Counted from the stretch's first letter, positions 1-41,617 are shown. The stretch: DNA of 41,617 nt from Candidatus Delongbacteria bacterium (GCA_016937995.1 JAFGVM010000053.1:1-41617), one strand, 5' to 3'. Numbers and translations: made by a program. Notes: generated by a model from the letters alone, not told the origin.

Positions 1-112
1 TCCTTATGGAACATTTACTTTAGCTGCTTCAGTTGGTACAAACCAGTACACAGTGGCAGCTGATCAGGCAAAACTGTTCTATTATATCGTAGCTACTAAC
101 GCAACAAAATAA
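1..112 (+). CDS. C-terminal end of a surface protein with a fibronectin-III-like tail (5' truncated by window)
   Basis: The frame starting at base 2 is open to a TAA at 110-112 and gives 36 residues beginning PYGTFTL and ending YYIVATNATK. The same pattern (a PYxxy turn, then an aromatic-rich FYYIVA/FFTVTA strand) ends the two beta-helix proteins at the other end of the window (37430-39937 and 39934-41617). I therefore infer that this is the last strands of a fibronectin-III-like domain of a related secreted protein. A strong intrinsic terminator follows 20 bases downstream. The rest of the gene lies outside the window, so nothing can be said about its main domain. Confidence 0.7.
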   Translation, partial: PYGTFTLAASVGTNQYTVAADQAKLFYYIVATNATK

Positions 113-131
113 TTGAACATTGTTATTATAT

Positions 132-160
132 AAAAGCCGGCTTTTCAGTCGGCTTTTTTT
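132..160 (+). terminator. Intrinsic terminator
   Basis: The arms AAAAGCCG (132-139) and CGGCTTTT (150-157) enclose a 10-nt loop and are followed by a T run. It ends the truncated surface-protein gene and insulates the protease gene that starts at 245. Confidence 0.85.
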
Positions 161-185
161 ATTGAAATATTTATGACTTATGCCA

Positions 186-214
186 TTGACAAAGAAGTTA
201 AACATACATAGTTT
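186..214 (+). promoter_or_regulatory. Promoter of the C25 protease gene
   Basis: TTGACA at 186-191, a 17-nt spacer and TAGTTT at 209-214. It starts 26 bases after the preceding terminator and 31 bases before the ATG at 245. The -10 has the TAnnTT form shared with five other chromosomal promoters in this window. Confidence 0.55.
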
Positions 215-244
215 TCTCCAAAATAAATAAAAATTAGGGATATT

Positions 245-3200
245 ATGAAAAGAATTATAACTATCATGCTTGTACTTGTGACATGGTATTCAGTTGTTGC
301 AAATACCGGAAACGGATTTGATGTTCAATATAGCCGTATCTCTTCAGAAAAAATGCAATTGGATTTTATTATAGGGGACTATAGCCTAGAGAACGTTGAA
401 AAGGGTGAAAATACTTTTACTAAGATAAACTATGACGGTAAAGTAGTTACAAATGATAAAGGTTTTGCAGAATTACCATATGTAAGTAAAGCAGTACAAC
501 TTGAAGATCAAAGAAACGTTATTTTAGAGGTAAATTATAGTGAATATGAAGATATTTCGTTGGATTATCCACTTTTACCTTCCAGAGGAATTTTAACCAG
601 AAGTCAGAATATAAGTACTATTCCTTATAAAATATCTCAAGAATCTATCAAAGATGAATGGTATCCGGAAAAATTAGCTTATTCTGTTGATCCATTCATA
701 ATAAGAAATGTTAGAGGGACAAGTGTAGTAATTCAACCATTTCAGTATAATTCAGAAAAAAATATTCTAAGAGTCTTTAAAAATATTAAAGTGGATCTGG
801 TTTACAGTGATGAAAAACCTTTAAATCCGTTAAACAGAACGACAAATGCTGTAGAACCTGAAATGAATTCTATTTACAGATCATTATTCATTAATTATAA
901 TGAAAAGAAAGCTTTAAGATTAGCTGATGATGGTGAGATGTTGATCATTTATACTGATCAGAACGGTGGATCAGCAGCATTAGAACCATACATTAAATGG
1001 AAACGTGAAAAAGGTTTTACTGTAAATACTTTACAAGTTCCAAATGGTACTGATCTTGATGCAACTGAAACTGTAAAGAATGCTTACGATGCAAATCCTA
1101 ATATTCTATATGTTCAGCTAGTGGGAGACTGGGCAAATTTAAAGTCAAGATTCGAGTATTACTCAGTAACATCATCTGATGGATGCGAAGATCCGGTGCT
1201 AGGTCACGTTTCGGGAAGAGACGAATACCAGGACGTAATTATCGGCAGATTTTCTGTTCAAAGCGAAGAACAATTGTTAACACAGATAAATAAGGCGATA
1301 AACTATGAAAAAAATCCTGAATCTGATGGAACATGGTATAAAAAAGGACTGGTAAATGCATCGAATGAAGGTGACGGTATGGGTGATGACGGCGAAAGTG
1401 ATGAGCTGCATAATGAGATAATAAAGAATAATAAATTACTTTCATCAACTTATAATGAAGTGAATACCTGTTATCAATCCGCCGGAGATAACGGTACTGA
1501 TATTACCGGTTTTATCAATTCTGGACTATCAGCTGTAAATTATACCGGACATGGATATTATCAGTCGTGGTCAAATCCGAGTTTTAACAATACGGGTGTC
1601 AGTAATCTTACAAATGGAAGTAAGTTACCGTTCGTTATTTCAGTAGCCTGTTTAGTCGGTCATTTATCATACAGCAGCGATTGTTTTGCAGAAGCATGGT
1701 TGAAAAATGAGAATGGTGGAGCTGTTGTTGGATGGTTCTCAACAATAAGTCAACCATGGTTACCACCGATGAGAGGTCAGGATTATTTTTATGATATTCT
1801 GATCGGAGGTTATGATTATTTGCGTAATCCCGGATCTGGAACAACTACCACCGAACAGAGAACAACTTTTGGCGCATTAACAGTTAATGCGGCACATCTT
1901 ACTTTAGCAGAAGCACCAACTGATGTATCCACTTTAGCTACGATAGAAACATGGACAGTATTCGGAGATGCTTCGTTGCAGTTAAGAACAGACACTCCGA
2001 AACCGATAGTCTGTACGAATTCTACACTCCTCGCAGAAAATTACACAACAACTATATTGTCCTCTTCAGAACCTGTTGAAGGTGCAAGAGTTACATTATA
2101 TCAGGATGGAATAAACTTTACAGGACTAACAGATGAAAATGGGAATGTAAATATTGAGCATACTTTCACAGAAGGCGAGGTGACTATAACAGTTTCCGGT
2201 TTCAATCTTGAAACAGATCAGTTCATAACTCCGGTCATTGTCCTTGATGGTCCGTATGTAAAAATTAATAACTATACGATCAGTACAAGTACTTTCGGAG
2301 GGTCTGCGTTCTGTCAATTCGAACTCAAGAATATCGGAATAGAAAACAGTTCTGATGTTAATTTGAGTATTTCTACTGAGAGCCAATATATCAGTTTCAT
2401 AGATCAAGAGGAGTATTTTGGCAGTATTTCTACAGGTGATTCTGTAAGTATTTCCGATTGTATAAATTTTCAGATCGACAGTAATACTCCTGATCAGGAG
2501 AAAATAGAATTTATCTCACAAATCACTGATAATTTCACAAAAAGATCATATAATTCAAAATTCTATTTGTTGGTAAATTCACCAGACCTTAATATCAGTC
2601 ATTCGATCGATGGGGAAATGATCGATCCGGGAGATTCCAAAGATATAAGTTTCAGGATAATGAACAGTGGAAATGCAGATCTTGATAATGTTTTGATAAA
2701 TCTGACTCAAGATACAGGTTTTCCTGTTGTGATCACCGATCCAGGATACAGTTATCTAATTTCACAGGGTGAATTCGTGGATGTAACAGTGAATTGCAGT
2801 TTTGATACATCAATTCCTTTATCTTCATTTTTAGATTTTACACTTAAAATATCTGATGATAATGGTTTTTTAATTGAATATCCATTAACTGTTATCGCAG
2901 GTTTAACAGAAAGTTTTGAGACAGGTGATTTTACGAACAATGACTGGCAAATGACAGGTTCTAGCTGGATCATTGATGATAATGAAGTGTACAGTGGAAA
3001 TTATTCATCCAGATCTGGTTCGATCACTGATAATCAGACTTCTACAATGAAGCTTCAATATGAATTCGGAGATAACGGGAATATAAGCTTCTATAGAAAA
3101 ATTTCTTCAGAACCGAATTATGATTTTTTATATTTTTACATTGACGGAATTGAAAGATCAAAGTGGAGTGGAAGTATAGGGTGGTATAAATTTGATTATG

Positions 3201-3607
3201 ACGTGGAACCGGGTATACATGACCTGTCGTGGTCCTATAAAAAAGATGCCGGGATAAGTGGTTACAGCGACTGTGCGTGGATCGACAATATTCTTATCAG
3301 CGGTATTTATTCAGGAATTGAAAACTTATCTGAGAATACACCGAATACAACAAAATTATATAAAAATTATCCTAATCCGTTCAATCCGACAACAGACATT
3401 AAATTCTTTCTTGAGAAAGGATCAAATGTTAAATTATCAGTATACAATTCAAGAGGTCAGATCGTTAATGAACTGATAAATCAATACTTGAATAAAGGTA
3501 TGCATTTAATGAAGTATAATGCGGGTAATTTGAACAGCGGTGTTTATTATTATCTACTTGAAACAGATAATAATAAGCTGAGTGAGAAAATGCTCCTAAT
3601 AAAATGA
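245..3607 (+). CDS. Secreted C25 (gingipain-like) cysteine peptidase with T9SS type A sorting domain
   Basis: Predicted secreted endopeptidase of family C25, 1120 aa. Residues 1 to about 19 are a signal peptide, followed by a propeptide-like region to about 215. The catalytic domain spans roughly 230-625 and shows the expected pair: His436 in VNYTGHG and Cys469 in SVACLVGH. After it come Ig/CARDB-like beta domains (about 625-910), including two segments of the 'NxGn/dlxnv' type, then a jelly-roll-like segment rich in Trp and Tyr (about 910-1020). The C-terminus from Tyr1039 (NYPNPFNPTT, then VYNSRGQIV and SGVYYY) is a por/T9SS type A sorting domain, which is normally removed on export to the cell surface. 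The gene stands alone between its own promoter and a shared terminator. No T9SS machinery gene is in the window. Function is assigned by family, and the substrate is unknown. Confidence 0.9.
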   Translation: MKRIITIMLVLVTWYSVVANTGNGFDVQYSRISSEKMQLDFIIGDYSLENVEKGENTFTKINYDGKVVTNDKGFAELPYVSKAVQLEDQRNVILEVNYSEYEDISLDYPLLPSRGILTRSQNISTIPYKISQESIKDEWYPEKLAYSVDPFIIRNVRGTSVVIQPFQYNSEKNILRVFKNIKVDLVYSDEKPLNPLNRTTNAVEPEMNSIYRSLFINYNEKKALRLADDGEMLIIYTDQNGGSAALEPYIKWKREKGFTVNTLQVPNGTDLDATETVKNAYDANPNILYVQLVGDWANLKSRFEYYSVTSSDGCEDPVLGHVSGRDEYQDVIIGRFSVQSEEQLLTQINKAINYEKNPESDGTWYKKGLVNASNEGDGMGDDGESDELHNEIIKNNKLLSSTYNEVNTCYQSAGDNGTDITGFINSGLSAVNYTGHGYYQSWSNPSFNNTGVSNLTNGSKLPFVISVACLVGHLSYSSDCFAEAWLKNENGGAVVGWFSTISQPWLPPMRGQDYFYDILIGGYDYLRNPGSGTTTTEQRTTFGALTVNAAHLTLAEAPTDVSTLATIETWTVFGDASLQLRTDTPKPIVCTNSTLLAENYTTTILSSSEPVEGARVTLYQDGINFTGLTDENGNVNIEHTFTEGEVTITVSGFNLETDQFITPVIVLDGPYVKINNYTISTSTFGGSAFCQFELKNIGIENSSDVNLSISTESQYISFIDQEEYFGSISTGDSVSISDCINFQIDSNTPDQEKIEFISQITDNFTKRSYNSKFYLLVNSPDLNISHSIDGEMIDPGDSKDISFRIMNSGNADLDNVLINLTQDTGFPVVITDPGYSYLISQGEFVDVTVNCSFDTSIPLSSFLDFTLKISDDNGFLIEYPLTVIAGLTESFETGDFTNNDWQMTGSSWIIDDNEVYSGNYSSRSGSITDNQTSTMKLQYEFGDNGNISFYRKISSEPNYDFLYFYIDGIERSKWSGSIGWYKFDYDVEPGIHDLSWSYKKDAGISGYSDCAWIDNILISGIYSGIENLSENTPNTTKLYKNYPNPFNPTTDIKFFLEKGSNVKLSVYNSRGQIVNELINQYLNKGMHLMKYNAGNLNSGVYYYLLETDNNKLSEKMLLIK

Positions 3608-3637
3608 AAAAAAGGCCGGTTTAAACCGGTCTTTTTT
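3608..3637. terminator. Bidirectional intrinsic terminator
   Basis: An A run, the stem GGCCGGTT/AACCGGTC (3614-3631) and a T run. It lies between the convergent protease gene and batE, starting right after the protease stop codon, so it can serve both strands. Confidence 0.85.
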
Positions 3638-4386
3638 CATATCTCTACAACAGATTCTTTTTTTACCCAGCCCTTTTTATCTCCGGACAAACTTATTTCA
3701 AACCAATCGTTATTGGATCTTAGCAACTCAACTTTTGTACCCAGATGTAAAAAGAAAAGCTCTTTACTGTTCACATTCTCATCCGGTGATGAAAGAACAG
3801 AAATGATATTACGGTCAACTACTGCGAATTTCTTACTTAATTCCAAATGAATATCATAATAAATGTATCCAAGGAATAAAAATACGACCAACAATACAAG
3901 ATTAACAATGTTGACGATCTTTGCCAGTAAAGAGTATTTGAATATTATTGCAAGAGAAAACAGAACTGATATCAGGAGCAGGTTAAGTATAAAATAATAT
4001 CTGACAGAATAAATATTAAATAGATTTTTTAACTTACCGACAACATTAAAGAAAGGTTCAGGTTTCTCTGCTTCCTCTTTATCGATCAAAGACAGTTTTA
4101 CTATTTTTAAGTTATCTAAAAGATCTTCATCTGCCGGTATGAATTTCATAGCTCTTTCATAACTTACAATTGTATTTACAATATCTCCCGTATGGTAGTA
4201 TGAATTACCGAGATTGTAATATATCTCCCCATTCTCATAACCTGAGTTTATAACGGAATTATACAATTCAATAGCCTTATGAAAGTCACCCTTCTCATAT
4301 TCCGCATTTGCCTGATCATAATTGGTCACGGGTGATGCTTGAAGTGAGATAAAAACGGTCAATATTACGGTCAGTATAAATTTCAT
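3637..4386 (-). CDS. batE: BatE-like TPR/SH3 membrane protein
   Basis: This 249-aa protein has the BatE architecture: signal peptide (1-18), TPR motifs (about 23-90, e.g. YNLGNSYYHTGDI), two membrane helices (about 130-149 and 155-177) and a C-terminal bacterial SH3-like domain (about 186-247, with W229 and the GW at 239-240). Bat proteins belong to the envelope-associated 'Bacteroides aerotolerance' group and are usually encoded with a MoxR ATPase and vWA proteins. The gene follows batD with only 7 bases between them, so the two are surely co-transcribed. BatA, BatB, BatC and MoxR are absent from this locus. The biochemical role of BatE is not settled in the literature. The call rests on domain order and on the batD neighbour. 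Confidence 0.8.
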   Translation of the reverse strand: MKFILTVILTVFISLQASPVTNYDQANAEYEKGDFHKAIELYNSVINSGYENGEIYYNLGNSYYHTGDIVNTIVSYERAMKFIPADEDLLDNLKIVKLSLIDKEEAEKPEPFFNVVGKLKNLFNIYSVRYYFILNLLLISVLFSLAIIFKYSLLAKIVNIVNLVLLVVFLFLGYIYYDIHLELSKKFAVVDRNIISVLSSPDENVNSKELFFLHLGTKVELLRSNNDWFEISLSGDKKGWVKKESVVEI

Positions 4387-4393
4387 ATTAATT

Positions 4394-6202
4394 CTATTTT
4401 AGGTTTACGCTCAGATCCATTATCAGATCACTTGTTCTTTCAATGTCAGTTGTCATTTCATCAACATTAGGTTTCTCAGGAGAAAATTGAATGCTTGATG
4501 TTTTATTTAATATAGTTTGAAGTTCATTTATCAGTTCTTCTTTTATGTTCCTTCTTTCTAATTCAGCTTTAATATCATCGAAAACGATACCTGCATGAGA
4601 AAGGTTGAATTTATCAGCCAGGAATTTATACAGGGCTTCCTCTATTGACTTATAAAAACCAATATGATCATTTTCTCCTAGGTAAGATGAAGCAATTTTA
4701 AGTCTTTTCTTTGCAAAATTGGCAGCTTTCCTTTTTCTATTACCTGAAACATCAGCTCTTTTCTTTGAGAATACTGAGTTCAAAGCATAAGTTAAAAGAG
4801 GTAATAGTATTGCAATGATCAGGTAAATAAAGAAATTAAAAAATGAAGTTGGTAGTTGATCTGTTCTATAGAATTTGTTACCTGTTTTTTTGATATATCG
4901 AATGTCTTTAGCGAGTACTTCGATCTCTTTTCTTGAGTAACCTGCAGATGAAACAAATTTGCCGTTCGCGCTTCCGGTCACGGTTATACTATAATCTTTG
5001 TCAGTGAGTGTCTGATATTTTTTCTTTTTAGAATCGAAGTATGTGAATTCGACCCCTTTGATAACATGTTTACCCGGAGCTCTTGGAACAAGGATATATT
5101 CAAAAACGACCCTTCCGTCAGTTTTTGAATCTTTATCTAGAATAATCTCACTTTTCGGATCGTATACTTCAAAATCTGATGGTATATCAGGTTTAATATT
5201 CGTGATATCCCTGAAATTACCTGTTCCTGAAATAGTAATTTTAAGTGTAATGGCTTCATTAACATCAACGGAATCATTGTCAATTGTTGATCTAAGTTTA
5301 AAACTACCGACACCTCCGCTATAACTGTCAGGCTTATTTGTAGCTGGTAATTCATTAACACTTATTTTAATATTCTTTGATCTTACAGCTCTATCTTTGA
5401 AGTTGGTAAAACCTGAGAACAGGTCGTCATTAAAAAAAGGATCATCGAACATTGATCTACGTTTTTTCTTTTTCTTTTCTTCTACCGGAACACTTATTAT
5501 CAGAGGATTAAGTTCGTATTCTCCGGAAGCAGTTGGTGTTATCCAATACGTTTTAATCGGTAATGTATTATATTTTTGCCCTTCGTAGATCCTTTGGACC
5601 AGAGATTTACTTTTCTGTTGGGAGTATTCAACATTCTCCTTTACAAAACCTGTCATCTTGGGTTCTTCGGTCAATGACGGCATTCGGATACTGACACCGT
5701 CTTTTATGTATAGAACATAATCAACTTTAAGCATCTCACCCACATAAGGAGATCTGTTACTTATCTCAGTTGTAATGAACATATCCTGTGCAGATGTTCC
5801 TGTCATATTCTTTGGAGAGTCAAAAACTTTAATGATGACCTTATTTGACCTGTATCTTTTACCATCTTCAATTATAGTGATGGGAGGGATAGTGATATTT
5901 CCTGTCTTTTTAGGTGTGAATTGATATGTTAAAGTAATAGAGCTTGTCGATCTTCCGTTAACTATTGAAGTACTGTGTGACTGAAAAGGTCCGTTCACCA
6001 ATTGAAGGTCTTTATCAAAATCAGGTTGCTCCATTGAAGCGTTACCACCAAAATTCTCCAATGTAATTTCGAGTTCAAAGATATCGGTTGAAAGAACTTC
6101 TTTTGCCGATGCTGTCAATCTGACAGTTTTTTCCTGTGCAAATAACAGCGATATCGAAATTACCAGCAGTAGAAAAATATGTTTTAATTCAATTTTGATC
6201 AT
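4394..6202 (-). CDS. batD: BatD family envelope protein
   Basis: A 602-aa protein with a signal peptide (about 1-22, ending LLFAQ), a large periplasmic part made of repeated beta-sandwich domains (about 23-440), one transmembrane helix (about 450-470) and a cytoplasmic helical tail (about 475-602). The opening segment (VRLTASAKEVLSTDIFELEI, then QPDFDKDLQLVNGP and a 'YQFTPKKTG' strand) is typical of BatD. A basic patch of seven K/R residues at about 243-249 precedes DDPFFNDDLF, a low-complexity linker commonly seen in this family. It is the first gene of a two-gene minus-strand unit with batE. The upstream neighbour is divergent, so no batA/batB/moxR genes precede it. Confidence 0.85.
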   Translation of the reverse strand: MIKIELKHIFLLLVISISLLFAQEKTVRLTASAKEVLSTDIFELEITLENFGGNASMEQPDFDKDLQLVNGPFQSHSTSIVNGRSTSSITLTYQFTPKKTGNITIPPITIIEDGKRYRSNKVIIKVFDSPKNMTGTSAQDMFITTEISNRSPYVGEMLKVDYVLYIKDGVSIRMPSLTEEPKMTGFVKENVEYSQQKSKSLVQRIYEGQKYNTLPIKTYWITPTASGEYELNPLIISVPVEEKKKKKRRSMFDDPFFNDDLFSGFTNFKDRAVRSKNIKISVNELPATNKPDSYSGGVGSFKLRSTIDNDSVDVNEAITLKITISGTGNFRDITNIKPDIPSDFEVYDPKSEIILDKDSKTDGRVVFEYILVPRAPGKHVIKGVEFTYFDSKKKKYQTLTDKDYSITVTGSANGKFVSSAGYSRKEIEVLAKDIRYIKKTGNKFYRTDQLPTSFFNFFIYLIIAILLPLLTYALNSVFSKKRADVSGNRKRKAANFAKKRLKIASSYLGENDHIGFYKSIEEALYKFLADKFNLSHAGIVFDDIKAELERRNIKEELINELQTILNKTSSIQFSPEKPNVDEMTTDIERTSDLIMDLSVNLK

Positions 6203-6367
6203 TCAGCTATAATTTAACCCTAAATCATTTTCGATGGATTATACTATTGATATTAATATTTTGTTCCTTACAAACAGAGTTCAAAAGATAGTGAAAAAAA
6301 TACTTCATTTCAAGTTAATTATAATGTAACTTAAAGGATATAAAACATGAATAACTGAGGGAATATT

Positions 6368-6847
6368 ATGAAAAATATATTGTTCATTATAATTGGCGTT
6401 CTTTTTGGAGTCATCCTGACTTTTATTGTCGTAATGCGATCATTTCCCGGTATGATGATAGAAACCTTCAAAAGTAAGCTCGATTATTCTGAGACAGTCA
6501 GAATGATCGAGAAAAGTGCTGCTGATAACGGATGGGCTGTTGCAAAGATCTATGACATGGAGAAAAGGATGCAGAAAGCAGGTTTTGAAGATGCTGCCAG
6601 AGTTAAGGTAATGGAATTGTGTCATGCTCAGCATACGAATGATATTTTAAGCAAAGAAGATGATATGTTCATTTCTGCTATTATGCCTTGCAGGATGGCT
6701 GTTTATGAAAAGAAGAACGGGGATGTTTTCATTTCAAAAATGAATATCGGACTGATGAGCAAATTGTTCAGTGATAATGTGAAAGAGGTCATGGGACAGG
6801 TCGCGGAAGAAGATGAGAATATCCTGTCGGATATAATTGACAATTGA
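6368..6847 (+). CDS. DUF302 family membrane-anchored protein
   Basis: A 159-aa protein with an N-terminal transmembrane segment (about 4-24) followed by a DUF302-like domain. The family hallmarks are the helix after DYSETVRMIEKSAADNGW, a VMELCHAQHTNDIL strand-helix, then the PCRMAVYEKKNGDVFISKMN hairpin. DUF302 proteins are small, of unknown biochemical activity, and Cys/His residues in the MELCHA and MPCR motifs could bind metal or a thiol ligand (inference). GAGGG just before the ATG acts as ribosome binding site. It is divergent from batD and stands as a single gene. A TATAAT at 6320-6325 could be its -10, but no matching -35 was found. Confidence 0.75.
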   Translation: MKNILFIIIGVLFGVILTFIVVMRSFPGMMIETFKSKLDYSETVRMIEKSAADNGWAVAKIYDMEKRMQKAGFEDAARVKVMELCHAQHTNDILSKEDDMFISAIMPCRMAVYEKKNGDVFISKMNIGLMSKLFSDNVKEVMGQVAEEDENILSDIIDN

Positions 6848-6850
6848 TAA

Positions 6851-6882
6851 TTCCGTAGGGGACGATTTCTTTTCGTCCCCAA
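6851..6882. repeat. Dispersed GTAGGGGACG palindrome, copy 1
   Basis: GGGGACG (6858-6864) and CGTCCCC (6874-6880) form a 7-bp stem, preceded by CCGTA. It begins a few bases after the DUF302 stop codon. Similar copies are at 14687, 15188, 33259, 36079 and 36886. Confidence 0.7.
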
Positions 6883-6974
6883 AACGATTTGAACATCCAA
6901 TATCCAACACGTTCCGATTGATCGGGGCAATGTCCAAGGTTTTCTGAATGCTTAACTCAGCATGGCAACAGTAA

Positions 6975-7005
6975 AAAAAAGACCCTGTTCTCAGGGTCTT
7001 TTTCA
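6975..7005. terminator. Original terminator of the cNMP-binding gene, now displaced
   Basis: Stem AAAGACCCTG (6978-6987) / CAGGGTCTTT (6992-7001) with a TTCT loop. On the minus strand it is followed by eight T. It sits just downstream (minus strand) of the orphaned last codons at 7026-7055. It was therefore the terminator of the cNMP-binding gene before the 7 kb element separated them. It can also end the DUF302 transcript. Confidence 0.85.
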
Positions 7006-7025
7006 CATCTATACCACAATATCCA

Positions 7026-7058
7026 CTATATTAAATAATTTCTTAGCATAAAGTTTGC
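7026..7058 (-). pseudogene. Orphaned 3' end of the cNMP-binding protein gene (attL side)
   Basis: Read on the minus strand, 7055-7026 gives AAC TTT ATG CTA AGA AAT TAT TTA ATA TAG, which translates to NFMLRNYLI-stop. These are exactly the last nine residues of the gene at 14069-14530. The nucleotide copy differs only at synonymous positions (24 of 27 bases identical over 7029-7055 versus 14072-14098) and ends in TAG instead of TGA. This is the chromosomal 3' end left behind when the element integrated. Confidence 0.9.
7042..7052. other. attL core
   Basis: CTTAGCATAAA, identical to 14085-14095. To its left lies the chromosomal end of the cNMP-binding gene, and to its right the element DNA leading to the integrase gene. 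The crossover most likely happened within this core or the longer near-identity extending left of it. Confidence 0.8.
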
Positions 7059-7165
7059 ACTAAATTTATTAAAGTTCATTAAAAGTCATTATATAAGGCT
7101 AAATAATCTATTTAGTTTTCAATAAGATTTATTAAATATTGTTTGAAATATCTTAAATTTGTTGT

Positions 7166-7180
7166 TATATTGTTGTAAAT
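7166..7180 (+). repeat. TGTTGTAA repeat near attL (possible integrase arm site)
   Basis: TATATTGTTGTAA at 7166-7178 recurs exactly at 14009-14021 near the right end, and TGTTGTAAAT (7171-7180) recurs at 14037-14046. Repeats placed just inside both ends of an integrated element are typical of arm-type integrase or Xis binding sites. The motif is short and AT-rich, so this is only a candidate. Confidence 0.4.
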
Positions 7181-7195
7181 TATACAGGTAAAGCA

Positions 7196-8305
7196 ATGAA
7201 TAAAAAGAAACCTAAAATATTTGATCTGATCAAAAAGCTTAATTCTCATTCTGATAAAATTAAGATCAGGGCAAGAGTAAAATATGATAAGGATAAGGAA
7301 CTAATCGGATATACAGTTTATTTAGATTACTATTATAAGAAGAATCGACAACTTGAATATTTAGATAAATCTTTACATTTGGACGGCTCAATTTCTTCCC
7401 TTCCTTCTGACAAAGAAAAGCTTAGACTAATCGAAGCTTTAAGGAATAAAAAACAACTTGAACTGATCGAACAAAAAACAGGCTTCAATCTTAAAGAAGT
7501 TCAAGACAAGGATTTTATTGATTATTTTTCTAAGAATTGTAAAGATTCTGTTTTCAAGGGAAGTCTTAAAAGATTTAAAATGTTTATAAAAAGAGATTCA
7601 ATAAGGTTTGATGAAATAGATCATAAGTTATGTAATAACTTTGCTGAATATTTAAAAAAAGAGATCAAACCAAATTCAGCAGTATCTTATTTTGCAAAAC
7701 TCAAAATTGTTTTGAATAAAGCAGTTAAAGAAAAACTTATTCAAGAAAATCCTGCAAATAATATTAGCTTGAAAGGTGAACAATCAAAGCGGGAATTTTT
7801 TAGTTTAGAAGAAATACAAATCTTGGCAAAAACCGAAAAGACAAATATAAACTCTTGTAATGGTTTTATATTTTGTTGTTTTGCAGGACTTAGATTTTCA
7901 GATGTAAAGAAGTTGAAATATTCAGATATAAAAGAAGGTTATATTGAATTTAAACAAAAGAAAACAGGGCAGAATGAAAGAATGAAATTAAGTTCTTCAG
8001 CATTAAAGATCATTGATAAGCAAAAGAAAACAGTTGTAAGTGATTATGTTTTTAATTTTATGCATTATTCACAAGTTGAAAGGCATTTAAAAGAGTGGGT
8101 AAAGAGAGCAGAAATAAATAAGAATATTACCTTCCATAGTTCAAGACATACTTTCGCGACCTTGTCCCTTACAAATGATATTGATATATTTACAGTATCA
8201 AAGCTTTTAGGACATCGCGATCTTAAAACAACTCAGATATATGCTAAACTAATTGATAAGAAGAAAGATCAGGCGATTGACAAACTACCTGAAATTGACA
8301 TTTAA
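7196..8305 (+). CDS. int: Tyrosine recombinase / site-specific integrase
   Basis: A 369-aa phage-type tyrosine recombinase that integrates and, with a partner, excises the element. Residues 1 to about 100 form a basic arm-type DNA-binding region. About 105-190 is a SAM-like core-binding domain (FIDYFSKNCKDSVFKGSLKRF, helical). About 200-369 is the catalytic domain. Visible catalytic residues are Arg233 (AGLRFSD), His314 and Arg317 (HSSRH), His340 (LGHRD) and the nucleophile Tyr349 (TTQIYAKL). The catalytic lysine is probably in the FKQKKTGQ hairpin. The gene starts 144 bases inside attL, the usual position for an integrase, and reads away from the attachment site. The architecture resembles Bacteroidetes-type integrases. 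All catalytic residues are intact, so the enzyme is probably active. Confidence 0.95.
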   Translation: MNKKKPKIFDLIKKLNSHSDKIKIRARVKYDKDKELIGYTVYLDYYYKKNRQLEYLDKSLHLDGSISSLPSDKEKLRLIEALRNKKQLELIEQKTGFNLKEVQDKDFIDYFSKNCKDSVFKGSLKRFKMFIKRDSIRFDEIDHKLCNNFAEYLKKEIKPNSAVSYFAKLKIVLNKAVKEKLIQENPANNISLKGEQSKREFFSLEEIQILAKTEKTNINSCNGFIFCCFAGLRFSDVKKLKYSDIKEGYIEFKQKKTGQNERMKLSSSALKIIDKQKKTVVSDYVFNFMHYSQVERHLKEWVKRAEINKNITFHSSRHTFATLSLTNDIDIFTVSKLLGHRDLKTTQIYAKLIDKKKDQAIDKLPEIDI

Positions 8306-8322
8306 AACAAAGGCGGGCAAGA

Positions 8323-9327
8323 ATGAAAAAAGATATTGATTATTTCATCGAACAAGTAAAAAAAGATAATGATTATCTTAAAGTAAAATTCACAGAAGAA
8401 GAGATAAGCATATTAGCAAATGATCATTTTGAAACATACAAAAAAGGGAACAACCTTAAATATGAAACATTTGAAAAAGATGTTAGAAAAAGAAATGAAA
8501 AACTTACAAATAAATGGACTGAAGATGAAATCAAAGCTATTGCAGAAAGAAAATATAAATATACAAAAGAGAAGACTTATCAGATAAGAAATTATGAATT
8601 TTTCAGAAATAGAATTCTTCATAGGAAAGATATTCCTAAATCACAAAAAAATTTTGAGACTGAAAAATCTTATAAGGAAGAGCTAGACTTTATTATAAGG
8701 AATAATGCAATTGATGAATATTTGAAAGAAGAATCTAAGTGTCCTCTTTATTTTTCACTTGAAGAATATATCTCATATTGTACTTATGATCCTTATGGAT
8801 ATTCTCAATTAAATAATCAAGAAAAGATTATTTATCTAAAGAATAGGATTGTAAAAATCAAAAAAAAGTTAGCAAGGTATGAAATATTTAAGAAAACCAA
8901 ATATTATGATTGTGAACAATGTGATAATAACTATAAAGAGCAATGTAAAGAAAATGAAGATTGCATGAAATCACTATTACTCAGATTTGAACCTGATCTA
9001 GAAGCTTTTGAATTTGCAAGAGATCAAAGTAAAGATTTTAAGGACATGACATTAGAGATTGATAAAAGTAAAGATTCTGTTCTTAGAAAATGGATACGTT
9101 ACAGAGATGTAGGAAAAAGTAAATATTCAATGTTTAAATATACAACAACATACCATAGAGATTCGACAAAGAACAAACTAGAAGTATATTACGACAAGTT
9201 CACAAAAGAAAAATCTATAGAAAAATGTGCATATCGTACATTAGGAACTTATGTGCAAGAAACATATAATAGTACATTGTTAAAGATACAATACTCAGAC
9301 ATAAATAAACAAAAAATGCAAATTTAA
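8323..9327 (+). CDS. Unknown element protein with a duplicated N-terminal motif and a Cys cluster
   Basis: Not recognised. The 334-aa product is Lys/Glu/Tyr-rich, with no signal peptide or membrane segment. The N-terminus carries two copies of one motif: 'KFTEEEISILANDHFETYKK' and, about 45 residues on, 'KWTEDEIKAIAERKYKYTKE', each followed by a 'YExF..xxRxR' stretch. This suggests a tandem helical domain. In the middle is a Cys cluster (CEQC at about 200, then EQC and EDC within 16 residues) that could hold zinc. The C-terminus is basic. AAAGG lies upstream of the ATG, and the gene follows the integrase stop by 17 bases, so the two are co-transcribed. A DNA-binding or regulatory role is possible, but nothing in the sequence proves it. 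Confidence 0.75.
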   Translation: MKKDIDYFIEQVKKDNDYLKVKFTEEEISILANDHFETYKKGNNLKYETFEKDVRKRNEKLTNKWTEDEIKAIAERKYKYTKEKTYQIRNYEFFRNRILHRKDIPKSQKNFETEKSYKEELDFIIRNNAIDEYLKEESKCPLYFSLEEYISYCTYDPYGYSQLNNQEKIIYLKNRIVKIKKKLARYEIFKKTKYYDCEQCDNNYKEQCKENEDCMKSLLLRFEPDLEAFEFARDQSKDFKDMTLEIDKSKDSVLRKWIRYRDVGKSKYSMFKYTTTYHRDSTKNKLEVYYDKFTKEKSIEKCAYRTLGTYVQETYNSTLLKIQYSDINKQKMQI

Positions 9328-9496
9328 GTAGACCCTACATTTAATAGCTAAATCCTGCCCTATTCTGCCTTATTTTATAAATATTGCCATTTATTGTAGC
9401 TACTTAACTTAGTTTTGACCTATAACCTATGTTTTTTTCTGCCCTGAAAAGCATTTTACCTTTTAATAAACATTAATAAATCAAAAAGGTGGTAAA

Positions 9497-9775
9497 ATGT
9501 TAGAACAAGAAAAACATTCGACAATCGAAAAAACAAAAAAGACTCATTTCACATTCAAGGAAACACAAGAATATCTTGGAGTTTCAAAGTCGACATTATA
9601 TAAATATAATATGTATAATGTTATTCCTTACTCAAAACCAAATGGTCGCAAGGTTTATTACAAAATTGAAGACCTGAATAATTACCTTCTTAGAAATCCA
9701 ATAAGATCAGAAGAACAGCTTGACAAAACAGCAGAATTGTATTTTCAGAACTGTCCTAAAGGTCAGGCAATATAA
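9497..9775 (+). CDS. Excisionase-like helix-turn-helix protein
   Basis: A 92-aa DNA-binding protein of the HTH_17/MerR-like excisionase type. The core is FTFKETQEYLGVSKSTLYKY (about 17-36), the helix-turn-helix, followed by the wing 'YSKPNGRKVYYKIEDLNNYL' that is characteristic of this family. A strong ribosome binding site AAAGGTGG lies five bases before the ATG. Its TAA overlaps the ATG of the helicase gene (TAATG), so the two are translationally coupled. The protein could direct excision, repress or activate the replication operon, or both; these cannot be told apart from sequence. The 169-bp AT-rich stretch before it (9328-9496) probably holds the operon promoter, but I could not identify one. 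Confidence 0.85.
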   Translation: MLEQEKHSTIEKTKKTHFTFKETQEYLGVSKSTLYKYNMYNVIPYSKPNGRKVYYKIEDLNNYLLRNPIRSEEQLDKTAELYFQNCPKGQAI

Positions 9776-11214
9776 TGATATTAGAAGCTTGGCGACCCGA
9801 CACTAATCAAAGGGCAAAACAAAAACCTGAAGCCTTTAATATAAGTCGAGATAATGTAGATATATATTCATTATTATCTGACAACAAAGCAACTGACAAG
9901 GCAACGGCTGAAGCATGGCTTAAATGGATAAACTCAGAGTATGTTTATAATTATAGAACAGATCATTGGTATAAGTGGAATGGTAAATTTTGGGAACTCG
10001 ATCAGGTCGAAGAACATAAAGCTTCCTTGCTTGACTTTGCTAAGGATTTAAAGATCAGGGCAATGGAAGAACCGGAAAGGGACAGACAGAATCGAATTAT
10101 TAAGATTGCTATTGATCTTGAGAATGCAAAGACTTGGAAGGGACATTTTGAAGCTTCAGCAGTTCTAAATAATAGAATAGGTTTTAATCTTAACAGCGAT
10201 CTAATAAATTTACAGAACGGAACTTTTGACATTAAGAAAATGCAGTTCAAACAGCACTGCAAAGAAGAATATTTTAACTATTCCCTTCCCTTTGACTATT
10301 TGCCTGAAAAATCCTGTCCGACATGGATAAGCTTTTTAAATGATATATTTTTAGATAACAGTGATCTTATACATTATATAAATAAGGCAGTTGGTTATTC
10401 CCTGACTGCTGAAGTTCAAGAGCAATGTTTGTTTTTTTTATACGGAAGTGGACAAAATGGAAAATCTGTTTTCATTGAAACTTTGCTTCATATCTTTGGG
10501 GACTTTGGTATAAAAATACCTTTGACGGCTTTGTTATACAATAAGAACAATAATGAATCTTCACAACGCGAAATAATACGATTGAAAAACAAGCGGTTTA
10601 CAGTAGCTAATGAAACTGAAGAAAACGGACACCTTTCAGAAAGCATAATCAAAGACTTGACCGGTGGGGACACTTTGACAGGTCGGGAACTATACGAAAA
10701 AACGGCAGAGTTTAAAGCTACTCACAAGCTATGGATTTACGGCAATCATAAACCTATGATAAAAGGTTCTGATCTTGGTATTTGGCGAAGAATTAAGCTT
10801 ATTCCCTTCCTTTATACTGTTCCTAAAGATAAGATTGACAGGGAACTTCAAAGCAAACTGAAGAATGAACTTTCAGGCATATTCAATTGGATTTTAGAGG
10901 GTTTAAAACTATGGAAGAAAGAAGGTCTTGAACCTATTCCTGAAGAAATAACCAACGCAACGGCTGAATATAAAAACGAAATGGATATTATACAGCAATT
11001 TATAACTGATTGTTGCAACATTGCTGAAGGTCTTGAATGTAATTCTAAGGATTTATATAAGAGTTTTACAAATTGGTTAGAAGAAAGCGGAATAAAATCC
11101 CGTATTTCTAAAAATATGCTTACTAAAAAGTTAGCTGAAAAGGATTTCGACAATTACAGGGGCGGGAAGAATGTTTTGTTTTGGCTTAATATAGGATTAA
11201 AGAATGATTTATAA
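9775..11214 (+). CDS. D5/P4-type superfamily 3 DNA helicase
   Basis: A 479-aa phage/plasmid replication helicase. Residues about 35-190 resemble the D5 N-terminal domain (WYKWNGKFWEL and LINLQNGTFDI motifs). The SF3 AAA+ helicase core covers about 200-400: Walker A GSGQNGKS at 224-231, Walker B-like 'RFTVANETEE' at about 280-289, the TGGDTLTGR loop, motif C 'LWIYGNHKP' and the arginine-finger region 'GIWRRIKLIPF'. A C-terminal winged-helix-like tail follows. P4 alpha protein carries primase and helicase in one chain. Here the primase is encoded separately at 11747. Start: ATG overlapping the stop of the HTH gene. The protein likely drives autonomous replication of the excised element. Confidence 0.92.
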   Translation: MILEAWRPDTNQRAKQKPEAFNISRDNVDIYSLLSDNKATDKATAEAWLKWINSEYVYNYRTDHWYKWNGKFWELDQVEEHKASLLDFAKDLKIRAMEEPERDRQNRIIKIAIDLENAKTWKGHFEASAVLNNRIGFNLNSDLINLQNGTFDIKKMQFKQHCKEEYFNYSLPFDYLPEKSCPTWISFLNDIFLDNSDLIHYINKAVGYSLTAEVQEQCLFFLYGSGQNGKSVFIETLLHIFGDFGIKIPLTALLYNKNNNESSQREIIRLKNKRFTVANETEENGHLSESIIKDLTGGDTLTGRELYEKTAEFKATHKLWIYGNHKPMIKGSDLGIWRRIKLIPFLYTVPKDKIDRELQSKLKNELSGIFNWILEGLKLWKKEGLEPIPEEITNATAEYKNEMDIIQQFITDCCNIAEGLECNSKDLYKSFTNWLEESGIKSRISKNMLTKKLAEKDFDNYRGGKNVLFWLNIGLKNDL

Positions 11215-11333
11215 AGTTAAAAGGTTAAAAAACTTATCAAAATACGGAAAGTCTTCTTATATGTTATCTTTTTTGATTTTACCGTAAAAATACAAATATG
11301 TTAACATTATAACACTAAATAAAGAAGATGATT

Positions 11334-11750
11334 ATGAATAAAAAAAATGTACAAATGAACACTATAAGTAAATCACAGCTTGAAGATGCGATAAATTTCA
11401 ATTTAGGAATTAAAACATTGATCGCTAAAGAACTGAAGGTTTGTAGAAATACTTTAGACAAGTATATAAAAAAATATAATCTTACTGATTGTTTGGAAGA
11501 ACAAAAGGAAGATATTCGCGACCTTGTTCGGTTTAATATTGTCGAAGCTATAAGGCAAGGGGACATTAAAGTTTCTCAATGGTATGCAGAAAGACAAATG
11601 TTTGAAGAATACGGCAATAAACAGCATATAGAAACCAATTTAAAGCTAAGTGAAAAACATAAAAAAATTATTGAAGAAAGCGAAAGAGCTGAACAAATGA
11701 CAGATGAAGAATTACAAGCTGAAATTGACAGAATGCAACAAGTATTATGA
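11334..11750 (+). CDS. Small-terminase-like HTH protein A
   Basis: A 138-aa protein with an N-terminal helix-turn-helix (LIAKELKVCRNTLDKYIKKY) and a helical centre 'DIRDLVRFNIVEAIRQGDIKVSQWYAERQMFEEYGNKQHIE', ending in an acidic coiled tail. The HTH plus the GDI-x11-to-12-Y-x-KQHI pattern is that of phBC6A51-like small terminase subunits. The same pattern recurs in the gene at 12939. I chose the ATG at 11334 because AGAAG lies six bases upstream; an in-frame ATG at 11328 abuts that site and is less likely. Its stop overlaps the next ATG by four bases (ATGA). In satellites such as SaPIs a dedicated TerS redirects helper-phage packaging. That role here is inference, and a replication-regulator role is an alternative. 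Confidence 0.65.
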   Translation: MNKKNVQMNTISKSQLEDAINFNLGIKTLIAKELKVCRNTLDKYIKKYNLTDCLEEQKEDIRDLVRFNIVEAIRQGDIKVSQWYAERQMFEEYGNKQHIETNLKLSEKHKKIIEESERAEQMTDEELQAEIDRMQQVL

Positions 11751-12928
11751 TAGATATTGAAGCAATCAAATATAATAGTTCTTTATCGACAATATACGAA
11801 AGTATAACAGGGAACTCATTAAGGCAATCCGGTGGCAAGTTGTCGGGACTTTGTCCCTTTCATTCAGATAATAGGTCAGGGAACTTTTTTATATATCCTG
11901 ATAATACATATCATTGCTTTGCTTGTAACGAACACGGCGATATAATATCATTCATTGAAAAGACCCTTAATATATCATTCAAGGAAGCAGTTCAATATCT
12001 TGGCGGGGACATTACAACTAAAACAGTAAGAACGCGAAAGAAAGCACTTTACAAGCGAAAGGAAGCACCTGAAATATTAACAGATAAGACAAAAGAAATA
12101 TATCAGTTCTTTTTTTCTTCCTTGTCCATGACTTCAGAAGGATATAAATATTTGAAAGGTCGAGGGTTTAAAGATCAGATCATAAAAGAATTAAAAATCA
12201 AAAGCATTAAAGACCCGAATATGATAAGTGAAAAACTAAAGAATAATTTCAGCATTGAAGAATTAACAAGGTCGGGACTGTTTGACTTTGGGAAGAATAA
12301 AGAAGCATATTTTATATTTTATATTCCTTGCCTGATCTTTACAGCATTTGAAAACAAGAAACCTGTTTATTTTACAAGTCGGAACTTTGACAAGAAAAGG
12401 CGGTTCTTCAAATTACATAACAGAAAGCAGGATTATTTTAAGGGCGATCTTAATAAGAAAGAATTATATATATTTGAAGCGATTCTTGACGGACTTTCTT
12501 TTTATCAATTGACAGGCTTAAGCAATTTTATAATATTGTCAGGTTTAAATTATCGAATGTATGAAAAGATATTGAAAGAATATCCTGATAAAAGAATTAT
12601 TGTAGCTTTTGACAATGACAAGGCAGGGAAGAAAGCAGAAAATGACATATATATTCATTGTAAGACAAGACCTGAATGCTTTGATTATTTAGCATTGAAG
12701 AAAGCCAACGAAATAAATTATTCAGATTTTAAAGATATGAATGATCTTCTTAAACTTTATGAACTAAAGAAAGGGAGCATTGAAGTAATTAAATCAATTA
12801 TCAATGATCTGTCTGATCTTGACAGGGAACTCTTTGAAGAAAGGGCGGGAATTATGGAATATGAAGGCAATCAGACCCGACCTGAAGCAGAATGCAATGC
12901 ACTAATAAATATTTTAAATGAAATATAA
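11747..12928 (+). CDS. DnaG-like primase (CHC2 zinc finger plus Toprim)
   Basis: A 393-aa primase for element replication. The N-terminal CHC2 zinc finger has Cys36, His39, Cys57 and Cys60 (CPFH, then HCFAC), followed by the usual 'GDIISFIEKTLNISFKEAVQYL' helix. After a linker comes the Toprim domain: Glu244 in YIFEAILDGLS, then Asp289 and Asp291 in AFDNDKAGKKA. It is shorter than chromosomal DnaG (about 600 aa) and lacks the DnaB-binding C-terminal domain, fitting a partner SF3 helicase instead of DnaB. Start ATG overlaps the upstream stop (ATGA). Together with the helicase at 9775 it makes a split primase-helicase module. Confidence 0.92.
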   Translation: MIDIEAIKYNSSLSTIYESITGNSLRQSGGKLSGLCPFHSDNRSGNFFIYPDNTYHCFACNEHGDIISFIEKTLNISFKEAVQYLGGDITTKTVRTRKKALYKRKEAPEILTDKTKEIYQFFFSSLSMTSEGYKYLKGRGFKDQIIKELKIKSIKDPNMISEKLKNNFSIEELTRSGLFDFGKNKEAYFIFYIPCLIFTAFENKKPVYFTSRNFDKKRRFFKLHNRKQDYFKGDLNKKELYIFEAILDGLSFYQLTGLSNFIILSGLNYRMYEKILKEYPDKRIIVAFDNDKAGKKAENDIYIHCKTRPECFDYLALKKANEINYSDFKDMNDLLKLYELKKGSIEVIKSIINDLSDLDRELFEERAGIMEYEGNQTRPEAECNALINILNEI

Positions 12929-12938
12929 GGATAAAATT

Positions 12939-13340
12939 ATGAAGAAAGAACAGAAGGACAATTCAACTAAATTGAACAAATTATCACAAAAAAAGAAAGC
13001 ATTCATTCAGGTATTTGCAGGAACTTACGGCAATATTACAAAGACAGCTGAAGCAGTCGGAATTGATCGCGGGACATATTACAATTGGATAAAATCAGAT
13101 CTGGAATTCAAACAGGCTATAGAAGAAGTCGAGCCGGAAGAAATGCTTATTGATATAGTGGAAAGTCAACTTCTTGAAAAGATTAAGTCAGGCGATATAA
13201 CAGCGATTATATTCTTTCTGAAGACTAAGGGACAAAAACGCGGTTATACAGAAAAACAGCATATTGTACAAGAAGAAAAGAAAGGACTGACTATAATTGT
13301 TGAAAGTGAAGAACAGAAACGAATGATTGAAAAGATATAA
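12939..13340 (+). CDS. Small-terminase-like HTH protein B
   Basis: A 133-aa protein: basic N-terminus, helix-turn-helix 'NITKTAEAVGIDRGTYYNWI', then 'EEMLIDIVESQLLEKIKSGDITAIIFFLKTKG' and 'GYTEKQHI'. This is the classical pattern of phBC6A51-like HTH/small terminase proteins, and a better match than protein A at 11334. I chose the ATG at 12939 because AAGGA sits seven bases before it; the in-frame ATG at 12918 overlaps the primase stop and has no site. Having two family members on either side of the primase, with no large terminase, is unusual. It could act in packaging specificity or as a DNA-binding regulator. Confidence 0.72.
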   Translation: MKKEQKDNSTKLNKLSQKKKAFIQVFAGTYGNITKTAEAVGIDRGTYYNWIKSDLEFKQAIEEVEPEEMLIDIVESQLLEKIKSGDITAIIFFLKTKGQKRGYTEKQHIVQEEKKGLTIIVESEEQKRMIEKI

Positions 13341-13346
13341 TATAAT

Positions 13347-13375
13347 TTGACATTGCTTAATAATTATGACATATT
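13347..13375 (+). promoter_or_regulatory. Promoter of the element lipoprotein gene
   Basis: TTGACA at 13347-13352, a 17-nt spacer and CATATT at 13370-13375, about 30 bases before the lipoprotein ATG at 13407. It lies seven bases after the preceding stop codon, giving the lipoprotein expression independent of the replication operon. The -10 is weaker than the chromosomal examples. Confidence 0.45.
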
Positions 13376-13406
13376 AAGAAAAAAATATATTCGATTGGAG
13401 TTAAAA

Positions 13407-13946
13407 ATGAAAAGATTATCTTTAATTTTGTTAATACTAAGTTTTTTAGTTATTGTTTTCAATGGCTGTGCTACAATACCTTCAGGTTATAAACCAATGA
13501 CAAATAAGGAAGGTGAGCAGTTATATATTGTACAAGATAAATTTAATGATGTCAGTTTCATTAGGCATAAATATTTTTTTGGAATATTTGCAAAGACACC
13601 AATTGAAATTTATGAAATTGAAAATAGAGCTTTAAGAATAGTTTTTAAATATGTTGGTAGTGATTGGATATTTTTTACAAAAGCTATAATACTAGGCAGT
13701 CAAGGCGATAAAATCGAGTTCAATTTTAAATCTTATGATAAAAAAACTGATGTCGATAAAAATGTATATGAATCGATAGATTTACTTTTGACAGATTCTG
13801 AAGTGAATAAAATATTAAGTATTTTATCTGAAAGTGGTATTAAAAAAGTTAGACTTTCAGGGAAGTACTACAAAGATTACGAATTAAATAATAATAAAGT
13901 TGTAGCTTTAATTGAAATCATAAAGCATTATTTAAAAAATAAGTAA
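13407..13946 (+). CDS. Lipoprotein carried by the element (cargo)
   Basis: A 179-aa predicted lipoprotein: a hydrophobic signal ending VFNGC, with the lipidation cysteine at residue 21. The mature part is a small mixed domain without recognisable family (YKPMTNKEGEQLYIVQDK, then VFKYVGSDWIFFTKAIILGSQGDKIEF, and a charged C-terminus). The ATG at 13407 is preceded by TTGGAG at six bases. An upstream TTG in frame at 13347 is really the -35 box, so I reject it. The gene has its own promoter and its own terminator, as 'moron' genes in prophages do. A surface role such as superinfection exclusion or host fitness is plausible by analogy only. Confidence 0.75.
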   Translation: MKRLSLILLILSFLVIVFNGCATIPSGYKPMTNKEGEQLYIVQDKFNDVSFIRHKYFFGIFAKTPIEIYEIENRALRIVFKYVGSDWIFFTKAIILGSQGDKIEFNFKSYDKKTDVDKNVYESIDLLLTDSEVNKILSILSESGIKKVRLSGKYYKDYELNNNKVVALIEIIKHYLKNK

Positions 13947-13967
13947 TATGAAATATATAAAACATAT

Positions 13968-13996
13968 AAAAGGGCTAAAATTAAGCCCTTTTTTTA
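13968..13996 (+). terminator. Intrinsic terminator at the right end of the element
   Basis: AAGGGCT (13970-13976) pairs with AGCCCTT (13984-13990), followed by a T run. It ends element transcription before it can run antisense into the cNMP-binding gene. Confidence 0.85.
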
Positions 13997-14008
13997 TTGA
14001 TTTGTTTC

Positions 14009-14046
14009 TATATTGTTGTAAGCACGTAAATATAAATGTTGTAAAT
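14009..14046 (+). repeat. TGTTGTAA repeats near attR (possible integrase arm sites)
   Basis: TATATTGTTGTAA at 14009-14021 is an exact copy of 7166-7178. TGTTGTAAAT at 14037-14046 matches 7171-7180. Both are in the non-coding stretch between the last terminator and attR. Confidence 0.4.
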
Positions 14047-14068
14047 CATTATTAATAAGTAATATAGA

Positions 14069-14530
14069 TCATATCAAATAATTCCTTAGCATAAAATTCG
14101 AATTCTGGATCCTTTCATACAGAGAAGCATATAATTTCTTAAGGATATTGTAACCGGCTTCATTATTATTTTCGAATAATGTTGTAAGTTTATTTCCGTC
14201 AATTCTTAGGATCTGTCCTTCAGTGATAGCTTTCGCAGATGCACTTCTTCTCTTTTTGATGATACAAGACATCTCACCAAAGTTGTCGCCCGGATTGATA
14301 GTATAAATAGTTTTATTCTCTTCAAGATCATCAGCAAAGAATTTAGAAGATACATAGATCTGAACTCTTCCTGAAACAACTATGAAAAGATCATAATCTG
14401 TCTCATCATCCTCTTTTAAAAGAACCTGGCCGGGAACAATAGATTCAACGCTGGTGAAAGCACTGATCTGCTTTAAAAGATTTTCTTTACAGTCTTTAAA
14501 TATATCCGCTTTCTTCAGAAGATCTACCAT
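14069..14530 (-). CDS. Stand-alone cyclic-nucleotide-binding domain protein; integration target
   Basis: A 153-aa protein made of one cNMP-binding beta-roll (about 8-135). The phosphate-binding cassette is visible as 'GDNFGEMSCIIKKRRSASAKA' with the conserved Gly-Glu and Arg-Ser-Ala. It lacks the C-terminal helix-turn-helix of CRP/FNR regulators; only a short helix remains (about 130-153). It may be a ligand sensor that partners with another protein. I prefer the ATG at 14530, which has GGAG six bases upstream, over the ATG at 14542. The last nine codons and the stop come from the integrated element and keep the amino-acid sequence NFMLRNYLI unchanged, while the gene has lost its native terminator (now at 6975). 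Confidence 0.85.
   Translation of the reverse strand: MVDLLKKADIFKDCKENLLKQISAFTSVESIVPGQVLLKEDDETDYDLFIVVSGRVQIYVSSKFFADDLEENKTIYTINPGDNFGEMSCIIKKRRSASAKAITEGQILRIDGNKLTTLFENNNEAGYNILKKLYASLYERIQNSNFMLRNYLI
14085..14095. other. attR core, inside the 3' end of the cNMP-binding gene
   Basis: CTTAGCATAAA, identical to the attL core. Everything to its left, including the last codons and the TGA stop of the gene at 14069-14530, is supplied by the element. Everything to its right is the chromosomal gene. Confidence 0.8.
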
Positions 14531-14635
14531 AATATACTCCAAATTGTCTAAAATATTTCCCTGTGAAACAATAATTTAACTCAAGATGGTTCTTAGTGCA
14601 ACGAAAATTAATAATAAAAAAAGATAAAAATTTTA

Positions 14636-14745
14636 TTTCTCACGGAGACACTAAGTCACGGAGGTATTGTTTATCAGATATAAAAAGGACGCATTCCTGC
14701 GTCCCGTACATAAACTCTTTGTGATCTCTGTGCCTCTTTGAGATG
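14636..14745. repeat. Palindromic intergenic unit of about 110 bp enclosing dispersed palindrome copy 2
   Basis: The left arm starting CTCACGGAGACAC at about 14639 is roughly inverted in the right arm ending at about 14743 (TTTGTGATCTCTGTGCCTCTTTGAG). In the centre GGACGCA (14687-14693) pairs with TGCGTCC (14698-14704). This fills the space between the cNMP-binding gene and the epimerase gene. It looks like a small non-coding mobile or repetitive unit. No protein is encoded. Confidence 0.5.
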
Positions 14746-14751
14746 ATAAAT

Positions 14752-15150
14752 CTATACTTGGATCAACTCTGTCAGCACACCACCGGTTGATTTTGGATGT
14801 ATGAAAGCGATCTTATGACCACCTGCTCCAATTCTTGGAGTTTCATCTATAAGTCTGTAACCTTTTTCTTTAAGAACGGCTAAAGCTTTTTCAACATCTT
14901 CAACTTCGTAAGCAACATGATGTAACCCTTCCCTATTATTCTCAAGGTATTTTGATATCGGAGAATTTTCAGTTCTACCCTGAAGTAATTCGATCTGACT
15001 TTCACCGACTTTAAACATTGCAACATCAACATCCTGACCTTCAACGTATTCAGTTTTATAGTCAGTGATATTTGTAATACCAACGTATTTCTCTGCAGCT
15101 TCTTTAAGGTTCTTTACTGCGATACCGATATGATTGATCTTTTTTAACAT
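14752..15150 (-). CDS. mce: Methylmalonyl-CoA epimerase
   Basis: A 132-aa vicinal-oxygen-chelate enzyme that interconverts (R)- and (S)-methylmalonyl-CoA in the propionate/succinate pathway. Two beta-alpha-beta-beta-beta halves are visible. Metal-ligand positions are the His of KINHIGIAV (residue 7), the Glu of IELLQG, the His of GLHHVAYEV and the Glu of LTELIQV. Length is normal for the family (about 130-150). The gene is minus strand, 75 bases downstream of asnS, with a palindromic repeat in between. No mutase or carboxylase genes are in the window, so the pathway context cannot be confirmed here. Confidence 0.93.
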   Translation of the reverse strand: MLKKINHIGIAVKNLKEAAEKYVGITNITDYKTEYVEGQDVDVAMFKVGESQIELLQGRTENSPISKYLENNREGLHHVAYEVEDVEKALAVLKEKGYRLIDETPRIGAGGHKIAFIHPKSTGGVLTELIQV

Positions 15151-15185
15151 GACTTAATTCCTTTGTTATTTATTTCGTTTTTTTA

Positions 15186-15215
15186 AGAGGGGACAACTGT
15201 TAGGTGTCCCCTACA
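15186..15215. repeat. Dispersed palindrome, copy 3
   Basis: AGGGGACA (15188-15195) pairs with TGTCCCCT (15205-15212), followed by ACA. It lies between asnS and the epimerase gene on the minus strand. Confidence 0.65.
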
Positions 15216-15225
15216 AAATAATCCG

Positions 15226-16617
15226 TTAAAATTCTGCATTTTTTGGTGTTCTCGGGAAAGGGATCACGTCCCTAATGTTCTCAACACCTGTCATATACAT
15301 GACAGTTCTTTCGAATCCAAGACCGAATCCGCAATGCTTGTTCGTTCCGAATCTTCTCAGGTCTAAATACCACCAATACTCTTCTTTCTCAAGCCCCATA
15401 TCTTCTATCCTTTTTAAAAGAAGGTCGTATCTTTCCTCTCTCTGACTACCACCGATGATCTCACCAACACCCGGAACAAGAAGGTCCATAGCCGCAACTG
15501 TCTTGTTATCGTCGTTCATTCTCATGTAGAAAGCTTTGATATCCTTTGGATAATCAGTTACAAAGATAGGTTTACTGTATACTTCTTCAGTAAGATATCT
15601 TTCATGCTCTGTCTGAAGGTCTTTACCCCATTCAGGTTTGAATTCAAACTTTTTATCAGCTTTTTCGAGATGCTCGATAGCTTCAGTATATGTAATTCTT
15701 TCAAATTTTGAATCTCTGAGATTTGTTAATCTGTCCATAAGGGTCTTATCTACCCACTGGTTGAAAAAAGCCATCTCCTCAGGAGCATTTTCAAGCAGGT
15801 AGGAAATAATATATTTCATAAGATCTTCTGCCAGGTCCATATCATCGTTCAGATCAGAAAATGCCATTTCAGGTTCGACCATCCAGAATTCAGATGCATG
15901 AGTTTGAGTATAAGATTTCTCTGCTCTGAAAGTAGGGCCGAAAGTATATACATTTCTCAATGCTGCACAGAAGTTCTCAACTGCAAGCTGACCACTTACT
16001 GTTAGGTTCGTAGATTTACCGAAAAAATCTTTAGAATAATCAACTTCACCTTTATCAGTTCTAGGTAATTTTTCAGGGTCCAAAGTAGAAACTCTGAACA
16101 TCTCACCGGCTCCCTCAGCATCACTTGAAGTAATGATCGGAGTATGCACATAAACAAATCCGCTTTCGTTAAAAAATTTATGAATAGCATAAGCGATAAG
16201 GCTTCTGACCCTGAAAACAGCTGAAAATAAGTTTGTTCTAGGTCTTAAATGAGCAATTGTTCTTAAATATTCATTACCGTGTCTTTTTTTCTGAAGAGGA
16301 AAGTCAGGTTCACATAAGCCTGCAATTTCAATATTTGTCGCATGGATCTCGAACGGTTGTTTGTCTCCGGGAGATTCAACAAGTTTTCCATTGATTATAA
16401 GAGAAGATCCGATAGATATCTTGGCCAGTTCATTGAAATTATTCAAATTTTCATCAAAGACTATCTGTATATTTTTAAAGAAAGTTCCATCGTTAAGTTC
16501 AATGAAACCAAATGTTTTAGACGTTCGGGACGTTCTTACCCATCCGGAGATAAGGATATCGGAATCGATCAAGTCCTTACCTTCACGCCAGATCTTTTTG
16601 ATCGAAGTAGTTTTCAT
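15226..16617 (-). CDS. asnS: Asparaginyl-tRNA synthetase
   Basis: A 463-aa class IIb synthetase charging tRNA-Asn. Residues about 15-105 form the N-terminal OB-fold anticodon-binding domain ([22 protein letters not shown]). The class II core follows: motif 1 around '[19 protein letters not shown]', motif 2 '[25 protein letters not shown]' and motif 3 '[29 protein letters not shown]' at the C-terminus. Length equals that of typical bacterial AsnRS (about 460), and the '[16 protein letters not shown]' segment is AsnRS-typical and separates it from AspRS. No strong ribosome binding site was noted, but the start is at the beginning of the OB-fold homology. Confidence 0.96.
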
Positions 16618-16649
16618 ACTTCCTCCCCTTTATGTTTTCATGTTAAAAA

Positions 16650-16675
16650 AAAAGTGTCCGTCCGGACACTTTTTT
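16650..16675. terminator. Intrinsic terminator between the small Cys-rich gene and asnS
   Basis: AGTGTCCG (16653-16660) pairs with CGGACACT (16663-16670) with flanking A and T runs on both sides, so it can act on either strand. On the minus strand it ends the transcript of the 16676-16861 gene immediately after its stop. Confidence 0.85.
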
Positions 16676-16861
16676 CTATTTTAGATACGAATCAAGTGTT
16701 TTGCTTGGACATTTGCAAACTTTGACCACATTATCATTAAATTTGTAATGCTTTTTGTCACCAATGAAAGGTTTGATGATCTTAATATGCTGGATCTGCT
16801 CGCCACACACAGAGCAAATACCTCTTGTTGCTTTCAAACCGTAGACTTGTTTCTTAGCCAT
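16676..16861 (-). CDS. Small Cys-rich (zinc-ribbon-like) protein
   Basis: Family not recognised. The 61-aa basic protein has a CSVC knuckle at residues 16-19 and CKC at 49-51, separated by about 30 residues with His25 and His38, so a zinc-ribbon fold is plausible. There is no signal peptide. A ribosome binding site (AAGGAGCC on the minus strand) precedes the ATG. It sits 21 bases downstream of the lipoprotein gene and is followed by a strong terminator, so the two form one short unit. The good initiation signal and terminator support a real gene in spite of its size. Confidence 0.65.
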   Translation of the reverse strand: MAKKQVYGLKATRGICSVCGEQIQHIKIIKPFIGDKKHYKFNDNVVKVCKCPSKTLDSYLK

Positions 16862-16882
16862 GATAGGCTCCTTTTATCTTAA

Positions 16883-17338
16883 TTAATAAATTGTAAATTC
16901 TTTTTCAGCAAGTTTTAGACTGTCCTGATATAACCTAACCAAGTAGGTTCCGTTACCCCAGTTTTGACTGATACCGGCTGAATACTCAAGATGCTTTTTT
17001 CCAACAGGAAGACTTAATGTTTTTTCTTCGGAACTCAAAAGTAAACTTTTACCGTCGTACCATTGTTCTTTAAGCAACAGGGTAGAATTCTTCATAGTTC
17101 TATTTTCAACAAGGAGCTCGTACCAGATATAATCCACAGCATTCTTATTGAATTTTGTGTTATATACACGGTACTGATTTTCAACTCCCTTTGAGTCGGC
17201 TGTGTAAAATCTCAATGAAACCAGACCGACCTTTTCTCTCAGACCATTTCCATCTTCTTTGGTGCCCACTGCTGAGGACACACAACCAAGTAACAGAAGA
17301 AACATGGCCAGGGATGTAATTACAGTCCTAAATTTCAT
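16883..17338 (-). CDS. Small lipoprotein of unknown function
   Basis: A 151-aa protein with a lipoprotein signal (MFLLLLGC, lipidation cysteine at 19). The mature domain is beta-rich: 'YIWYELLVENRT', 'LLKEQWYDG', then 'NGTYLVRLYQDSLKLAEKEFTIY' at the end. This resembles a single Ig-like/YcfL-like envelope domain, but I cannot name the family with confidence. It is divergent from the aldehyde oxidoreductase gene across a 217-bp intergenic region and probably co-transcribed with the small Cys-rich gene downstream. No promoter of the TTGAC-N17-TAnnTT type was found for it. Confidence 0.7.
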   Translation of the reverse strand: MKFRTVITSLAMFLLLLGCVSSAVGTKEDGNGLREKVGLVSLRFYTADSKGVENQYRVYNTKFNKNAVDYIWYELLVENRTMKNSTLLLKEQWYDGKSLLLSSEEKTLSLPVGKKHLEYSAGISQNWGNGTYLVRLYQDSLKLAEKEFTIY

Positions 17339-17462
17339 AATTTACACCTACCTCGTCAAATAAGGCTTCAAATATAATAAAAGAGAAATAAAAAAACAAG
17401 TGAAATAAGAAATTTATTAGCGTTTATGTGGAAATAACGTCCTTTTTTTTTATAATATTATC

Positions 17463-17491
17463 TTGACTCACATAGACTTGTTACTTATCTT
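17463..17491 (+). promoter_or_regulatory. Promoter of the aldehyde oxidoreductase cluster
   Basis: TTGACT at 17463-17468, a 17-nt spacer and TATCTT at 17486-17491. The ATG is at 17556 with GGGAG (17543-17547) upstream, giving a leader of about 57 nt. The same -10 hexamer occurs at 25860-25865. Confidence 0.6.
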
Positions 17492-17555
17492 TTTTTGCTG
17501 GGTTACGTATACAATTTAAAGATTAATTATTAGTATAAACACGGGAGTAAAAAAG

Positions 17556-19715
17556 ATGAACGTAGCGGAAATGAAAGCCAAACATATCCTGCTTAAAGAG
17601 TTCGATTTCAAGGTGAAAGAACTTTATAGAGGGTATTCTGACAAAACATTATACATCAATCTGGATGATAATACGATCAAAGAAAAAGAAGTTCCCCAGT
17701 CAATGAAAGAGAAATTCATTGGTGGAAAAGGATACGGACTTAAAATGTTATGGGATGCCACAAAACCGGAAACAAAATGGGATGATCCTGAAAATGAGAT
17801 CGTTATTTCTCCGGGCCCTATTGCAGGGATTACTCAATATGCAGGTGCAGGAAAATCACTTGTAGTTGCAATTTCTCCGATGACAGATATAGTTATAGAC
17901 AGTAACGTAGGTGGATATTTTGGACCATTCTTAAAATTTGCCGGATTTGATGCACTTGAACTTCAGGGAAAGGCAAAAAATGACGTAATTATCGTAATAG
18001 ACGGAACTAAGGGTAAGATAACTATCGAAGAAGCTCCTGCTGAAGCAATGGACAGCCATATTCTGGCAGAGCAGCTTACTGAAATGTATTCCGATTCTGA
18101 TGCTCCAAGAGATATGAAGAACATCTCAGTTATTTCAGCAGGAATGGCAGCAGAGCATACAATGATCGGTATGTTGAACTTCAGCTGGTATGATATAAAA
18201 AGAAAGAACGTTCGTCTTAAGCAGGCCGGTAGAGGTGGTATCGGAACTATCTTGAGAAATAAAAAGATCAAAGCAGTAGTTGTTAAGGCAGCAGGAGTTA
18301 CAGCCGATCCAAATCATGTTGCTGATATGGAACCGATAAAAGAAAGAGGTGCCAGATTTGCAAAAGAGATGAAAGAACTTGATCCTCACCAGTGTAGAAT
18401 GAAGCAGGAAGGTACTGCTCACCTTGTAAATATCATGAATGATTATAATCTGCTTCCAACAAACAACTTCCAGTACGGTTCTCATAAAGACGCCGACAAT
18501 CTTCATTCCAGAGTTTGGAATTCTTATTTCACCCAAGGTATGAATGACGGATGTTGGATCGGTTGTACAATGAACTGTGCAAAAGCTGTCGATAATTTCG
18601 AATTAAAATCAGGACCTTACAAAGGTGATAAAGTTATCGTTGACGGACCTGAATATGAAACTGCAGCAGGAGTTGGTTCTAATATGGGTATTTTTGATCC
18701 TGAGACTGTTATCGAATTAAATTTCTACTGTGACACTTACGGAATCGATACAATTTCCTTCGGTACAATGACGGCATTTGCAATGGAATGTTTTGAAAAA
18801 GGTCTTATTACAACAGCTCATACTGGAGGAATGGACTTAAGTTTCGGTAATATTGAATCATCTTTAGAATTAATTCACCAAATGGCAAGAGGTGAGGGAT
18901 TTGGTAAGATCGTAGGTCTTGGTGTAAGAGGAATGAAAAAATATTTTGCAGAGAATTTCGGTGCTGATCCTAAGTTCATGCAGGATATTGGTATGGAAAA
19001 TAAAGGCCTTGAATATTCGCAGTATGTGTCTAAAGAATCATTGGCACAGCAGGGTGGATATGCGATGACAAACAAAGGTCCTCAGCATGATGAAGCATGG
19101 TTGATATTTATGGACATGGTAAACAATCATATCCCTACTTTTGAAGATAAAGCTGAAGCACTTCATTATTTTCCAATGTTCAGAACATGGTTCGGACTAA
19201 TGGGTCTGTGTAAGCTTCCATGGAACGATGTTGAGCCTGAAAATAATGCTCAAACAGATGAACCTGCAAAAGTACCTGAGCACGTAGATAACTATATAAC
19301 TATCTACAATGCCGTGACAGGTCAGAACATTGATAAACATGAAATGATACGTCAGTCCGAGAGAGTGTATAACTATCAGAGAACTTTCAATATCAGAAGA
19401 GGTTACGGCTTGAGAAAGCATGATGCTCAACCTTACAGAGCAGCAGGACCTGTAACAGTTCCTGAATATGAATCTCTTGCAGAACAATATGACAAGCAGA
19501 TGAAAGAAAATATCGGTATCGACCCTGAAGGAAAAACCACTGAGGAAAAAATTGCTATCACAAGAAGATACAGAGAAGATCGATATGAGCAGCTTTTAGA
19601 TGCTGTATACAAGAGAAGAGGCTGGACAGATAATGGAGTACCTACTTTGGCACATATGAAAGATCTTGGTATGGATCTTCCAGAAGTCGTTGAAGTGTTA
19701 AGTAAGCACCAGTAA
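17556..19715 (+). CDS. aor: Tungsten-dependent aldehyde:ferredoxin oxidoreductase family enzyme
   Basis: A 719-aa AOR-family protein, cytoplasmic, expected to bind tungsto-bis-pterin and one [4Fe-4S] cluster and to oxidise aldehydes or reduce acids with ferredoxin. The N-terminal pterin-binding domain shows GGKGYGLKMLWD, SPGPIAG, then 'SNVGGYFGPFLKFAGFDALELQGKA' and 'AGRGGIGTILRNKKIKAVVV', all hallmark motifs. Cluster ligands are Cys333, Cys337 and Cys341 (C-x3-C-x3-C) and probably Cys552 (MGLCKLPW). The first spacing differs from the C-x2-C-x3-C of archaeal AOR, and the protein is about 100 residues longer, pointing to a distinct subfamily. It leads a cluster with a MoaD-like carrier and a ThiF-like E1, which fits pterin-cofactor supply. 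The physiological substrate cannot be read from the sequence. Confidence 0.92.
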   Translation: MNVAEMKAKHILLKEFDFKVKELYRGYSDKTLYINLDDNTIKEKEVPQSMKEKFIGGKGYGLKMLWDATKPETKWDDPENEIVISPGPIAGITQYAGAGKSLVVAISPMTDIVIDSNVGGYFGPFLKFAGFDALELQGKAKNDVIIVIDGTKGKITIEEAPAEAMDSHILAEQLTEMYSDSDAPRDMKNISVISAGMAAEHTMIGMLNFSWYDIKRKNVRLKQAGRGGIGTILRNKKIKAVVVKAAGVTADPNHVADMEPIKERGARFAKEMKELDPHQCRMKQEGTAHLVNIMNDYNLLPTNNFQYGSHKDADNLHSRVWNSYFTQGMNDGCWIGCTMNCAKAVDNFELKSGPYKGDKVIVDGPEYETAAGVGSNMGIFDPETVIELNFYCDTYGIDTISFGTMTAFAMECFEKGLITTAHTGGMDLSFGNIESSLELIHQMARGEGFGKIVGLGVRGMKKYFAENFGADPKFMQDIGMENKGLEYSQYVSKESLAQQGGYAMTNKGPQHDEAWLIFMDMVNNHIPTFEDKAEALHYFPMFRTWFGLMGLCKLPWNDVEPENNAQTDEPAKVPEHVDNYITIYNAVTGQNIDKHEMIRQSERVYNYQRTFNIRRGYGLRKHDAQPYRAAGPVTVPEYESLAEQYDKQMKENIGIDPEGKTTEEKIAITRRYREDRYEQLLDAVYKRRGWTDNGVPTLAHMKDLGMDLPEVVEVLSKHQ

Positions 19716-19725
19716 ATATTAATGA

Positions 19726-19750
19726 GGCAGGTATGAAATTCATACCTGCC
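19726..19750 (+). repeat. Perfect intergenic hairpin between aor and the MoaD-like gene
   Basis: A 25-nt perfect inverted repeat whose 11-nt arms (GGCAGGTATGA and TCATACCTGCC) enclose AAT. No T run follows, so it is not a standard terminator. It lies 11 bases after the aor stop and 21 bases before the next ATG. It could stabilise the aor message or set the ratio of aor to downstream products. Confidence 0.75.
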
Positions 19751-19770
19751 GATAAATTTAGTAAAATAAA

Positions 19771-19974
19771 ATGAGTAAAATTACCGTTAATGATAATGTT
19801 GTCGAGTGGAACGACGGCCTGACGATCACAGAATTATTGAAGATCATGAAGTACACGTTTCCGATGTTGATCGTTAAAGTGAATGGTGAGTTAATTAGAA
19901 AAGATCAGTATGGAACTTACCTAGTACCTGAAAATTCAGATGTGAAGGTGGTCCATTTGATGAGTGGAGGTTAG
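19771..19974 (+). CDS. MoaD/ThiS-like sulfur carrier protein
   Basis: A 67-aa beta-grasp protein ending in the diagnostic Gly-Gly (HLMSGG), whose C-terminus is adenylated and thiocarboxylated by a ThiF/MoeB-type enzyme. The fold signature is 'MSKITVNDNVVEWNDGLTITELL' and the 'LIVKVNGELI' strand. Its place directly after aor and close to a ThiF-like gene points to sulfur transfer for the pterin dithiolene of the tungsten cofactor; a role in thiamine synthesis is the alternative. No clear ribosome binding site precedes the ATG. The next gene begins immediately after its stop (TAGATG). Confidence 0.88.
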   Translation: MSKITVNDNVVEWNDGLTITELLKIMKYTFPMLIVKVNGELIRKDQYGTYLVPENSDVKVVHLMSGG

Positions 19975-20256
19975 ATGTTCAAAACAAACGAATATTTTGA
20001 AGGTAAAGTGAAATCGATAGCTTTTGATACCCCTGAAGGTCCTGCCACAATTGGTGTTATGGCTCAGGGAGATTATGAATTCGGTACAAGTTCTAAAGAG
20101 TTCATGACAGTTGTAAGTGGTAAGTTGGTTGTTCTTTTACCGGATGAAGACCAATGGAAAGAATATGGTCCGAACGATACATTCATCGTTGAAGCGAACG
20201 TAAAATTCAAAGTAAAGGTAGAATCAAATACTTCGTATATCTGCCTGTACAGGTAG
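19975..20256 (+). CDS. ppnP: Pyrimidine/purine nucleoside phosphorylase PpnP
   Basis: A 93-aa single-domain cupin of the PpnP (YaiE, DUF1255) family, which phosphorolyses several nucleosides to base and ribose 1-phosphate. Recognisable family strands are '[13 protein letters not shown]', '[28 protein letters not shown]', '[19 protein letters not shown]' and the C-terminal 'SYICLYR'. Length is normal. The ATG abuts the stop of the MoaD-like gene, with GGAGG inside that gene's end as ribosome binding site, so translation is coupled. Its place between a carrier protein and its presumed E1 is unexpected for a nucleoside-salvage enzyme. Confidence 0.9.
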
Positions 20257-20261
20257 GATCT

Positions 20262-20855
20262 ATGAACGAAATTTACACAAGGAATGTCCCAGGAATGACA
20301 GAAGTTCTGTCAAAAGCCTCTGTTGGAATTGCTGGTTGCGGAGGGTTGGGATCAAATGCTGCGGTATCCTTAGTCAGAGCAGGTGTCAAAGATCTAGTGA
20401 TTGCCGATTTTGATGTTGTCGAGAAATCAAATCTGAACAGGCAATATTACTTCCTGAAAGATATTGGTAAAAAGAAGGTAGAAGTTCTCTCTGATAGGCT
20501 GAAAGAGATAAATTCTGAGTGTAAAATAAAAGTATTTGACAAAAAATTGGAAAGAAGTGATATTTCCGGGGTCTTTGGTGATGTAGATATACTGATAGAG
20601 GCATTTGACAAAGCAGAATCAAAGCAGTGGTTAATAGAAGAATGGTCATCAAAATTCCCCTCAAGACCGATAGTAAGCGGAAACGGTATAGGGGGATTAG
20701 GTAAAAATGAGAAACTGTCAGTAAAAAAAATTGGTTCTCTTTATTTTTGCGGAGATGGTGAATCTTCAGAGGAAGAAGGTTTATGTTCAGCGAAAGTTTC
20801 TATAGTGGCGAATATGCAGGCCAGTCTTGTAATAGAACTTTTAATGGATAAGTAG
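20262..20855 (+). CDS. ThiF/MoeB-family adenylyltransferase (E1-like)
   Basis: A 197-aa ThiF-type enzyme, expected to adenylate the C-terminal Gly of the MoaD-like protein. The nucleotide-binding motif is 'VGIAGCGGLGSNAAVSLVRAGV' (about 22-43), followed by DFDVVEKSNLNRQYYF, where the Asp and the conserved Asn-Leu-Asn-Arg are hallmark residues. It is short, like ThiF of the 200-aa 'ThiF family protein' class, and lacks the rhodanese domain and the two CxxC zinc knuckles of long MoeB proteins. It is the last gene of the aor cluster, 5 bases after ppnP. ThiF proper remains possible, but no thiamine genes are nearby. Confidence 0.88.
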   Translation: MNEIYTRNVPGMTEVLSKASVGIAGCGGLGSNAAVSLVRAGVKDLVIADFDVVEKSNLNRQYYFLKDIGKKKVEVLSDRLKEINSECKIKVFDKKLERSDISGVFGDVDILIEAFDKAESKQWLIEEWSSKFPSRPIVSGNGIGGLGKNEKLSVKKIGSLYFCGDGESSEEEGLCSAKVSIVANMQASLVIELLMDK

Positions 20856-20898
20856 GGTTGAAAACTTGTGTAACAAAAGGAATTATGAAAGGAGATAT

Positions 20899-21969
20899 AT
20901 GAAAAATCAAAATATAATAATATTATCGTTAATGATCCTTATTAGCTCTTTCCTTTATGGAGAAGGTAATACTGACAATAAATGTGATGAATTGAAAAAA
21001 GAGTACCAGGCTAAGCTTGATCAGTTCAACGAAGTAAAAAATAAAATGTCAAAGCCTGACATTTCAAAGACCCAGTATGATGAACTCTACGGGGATTATA
21101 CTGAGATTTGGGAAGATGCAAGCCAGATCAAGAAGAAGATCCAGGAATGTGAGCAGAGTGCCAAGTCCAAGCATCTGGCTCTATTTAATGAAGGTATAGC
21201 ATTTAAAAAAGCAAAAGATTACCAGTCGGCTTATGATAAATTTATTGAAGTCACAAAAATCAAATCTGATTTTCAGCAGGTTAATTATCAAATTGCTGAT
21301 GTGTTGATTTCATTAGGAAGAAATGGAGATTTGGATAAGTGGATCAATCTTGTTATAGATGCTGAGGAAAAAGGTAAGTTGCTCTATAGAAGAGCTGCTT
21401 CTTTAAAAAATTCAAATCCTGCAGGTGCAGTAAAATATTATTTGGAGATGGCAAATTATTATAAACCTGAAAAAGCATATTATCTTGCGGGAATTATAAG
21501 TATGGACAAGCTTTATAATAAGGATAAAGCATTATCATATTTTAAGAAAGCATTGAAAAGTACACCAGAAGATCCAAAACTTTATGATGCAATAGGTGCC
21601 ACACTAATGGATATGAAACCTCCAAAAGGAAAAACAAAGAACGATCTTCTTGCAGAGGCAATAACATATTTTGAGAAAGGGATAAAATATAAAGAAGGAT
21701 ATAAATCTATTGATCTTCTTTACGTAAGAACTGCTCAGGCATATAATCTTCTTGATAAAAGTACGAGTGCTCTTAAATATGCTGATCTTGCACTGAAAGT
21801 TACTAAAAGTAAAAATTTAGCTTCGGCTAATCTAGAAAAAGGTATTGCTTTATGTAAATTGGACAGGTGTAGTGAAGCGAAGAATTTTCTTGTAAGAGCA
21901 GAAAAGGATATGTCCACAAAAACTCAGGCAGGTTTTTGGTTGGAAAAAGTAAACGAGGCATGTAAATAA
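20899..21969 (+). CDS. Exported TPR-repeat protein
   Basis: A 356-aa protein with a signal peptide (about 1-22, ending LYGEG), a helical segment (about 30-75) and TPR repeats along the rest (for instance 'FNEGIAFKKAKDYQSAYDKF', 'KALSYFKKALKSTPEDPKLYDAIGA' and 'LEKGIALCKLDRCSEAKNF'). TPR arrays bind protein partners; no catalytic motif is visible. I chose the ATG at 20899 since AAAGGAG lies four bases upstream; an in-frame start 33 bases earlier would put residues ahead of the signal peptide. The gene sits 43 bases after the ThiF-like gene and may be read through from it, and it ends at a strong terminator. Confidence 0.8.
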   Translation: MKNQNIIILSLMILISSFLYGEGNTDNKCDELKKEYQAKLDQFNEVKNKMSKPDISKTQYDELYGDYTEIWEDASQIKKKIQECEQSAKSKHLALFNEGIAFKKAKDYQSAYDKFIEVTKIKSDFQQVNYQIADVLISLGRNGDLDKWINLVIDAEEKGKLLYRRAASLKNSNPAGAVKYYLEMANYYKPEKAYYLAGIISMDKLYNKDKALSYFKKALKSTPEDPKLYDAIGATLMDMKPPKGKTKNDLLAEAITYFEKGIKYKEGYKSIDLLYVRTAQAYNLLDKSTSALKYADLALKVTKSKNLASANLEKGIALCKLDRCSEAKNFLVRAEKDMSTKTQAGFWLEKVNEACK

Positions 21970-21989
21970 ATTTCTTGTAAAATTAAGTA

Positions 21990-22024
21990 GAAAAGGTAAG
22001 ATGTGATGTCTTACCTTTTTTTAT
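21990..22024. terminator. Bidirectional intrinsic terminator
   Basis: AAAAGGTAAGA (21991-22001) pairs with TCTTACCTTTT (22009-22019), then a T run. It separates the convergent TPR and MATE genes. Confidence 0.88.
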
Positions 22025-22025
22025 T

Positions 22026-23471
22026 TTAGAAATTATGTATTGTTCCCTTTTCCCACTTGCCTCTCTTGTATAGAAGATATGCAAAGAAGAGTGTAATAAA
22101 GTTACTTATTATCATTGACCACCAAAGAGCTTCCCATGGATGTTCTTTCAAAGGAAAAGCTAACAGATCCAATATTCTTCCGATTAGACCCTTGTTTAGG
22201 AATGAATTCTCAAGAAAGATACCTGATAGCAGATATACTAAAGGTATTCTGAATATCCATAAACGGGCCGTATTAAACGTCATTACATATTTTGTATATC
22301 CTGCTCCGTTAAATGTTCCCATAAATACATGAATTATGCTGAATGAGAAAGATGCAACACTTAATATCTTGAACATTCTGATGCCTTTGGAAATAACTTC
22401 AGGGTCGTTGACAAAGAACTGGATAAAATATCCTCCGAAGATGAATATTAGTATATTGATCGGCGCTAAAAATGCAAAGATAGCAATGAATGTTGTTTTA
22501 ATACTTTTTTTAGCCCGTTCTATCTTCTTTGCTCCAAGGCATTGTCCTACCACTGAAGCAAGTGCCTGACTTAGACCCATTGCCGGCATCATGAAAAGAC
22601 TTGTAACTCTATTCCCGATAGTATGAGCTGACATTATGACCGTGTCATATGAATTAACAAATCCCTGCAGGAAAACGAAACCGAAACTTGTCATCGACAT
22701 ACCTATTGAGGATGGAAGACTGACTTTGATTATCTTTATCATAATTTCTTTATCAGGAATGATCTCATTGAATTTTGGAACGATCATGTGTAATTTTTTA
22801 AAAATGAAAACTATTCCGATCGCTGCAGCAATAAATCTCGAGAATAATGTTGCAATTGCAGCCCCTCTTATTCCCATCGAGGGTATAAAACCTATCCCGA
22901 AAATCAAGATCGGGTCCAGCATAATATTGATACTTACCGCGATAAGTTGTATTTTCATAGGTGATACTGTATCTCCAAATCCGTGTGAGAAACTCTGATA
23001 GAGCATACCAATGAACATGAATATCATTCCCGGCATTATATAGGAAAGATAGATCACAGCATCATTCATGATATGATCGGGAGTGTTTATAAGATTTAAT
23101 ATCTCATCTATCAGAAAAAAGCTGCTGAATAAAAAAACGATTGTGAACGCAAGTAACAGTATAATGTACTGAGCGAATATTTTTTTGATCTCATTAATTT
23201 TTCCTGCACCTTTGTATTGTGAACTTAAAGATGTCCCTGCAATGGAAAATCCAATTCCAAATGATGAAATAAAAAATACAAGCGGGAAAGACATTCCAAC
23301 AACTGCAACCGCATTCCTTCCGCCTTCCAGTTTCCCAAGCCAGAAAGTATCAGTCAGGTTATAGAAGGTCTGCATCAGATTCGCTAGCATGATAGGAATA
23401 GAAAGTGTTATAAGATTTTTCCAAATACTTCCTGTAGTCAGATCGGTATGTTTCATTTCAGATCTTTTCAT
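22026..23471 (-). CDS. MATE family multidrug/toxin efflux transporter
   Basis: A 481-aa inner-membrane protein with about 12 predicted helices in two MatE halves. Typical MATE motifs are 'IWKNLITLSIPIMLANLMQTFYNLTDTFWLG' at the start of half one and the matching 'SLPSSIGMSMTSFGFVFLQGFVN' at the start of half two, along with 'AHTIGNRVTSLFMMPAMGLSQALASVVGQCLGAKK'. It would export cationic compounds using Na+ or H+. Length is normal. Its start overlaps the stop of the NUDIX gene by four bases (ATGA), so the two are translationally coupled and read from one promoter at 23922-23950. The substrate is unknown. Confidence 0.93.
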   Translation of the reverse strand: MKRSEMKHTDLTTGSIWKNLITLSIPIMLANLMQTFYNLTDTFWLGKLEGGRNAVAVVGMSFPLVFFISSFGIGFSIAGTSLSSQYKGAGKINEIKKIFAQYIILLLAFTIVFLFSSFFLIDEILNLINTPDHIMNDAVIYLSYIMPGMIFMFIGMLYQSFSHGFGDTVSPMKIQLIAVSINIMLDPILIFGIGFIPSMGIRGAAIATLFSRFIAAAIGIVFIFKKLHMIVPKFNEIIPDKEIMIKIIKVSLPSSIGMSMTSFGFVFLQGFVNSYDTVIMSAHTIGNRVTSLFMMPAMGLSQALASVVGQCLGAKKIERAKKSIKTTFIAIFAFLAPINILIFIFGGYFIQFFVNDPEVISKGIRMFKILSVASFSFSIIHVFMGTFNGAGYTKYVMTFNTARLWIFRIPLVYLLSGIFLENSFLNKGLIGRILDLLAFPLKEHPWEALWWSMIISNFITLFFAYLLYKRGKWEKGTIHNF

Positions 23472-23899
23472 TTTATGTTCGTCAAAAATTTTGTGGTAGA
23501 ATTATTTTTACTGTAAATAATATCTAAAACGGAAGATGGTTGCAAATTTATATCTTCCAATTTATCAATTTCACTCCAGAAAAATTCAAGATGATCCTCA
23601 TTTGAGATTACAATTTGGGAATAATTTAAAAGTTTTACATTGAAATAAAGTCCGATCTCATGACACAGGTCCCCATTATCGTCTGGAAAGGAATTCTCTA
23701 TACAACCAAGAAATTCATTTACTTCACAATCCATCCCGATCTCCTCATTGATCTCTCTGATCAAAGCCACAGGTACAGATTCAAAATGCTCTATATGACC
23801 TCCCGGTAGAAAAGTATTATTCTTTCCCCTTCTTTTAACCACCAAAATTTTATTATCATTGATTATTACTGCTCTTACTATATTTTCGATCATGGTCAT
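23468..23899 (-). CDS. NUDIX hydrolase
   Basis: A 143-aa NUDIX protein. The NUDIX box runs from Gly in LPGGHIEHFE to the end of REINEEIGM, and matches the G-x5-E-x7-RE-U-x-EE-x-G-U consensus at every position, so the metal-dependent hydrolase site is intact. The family cleaves nucleoside diphosphates linked to other groups; the substrate cannot be predicted. Translation may begin at 23899 (MTMIEN) or at 23893. It is the first gene of a two-gene unit with the MATE transporter, downstream of a good promoter. Confidence 0.9.
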   Translation of the reverse strand: MTMIENIVRAVIINDNKILVVKRRGKNNTFLPGGHIEHFESVPVALIREINEEIGMDCEVNEFLGCIENSFPDDNGDLCHEIGLYFNVKLLNYSQIVISNEDHLEFFWSEIDKLEDINLQPSSVLDIIYSKNNSTTKFLTNIK

Positions 23900-23921
23900 A
23901 TTCTCTTAATTTTGTACAAAG

Positions 23922-23950
23922 AAGGTAATTCCCTTTGATATTATTGTCAA
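23922..23950 (-). promoter_or_regulatory. Promoter of the NUDIX-MATE operon
   Basis: On the minus strand: TTGACA (23950-23945), a 17-nt spacer and TACCTT (23927-23922). The start codon at 23899 is 23 bases downstream, giving a short leader. Confidence 0.65.
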
Positions 23951-24092
23951 ACTTTAATATTGGAAAGAAATTATTATAACTGAAGATTTTTTTATGATAA
24001 GATACATTTGTTTTTGATCCTTAGTGATCGTATATTATATAAAGTTAGATGTTTGATAAATTTGGGAATTAACTAAAATATAAAGATGTATA

Positions 24093-25760
24093 ATGACCAA
24101 TAATATCGATCCAAATAAAATTGATAAAATGATTGCGGATTTAAAGGAAAATTCACAGGAAAATATTTTGTCAGCCAATTTTTATAAAGTTATAGAAAGC
24201 GGGAAAAAAATTTTAAATCTGTCCGACCAGATCAACTATACCAAAGGTAAAATAGAAGCTGACAATATTCTTGGAAAAACTTATTTTCATATATGCGATT
24301 ATGAAACAGCTCAGATGTATTTTCTCAGATCATTGAAAGAAGCAGAAAAGTCAAATGATAAAAAGGGGATATCTTTTGCGTTAAATAATGTTGGAATAGT
24401 TTTATTCAGATTAAGAAATTTTACTAAAGCTCTGGAATATTATAACAGATCTCTTGAACTAAAAATGGATACGGACGATCTTACTAGTATATCCACTTCT
24501 TATAACAATATAGGTTTGGTGTATAATAATCTGAATGATCCTAAACAAGCTCTGGACTATTTTTTAATGTCGCTGAAAATCGATAAAGAGACCGATAATA
24601 AGCCTGCAATTTCAAGAGCTTTGAATAATATAGGGATAGTTTACAAAAAACTTAACGATAATGACAGGTCTCTAAAATCATTTAATCAGTCCTATCAAAT
24701 AAGTAAGAATCTTAACGATAAGAAAGGGATTGCAACAGCTCTTTCAAATCTAAGTACTCATTATCTTGAAGCAGGAAATATAAATCAAGCTATAGAAAAA
24801 GCCAGAGACGGAATAAGCATTGCTACTCTTATAAATTCGAAAAATCACCTTCTCCACTTTTATCATGTAATTTCAGAAGCGTATGAAAAATCGAATTCAT
24901 TTCAAAAAGCCTTGGAATATTTTAAGAAATATTCTGAATTAAGTGATAAAATATTTTCAGAAGATTCTAATCAAAAGTTAATTGAAATGCAGACAAAATA
25001 TGAAACAGAAAAGAAAGAGAAAGAATTTGAAATATACAGGCTAAAAAACGAAGAGTTATCAAAAATAAATGAAACAAAAGATAAACTTTTTAGAATAATT
25101 CATCACGATCTGTTAAATCCTTTTTCTGCAATACAAACGACTTCTGAACTGATCAACAGTTATTATGGCAGTATATCCGAAGACAAAATGAGAAAATATA
25201 TTCAGATGATCCTTGAATCATCAACTAGGGTCACAAAGTTAATGAATAATCTTTTTGAATGGGCAAAGACTCAGTCCGGACTTATAAAAATCAATGCTGA
25301 AGAGGTAGATCTTAATAATTTAATTAACCAGAACATTGATGTATTAAATGTTAATATCGAAAATAAGAACATCAAAGTGGATAATTTGATTGATATAAAT
25401 TTGAAAGCATATGCGGATGTTAACCTTCTTGATACGGTAATAAGGAATGTCCTTTCAAATGCTGTAAAATTTACTTTTCCGGGAGGAGAAATACAATTTT
25501 TTACAAAAGAAACTGACGATGCAATTTTATTATCTGTTGTTGATAGCGGTATGGGAATAGCAAAGGAGAATTTAGATAAGATTTTCTCTGCCGGCAGCAA
25601 TTTAAGCACAGAAGGTACTGCAAATGAGAAAGGTACCGGTCTGGGGCTCATATTAAGCAAGGAGTTCATGCAGTTGAATAACGGAGATATTTCAGTTGAA
25701 AGTGAATTAGGAAAAGGTTCTAAATTCATAATTGAGATACCTAAATATGCAGAAACTTAA
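24093..25760 (+). CDS. Soluble TPR-containing sensor histidine kinase
   Basis: A 555-aa cytoplasmic kinase without membrane segments. Residues about 40-290 are TPR repeats (e.g. 'ALNNVGIVLFRLRNFTKALEYYNRSLEL'), a likely sensing or docking platform. A coiled coil (about 295-333, KYETEKKEKEFEIYRLKNEEL) leads into the HisKA domain with the H-box 'IIHHDLLNPFSA'; His338 is the likely phosphoacceptor. The HATPase domain has an N-box (RNVLSNAVKF, Asn452 and Asn456), G1 box 'VVDSGMGIAKENL' and G2 box 'EKGTGLGLILSKEF'. All catalytic boxes look intact. No response regulator is in the window, so it is an orphan kinase. Such TPR-HK proteins are common in Bacteroidetes-type genomes. Confidence 0.92.
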   Translation: MTNNIDPNKIDKMIADLKENSQENILSANFYKVIESGKKILNLSDQINYTKGKIEADNILGKTYFHICDYETAQMYFLRSLKEAEKSNDKKGISFALNNVGIVLFRLRNFTKALEYYNRSLELKMDTDDLTSISTSYNNIGLVYNNLNDPKQALDYFLMSLKIDKETDNKPAISRALNNIGIVYKKLNDNDRSLKSFNQSYQISKNLNDKKGIATALSNLSTHYLEAGNINQAIEKARDGISIATLINSKNHLLHFYHVISEAYEKSNSFQKALEYFKKYSELSDKIFSEDSNQKLIEMQTKYETEKKEKEFEIYRLKNEELSKINETKDKLFRIIHHDLLNPFSAIQTTSELINSYYGSISEDKMRKYIQMILESSTRVTKLMNNLFEWAKTQSGLIKINAEEVDLNNLINQNIDVLNVNIENKNIKVDNLIDINLKAYADVNLLDTVIRNVLSNAVKFTFPGGEIQFFTKETDDAILLSVVDSGMGIAKENLDKIFSAGSNLSTEGTANEKGTGLGLILSKEFMQLNNGDISVESELGKGSKFIIEIPKYAET

Positions 25761-25836
25761 TAAATATTTATAACTTAATTTTCTAATTTAGTCGATAATA
25801 AAATGAAATATTTGTACCTGATAAAGCCTCAAAGCA

Positions 25837-25865
25837 TTGACAAATGTTAATTATAGCCTTATCTT
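25837..25865 (+). promoter_or_regulatory. Promoter of the outer-membrane barrel gene
   Basis: TTGACA at 25837-25842, a 17-nt spacer and TATCTT at 25860-25865, leaving a leader of about 48 nt before the ATG at 25921, which is preceded by GGAGG. Best-defined promoter on the plus strand. Confidence 0.7.
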
Positions 25866-25920
25866 AGAATCAATTAAAGCAGAATTTGAATTGCATCCTA
25901 AAAAATAATGGAGGTATTTT

Positions 25921-27387
25921 ATGAAGAAAATTTTAATAGTGCTCTTAACAATGATGTTATGTTTAGCGTTTGCTCAGGACGAGGAAACTTCTGCACCACC
26001 GACCAGCAATACAGATGATACCGGAGTATCAGGAACTGCAATAATTGGCGGTATCAGCATTGATGGAAAGAATTACCAGCAGATCGGATTTAGATTTGAT
26101 GTTCCTATCGGAAAATTCGGATTCGGACTGGATGCTCAGCTTCTAATAGACGAAGAAGGAAATATCCGTAGTGAGGACTGGGACGAAGTTGAAGACTACA
26201 TGGACAAAATATATTATGTGAGATGGGCTAAAAAAGGTGATCCGTTCTACATTAGGTTAGGTGGATTGGATTATACTTACCTGGGATATAATATAGTTGT
26301 TGACGGTTATTCAAACATGATCGAATATCCTGCTTATAAAAGACTCGGTATGGAACTTTCTTTCGAAGGTGAAAAATTCGGTGGTGAGGTTCTTGTTAAC
26401 AACTACAAAGAATTATTCACAGAAAAACCGGGTATGCTTTTCGGAGCCAGAGCATTTTACAAAGTGTGGGGAGACCTTGCAATTGGTGCAACTTACGCAA
26501 CAGACTTGAACCAGCTTAATGGATTAAGAGATAATGACGATGATGATTATCCGAATGAGATAGATATGTATCCTGAAGATGATAGATATGTTACTGATTG
26601 GGATTATTATTCAATAAACATGAATGCTGATCTTGCTGATTCACTGGTTTACTATAATATTATCGATTCATTAAAAAAGTCTGATCTTCCAAGTTATGCT
26701 GATTCATCAAAAAGTGTTGCAATTTGGGGTTTTGATATTGGATATCCGATATTTAAAAATGATTTTATGAATATAGATGTCTATGGTCAATTTGCTCAGA
26801 TACAGGATTACGGATGGGGTTATTCAGCTCCTGCATTCAGAGTTAAAGCGGGTCCATTCATGTTCTCTGCTGAATACAGACATACTGACGGTGAATTCTT
26901 ATTCGGATTCTTCAATCCGACTTACGAAATGGAGAGAGCAACTTACAACGGAAGTACATTCATTACCAAATCACAAACTCTTAAAGATACCCCAGCACTT
27001 GATGGATTCTTTGTCGGATTGCATTTCAATGCATGGGACTGGTTTACTTTAAAAGCGGATTATCAGGACTTAAAAGGAGAATATCCGATAACCAAGGATG
27101 ATTATGAAGTAAAATCTTTGAGGGGAGAGTTTGCTATAAATGAGAATTTAATACCAAAGATATCATTAGCCAAAGCATATTATATGCAGAATAATGTTGT
27201 TGATCTGTCTGAGTGGAGAACACCAAGTACGATAATGGGATACAGTATAGGCTACAATATTAATGAAGGAACATCGATCATATTTGATTACAGGTATACT
27301 TTTGAGGATATGAATGGAGATCTTGACGTAGAAGATGATGGTGAAACAATAAAAACGATCTCGATCTCAACTGCGATCAAGTTTTAA
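25921..27387 (+). CDS. Outer-membrane beta-barrel protein (porin-like)
   Basis: A 488-aa protein with a signal peptide (1 to about 19, ending LAFAQ) and alternating amphipathic strands throughout. It ends in a terminal phenylalanine (STAIKF), the usual C-terminal signature for outer-membrane barrels. A short acidic insert from residue 204, with D-x-D-x-D spacing (DNDDDD, then DMYPEDD), looks like a calcium-binding loop between strands. No named family is recognised, and transport specificity is unknown. It is a single gene with its own promoter and terminator; the strong promoter and GGAGG site suggest an abundant envelope protein. Confidence 0.8.
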   Translation: MKKILIVLLTMMLCLAFAQDEETSAPPTSNTDDTGVSGTAIIGGISIDGKNYQQIGFRFDVPIGKFGFGLDAQLLIDEEGNIRSEDWDEVEDYMDKIYYVRWAKKGDPFYIRLGGLDYTYLGYNIVVDGYSNMIEYPAYKRLGMELSFEGEKFGGEVLVNNYKELFTEKPGMLFGARAFYKVWGDLAIGATYATDLNQLNGLRDNDDDDYPNEIDMYPEDDRYVTDWDYYSINMNADLADSLVYYNIIDSLKKSDLPSYADSSKSVAIWGFDIGYPIFKNDFMNIDVYGQFAQIQDYGWGYSAPAFRVKAGPFMFSAEYRHTDGEFLFGFFNPTYEMERATYNGSTFITKSQTLKDTPALDGFFVGLHFNAWDWFTLKADYQDLKGEYPITKDDYEVKSLRGEFAINENLIPKISLAKAYYMQNNVVDLSEWRTPSTIMGYSIGYNINEGTSIIFDYRYTFEDMNGDLDVEDDGETIKTISISTAIKF

Positions 27388-27408
27388 TCACAAATGAAAT
27401 TGAAAAAT

Positions 27409-27440
27409 TAAAAAACCCCGAATATTCGGGGTTTTTTATT
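27409..27440 (+). terminator. Intrinsic terminator
   Basis: AAAAACCCCGAA pairs with TTCGGGGTTTTT around 27411-27436, followed by further T. It ends the outer-membrane barrel gene. Confidence 0.9.
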
Positions 27441-27528
27441 GATAATTTGAAAGTCTTACTATAAATTTAAAACTACTATTATCAGGCAGTTTATTTAATA
27501 AATATCTTTATACCTACTAGGAGTGAGC

Positions 27529-29040
27529 ATGAAAAAGGGTTTTGACAACGAAAAATATCTGGAAGAGCAAACACAGGAAATTTTTCAAAGAGTAAACAAA
27601 TTCAACGATAAATTATATCTGGAATTCGGTGGAAAATTATTGTTTGATTACCATGCATCAAGAGTCCTTCCAGGGTTTGATCCAAACGTAAAAATGAGGT
27701 TATTGCAAAAACTTGCGGATAAAATTGATGTTATTATGTGTATCTATGCCGGAGATATCGAAAGAAAGAAGATCAGAGCTGATTTTGGTATTACTTATGA
27801 AAGAGATGCAATGAAAACGATCGATGATTTTAAATCCTGGGGAATAAATATTAATTCTGTTGTCATTACAAGATATGAAGAGCAACCGTCTGCAAGAGCT
27901 TTTAAAACAAAGCTGGAAAGAAGGGGTGTTAAAGTTTACACACATCAGTTCACAAAAGGTTACCCAACAGATGTTGATCTAATTGTAAGTGATGAAGGTT
28001 ACGGTGCTAATCCTTTTATAGAAACATCTAAACCTATAGTGATAGTTACCGGACCCGGACCTGGAAGCGGGAAATTAGCTACATGCTTGTCTCAGTTGTA
28101 CCATGAATATAAGAGAGGAGTAAATGCCGGATATGCAAAGTTTGAAACATTCCCTATCTGGAATTTACCATTGAAGCATAAAGTCAATATTGCTTACGAA
28201 GCAGCAACAGTTGACCTCAAGGATGTTAATCTTATAGATCATCACCATCTGGAAGCTTACAATGAAAAAACTGTAAATTACAATAGAGATATTGATGCAT
28301 TTCCTCTGCTGAGAAGAATACTTGAAAAGATCACCGGTAAAGAAGCATTTTATAAATCTCCAACAGATATGGGTGTGAACAGAGCAGGAAGCGGTATATT
28401 TGATGATGAAGCTACACAATATGCATCACATCATGAAATTATTAGAAGATATTTAAGATCAGCATGTGAGTATGCGTTAGGAGTTATAGATAAGGATACT
28501 TTAGAAAGATCAATGCTTATTATGAATAATATTGGAGCAAAAGTTGAGGATAGAAAGGTTCTTGTAGAGGCAAGGAAAGCAGCTAAAGAAGCAGAAGAAA
28601 CCGGAAAAGGGAAAGACGGTATATTCTCAGGTGCTGCTATTGAACTGGATGACGGAACCATAATCACCGGTAAAAATTCAAGACTGATGCATGCATCCTC
28701 CAGTTTGGTAATAAATGCCTTGAAGCATCTAGCAGGAATACCTGATAATATTCATTTGATACCCGAAAATGTAATTGATTCTATTTCATATTTGAAGAAA
28801 GATCTACTCCATGGTAAAGAAGTCAGTTTAGACCTTGAAGAAACTTTGATCGCACTGACAGTAAGTACTACAAATAATCCATCTGCTCAAACAGCGATAA
28901 AATATCTTAACGAACTTACACGTTGTGAAGTTCATTTGACACATATTCCGTCACCTGGTGATGAAATTGGTATGAGAAAACTGGGAGTTCATCTTACTTC
29001 GGATCCTATATTTGCAACAAAGGACCTATTCAACGGTTAA
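27529..29040 (+). CDS. DUF1846 family protein
   Basis: A 503-aa cytoplasmic protein of the conserved DUF1846 family, recognised from its N-terminus ([20 protein letters not shown], then '[28 protein letters not shown]') and length. The activity of the family is not established. A glycine-rich, P-loop-like '[11 protein letters not shown]' at residues 175-185 suggests phosphate or nucleotide binding, though the residue after Lys182 is Leu rather than Ser/Thr. The ATG at 27529 has AGGAG five bases upstream; the GTG at 27523 overlaps that site and is rejected. A single gene with no informative neighbours. Confidence 0.88.
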
Positions 29041-29074
29041 AATGTTAAAATTTGTGAATTGCTTCTTAACAATT

Positions 29075-29965
29075 CTAATATTCCTTGAAATTCTTTGTTT
29101 TCCTACTTTTTAAATTATTGAGAGAGTCGGATAGTTCCTGCATGAATTTAAATATTCGTGGTCCGGGTATAGTTGTGTAATCTGAAGTAAAAAGATACAC
29201 TCTGTTATTTTTTACTGCGGATAATGAATGTAATGAATTCCATGATCTAACAGCTGTTTCAATATCATTTTTATTTTTAAGTGTTAATAGATCAAGAATG
29301 ATATACGGATCAAGACTTATTATTGTCTCAGCATTTATTTTAGGATAAGGTATATCAGTATCAATAGCATTTTCATAGCCCAGCAATGTAATAATATCAT
29401 CAAGAAATGTATTTTTGCCTGTTGTATAAACCGAATTGATCTCACCGGTTAAGTCCCTGCCGACACATATCAGCATTGTTTTATTAAATTTGACAGTTGA
29501 TCTCAAACTATCGATTATTCCAGAAAGAGAATCAGTGATCACTTCAGCCCTGGAATAAATTTTTAACTCTTCAGCGATCGTTTTAAATGAAGCTATGATC
29601 TTTGAGATAGATCTCTGATCAACTATGATGCATCTTATCCCAATTTTTGTTAATTGATCGTGAAATTTTGTCTGTGAAGGTAGAATAAATGCTACATCAG
29701 GATCTAATTTTAGAATTAGTTCAAGATTCAGATCAGAAATACTTGATACGACCTGAATGTTCTTTGCTCTTTCAGGATAGTTGGAATATTCCCCGACACC
29801 GATAATATTATCTGTAGTATTTAACATGAACAATGTTTCAGTTATATTAGGTGCCAAAGAAATTATTTTAAGCATATGATCATTGGACTGATCTGATCCT
29901 TTTTTTTGACATGAGATAAAAAACAAAGCTGCCATCACGACTATTATAGTATAAAATACTTTCAT
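29075..29965 (-). CDS. Periplasmic substrate-binding lipoprotein, BtuF/FhuD-like
   Basis: A 296-aa lipoprotein (signal ending FFISC, lipidation cysteine 19) with the class III periplasmic-binding fold typical of cobalamin, haem or siderophore ABC importers: 'KIISLAPNITETLFMLNTTDNIIGVGEYSNYPE' (the SLxPxxTE motif), 'LELILKLDPDVAFI', a long connecting helix, then 'INAETIISLDPYIILDL' and 'VYLFTSDYTTIPGPRI'. Permease and ATPase genes are absent, so its transporter is encoded elsewhere. Vitamin B12 is the likeliest ligand by similarity to BtuF. I found no cobalamin riboswitch box upstream, so the ligand is left open. Confidence 0.85.
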   Translation of the reverse strand: MKVFYTIIVVMAALFFISCQKKGSDQSNDHMLKIISLAPNITETLFMLNTTDNIIGVGEYSNYPERAKNIQVVSSISDLNLELILKLDPDVAFILPSQTKFHDQLTKIGIRCIIVDQRSISKIIASFKTIAEELKIYSRAEVITDSLSGIIDSLRSTVKFNKTMLICVGRDLTGEINSVYTTGKNTFLDDIITLLGYENAIDTDIPYPKINAETIISLDPYIILDLLTLKNKNDIETAVRSWNSLHSLSAVKNNRVYLFTSDYTTIPGPRIFKFMQELSDSLNNLKSRKTKNFKEY

Positions 29966-30121
29966 TATTATCCTTCATTTATAGATGCTACAATTAAAAC
30001 AAAATGCAAAAATAAGATATAAAAATATTGCTTAATAGTAAATTATTATTTAAAATATAATGTTTGTTATTTCGAGAACAATAAATACTGATAACTCAAA
30101 TACATTAAAGAGGTACATATA

Positions 30122-30697
30122 ATGAGAGATGTATATATAACCATTCTTCACGATGCTTCAGTATTTCATGAAGAGATATTAATAGGAGTAAATACTCATA
30201 TCAACTATGAGGATAGTAAATTTCATTTTAAGCACATGGTGATAAAAAATCAGTTATTGAAACAAATAGCCTCCTATGAAAAGAACGAAGAAACTTATCC
30301 ATTGGCTATGAAAATGAAATCTAATATGGCGGATGTTCTTTATTGCCATAAAGAGGGTATAATTGATTTTGAAGAAGTTCATGCAAACAAAGATTCTACA
30401 AATGTTCAATATGACAATAAACTGGTCAGTATCGGATATAATTTGATAAGAAAAGAGAAGGTTGACATTGTTTTTATTGCTACAAAATTCGGCGTGATCA
30501 AATATAACGTTAACACAATTGCGTTAGAGAACAATTTAAACTTTACTACTGTTTCATCCCAGCTTGAATACAGAAACAAACTCGACAGATTCCTTGCAAA
30601 ACTTAATGATGATTACACTAAGCATCATAAAATAAGAGTTAAAATCGCAAATGAAATAAAAGTACGTGAAGATATGTTCAAATTACCACATGAATAA
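30122..30697 (+). CDS. Protein of unknown function
   Basis: Not recognised. A 191-aa soluble protein without signal peptide. It has an alpha/beta look: 'MRDVYITILHDASVFHEEI', a central strand-loop-helix 'KVDIVFIATKFGVIKYNVNTIALENNLNF' reminiscent of Rossmann-like or PIN-like folds, and a basic helical C-terminus. The strand-Asp pattern 'VDIVFIATKFGV' recalls NYN/PIN nucleases, but the needed set of acidic residues cannot be shown. AAAGAGG precedes the ATG. It is divergent from the BtuF-like gene and convergent with pdxA, whose end lies five bases away, so no operon partner helps. Confidence 0.6.
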   Translation: MRDVYITILHDASVFHEEILIGVNTHINYEDSKFHFKHMVIKNQLLKQIASYEKNEETYPLAMKMKSNMADVLYCHKEGIIDFEEVHANKDSTNVQYDNKLVSIGYNLIRKEKVDIVFIATKFGVIKYNVNTIALENNLNFTTVSSQLEYRNKLDRFLAKLNDDYTKHHKIRVKIANEIKVREDMFKLPHE

Positions 30698-30701
30698 ATA
30701 A

Positions 30702-31703
30702 TTAATTTTTTCTGTTACCCAGGATAAAAACAGCTTTATCCATGGCATTTTTGAAACTTTTGATATCCACTATTCCTTTTCCTGCTATATCATAAGCTGT
30801 ACCGTGATCGGGTGAGGTTCTAACAAGAGATAATCCAGCTGTAAAATTAACTGCATTTCCAAATGATAATAATTTTAATGGTATCAGTCCCTGATCGTGA
30901 TACATTACAAGATATGCATCCGTTCTATCTACATTATTTTTTGTAAAAGCTGTATCAGACGGTATTGGTCCTATAAACTTTCCTTTCTCAATATTCTTAT
31001 TCAATCTTTCCACCCCAGGTTCAATAATGTCTTTTTCTTCAGTTCCGAACAATCCATTATCAGAAGCATGGGGATTTAATGAGCAAACTACTATCTTTGG
31101 GTATTCTATGTTATAGTCTTCTACCAGAGTTTTATATAAGATCATACCTTTATTTATAATTTTTTCCTGAGTAATATTATTTGAAACATCTGATATTGCA
31201 AGGTGGGTTGTAACCAAAGCAACTCTGATGATATCACCGTCAAGTATCATTAAAAAATCGTTTTCATTTAGTAACTCAGCAATAAATTCAGTATGTCCGG
31301 GATAATCATAGCCTCCTAGATGAAGCGAATATTTATTTATCGGTGCAGTAACCAAAGCACCCTTGAAGTGAGCAGCTATTTCAACACCTTTGATAATAGC
31401 CATCCCTGATAATTTTCCGGCTTTTGGTTCTGCTTTACCAAGATCGAGTTCTAATCCTGGAATATCAATATTGAAAAAATTAATTACATTAGTTTTGTAT
31501 CCAGAAGCGTCATACATATCTGAAATATCATTAATCTGAGGACAGGAAATGCTTAGCAGTTCAGCTGTTTTAGTAAAAATATCTTTATTTCCAATGACAG
31601 TATAAATGTAATCAGTTCTTAAGAAATCATCAGTTAGTGTCTTTAGGATAAGTTCGTTACCCACACCGTTGATATCACCACAAGTTATGAAAATATGATC
31701 CAT
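30702..31703 (-). CDS. pdxA: PdxA family 4-phosphate dehydrogenase
   Basis: A 333-aa NAD-dependent dehydrogenase of the PdxA family: either 4-hydroxythreonine-4-phosphate dehydrogenase in vitamin B6 synthesis or a PdxA2-type D-threonate/D-erythronate-phosphate enzyme. Family motifs in order are 'CGDINGVGNELILKTL', 'PINKYSLHLGGYDYPGHTEF', 'LNPHASDNGLFGTEE', 'YHDQGLIPLK' and 'VRTSPDHGTAYDIAG'. They include the three metal-binding histidines (GHTEF, NPHASD, YHDQG) and the catalytic region. Length is normal. No other pdx gene and no PdxA2-type sugar-acid kinase gene is nearby, so the exact substrate is open. The gene lies downstream of the SRP RNA gene on the same strand. Confidence 0.93.
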   Translation of the reverse strand: MDHIFITCGDINGVGNELILKTLTDDFLRTDYIYTVIGNKDIFTKTAELLSISCPQINDISDMYDASGYKTNVINFFNIDIPGLELDLGKAEPKAGKLSGMAIIKGVEIAAHFKGALVTAPINKYSLHLGGYDYPGHTEFIAELLNENDFLMILDGDIIRVALVTTHLAISDVSNNITQEKIINKGMILYKTLVEDYNIEYPKIVVCSLNPHASDNGLFGTEEKDIIEPGVERLNKNIEKGKFIGPIPSDTAFTKNNVDRTDAYLVMYHDQGLIPLKLLSFGNAVNFTAGLSLVRTSPDHGTAYDIAGKGIVDIKSFKNAMDKAVFILGNRKN

Positions 31704-31772
31704 AATATAAGACCCTTTAATTTAAATTGAATAAAATTACTATTATTTCAAAAGAAATAAAACAATAAAAAA

Positions 31773-31866
31773 TGCCAGGATCCCTGCAACACATAACATT
31801 TCCGGTATGGCTGCTACCGCTAGGTCCTGACCCGTTCACAGATCAGTTATTGTGCAGGTCCTGGCA
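31773..31866 (-). ncRNA. ffs: Signal recognition particle RNA, small bacterial type
   Basis: On the minus strand the 94-nt RNA begins TGCCAGGACCTGCA and ends TGCAGGGATCCTGGCA, forming a long closing stem. In the middle is the conserved Ffh-binding hairpin: GGGTCAGG, the stem ACC-TAGC-GGT, then AGCAGCC. These CAGG and AGCAG internal-loop strands are the family signature. The apical tetraloop is TAGC and not the usual GGAA. A T run follows the 3' end (31772-31767). The promoter (31873-31901) predicts a start at the first base of the stem. The RNA binds Ffh to target membrane and secreted proteins. Confidence 0.94.
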
Positions 31867-31872
31867 AGTGCG

Positions 31873-31901
31873 AAATTAAGGTAATTTTATTTCTTTGTCA
31901 A
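31873..31901 (-). promoter_or_regulatory. Promoter of the SRP RNA gene
   Basis: On the minus strand: TTGACA (31901-31896), a 17-nt spacer and TAATTT (31878-31873). The SRP RNA stem starts seven bases downstream at 31866, which is where transcription should begin. This makes it an independent anchor for the promoter motif seen elsewhere in the window. Confidence 0.75.
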
Positions 31902-31910
31902 GAAATTAAT

Positions 31911-31971
31911 AGGGACTAGGGTCAAGAAGTTAGGGATAAGTAACGCTCTAACCCCTAAAACCCTAGTCTCT
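31911..31971. repeat. Imperfect inverted repeat (AGGGACTAGGG / CCCTAGTCTCT)
   Basis: Outer arms 31911-31921 and 31961-31971 pair with one G-T wobble. Inner arms TTAGGG (31930-31935) and CCCTAA (31953-31958) also pair. It lies between ackA and the SRP RNA promoter. No reading frame is present. It has the look of a dispersed non-coding repeat. Confidence 0.6.
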
Positions 31972-31978
31972 AATCCCT

Positions 31979-31998
31979 GAAAAAGTCAGAGACTTTTT
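31979..31998 (-). terminator. Intrinsic terminator of ackA
   Basis: AAAAGTC (31981-31987) pairs with GACTTTT (31991-31997) across a three-base loop, immediately after the ackA stop. It keeps ackA transcription from running into the SRP RNA gene. Confidence 0.7.
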
Positions 31999-33195
31999 TT
32001 ACTTCGATAATTTATAAGTTTCTTCAGCGATTACAAGTTCTTCATTTGTTGGGATTACAACTACATTTACTTTAGAATCTGAGTGTGTTATGTTAATTTC
32101 GATCTCACGTTTCTGATGGTTCATATCCTCATCAATCTTCAAGCCGATATAGTCGAATCCTTTACAAACATCGCTACGAACATCCCAGTCATTCTCACCA
32201 ATTCCACCAGTGAAAATAAGTGCATCTATACCATTCATTACTGCTGTATAAGATCCTATATATTTCCTAACTCTATAAATAAACATGTCATAAGCTAATT
32301 TTGCACGGTCTCCGCCCTTAGCTATTGCAGAATGGATATCTCTCATATCTGATGAAATTCCTGAAATTCCAAGTAATCCACTTTGCTTGTTTATCATAGT
32401 ATTTAGATCAGAAAGGTTGATTTCCTCTGTATTCATAATGTGTATTAATGCTCCCGCATCAATATCACCGATCCTTGTTCCCATCATAAGTCCTTCAACC
32501 GGTGTCATTCCCATGGATGTATCAACAGATTTACCATCCTTAATAGCAGCGATAGATGCCCCATTTCCCAAATGACAGGTGATTACTTTCGAATTATTTT
32601 TATCAATTCCTAACATTTCATAAGCTCTGTTAGAAACGAAATAGTGGCTTGTTCCGTGAAAACCGTACCTTCTAACCTGATCTTTTACATAGATGGAATA
32701 TGGCAACGGGTACATATATGAATAAGCAGGGATCGACTGATGAAAAGCAGTATCAAAAACAGCGACCTGAGGAACATCCGGTAGTACTTGTTTTGCCGAA
32801 ATTATTCCTTTCAGGTTCTGAGGATTATGTAATGGTGCAAGATTGTTCAGATCTTCAATTTTTTTAATTATATCATCGGTTAGAAGAATATGATCTCTGA
32901 ATTTTTCACCACCGTGGACAACCCTGTGGCCGACAGCATTGATCTCATCATACGAATCAAGAGCACCGAATTCAGGATTTATTATGAGCCTTAATATCTC
33001 TTCAATACCTTTCTGGTGATCAGATATATCTTTATCAATTCTTATTTTTATACCCTTGTTGTTTTTCTGCTGCATGTATGTCCCAAGGAGACCAATTTTC
33101 TGTACATCACCCTTCACCATGCATTTTTTTTGTACCATGTCGAAAAGCTGATACTTTATAGATGAACTTCCACAATTCAAGACTAATATTTTCAT
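31999..33195 (-). CDS. ackA: Acetate kinase
   Basis: A 398-aa ASKHA-fold kinase making ATP and acetate from acetyl phosphate in fermentation. Signature motifs are 'VLNCGSSSIKYQLF' at the N-terminus, 'VFDTAFHQSIPAYSYMY', 'RYGFHGTSHYFVSNRA', 'CHLGNGASIAAIKDGKSVDT', then 'GMTPVEGLMMGTRIGDIDAG' and 'IFTGGIGENDWDVR'. All catalytic segments and the length are as expected. A phosphotransacetylase gene, the usual partner, is not in the window. It starts 94 bases downstream of the GT9 gene on the same strand; a palindromic repeat lies in between. Confidence 0.97.
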   Translation of the reverse strand: MKILVLNCGSSSIKYQLFDMVQKKCMVKGDVQKIGLLGTYMQQKNNKGIKIRIDKDISDHQKGIEEILRLIINPEFGALDSYDEINAVGHRVVHGGEKFRDHILLTDDIIKKIEDLNNLAPLHNPQNLKGIISAKQVLPDVPQVAVFDTAFHQSIPAYSYMYPLPYSIYVKDQVRRYGFHGTSHYFVSNRAYEMLGIDKNNSKVITCHLGNGASIAAIKDGKSVDTSMGMTPVEGLMMGTRIGDIDAGALIHIMNTEEINLSDLNTMINKQSGLLGISGISSDMRDIHSAIAKGGDRAKLAYDMFIYRVRKYIGSYTAVMNGIDALIFTGGIGENDWDVRSDVCKGFDYIGLKIDEDMNHQKREIEINITHSDSKVNVVVIPTNEELVIAEETYKLSK

Positions 33196-33225
33196 ATGAC
33201 TTCCTTATTTTTCTATCATCCTTCC

Positions 33226-33285
33226 CGATATATCAGGAGGATTCCATTTATAAGAGAAGGGACGACTATAAGGCGTCCCATACAT
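33226..33285. repeat. Dispersed palindrome, copy 4, with a preceding CCCGATATATC element
   Basis: GGGACG (33259-33264) pairs with CGTCCC (33274-33279) and is followed by ATACA. About 30 bases earlier CCCGATATATCAGG resembles the CCCGATAAATCGGG hairpin next to copy 5 at 36024. Confidence 0.6.
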
Positions 33286-33288
33286 TAT

Positions 33289-34344
33289 TTATTTTATCGA
33301 TTTCATGATCATTTCATAAACCTCATCTATTGTGATATCTTTAAGGCATTTGTACTTTTCTGTTTGGTTACATATCAAAGGTATCCTTGAATATTCATAA
33401 CATGGGATACAACTGTGACCTTTTTTTACTACAATATGCTCTGCTTTATATGGTTCAGTATATGTTGAGTTGGTCGGGCCAAAGATATTTACAGACGGGA
33501 TCTGTAATGCAGCAGCGGTGTGCATTAAACCAGTGTCACCACTGATAAAGCATTTACATTTATTTATCAATGCACAGGATTTTAAGAAATTTGTACCTTT
33601 TATTACAGTTGTATTATCTGGAGAGAAGTCTTTAATTTTATCATTCAGTTCATATTCGGTCTTTCCTCCGAATATCAGAAAGTGGAACTTTTCAGAAGAG
33701 AATTTTTTCAGTAAATATCCGTAATTTTCATACGCCCAGCGTTTTTTTATCATATTTTTAAATACATCACTACCTGCATGAATTCCAATTATGATCTTTT
33801 CGCTTAATGAATTATCTGCTATAAATTCATCTGCAAACGTCAAAGAATCTTCATCAATAGATATTTTCATCGGAGATGTTCTTTCAAGTTCTTTATTCAA
33901 TGCATATTCAAATAGCTTATAGTTATTCTCAACTGCATGAACATTTCTGTCTTCAACTAATCTGTTTTGAGATAAAAAATATAAATCCGGAAAAGTTCTT
34001 TCATGATATTCAAAGGAATATCTCTGTTTTGCTCCGAGAAGAAAGTGTACTATTTGGTATTTAAAGTGATTTGAAGGGAAAACCAGTATTGAAATATCGT
34101 ATTTTTCTTTTCTGATTTTCAAGACTTCTGAGAAACTACTAAAAGTTCCTTTGTTTAAAAAATCAATGAAATGAATTTTATTAAATAATTTATTTACAGC
34201 TAAAATATCTCTGATCGGAGAGCTCATTGACAAAGCATAGAATTCATACTCATCTTTGAACTGCTTAAGACTTTCCAGAACAGGTGTTACCATCAAAGAG
34301 TCACCGATCCCCACTGTGAAAAATATTAAACATTTCTTTTTCAT
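33289..34344 (-). CDS. Glycosyltransferase family 9 (heptosyltransferase-like)
   Basis: A 351-aa GT9 enzyme related to ADP-heptose:LPS heptosyltransferases, acting in lipopolysaccharide core assembly at the inner membrane. The N-terminal half opens with 'KKKCLIFFTVGIGDSLMVTPVLESL' (the GxGD motif). The C-terminal half shows 'IIGIHAGSDVFKNMIKKRW', then 'CFISGDTGLMHTAAALQIPSVNIFGPTNSTYTEPY', the conserved donor-binding region. A cluster of cysteines follows near the end. I chose the ATG at 34344: the longer frame to 34407 would place codons over the promoter at 34379-34407, and the family homology begins here. It is probably transcribed with ackA. Confidence 0.9.
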   Translation of the reverse strand: MKKKCLIFFTVGIGDSLMVTPVLESLKQFKDEYEFYALSMSSPIRDILAVNKLFNKIHFIDFLNKGTFSSFSEVLKIRKEKYDISILVFPSNHFKYQIVHFLLGAKQRYSFEYHERTFPDLYFLSQNRLVEDRNVHAVENNYKLFEYALNKELERTSPMKISIDEDSLTFADEFIADNSLSEKIIIGIHAGSDVFKNMIKKRWAYENYGYLLKKFSSEKFHFLIFGGKTEYELNDKIKDFSPDNTTVIKGTNFLKSCALINKCKCFISGDTGLMHTAAALQIPSVNIFGPTNSTYTEPYKAEHIVVKKGHSCIPCYEYSRIPLICNQTEKYKCLKDITIDEVYEMIMKSIK

Positions 34345-34378
34345 TGAGCTGTTACACCTGCAATTATTATAGAGAATT

Positions 34379-34407
34379 AATGTATATAAGGTATTATGTA
34401 TAGTCAA
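34379..34407 (-). promoter_or_regulatory. Promoter of the GT9 gene
   Basis: On the minus strand: TTGACT (34407-34402), a 17-nt spacer and TACATT (34384-34379). The start codon at 34344 lies 34 bases downstream. Confidence 0.6.
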
Positions 34408-34547
34408 TTATTTAATTTAGAATTTAGAAGTTAGAATTCAGAAGTGGTTAATTGGGAGTTCGAACAAAATATTTCAGTTGCTAAATAACCCTAATATATT
34501 TAATTTCAAAGGGTATATTAATATCAAAGTAAACTTTTAAGGAAACT

Positions 34548-36017
34548 ATGAAAAATAACTTTATTTTTTTGATTACGGCATTACTATTATTATCCTCGTG
34601 CATCAGCACGGTAAAAAAGTCTGAGCCAACAAGGAACGAGATAGATAATATTGATATTTACCTCACCGCAGATGAGCTTATTATTGAAGAAGAGCTTCGG
34701 GATGAGAGAATCGTAGAGATCTACAAGGATGAAATTCAGGATAATTGCGAGAGAAAATTCTTTGAGGTCTTAAATTATTATGAGAATGGTGATTATGATA
34801 TCTCAAAAGTTGTTTTCAGTAATATTCTGGAAAATCTTGAATATCTTTATGGAGATAAAAAGGTATCCGACAAGGTTATGCTTCAGGAATTCTGGGATAA
34901 ATTTGCAGATGAAAAAATTAAAAGTTCAGCGATTAACATCTTTAGTATTTATGAGTCTTTGTTTTCAGAGGAAAGTAACCTTGCAGACAGTAACGGTAAC
35001 GGACATAAAGAACTTGTAATTGAAAAAGCATCAGAAACTGTCCCTGTCAAACAGAATAATAAATCATATGTTTACCTTGAAGAAAAAGCCAATGAAATTT
35101 TATCTAAGTACAAGATCAAACCAAAAAAAGATTTTATTATAGATGTTTATGAATCCTATAATGAATATCTTACGGATAAAGTAGGTACCAGAGAGATCTA
35201 TATGAGATCTTTGAACTATAAGAATTTTATAAGTAAACAACTCTCAAAAGAAAATCTTGACGAAATATTATTTTATGTACCCGCAATAATGACCTCATAC
35301 TACAATGGTAGAAACAACGGAGGTATCTGGAGGGTGGAAAATTTGAAAATATATCGCAAGATAAGGGATGATGTAGGTGCTTCCACAGCGTTAGTAATTA
35401 AAAATGTTAAAAAATTACATACCAAGAGCTCAATTTTACAAATAATTGCAACCATCTTAAGCGAAGGCAAGTATGGTTTAAGTGATAATGAGATCTTGAA
35501 GGATATTTATACCGAAGATATGGCTGATTTTCTAGCAATGGTAGTAATACTTTCCAATCCTAAAGACCATGGTTTAAAAGATTCTCCTATCGATAGTAAC
35601 AAAGAAAAAGATTATTTTGCATCCTATGATAAGTATTTAAAGGATCCTAATAAATATGTAAGTTCACAAAAGAGCAGCTCAAATTCGTCAAGTTCAAATT
35701 ATTCAAAATCATACATCCGGATCAAGTATAAGGTAAGGAAAAATGATAATTTAGATAGGATAGCTAAGCTATTCAAAGTCACAATATCTGACATAAAGAA
35801 ATGGAATCCAAGATCAACAAGTAGAAAATATTTATATCCTGGAACAGAGATCTATCTCAGGGGATATAATTTTGAATATTACAAAGCTCGAAATGGTGAT
35901 TCAATTGATAGAATATGTAAGAAATTTAAAATGAAGAAAGATGATTTCAAAAAGATCAATAATCTATCAAAAAATACGATCTACAAAGGTAGGAGATATA
36001 TAGTAAGGAAAAGATAA
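34548..36017 (+). CDS. LysM lipoprotein with a degenerate lytic-transglycosylase-like domain
   Basis: A 489-aa lipoprotein (signal ending LLSSC, lipidation cysteine 18). An acidic helical region (about 30-200) precedes a segment (about 205-350) that follows the MltD/Slt layout: 'ILFYVPAIMTSYYN', 'GGIWRVENLKIYRK' in place of GLWQFMPxTxRxYG, then a helix and a second helix like the 'AYNAG' region. The catalytic glutamate of P-x-x-E-S is replaced by Met248, so the domain is probably inactive as an enzyme. After a Ser/Asn-rich linker come two LysM domains (about 388-433 and 438-487) that bind peptidoglycan. Likely a wall-binding structural or regulatory protein. AAGGAAA precedes the ATG. Confidence 0.82.
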   Translation: MKNNFIFLITALLLLSSCISTVKKSEPTRNEIDNIDIYLTADELIIEEELRDERIVEIYKDEIQDNCERKFFEVLNYYENGDYDISKVVFSNILENLEYLYGDKKVSDKVMLQEFWDKFADEKIKSSAINIFSIYESLFSEESNLADSNGNGHKELVIEKASETVPVKQNNKSYVYLEEKANEILSKYKIKPKKDFIIDVYESYNEYLTDKVGTREIYMRSLNYKNFISKQLSKENLDEILFYVPAIMTSYYNGRNNGGIWRVENLKIYRKIRDDVGASTALVIKNVKKLHTKSSILQIIATILSEGKYGLSDNEILKDIYTEDMADFLAMVVILSNPKDHGLKDSPIDSNKEKDYFASYDKYLKDPNKYVSSQKSSSNSSSSNYSKSYIRIKYKVRKNDNLDRIAKLFKVTISDIKKWNPRSTSRKYLYPGTEIYLRGYNFEYYKARNGDSIDRICKKFKMKKDDFKKINNLSKNTIYKGRRYIVRKR

Positions 36018-36020
36018 ATA

Positions 36021-36105
36021 TCTCCCGATAAATCGGGACAGGCATAACAGGGAATTTCCAAGGTTCAAGGTTTCCGTAGGGACGTTGATTTATCACGTCT
36101 CATAA
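36021..36105. repeat. Repeat cluster: CCCGATAAATCGGG hairpin and dispersed palindrome copy 5
   Basis: CCCGAT (36024-36029) pairs with ATCGGG (36032-36037). GGGACGT (36079-36085) pairs with ACGTCTC (36095-36101), preceded by CCGTA. The intervening TCCAAGGTT also occurs next to copy 1 (around 6931), so the two loci share a composite arrangement. Confidence 0.65.
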
Positions 36106-36117
36106 ATACAAAGAAAA

Positions 36118-36148
36118 TGGATCCCCGGATCAAGTCCGAGGATGACAA
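36118..36148. repeat. Inverted repeat ATCCCCGGA / TCCGAGGAT upstream of GGGPS
   Basis: Arms at 36121-36129 and 36135-36143 enclose TCAAG, with one mismatch. It ends just before the AAGGA (36155-36159) that serves as ribosome binding site of the next gene, so the hairpin could affect its translation. Confidence 0.6.
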
Positions 36149-36166
36149 ATGTAAAAGGATTAGATT

Positions 36167-36886
36167 TTGTTAAAGAAAAAAGAAAATAATAGAGCAGGTT
36201 TGATCGTTCTGATCGATCCGGATAAGATAAAATTTGAAGATATCAAAGAAAAGATATCTATATATGAAGAGCAGGGAACTGATACTTTTTTCTTCGGGAG
36301 CAGTCAACCTGTTGAAAATGATATTCATTCCATAGCTCAGGAGATAAGAGACAATACTTCTGTTCCTTTGATATTGTTTCCGGGATCATCAAAACAAGTC
36401 ACTCCAAATGCTGATGGTATTCTTTTCATTACTTTGATAAGCGGACGGAATCCTGATTATCTGATAGAGCATCATGTGAGAGCGGCACCTTTCGTAAAAA
36501 AGATGGGTCTTGAAGTACTACCCACAGGATATATACTTATAGAGTGTGGCTATAGAACATCAGTGGAAAGGGTCAGTAAAACACAGCCTTTATCTTCGTC
36601 CAACATTGAAAATATTGTAGCACATGCTCTTGCTGGTGAGATGATAGGTATGAAATATATCTATCTTGAAGCAGGCAGTGGTGCATTAAATCCGGTTTCT
36701 CCTGAAATTATCTCAGCCGTTAAGTCTCAGATAAGTGTTCCATTGATCGTCGGTGGAGGTATAAGAACACCTGAATATGCAAAAAAGCTGGTAGATGCAG
36801 GAGCTGATTATATAGTGATCGGCAATGTTCTTGAGAAATCGGATGATAAAGATATTGTCCGCAAATTTGCGGAAAGTGTAATGTAG
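36167..36886 (+). CDS. Geranylgeranylglyceryl/heptaprenylglyceryl phosphate synthase family
   Basis: A 239-aa TIM-barrel prenyltransferase (PcrB/GGGPS family) that joins a polyprenyl diphosphate to sn-glycerol 1-phosphate, the first step to archaeal-type ether lipids. Family motifs are 'VLIDPDK', 'FFFGSSQPV', 'LILFPGSSKQV', 'YLEAGSGALNPV' and 'VPLIVGGGIRTPEYAKKLVDAGADYIVIGN'. The latter are the phosphate-binding loops. The start is TTG at 36167 with AAGGA seven bases upstream; no in-frame ATG fits before the VLIDPDK strand. The TAG stop lies inside dispersed palindrome copy 6. The gene is bracketed by repeats on both sides. Prenyl chain length cannot be read from sequence alone. Confidence 0.92.
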   Translation: MLKKKENNRAGLIVLIDPDKIKFEDIKEKISIYEEQGTDTFFFGSSQPVENDIHSIAQEIRDNTSVPLILFPGSSKQVTPNADGILFITLISGRNPDYLIEHHVRAAPFVKKMGLEVLPTGYILIECGYRTSVERVSKTQPLSSSNIENIVAHALAGEMIGMKYIYLEAGSGALNPVSPEIISAVKSQISVPLIVGGGIRTPEYAKKLVDAGADYIVIGNVLEKSDDKDIVRKFAESVM

Positions 36887-36911
36887 AGACGCAACACTTT
36901 GCGTCTCACAA
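36882..36911. repeat. Dispersed palindrome, copy 6, overlapping a stop codon
   Basis: GAGACGC (36886-36892) pairs with GCGTCTC (36901-36907), preceded by GTA and followed by ACAACA. The TAG stop of the GGGPS gene (36884-36886) is part of the GTAG that opens the repeat. A further degenerate palindrome lies at about 36966-36992. Confidence 0.65.
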
Positions 36912-37003
36912 CACACAAAGAAAAAACATTTACAGGAAGAAAAGAAGATAAGGAAGTTGTATTCGTAGGGTAAGGCTTCCACGTCTTCCCGCACTAGGGA
37001 ATT

Positions 37004-37396
37004 ATGAAAATAGAAGATGATAAATATTGTTTTGTATGCGGTGATCAGAATGAGATCGGGTTACATGGGAATTTTAAAGTAAACGATGACAATTCAGCTA
37101 CTGCAAAGATAAAGATACCCCAAAATTTTCAAGGTTGGAAAAACATTGTTCACGGTGGAATAATTTCAACCTTACTAGATGAAGTAAGTATCTATGCCTG
37201 TAGAAATATTACACTGAAAGGTGTTACTGCTGAGATAAAAGTGAAATTCAGAAAACCTGTTCCAACAGAGGTAGAGATCACGCTTCAAGCAAAAGTTGTA
37301 GAGAATAAAAGAAAACTTATTATGGTTGAAGCAGAATTGCTCTGCGAAGACATAGTTTATGCATCGGCAGAGACAAAGATATTTAATCTAGAGTAA
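37004..37396 (+). CDS. PaaI-like hotdog-fold thioesterase
   Basis: A 130-aa single hotdog-domain protein, probable acyl-CoA or aryl-CoA thioesterase. It opens with the 'CFVCGDQNEIGLHGNF' motif seen in many PaaI-family members. The active-site helix region 'NIVHGGIISTLLDEVSIYACRNI' includes the conserved His-Gly-Gly and Asp-Glu. Strands 'VTAEIKVKFRKPVPTEVEITLQAKV' and 'AEAELLCEDIVYASAETKIF' complete the fold. AGGGA lies upstream of the ATG. It is 117 bases after the GGGPS gene, with repeats between, and ends at a strong terminator. The substrate is unknown. Confidence 0.9.
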   Translation: MKIEDDKYCFVCGDQNEIGLHGNFKVNDDNSATAKIKIPQNFQGWKNIVHGGIISTLLDEVSIYACRNITLKGVTAEIKVKFRKPVPTEVEITLQAKVVENKRKLIMVEAELLCEDIVYASAETKIFNLE

Positions 37397-37430
37397 AGAA
37401 AAAGCCCGGTTTAACCGGGCTTTTTTATTT
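37397..37430. terminator. Bidirectional intrinsic terminator
   Basis: AAAGCCCGGTT (37401-37411) pairs with AACCGGGCTTT (37413-37423) with A and T runs at both sides. It ends both the thioesterase gene and the convergent beta-helix gene. Confidence 0.9.
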
Positions 37431-39937
37431 TAAGGCTTTTTAATTTCGATCGTTTGCGGGATCCCTTTTGATCTTAAAGTATCAATCGCTGTTACCGTAA
37501 AGAACCACCTTGGATCGATCCCTACTGATTTATCCCAGTGGAATGTATTAGAGTCATTTGTCCACTCAAGGTTAAAAGTTCCATATGGCTCGGTTGAGGA
37601 ATAGATCGCATAATTTGTAGCTCTTTCTACCGGCCACCATGAGATCCAGTAAATATTTCCATCCCATTCATAACTGTACCACTCAGGAGAAGGCAGATAA
37701 TAAGGGATCGATCCTTCGTAAGCACCCATATCTTTATTTCCGTTTATTATCGCTACACCTCTCTGATCAAGCAATGGAGCACCGTTATAATCACTTGTAC
37801 CGGCTCCGATCGGTATTGCATCTATAGCAGGACTGCCTTCCATCAGCGGAAATGTCAGTATTCCGCCGCCGTTGTCGGAAAGTTCACCGAGCAGACAATC
37901 TTCAACATTCTGGTTGTACTGACCCAGTATTCCGATCGTCTCATCATTACAAACTGTACAATTTCTGTCTATAACTACTACACCGCTCTCATTATTGCCG
38001 ATATCGTTTATAACTGAATTTTGAAGACTGACATTGTAATCACAGTTGAATCCGCTTGTATCGTAAACTATAAAACTTCCCTGATTGCTGTGATCTTCGT
38101 TATAGCCTGAAGTGATAGCATTGATATTCAGGTTCAGTGTACTTGAGTATGCTTCGCTTATTGTGTAAACACTGGCGTAGATCACGCCTCCACCGTTCTC
38201 CGCGGCATTTTGCGCAAAAGTAGAATTCGTCAGATTTACCGTGATCTCTTTGTTCATCACATCAAGATACATCGCGCCACCGAAATTTGAGCTGTAGTTG
38301 GAATATATCGTAGAATATGAAATATTCAGCAGGTCACCTTCGAAATAGATAGCTCCACCATTCTGGAAGTCAGGAGTAGAGCAGTTGTTTATCATAACTC
38401 TTTCAAGGGTAAGATCTCCTCTGGCCTGTATAGATCCTCCTGCACCGTCGTATCCGTTCTGTAGAGAAATATCATACAATTCCAGGCTTGAATCTTCAAG
38501 TATAAGGAAAAGTCTTGATTCTGCTGTCTGGCCGTCCGGACACGCTTTTAGAAAAGTCTGATCAGCACCTTGACCCCGGATAATATAATTTTTATCTGAC
38601 GTCTGGCCTAAAACATAACCGTTCGCTACAGCCACATTTACATTAGGATCATCGCTCATGTAAAACGTACCTGTCATATCAACGATATCACCTTCATAGT
38701 AGTAACCTAATGCTTTTGAAAGATTTGCCCACGGTGAATTTTGAGAACCGTCCCCGGTGTCGTCGTCTCCGGTCCTGCTGTTAAGATAGAAAGTAACGAA
38801 CTGGTCGAATTCGTATGCACCTGCATCTTTATTACTTCCTCTGCTTATCCCCACACCTCTCTGATCGGTAAGCGGGGCTCCGTTATAAGCAGTACCTCCT
38901 TCGGGTATAGAATTGATCACTTTACTGCCGTATTGAGTCGCGTGAGTCATGGTCTGCCCACCATTGTCGGCAAGAGGTTCGAGCATGGGATCCACACTGT
39001 TGTAATATGAATTTGTAGTCGGCAGCGTTTCGTCACTGCTGAAAGTAAATGATCTGACAAGGTTAACAGTCCCACCGCTTGAAGTGTTCTCATTGTAGTT
39101 GTAAGAATTGTTGAATACTGAATTTCTTATGTCCAGATCTACAAGTGCAGTATAGGTTGAAGGTTCAGCAGTAATACAGTTCAAACCATCACCTGCAGAA
39201 CTTCCTGTCGTATTTTCAGCCACCGTACAGCTGTTCATGGTAAAATCAATAGTGACATTGCGACTGTTCGCAGCAGCAAACAGGAAAATACCGCCCCCGC
39301 TGTTGTTATTTACTGTGTTGCCGGAAACTGTCGTGTTTATCATTGTAATGCTTTGAAGAGATGAATATAATCCCTGACTGTAAAGAGCGCCGCCGTATTC
39401 ACCTGCAGTATTGTCATGTATTGTAACACGGTTGAAAGTAAGATTTCCGTAATTGAATATTGCTCCGCCATAGTCAGTGCACTGATTGTTTGAGATATTC
39501 ACATCGATCAGATTAAGAACATGCCAGTTTATAATAGCTCCGCCGTTACCTGCTGACACACCGTTCTCAATAGACATATTCATCATCTTAACTGCAGAAC
39601 CGATATTTACTTTGAATACCCTGTACGCAGCTGTAGCGGGATTCAGGTGTGCTTTAACAAAAGTACTTTTAGCTCCTTCGCCGATAAAGGTCAGGCTTTT
39701 TGTGATCTCGATCCCGTTTGACGTGACTCCAGGGTCCTGGCCGAGATAAAATGTGCCTGAAAGCATTAGAGTGTCACCCGCAGCAGCCTGTGAAATTGCG
39801 TACGAAATGTGTTCCCACGGTCCCAGCTGGGTTCCGGGATGTACGTCACTGCCTTTAGCGCTGTCAACATAATAGGTTGCAGAGAATAAAGATACTGCTG
39901 CAAGCATCATAATTATAAGCAGGATCGGTTTTTTCAT
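37430..39937 (-). CDS. Secreted two-module parallel beta-helix protein with choice-of-anchor-Q segments
   Basis: An 835-aa exported protein (signal peptide 1 to about 20, ending LFSA). It contains two similar modules of about 365 residues (about 20-376 and 377-742). Each opens 'xxYYVDSxxGxDxxxGxxxxPWxxIS', continues 'GDTLMLSGTFYLGQDP', then right-handed beta-helix coils rich in Asn/Gly (NGGAI, YGGALYS), and closes with 'DPMLEPLADNGGQTMTHA...GAPLTDQRG...DAGAYE', the choice-of-anchor-Q pattern. A fibronectin-III-like domain (about 750-835) ends the chain; no T9SS sorting domain is visible. Its ATG overlaps the stop of the upstream paralogue by four bases (ATGA). The base composition is visibly more GC-rich than the neighbours (29 of 60 bases in 38761-38820). 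Likely an adhesin or polysaccharide-binding surface protein. Confidence 0.88.
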   Translation of the reverse strand: MKKPILLIIMMLAAVSLFSATYYVDSAKGSDVHPGTQLGPWEHISYAISQAAAGDTLMLSGTFYLGQDPGVTSNGIEITKSLTFIGEGAKSTFVKAHLNPATAAYRVFKVNIGSAVKMMNMSIENGVSAGNGGAIINWHVLNLIDVNISNNQCTDYGGAIFNYGNLTFNRVTIHDNTAGEYGGALYSQGLYSSLQSITMINTTVSGNTVNNNSGGGIFLFAAANSRNVTIDFTMNSCTVAENTTGSSAGDGLNCITAEPSTYTALVDLDIRNSVFNNSYNYNENTSSGGTVNLVRSFTFSSDETLPTTNSYYNSVDPMLEPLADNGGQTMTHATQYGSKVINSIPEGGTAYNGAPLTDQRGVGISRGSNKDAGAYEFDQFVTFYLNSRTGDDDTGDGSQNSPWANLSKALGYYYEGDIVDMTGTFYMSDDPNVNVAVANGYVLGQTSDKNYIIRGQGADQTFLKACPDGQTAESRLFLILEDSSLELYDISLQNGYDGAGGSIQARGDLTLERVMINNCSTPDFQNGGAIYFEGDLLNISYSTIYSNYSSNFGGAMYLDVMNKEITVNLTNSTFAQNAAENGGGVIYASVYTISEAYSSTLNLNINAITSGYNEDHSNQGSFIVYDTSGFNCDYNVSLQNSVINDIGNNESGVVVIDRNCTVCNDETIGILGQYNQNVEDCLLGELSDNGGGILTFPLMEGSPAIDAIPIGAGTSDYNGAPLLDQRGVAIINGNKDMGAYEGSIPYYLPSPEWYSYEWDGNIYWISWWPVERATNYAIYSSTEPYGTFNLEWTNDSNTFHWDKSVGIDPRWFFTVTAIDTLRSKGIPQTIEIKKP

Positions 39938-41617
39938 TTTTTACTCCTGAATATTTTAAATTTTTTTAAATTTGAAATTTCTGATTTTGTTTCGTTATTT
40001 TTAGAATTGCTTGCAACAATGTAATAAAATACTTTGTTCTCAGTAATAGTTCCTGTCCAGCTGTTTGTAAAGACTGTGTCTTCGATATTGTAAGAATCAT
40101 ACGGGTCAGTTGATGAATAAATGATATAAGATGTTGCACCATTCACATTATTCCAATTCAGTGTAATTTCACCTGAATCGATCGAAGAAACAACATTTTG
40201 CGGAATTCCTAAAGTTTCAGAAATGAAACCTTCAAAAGCTCCAATATCTTTCATGTTGTTTATTATAGATATTCCCCTCTGATCAAGAAGAGGAGCGCTG
40301 TTCCAGTTTCCTGAGCCGGAACTGAACGAGATCGCATCAACTGCCGGACTGCCTTCTTTTAGAGCATGAGTAAAAGTTCTTCCTCCATTATCTGCAAGAG
40401 GGTACAGCATTATATCAACATTGTTCAGATTTCCGTTAACAGATCCGTCAGGCATACTGGTATCGTTACAAAGTGTAAATGATCTGGTAATATTCAGAGT
40501 TCCGGTATTGTCAGCGTAGTAAACTGTATTGAAGTTATCAAAGAGAGAATTTTTAACATTGAAATTCATTATGGCAGAATCATAATCGTCTTCCACATTT
40601 AAAAAACATAAAGTTTCAAAAGTATTTCCGACAATTGAACATGAATTCACATTTAAATTCAATTCAGTTGGTCCCTGGTTGCTACCGCCGATACAGTCTA
40701 TATAAAGTCCTGATCCGTAAGTATCTGTAGAATTACCAGAGATCGTACAGTTTTCAATACTGAGTGATTTCTCTGATGCGGAAGCATGGTATAAGTATAT
40801 TCCTCCCCCTTTACCGTTGCTGTGATTATTAAATATTGAACAGTTGATTATTGAAGCACTTAACATCGAATTAGCTCCTATAATATACAGACCTCCTCCA
40901 TCTCCTGTTGCGGAACATTCAGAAATGTTTACATTTTTAAGTGTCAGAGATCCACCGCTTAGTATTCCTCCTCCGGTGTTACCGGAATTACCATTCATTA
41001 TTGACATATCTTCAATTGTTGCATTATCAGAATATAAAGATATAACTCTGTGTTCAGATATTCCCGGATCGGGATTGGCTTTAATAAAAGTGACATCCGC
41101 TCCCTGTCCCTGAATGACAAGGTCATCATAAACACCAGCTCCAGTATAAATTGATACATCAGGATCTTCGTTCAATAAAAATGTTCCGGTAACATCAATC
41201 GTATCTCCGTCTATCAGCTCAGGATTGTTAACTGAATAGCAAATGTATTTCCACGGAGCAGATTCCGAACCATCATTAGAATTATCACCGGTGTCAATAT
41301 TGACGAAGAATCTTTTGTTCGTATTATACTCATAAGCTCCCATGTCTTTATCATCGTGGAATATGAGTTCCCCTCTCTGGTCATCAAGCGGAGCTCCGTT
41401 CCAGTCCCCGCTTCCGTCTGTAAAAGATATCGCGTTAATTACCGGGCTGTTCCTCATCAAAGCATGAGTCATTGTAAAACCGCCATTATCGCTCAGTAAT
41501 TCAAGCATAGGGTCAGTATTAGCTATATTCCCGTTTAGAGCTGCATCAGGAAGGCTGGAATCCGTACAGATATTATATGAAAATGCCTTCAATATTGTGC
41601 TTGAAATGGAATTCTCA
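39934..41617 (-). CDS. Paralogous beta-helix surface protein (5' end beyond the window)
   Basis: The frame stays open to the edge of the window, so at least 561 C-terminal residues are seen and the start is missing. Contents: the end of one module (to about residue 88 of the visible part, closing with the 'DQRGE...DMGAYEY' anchor-Q motif), a complete module (opening 'FFVNIDTGDNSNDGSESAPWKYI', with GTGGGI and DGGGLYI beta-helix turns, closing 'DQRGISIINNMKDIGAFEG') and a fibronectin-III-like tail (SSTDPYDSYN, VFYYIVASN). It is a diverged copy of the protein encoded next, and the two genes overlap by four bases, so they are co-expressed. An apparent start at 41592 is an internal TTG inside the module and not the real start. 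Confidence 0.88.
   Translation of the reverse strand, partial: ENSISSTILKAFSYNICTDSSLPDAALNGNIANTDPMLELLSDNGGFTMTHALMRNSPVINAISFTDGSGDWNGAPLDDQRGELIFHDDKDMGAYEYNTNKRFFVNIDTGDNSNDGSESAPWKYICYSVNNPELIDGDTIDVTGTFLLNEDPDVSIYTGAGVYDDLVIQGQGADVTFIKANPDPGISEHRVISLYSDNATIEDMSIMNGNSGNTGGGILSGGSLTLKNVNISECSATGDGGGLYIIGANSMLSASIINCSIFNNHSNGKGGGIYLYHASASEKSLSIENCTISGNSTDTYGSGLYIDCIGGSNQGPTELNLNVNSCSIVGNTFETLCFLNVEDDYDSAIMNFNVKNSLFDNFNTVYYADNTGTLNITRSFTLCNDTSMPDGSVNGNLNNVDIMLYPLADNGGRTFTHALKEGSPAVDAISFSSGSGNWNSAPLLDQRGISIINNMKDIGAFEGFISETLGIPQNVVSSIDSGEITLNWNNVNGATSYIIYSSTDPYDSYNIEDTVFTNSWTGTITENKVFYYIVASNSKNNETKSEISNLKKFKIFRSKK

Follow-up and report, generated by a model that had tools for sequence, protein, structure and literature searches.

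A 7-kb integrative element with its own small terminase genes in a Candidatus Delongbacteria genome, a probable minimal phage satellite

Gene content of the element

The window, that is the whole stretch of 41,617 nucleotides analysed here from Candidatus Delongbacteria bacterium (GCA_016937995.1 JAFGVM010000053.1:1-41617), carries a mobile element of 7.04 kb at about 7018-14098, which is complete with both att sites present. Eight intact genes, all on the plus strand, lie between 7196 and 13946, and about 90% of the sequence is coding. Protein families were called with Pfam, PHROGs and NCBIfam profiles. The first gene (7196-8305) encodes a tyrosine recombinase (integrase) of 369 aa (PF00589, 1.6e-21; PF13102; PHROG_1). 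The second, ORF2 (8323-9327), encodes a 334-aa protein that matched no Pfam, PHROGs or NCBIfam family and had no relatives in any library used. The following non-coding gap contains three copies of TNCTGCCYTR (9353-9446, no strand assigned), which are candidate regulator sites or origin iterons; only 0.8 copies are expected in the whole 41.6-kb window, for a pattern that was picked after being seen. After the gap come an HTH_17 (AlpA/Xis-like) DNA-binding protein of 92 aa (9497-9775; PF12728, 7e-9; PHROG_66 excisionase/regulator, 2e-6) and a stand-alone D5/SF3 helicase of 479 aa (9775-11214; TIGR01613, 8e-82; D5_N, Pox_D5 and P4-type primase C-terminal helicase).

Two genes for small terminase (TerS) or TerS-like proteins of 140 aa each, TerS-a (11328-11750) and TerS-b (12918-13340), enclose a gene for a DnaG-type primase of 393 aa with CHC2 zinc finger and Toprim domains (11747-12928; PF01807, 2e-16, and PF13155, 1e-12; TIGR01391 domain). 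The last gene (13407-13946) encodes a predicted lipoprotein of 179 aa belonging to no family, with a signal peptide and cysteine judged by eye; it is read as cargo, possibly with a role in superinfection exclusion. Start and stop codons overlap at 9775, 11747/11750 and 12918/12928.

Phage satellites are defined as elements that are not phages themselves and that have mechanisms or signals favouring their packaging in phage-made particles (PMC11389934). An earlier note had read the locus as a satellite, listing an integrase, an Xis-like HTH protein, an SF3 helicase, a separate CHC2-Toprim primase, two small-terminase-like proteins and a lipoprotein in partly overlapping genes. The three profile libraries support the first four of these and one TerS, the overlaps are confirmed as well, and the list lacked ORF2. 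The absence of virion and conjugation genes, also claimed there, was borne out: Pfam, PHROGs and NCBIfam detected no virion, lysis, TerL (large terminase), portal, capsid, tail, relaxase or conjugation family in the eight proteins.

The size and the integrase would also suit a small integrative mobilizable element that depends on a conjugative helper for its transfer. Integrative mobilizable or conjugative elements require relaxase or conjugation genes, however, and a relaxase or mobilization protein is encoded by none of the eight genes, while TerS plays no part in conjugation. We consider this explanation very improbable.

Element ends and insertion site

The element is framed by a 38-nt repeat (7018-7055 and 14061-14098, no strand assigned) with 31 of 38 positions identical. 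This match was equalled by none of 400 dinucleotide shuffles of both end regions, in which the maximum was 29, and together with the peptide described below it substantiates the att-framed element of 7.04 kb proposed before. At the right end lies the gene of a cyclic-nucleotide-binding (CNB) domain protein of 157 aa on the minus strand (14069-14542; PF00027, 7e-17), which is left intact. Its C-terminus, NFMLRNYLI-stop, is encoded on the minus strand by the attL and attR copies alike, and the CNB orthologues of four related genera end with NFMLRN(F/L)LI-stop. The original rho-independent terminator is found at 6977-7006, directly after the attL copy on the minus strand, and in one relative, G006, a terminator occupies the equivalent position. 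Because both att copies encode the terminal peptide of the CNB protein and the native terminator lies beyond attL, the element integrated into the CNB gene at its 3' end. The insertion moved the native end of the gene to 7018-7055 (attL) and gave it a replacement at 14061-14098 (attR), the element-borne copy that now provides the last codons. The insertion site is empty in the four related genera, where the integrase had no match in the DNA flanking the CNB orthologues that was examined.

An 11-mer, TATTGTTGTAA, occurs exactly at only two places in the window, 7168-7178 and 14011-14021 (both plus strand), about 50-120 bases inside each end, and both copies are candidate integrase arm sites. 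The GC content is 25-35% in the element versus 33-38% in the flanks.

Between the two att halves, 7 of the 38 positions are mismatched. This may mean an old, immobile insertion, a possibility that counts against the satellite reading.

Replication module

The 479-aa helicase corresponds to just the C-terminal two thirds of the primase-helicases of phages and has no N-terminal primase domain; viral-contig relatives of it measure 733-851 aa. The separate CHC2-Toprim protein presumably makes up for the missing primase activity. Two of the loci described below show a similar division, L074, which encodes a 502-aa D5 protein and a zinc-ribbon/DUF6371 protein, and L239, there with an AAA_25 ATPase. 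In these two loci and in the window element, a zinc-finger or primase-like gene lies directly upstream of TerS and overlaps it. The viral-contig scans gave no relatives of the primase, of ORF2 or of the L074 zinc-ribbon protein.

Small terminase proteins and the host genome

TerS-b matches six PHROG TerS families, with PHROG_309 (3.6e-11) among them. Over 100 aa it is 42% identical to the protein encoded just upstream of TerL in phage PJN03; identity is 39% to the protein in the same position in phage 1/32, and 40-46% to viral-contig proteins; TerL adjoins in both contigs opened (L014 and L015). TerS-b spans the whole length of phage TerS, including the C-terminal FFLKTKG-RGY block of TerL-adjacent phage TerS. 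Judged from these alignments, TerS-b is a true phage TerS derived from tailed phages.

TerS-a is weak by itself (PHROG TerS, 0.003). It aligned to the TerS profile with hhalign (92%, E 7e-7) and to TerS of other such elements with phmmer (1.9e-8) and BLASTP (2e-5), and we read it as a divergent member of the TerS family. No relatives of TerS-a appeared in the viral-contig scan. AlphaFold models from single sequences had a pLDDT of 49 for TerS-a and 41 for ORF2, and these folds were not usable. So the earlier claim of two small-terminase-like proteins is clear for TerS-b, and for TerS-a it holds as a distant relationship.

The best Pfam model for both proteins is the generic helix-turn-helix PF13022, and a protein of this TerS-like HTH kind might act as a regulator instead, which would count against the satellite reading. 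It was therefore considered that the element might be a self-replicating, plasmid-like integrative element, in which both TerS-like proteins serve as DNA-binding regulators or replication factors. Such an element would spread through natural transformation, vesicles or chance transduction, with no packaging switch dedicated to it. Primase-helicase pairs are found in plasmids too, and the divergence of TerS-a would fit. On the other side, the full phage TerS length of TerS-b and its FFLKTKG-RGY block speak against it. So does the finding that in at least six other elements (see below), whose replication genes are unrelated, TerS again sits at the end away from the integrase. We judge this plasmid-like reading unlikely.

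No TerL was detected in the host genome, which is 97% complete, with the PHROG_2 profile (E 0.001), while the same profile was positive in 11 of 14 control genomes. By this test, then, no prophage with a TerL resides in the host, and a helper would be needed from outside. There is no second copy of the D5 helicase or TerS-b in the host genome, and neither protein was found in 12 related genomes of the family.

Related elements in other genomes

A TerS alignment was scanned once against 85,000 species genomes and gave 55 loci. Most of them are ordinary prophages, with TerL, portal or capsid genes beside TerS. At least six others are compact elements with integrase, replication and TerS genes and no TerL; one of these (L237), and the less certain locus L240, came from a further search in 297 genomes of the phylum of L074. 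L240 lies in the same genome as L050. The six elements span Kapaibacteria, other Bacteroidota, an Opitutales and a Desulfothermus. L050 from a Kapaibacterium (4.4 kb; 17-nt repeat, tRNA-Met) encodes an integrase, HTH_17, a G2P-type Rep, TerS and a lipoprotein-like protein. L074 lies on the complete chromosome of Kapaibacterium Ch6 (8.2 kb; 16-nt repeat, tRNA-Lys), with genes for an integrase, a protein X, HTH_17, D5, the zinc-ribbon protein and TerS. The others are L051 from a Bacteroidia (7.5 kb; 20-nt repeat, tRNA-Gln), L056 from Desulfothermus okinawensis (7.6 kb; 46-nt repeat, tRNA-Arg), whose integrase reading frame is in pieces, L077 from an Opitutales (6.3 kb; 34-nt repeat, tRNA-Pro) and L237 from the phylum of L074 (6.2 kb; 17-nt repeat, tRNA-Ala). 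All six have exact repeats at tRNA ends, and repeats of equal length were obtained in none of 500 random placements per locus.

The six elements and the window element share one polarity: TerS is on the side of the target gene, whose 3' end points into the element, and the integrase is at the opposite end. L050, L074 and L051 also carry HTH_17-type genes, and L056 and L237 have small HTH genes of a similar sort. Unlike the window element, the six have att sites in tRNA genes, one TerS each and other replication modules. Similarity and order of the integrase (1e-45), HTH_17 (9e-15) and TerS (2e-23) point to L050 as the closest relative of the window element by plan. Its last gene is likewise lipoprotein-like, and the two lipoproteins gave no alignment past the signal peptide. 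L074 shares with the window a stand-alone D5 helicase (3e-51) and the order integrase, X, HTH, D5, zinc-ribbon protein, TerS. The replication modules are swapped among the elements (D5, G2P-type Rep, Prim-Pol) while the integrase and TerS remain. In a TerS tree built from few columns, the TerS of the elements are scattered among phage TerS with 9 label changes, at least 2 of them forced by well-supported branches. Since they do not form one clade, TerS was probably captured more than once, as repeated capture would give such a scattered pattern.

Five further loci are possible cases only: L064, L233 and L234, located at contig ends, and L239 and L240, with no clear tRNA site. Eight loci without detected TerL (L033, L034, L035, L040, L041, L044, L062 and L072) were not counted as satellites, because a gene for 395-598 aa directly downstream of TerS is probably a divergent TerL. 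L069 was excluded for being cut by a contig end, and L042 because its neighbours are not element genes. Some small 'Bacteriophage sp.' records from human faeces have similar integrases or primases, and no adjacent TerS was present in those opened for integrase or primase; in the one record opened for TerS, TerL adjoins TerS.

No close copy of the whole window element was found in the collections searched, which counts against the satellite reading, as does the absence of a helper from the host genome. The earlier note had reasoned that relatives always carrying capsid, large-terminase or conjugation genes would speak against a satellite; this pattern was looked for and did not appear, as at least six complete elements are TerL-less, L074 among them on a complete chromosome.

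These elements also bear on a decayed prophage, one stripped of its structural half in which the integrase, the replication genes and the first gene for packaging survive. Many temperate phages have integration, replication and TerS genes in this order in their left half, and the phage origin of the TerS would fit as well. But the window element is about 90% coding with all eight genes intact, overlapping start/stop pairs and both att sites, and the TerL-less plan with exact att repeats recurs at at least six independent sites in different phyla, which random decay would not predict. A version of this gene set with TerL and capsid genes added inside the same att sites was not seen among relatives. 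Decay of a prophage is thus quite improbable.

Comparison with known satellite families

The window element matches the genotype half of the satellite definition, having a predicted packaging-redirecting TerS and no TerL, portal, capsid or tail gene (PMC11389934). PICIs have an integrase, a replication module and a master regulator in conserved order, no structural or lytic genes, att sites never used by prophages and typically 12-15 kb (PMC6092414). In TerS-encoding PICIs and SaPIs, TerS redirects the helper terminase to the pac site of the island (PMC10690885, PMC6092414). Like them, the window element has an integrase, an HTH regulator, a primase/helicase module and its own TerS, with no structural or lysis genes, and its order int-HTH-replication-terS is similar to that of PICIs in terms of functions, with no PICI-specific orthologues recognised. 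However, it measures only 7.04 kb, has no recognisable capsid-size or interference genes, and carries a stand-alone D5 helicase with a DnaG-type primase and two TerS-like proteins. Its host is outside the listed PICI hosts and no PICI core was recognised at sequence level. Capsid-forming PICIs encode their own capsid, portal and both terminase subunits, unlike the window element.

PICMIs of Vibrionaceae are very small, with a core of integrase, AlpA-type HTH and primase, a location beside fis and no identifiable packaging genes (PMC10803314). The window element is also very small and shares this kind of core, but it occupies the CNB gene's 3' end and carries TerS. The core of P4-like satellites comprises alpha, ash, alpA, Sid, Delta, Psu and integrase (PMC12424806). 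The window element has an integrase, an AlpA-like HTH and a D5/SF3 helicase of P4 alpha type in common with them, whereas its helicase has no fused primase, and Sid, Psu, Delta and Ash were not found in the eight proteins. On these tested features, we do not assign it to the P4, PICI or PICMI family. In being small and integrative, it may also resemble other elements that have been put forward as satellites beyond the classical families (cited in PMC11389934, PMC10690885).

Proposed life cycle and meaning

The window element is probably best explained as a minimal phage satellite, which borrows particles and redirects packaging with a TerS of its own. TerS from tailed phages and TerL-less elements elsewhere support the earlier satellite reading, from which we infer packaging by a helper; an assignment to P4 or PICIs did not stand, as size, core genes and att sites differ. 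The integrase would mediate both insertion at the CNB gene's 3' end and excision, with the HTH_17 protein as an AlpA/Xis-like switch, and the excised circle would be replicated by the D5 helicase and the DnaG-type primase. On infection by a tailed phage, the element TerS would bind a site on the element DNA and recruit the helper TerL, most likely in the way of TerS-bearing SaPIs (PMC10690885, PMC6092414), and helper heads would be filled with element DNA. At 7 kb this would require a concatemer or small heads; concatemer packaging was shown for PICMIs (PMC10803314), and by analogy it is plausible for an element without capsid-size genes. The lipoprotein may be made by the host cell and perhaps excludes other phages.

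According to one paper, known satellites have widespread homologues in Pseudomonadota and Bacillota, and some occur in groups such as Actinomycetota (PMC10690885). We found no description of satellites from Bacteroidota or other FCB lineages in the open-licence literature searched. Tentatively, and with more doubt than confidence, we speculate that the elements belong to a class of minimal satellites that is broad and so far undescribed, centred on Bacteroidota/FCB bacteria and reaching Verrucomicrobiota and Thermodesulfobacteriota. Its defining trait would be the layout (an integrase at the start, TerS at the end and the target gene beside TerS) and not common ancestry of all parts, with TerS recaptured from phages repeatedly and replication modules swapped; the two TerS of the window element could engage two different helper motors.

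The helicase split from its primase and the doubled TerS lie outside the classical satellite gene sets as described in the literature compared. If the elements are satellites, integrase and TerS between direct repeats with no TerL would be a simple search signature, and hitchhiking with TerS only would be much more widespread. The window element and the similarly built elements in other phyla suggest that small phage parasites occur in bacterial groups with few or none described before.

Other TerS-bearing loci

Two of the loci, L050 (a compact 4.4-kb element) and L240 (G099:C24, a possible element), were found in the same Kapaibacterium genome. Their HTH_17 proteins are related (E 1e-23) and their replication genes are unrelated. 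This single genome appears to carry two distinct elements which bear a small terminase (TerS) gene and lack a large terminase (TerL) gene.

Similar methyltransferase genes (L064 1-2580, L074 2170-3036) lie beside two elements: L064, a possible element at a contig end in an Ignavibacteria MAG, and L074, an 8.2-kb element in Kapaibacterium Ch6. With respect to TerS, the two genes are on opposite sides. Because of these similar flanking genes and of zinc-ribbon proteins that are 51% identical, the two may be related elements located in the same chromosomal neighbourhood but inserted the opposite way round.

In Desulfothermus okinawensis, the 7.6-kb element L056 (2938-10590) had its integrase reading frame split into several pieces, which means either a stranded element or a sequencing error. 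Despite the broken frame, both of its 46-nt tRNA-Arg repeats are intact.

In the window, a pair of large, mutually similar genes (835 and 552+ aa) lies side by side at 37430-41592, both with repeated secreted-protein modules, namely polymorphic outer-membrane-like repeats and DQRG-type blocks.

In one genome, TerS genes were located at two contig ends, G318:C22 (L233) and G318:C108 (L234). Host genes and no TerL follow TerS in both, and the flanking fragments are near-identical between them. They are likely two further TerS-bearing elements without TerL, split by assembly.
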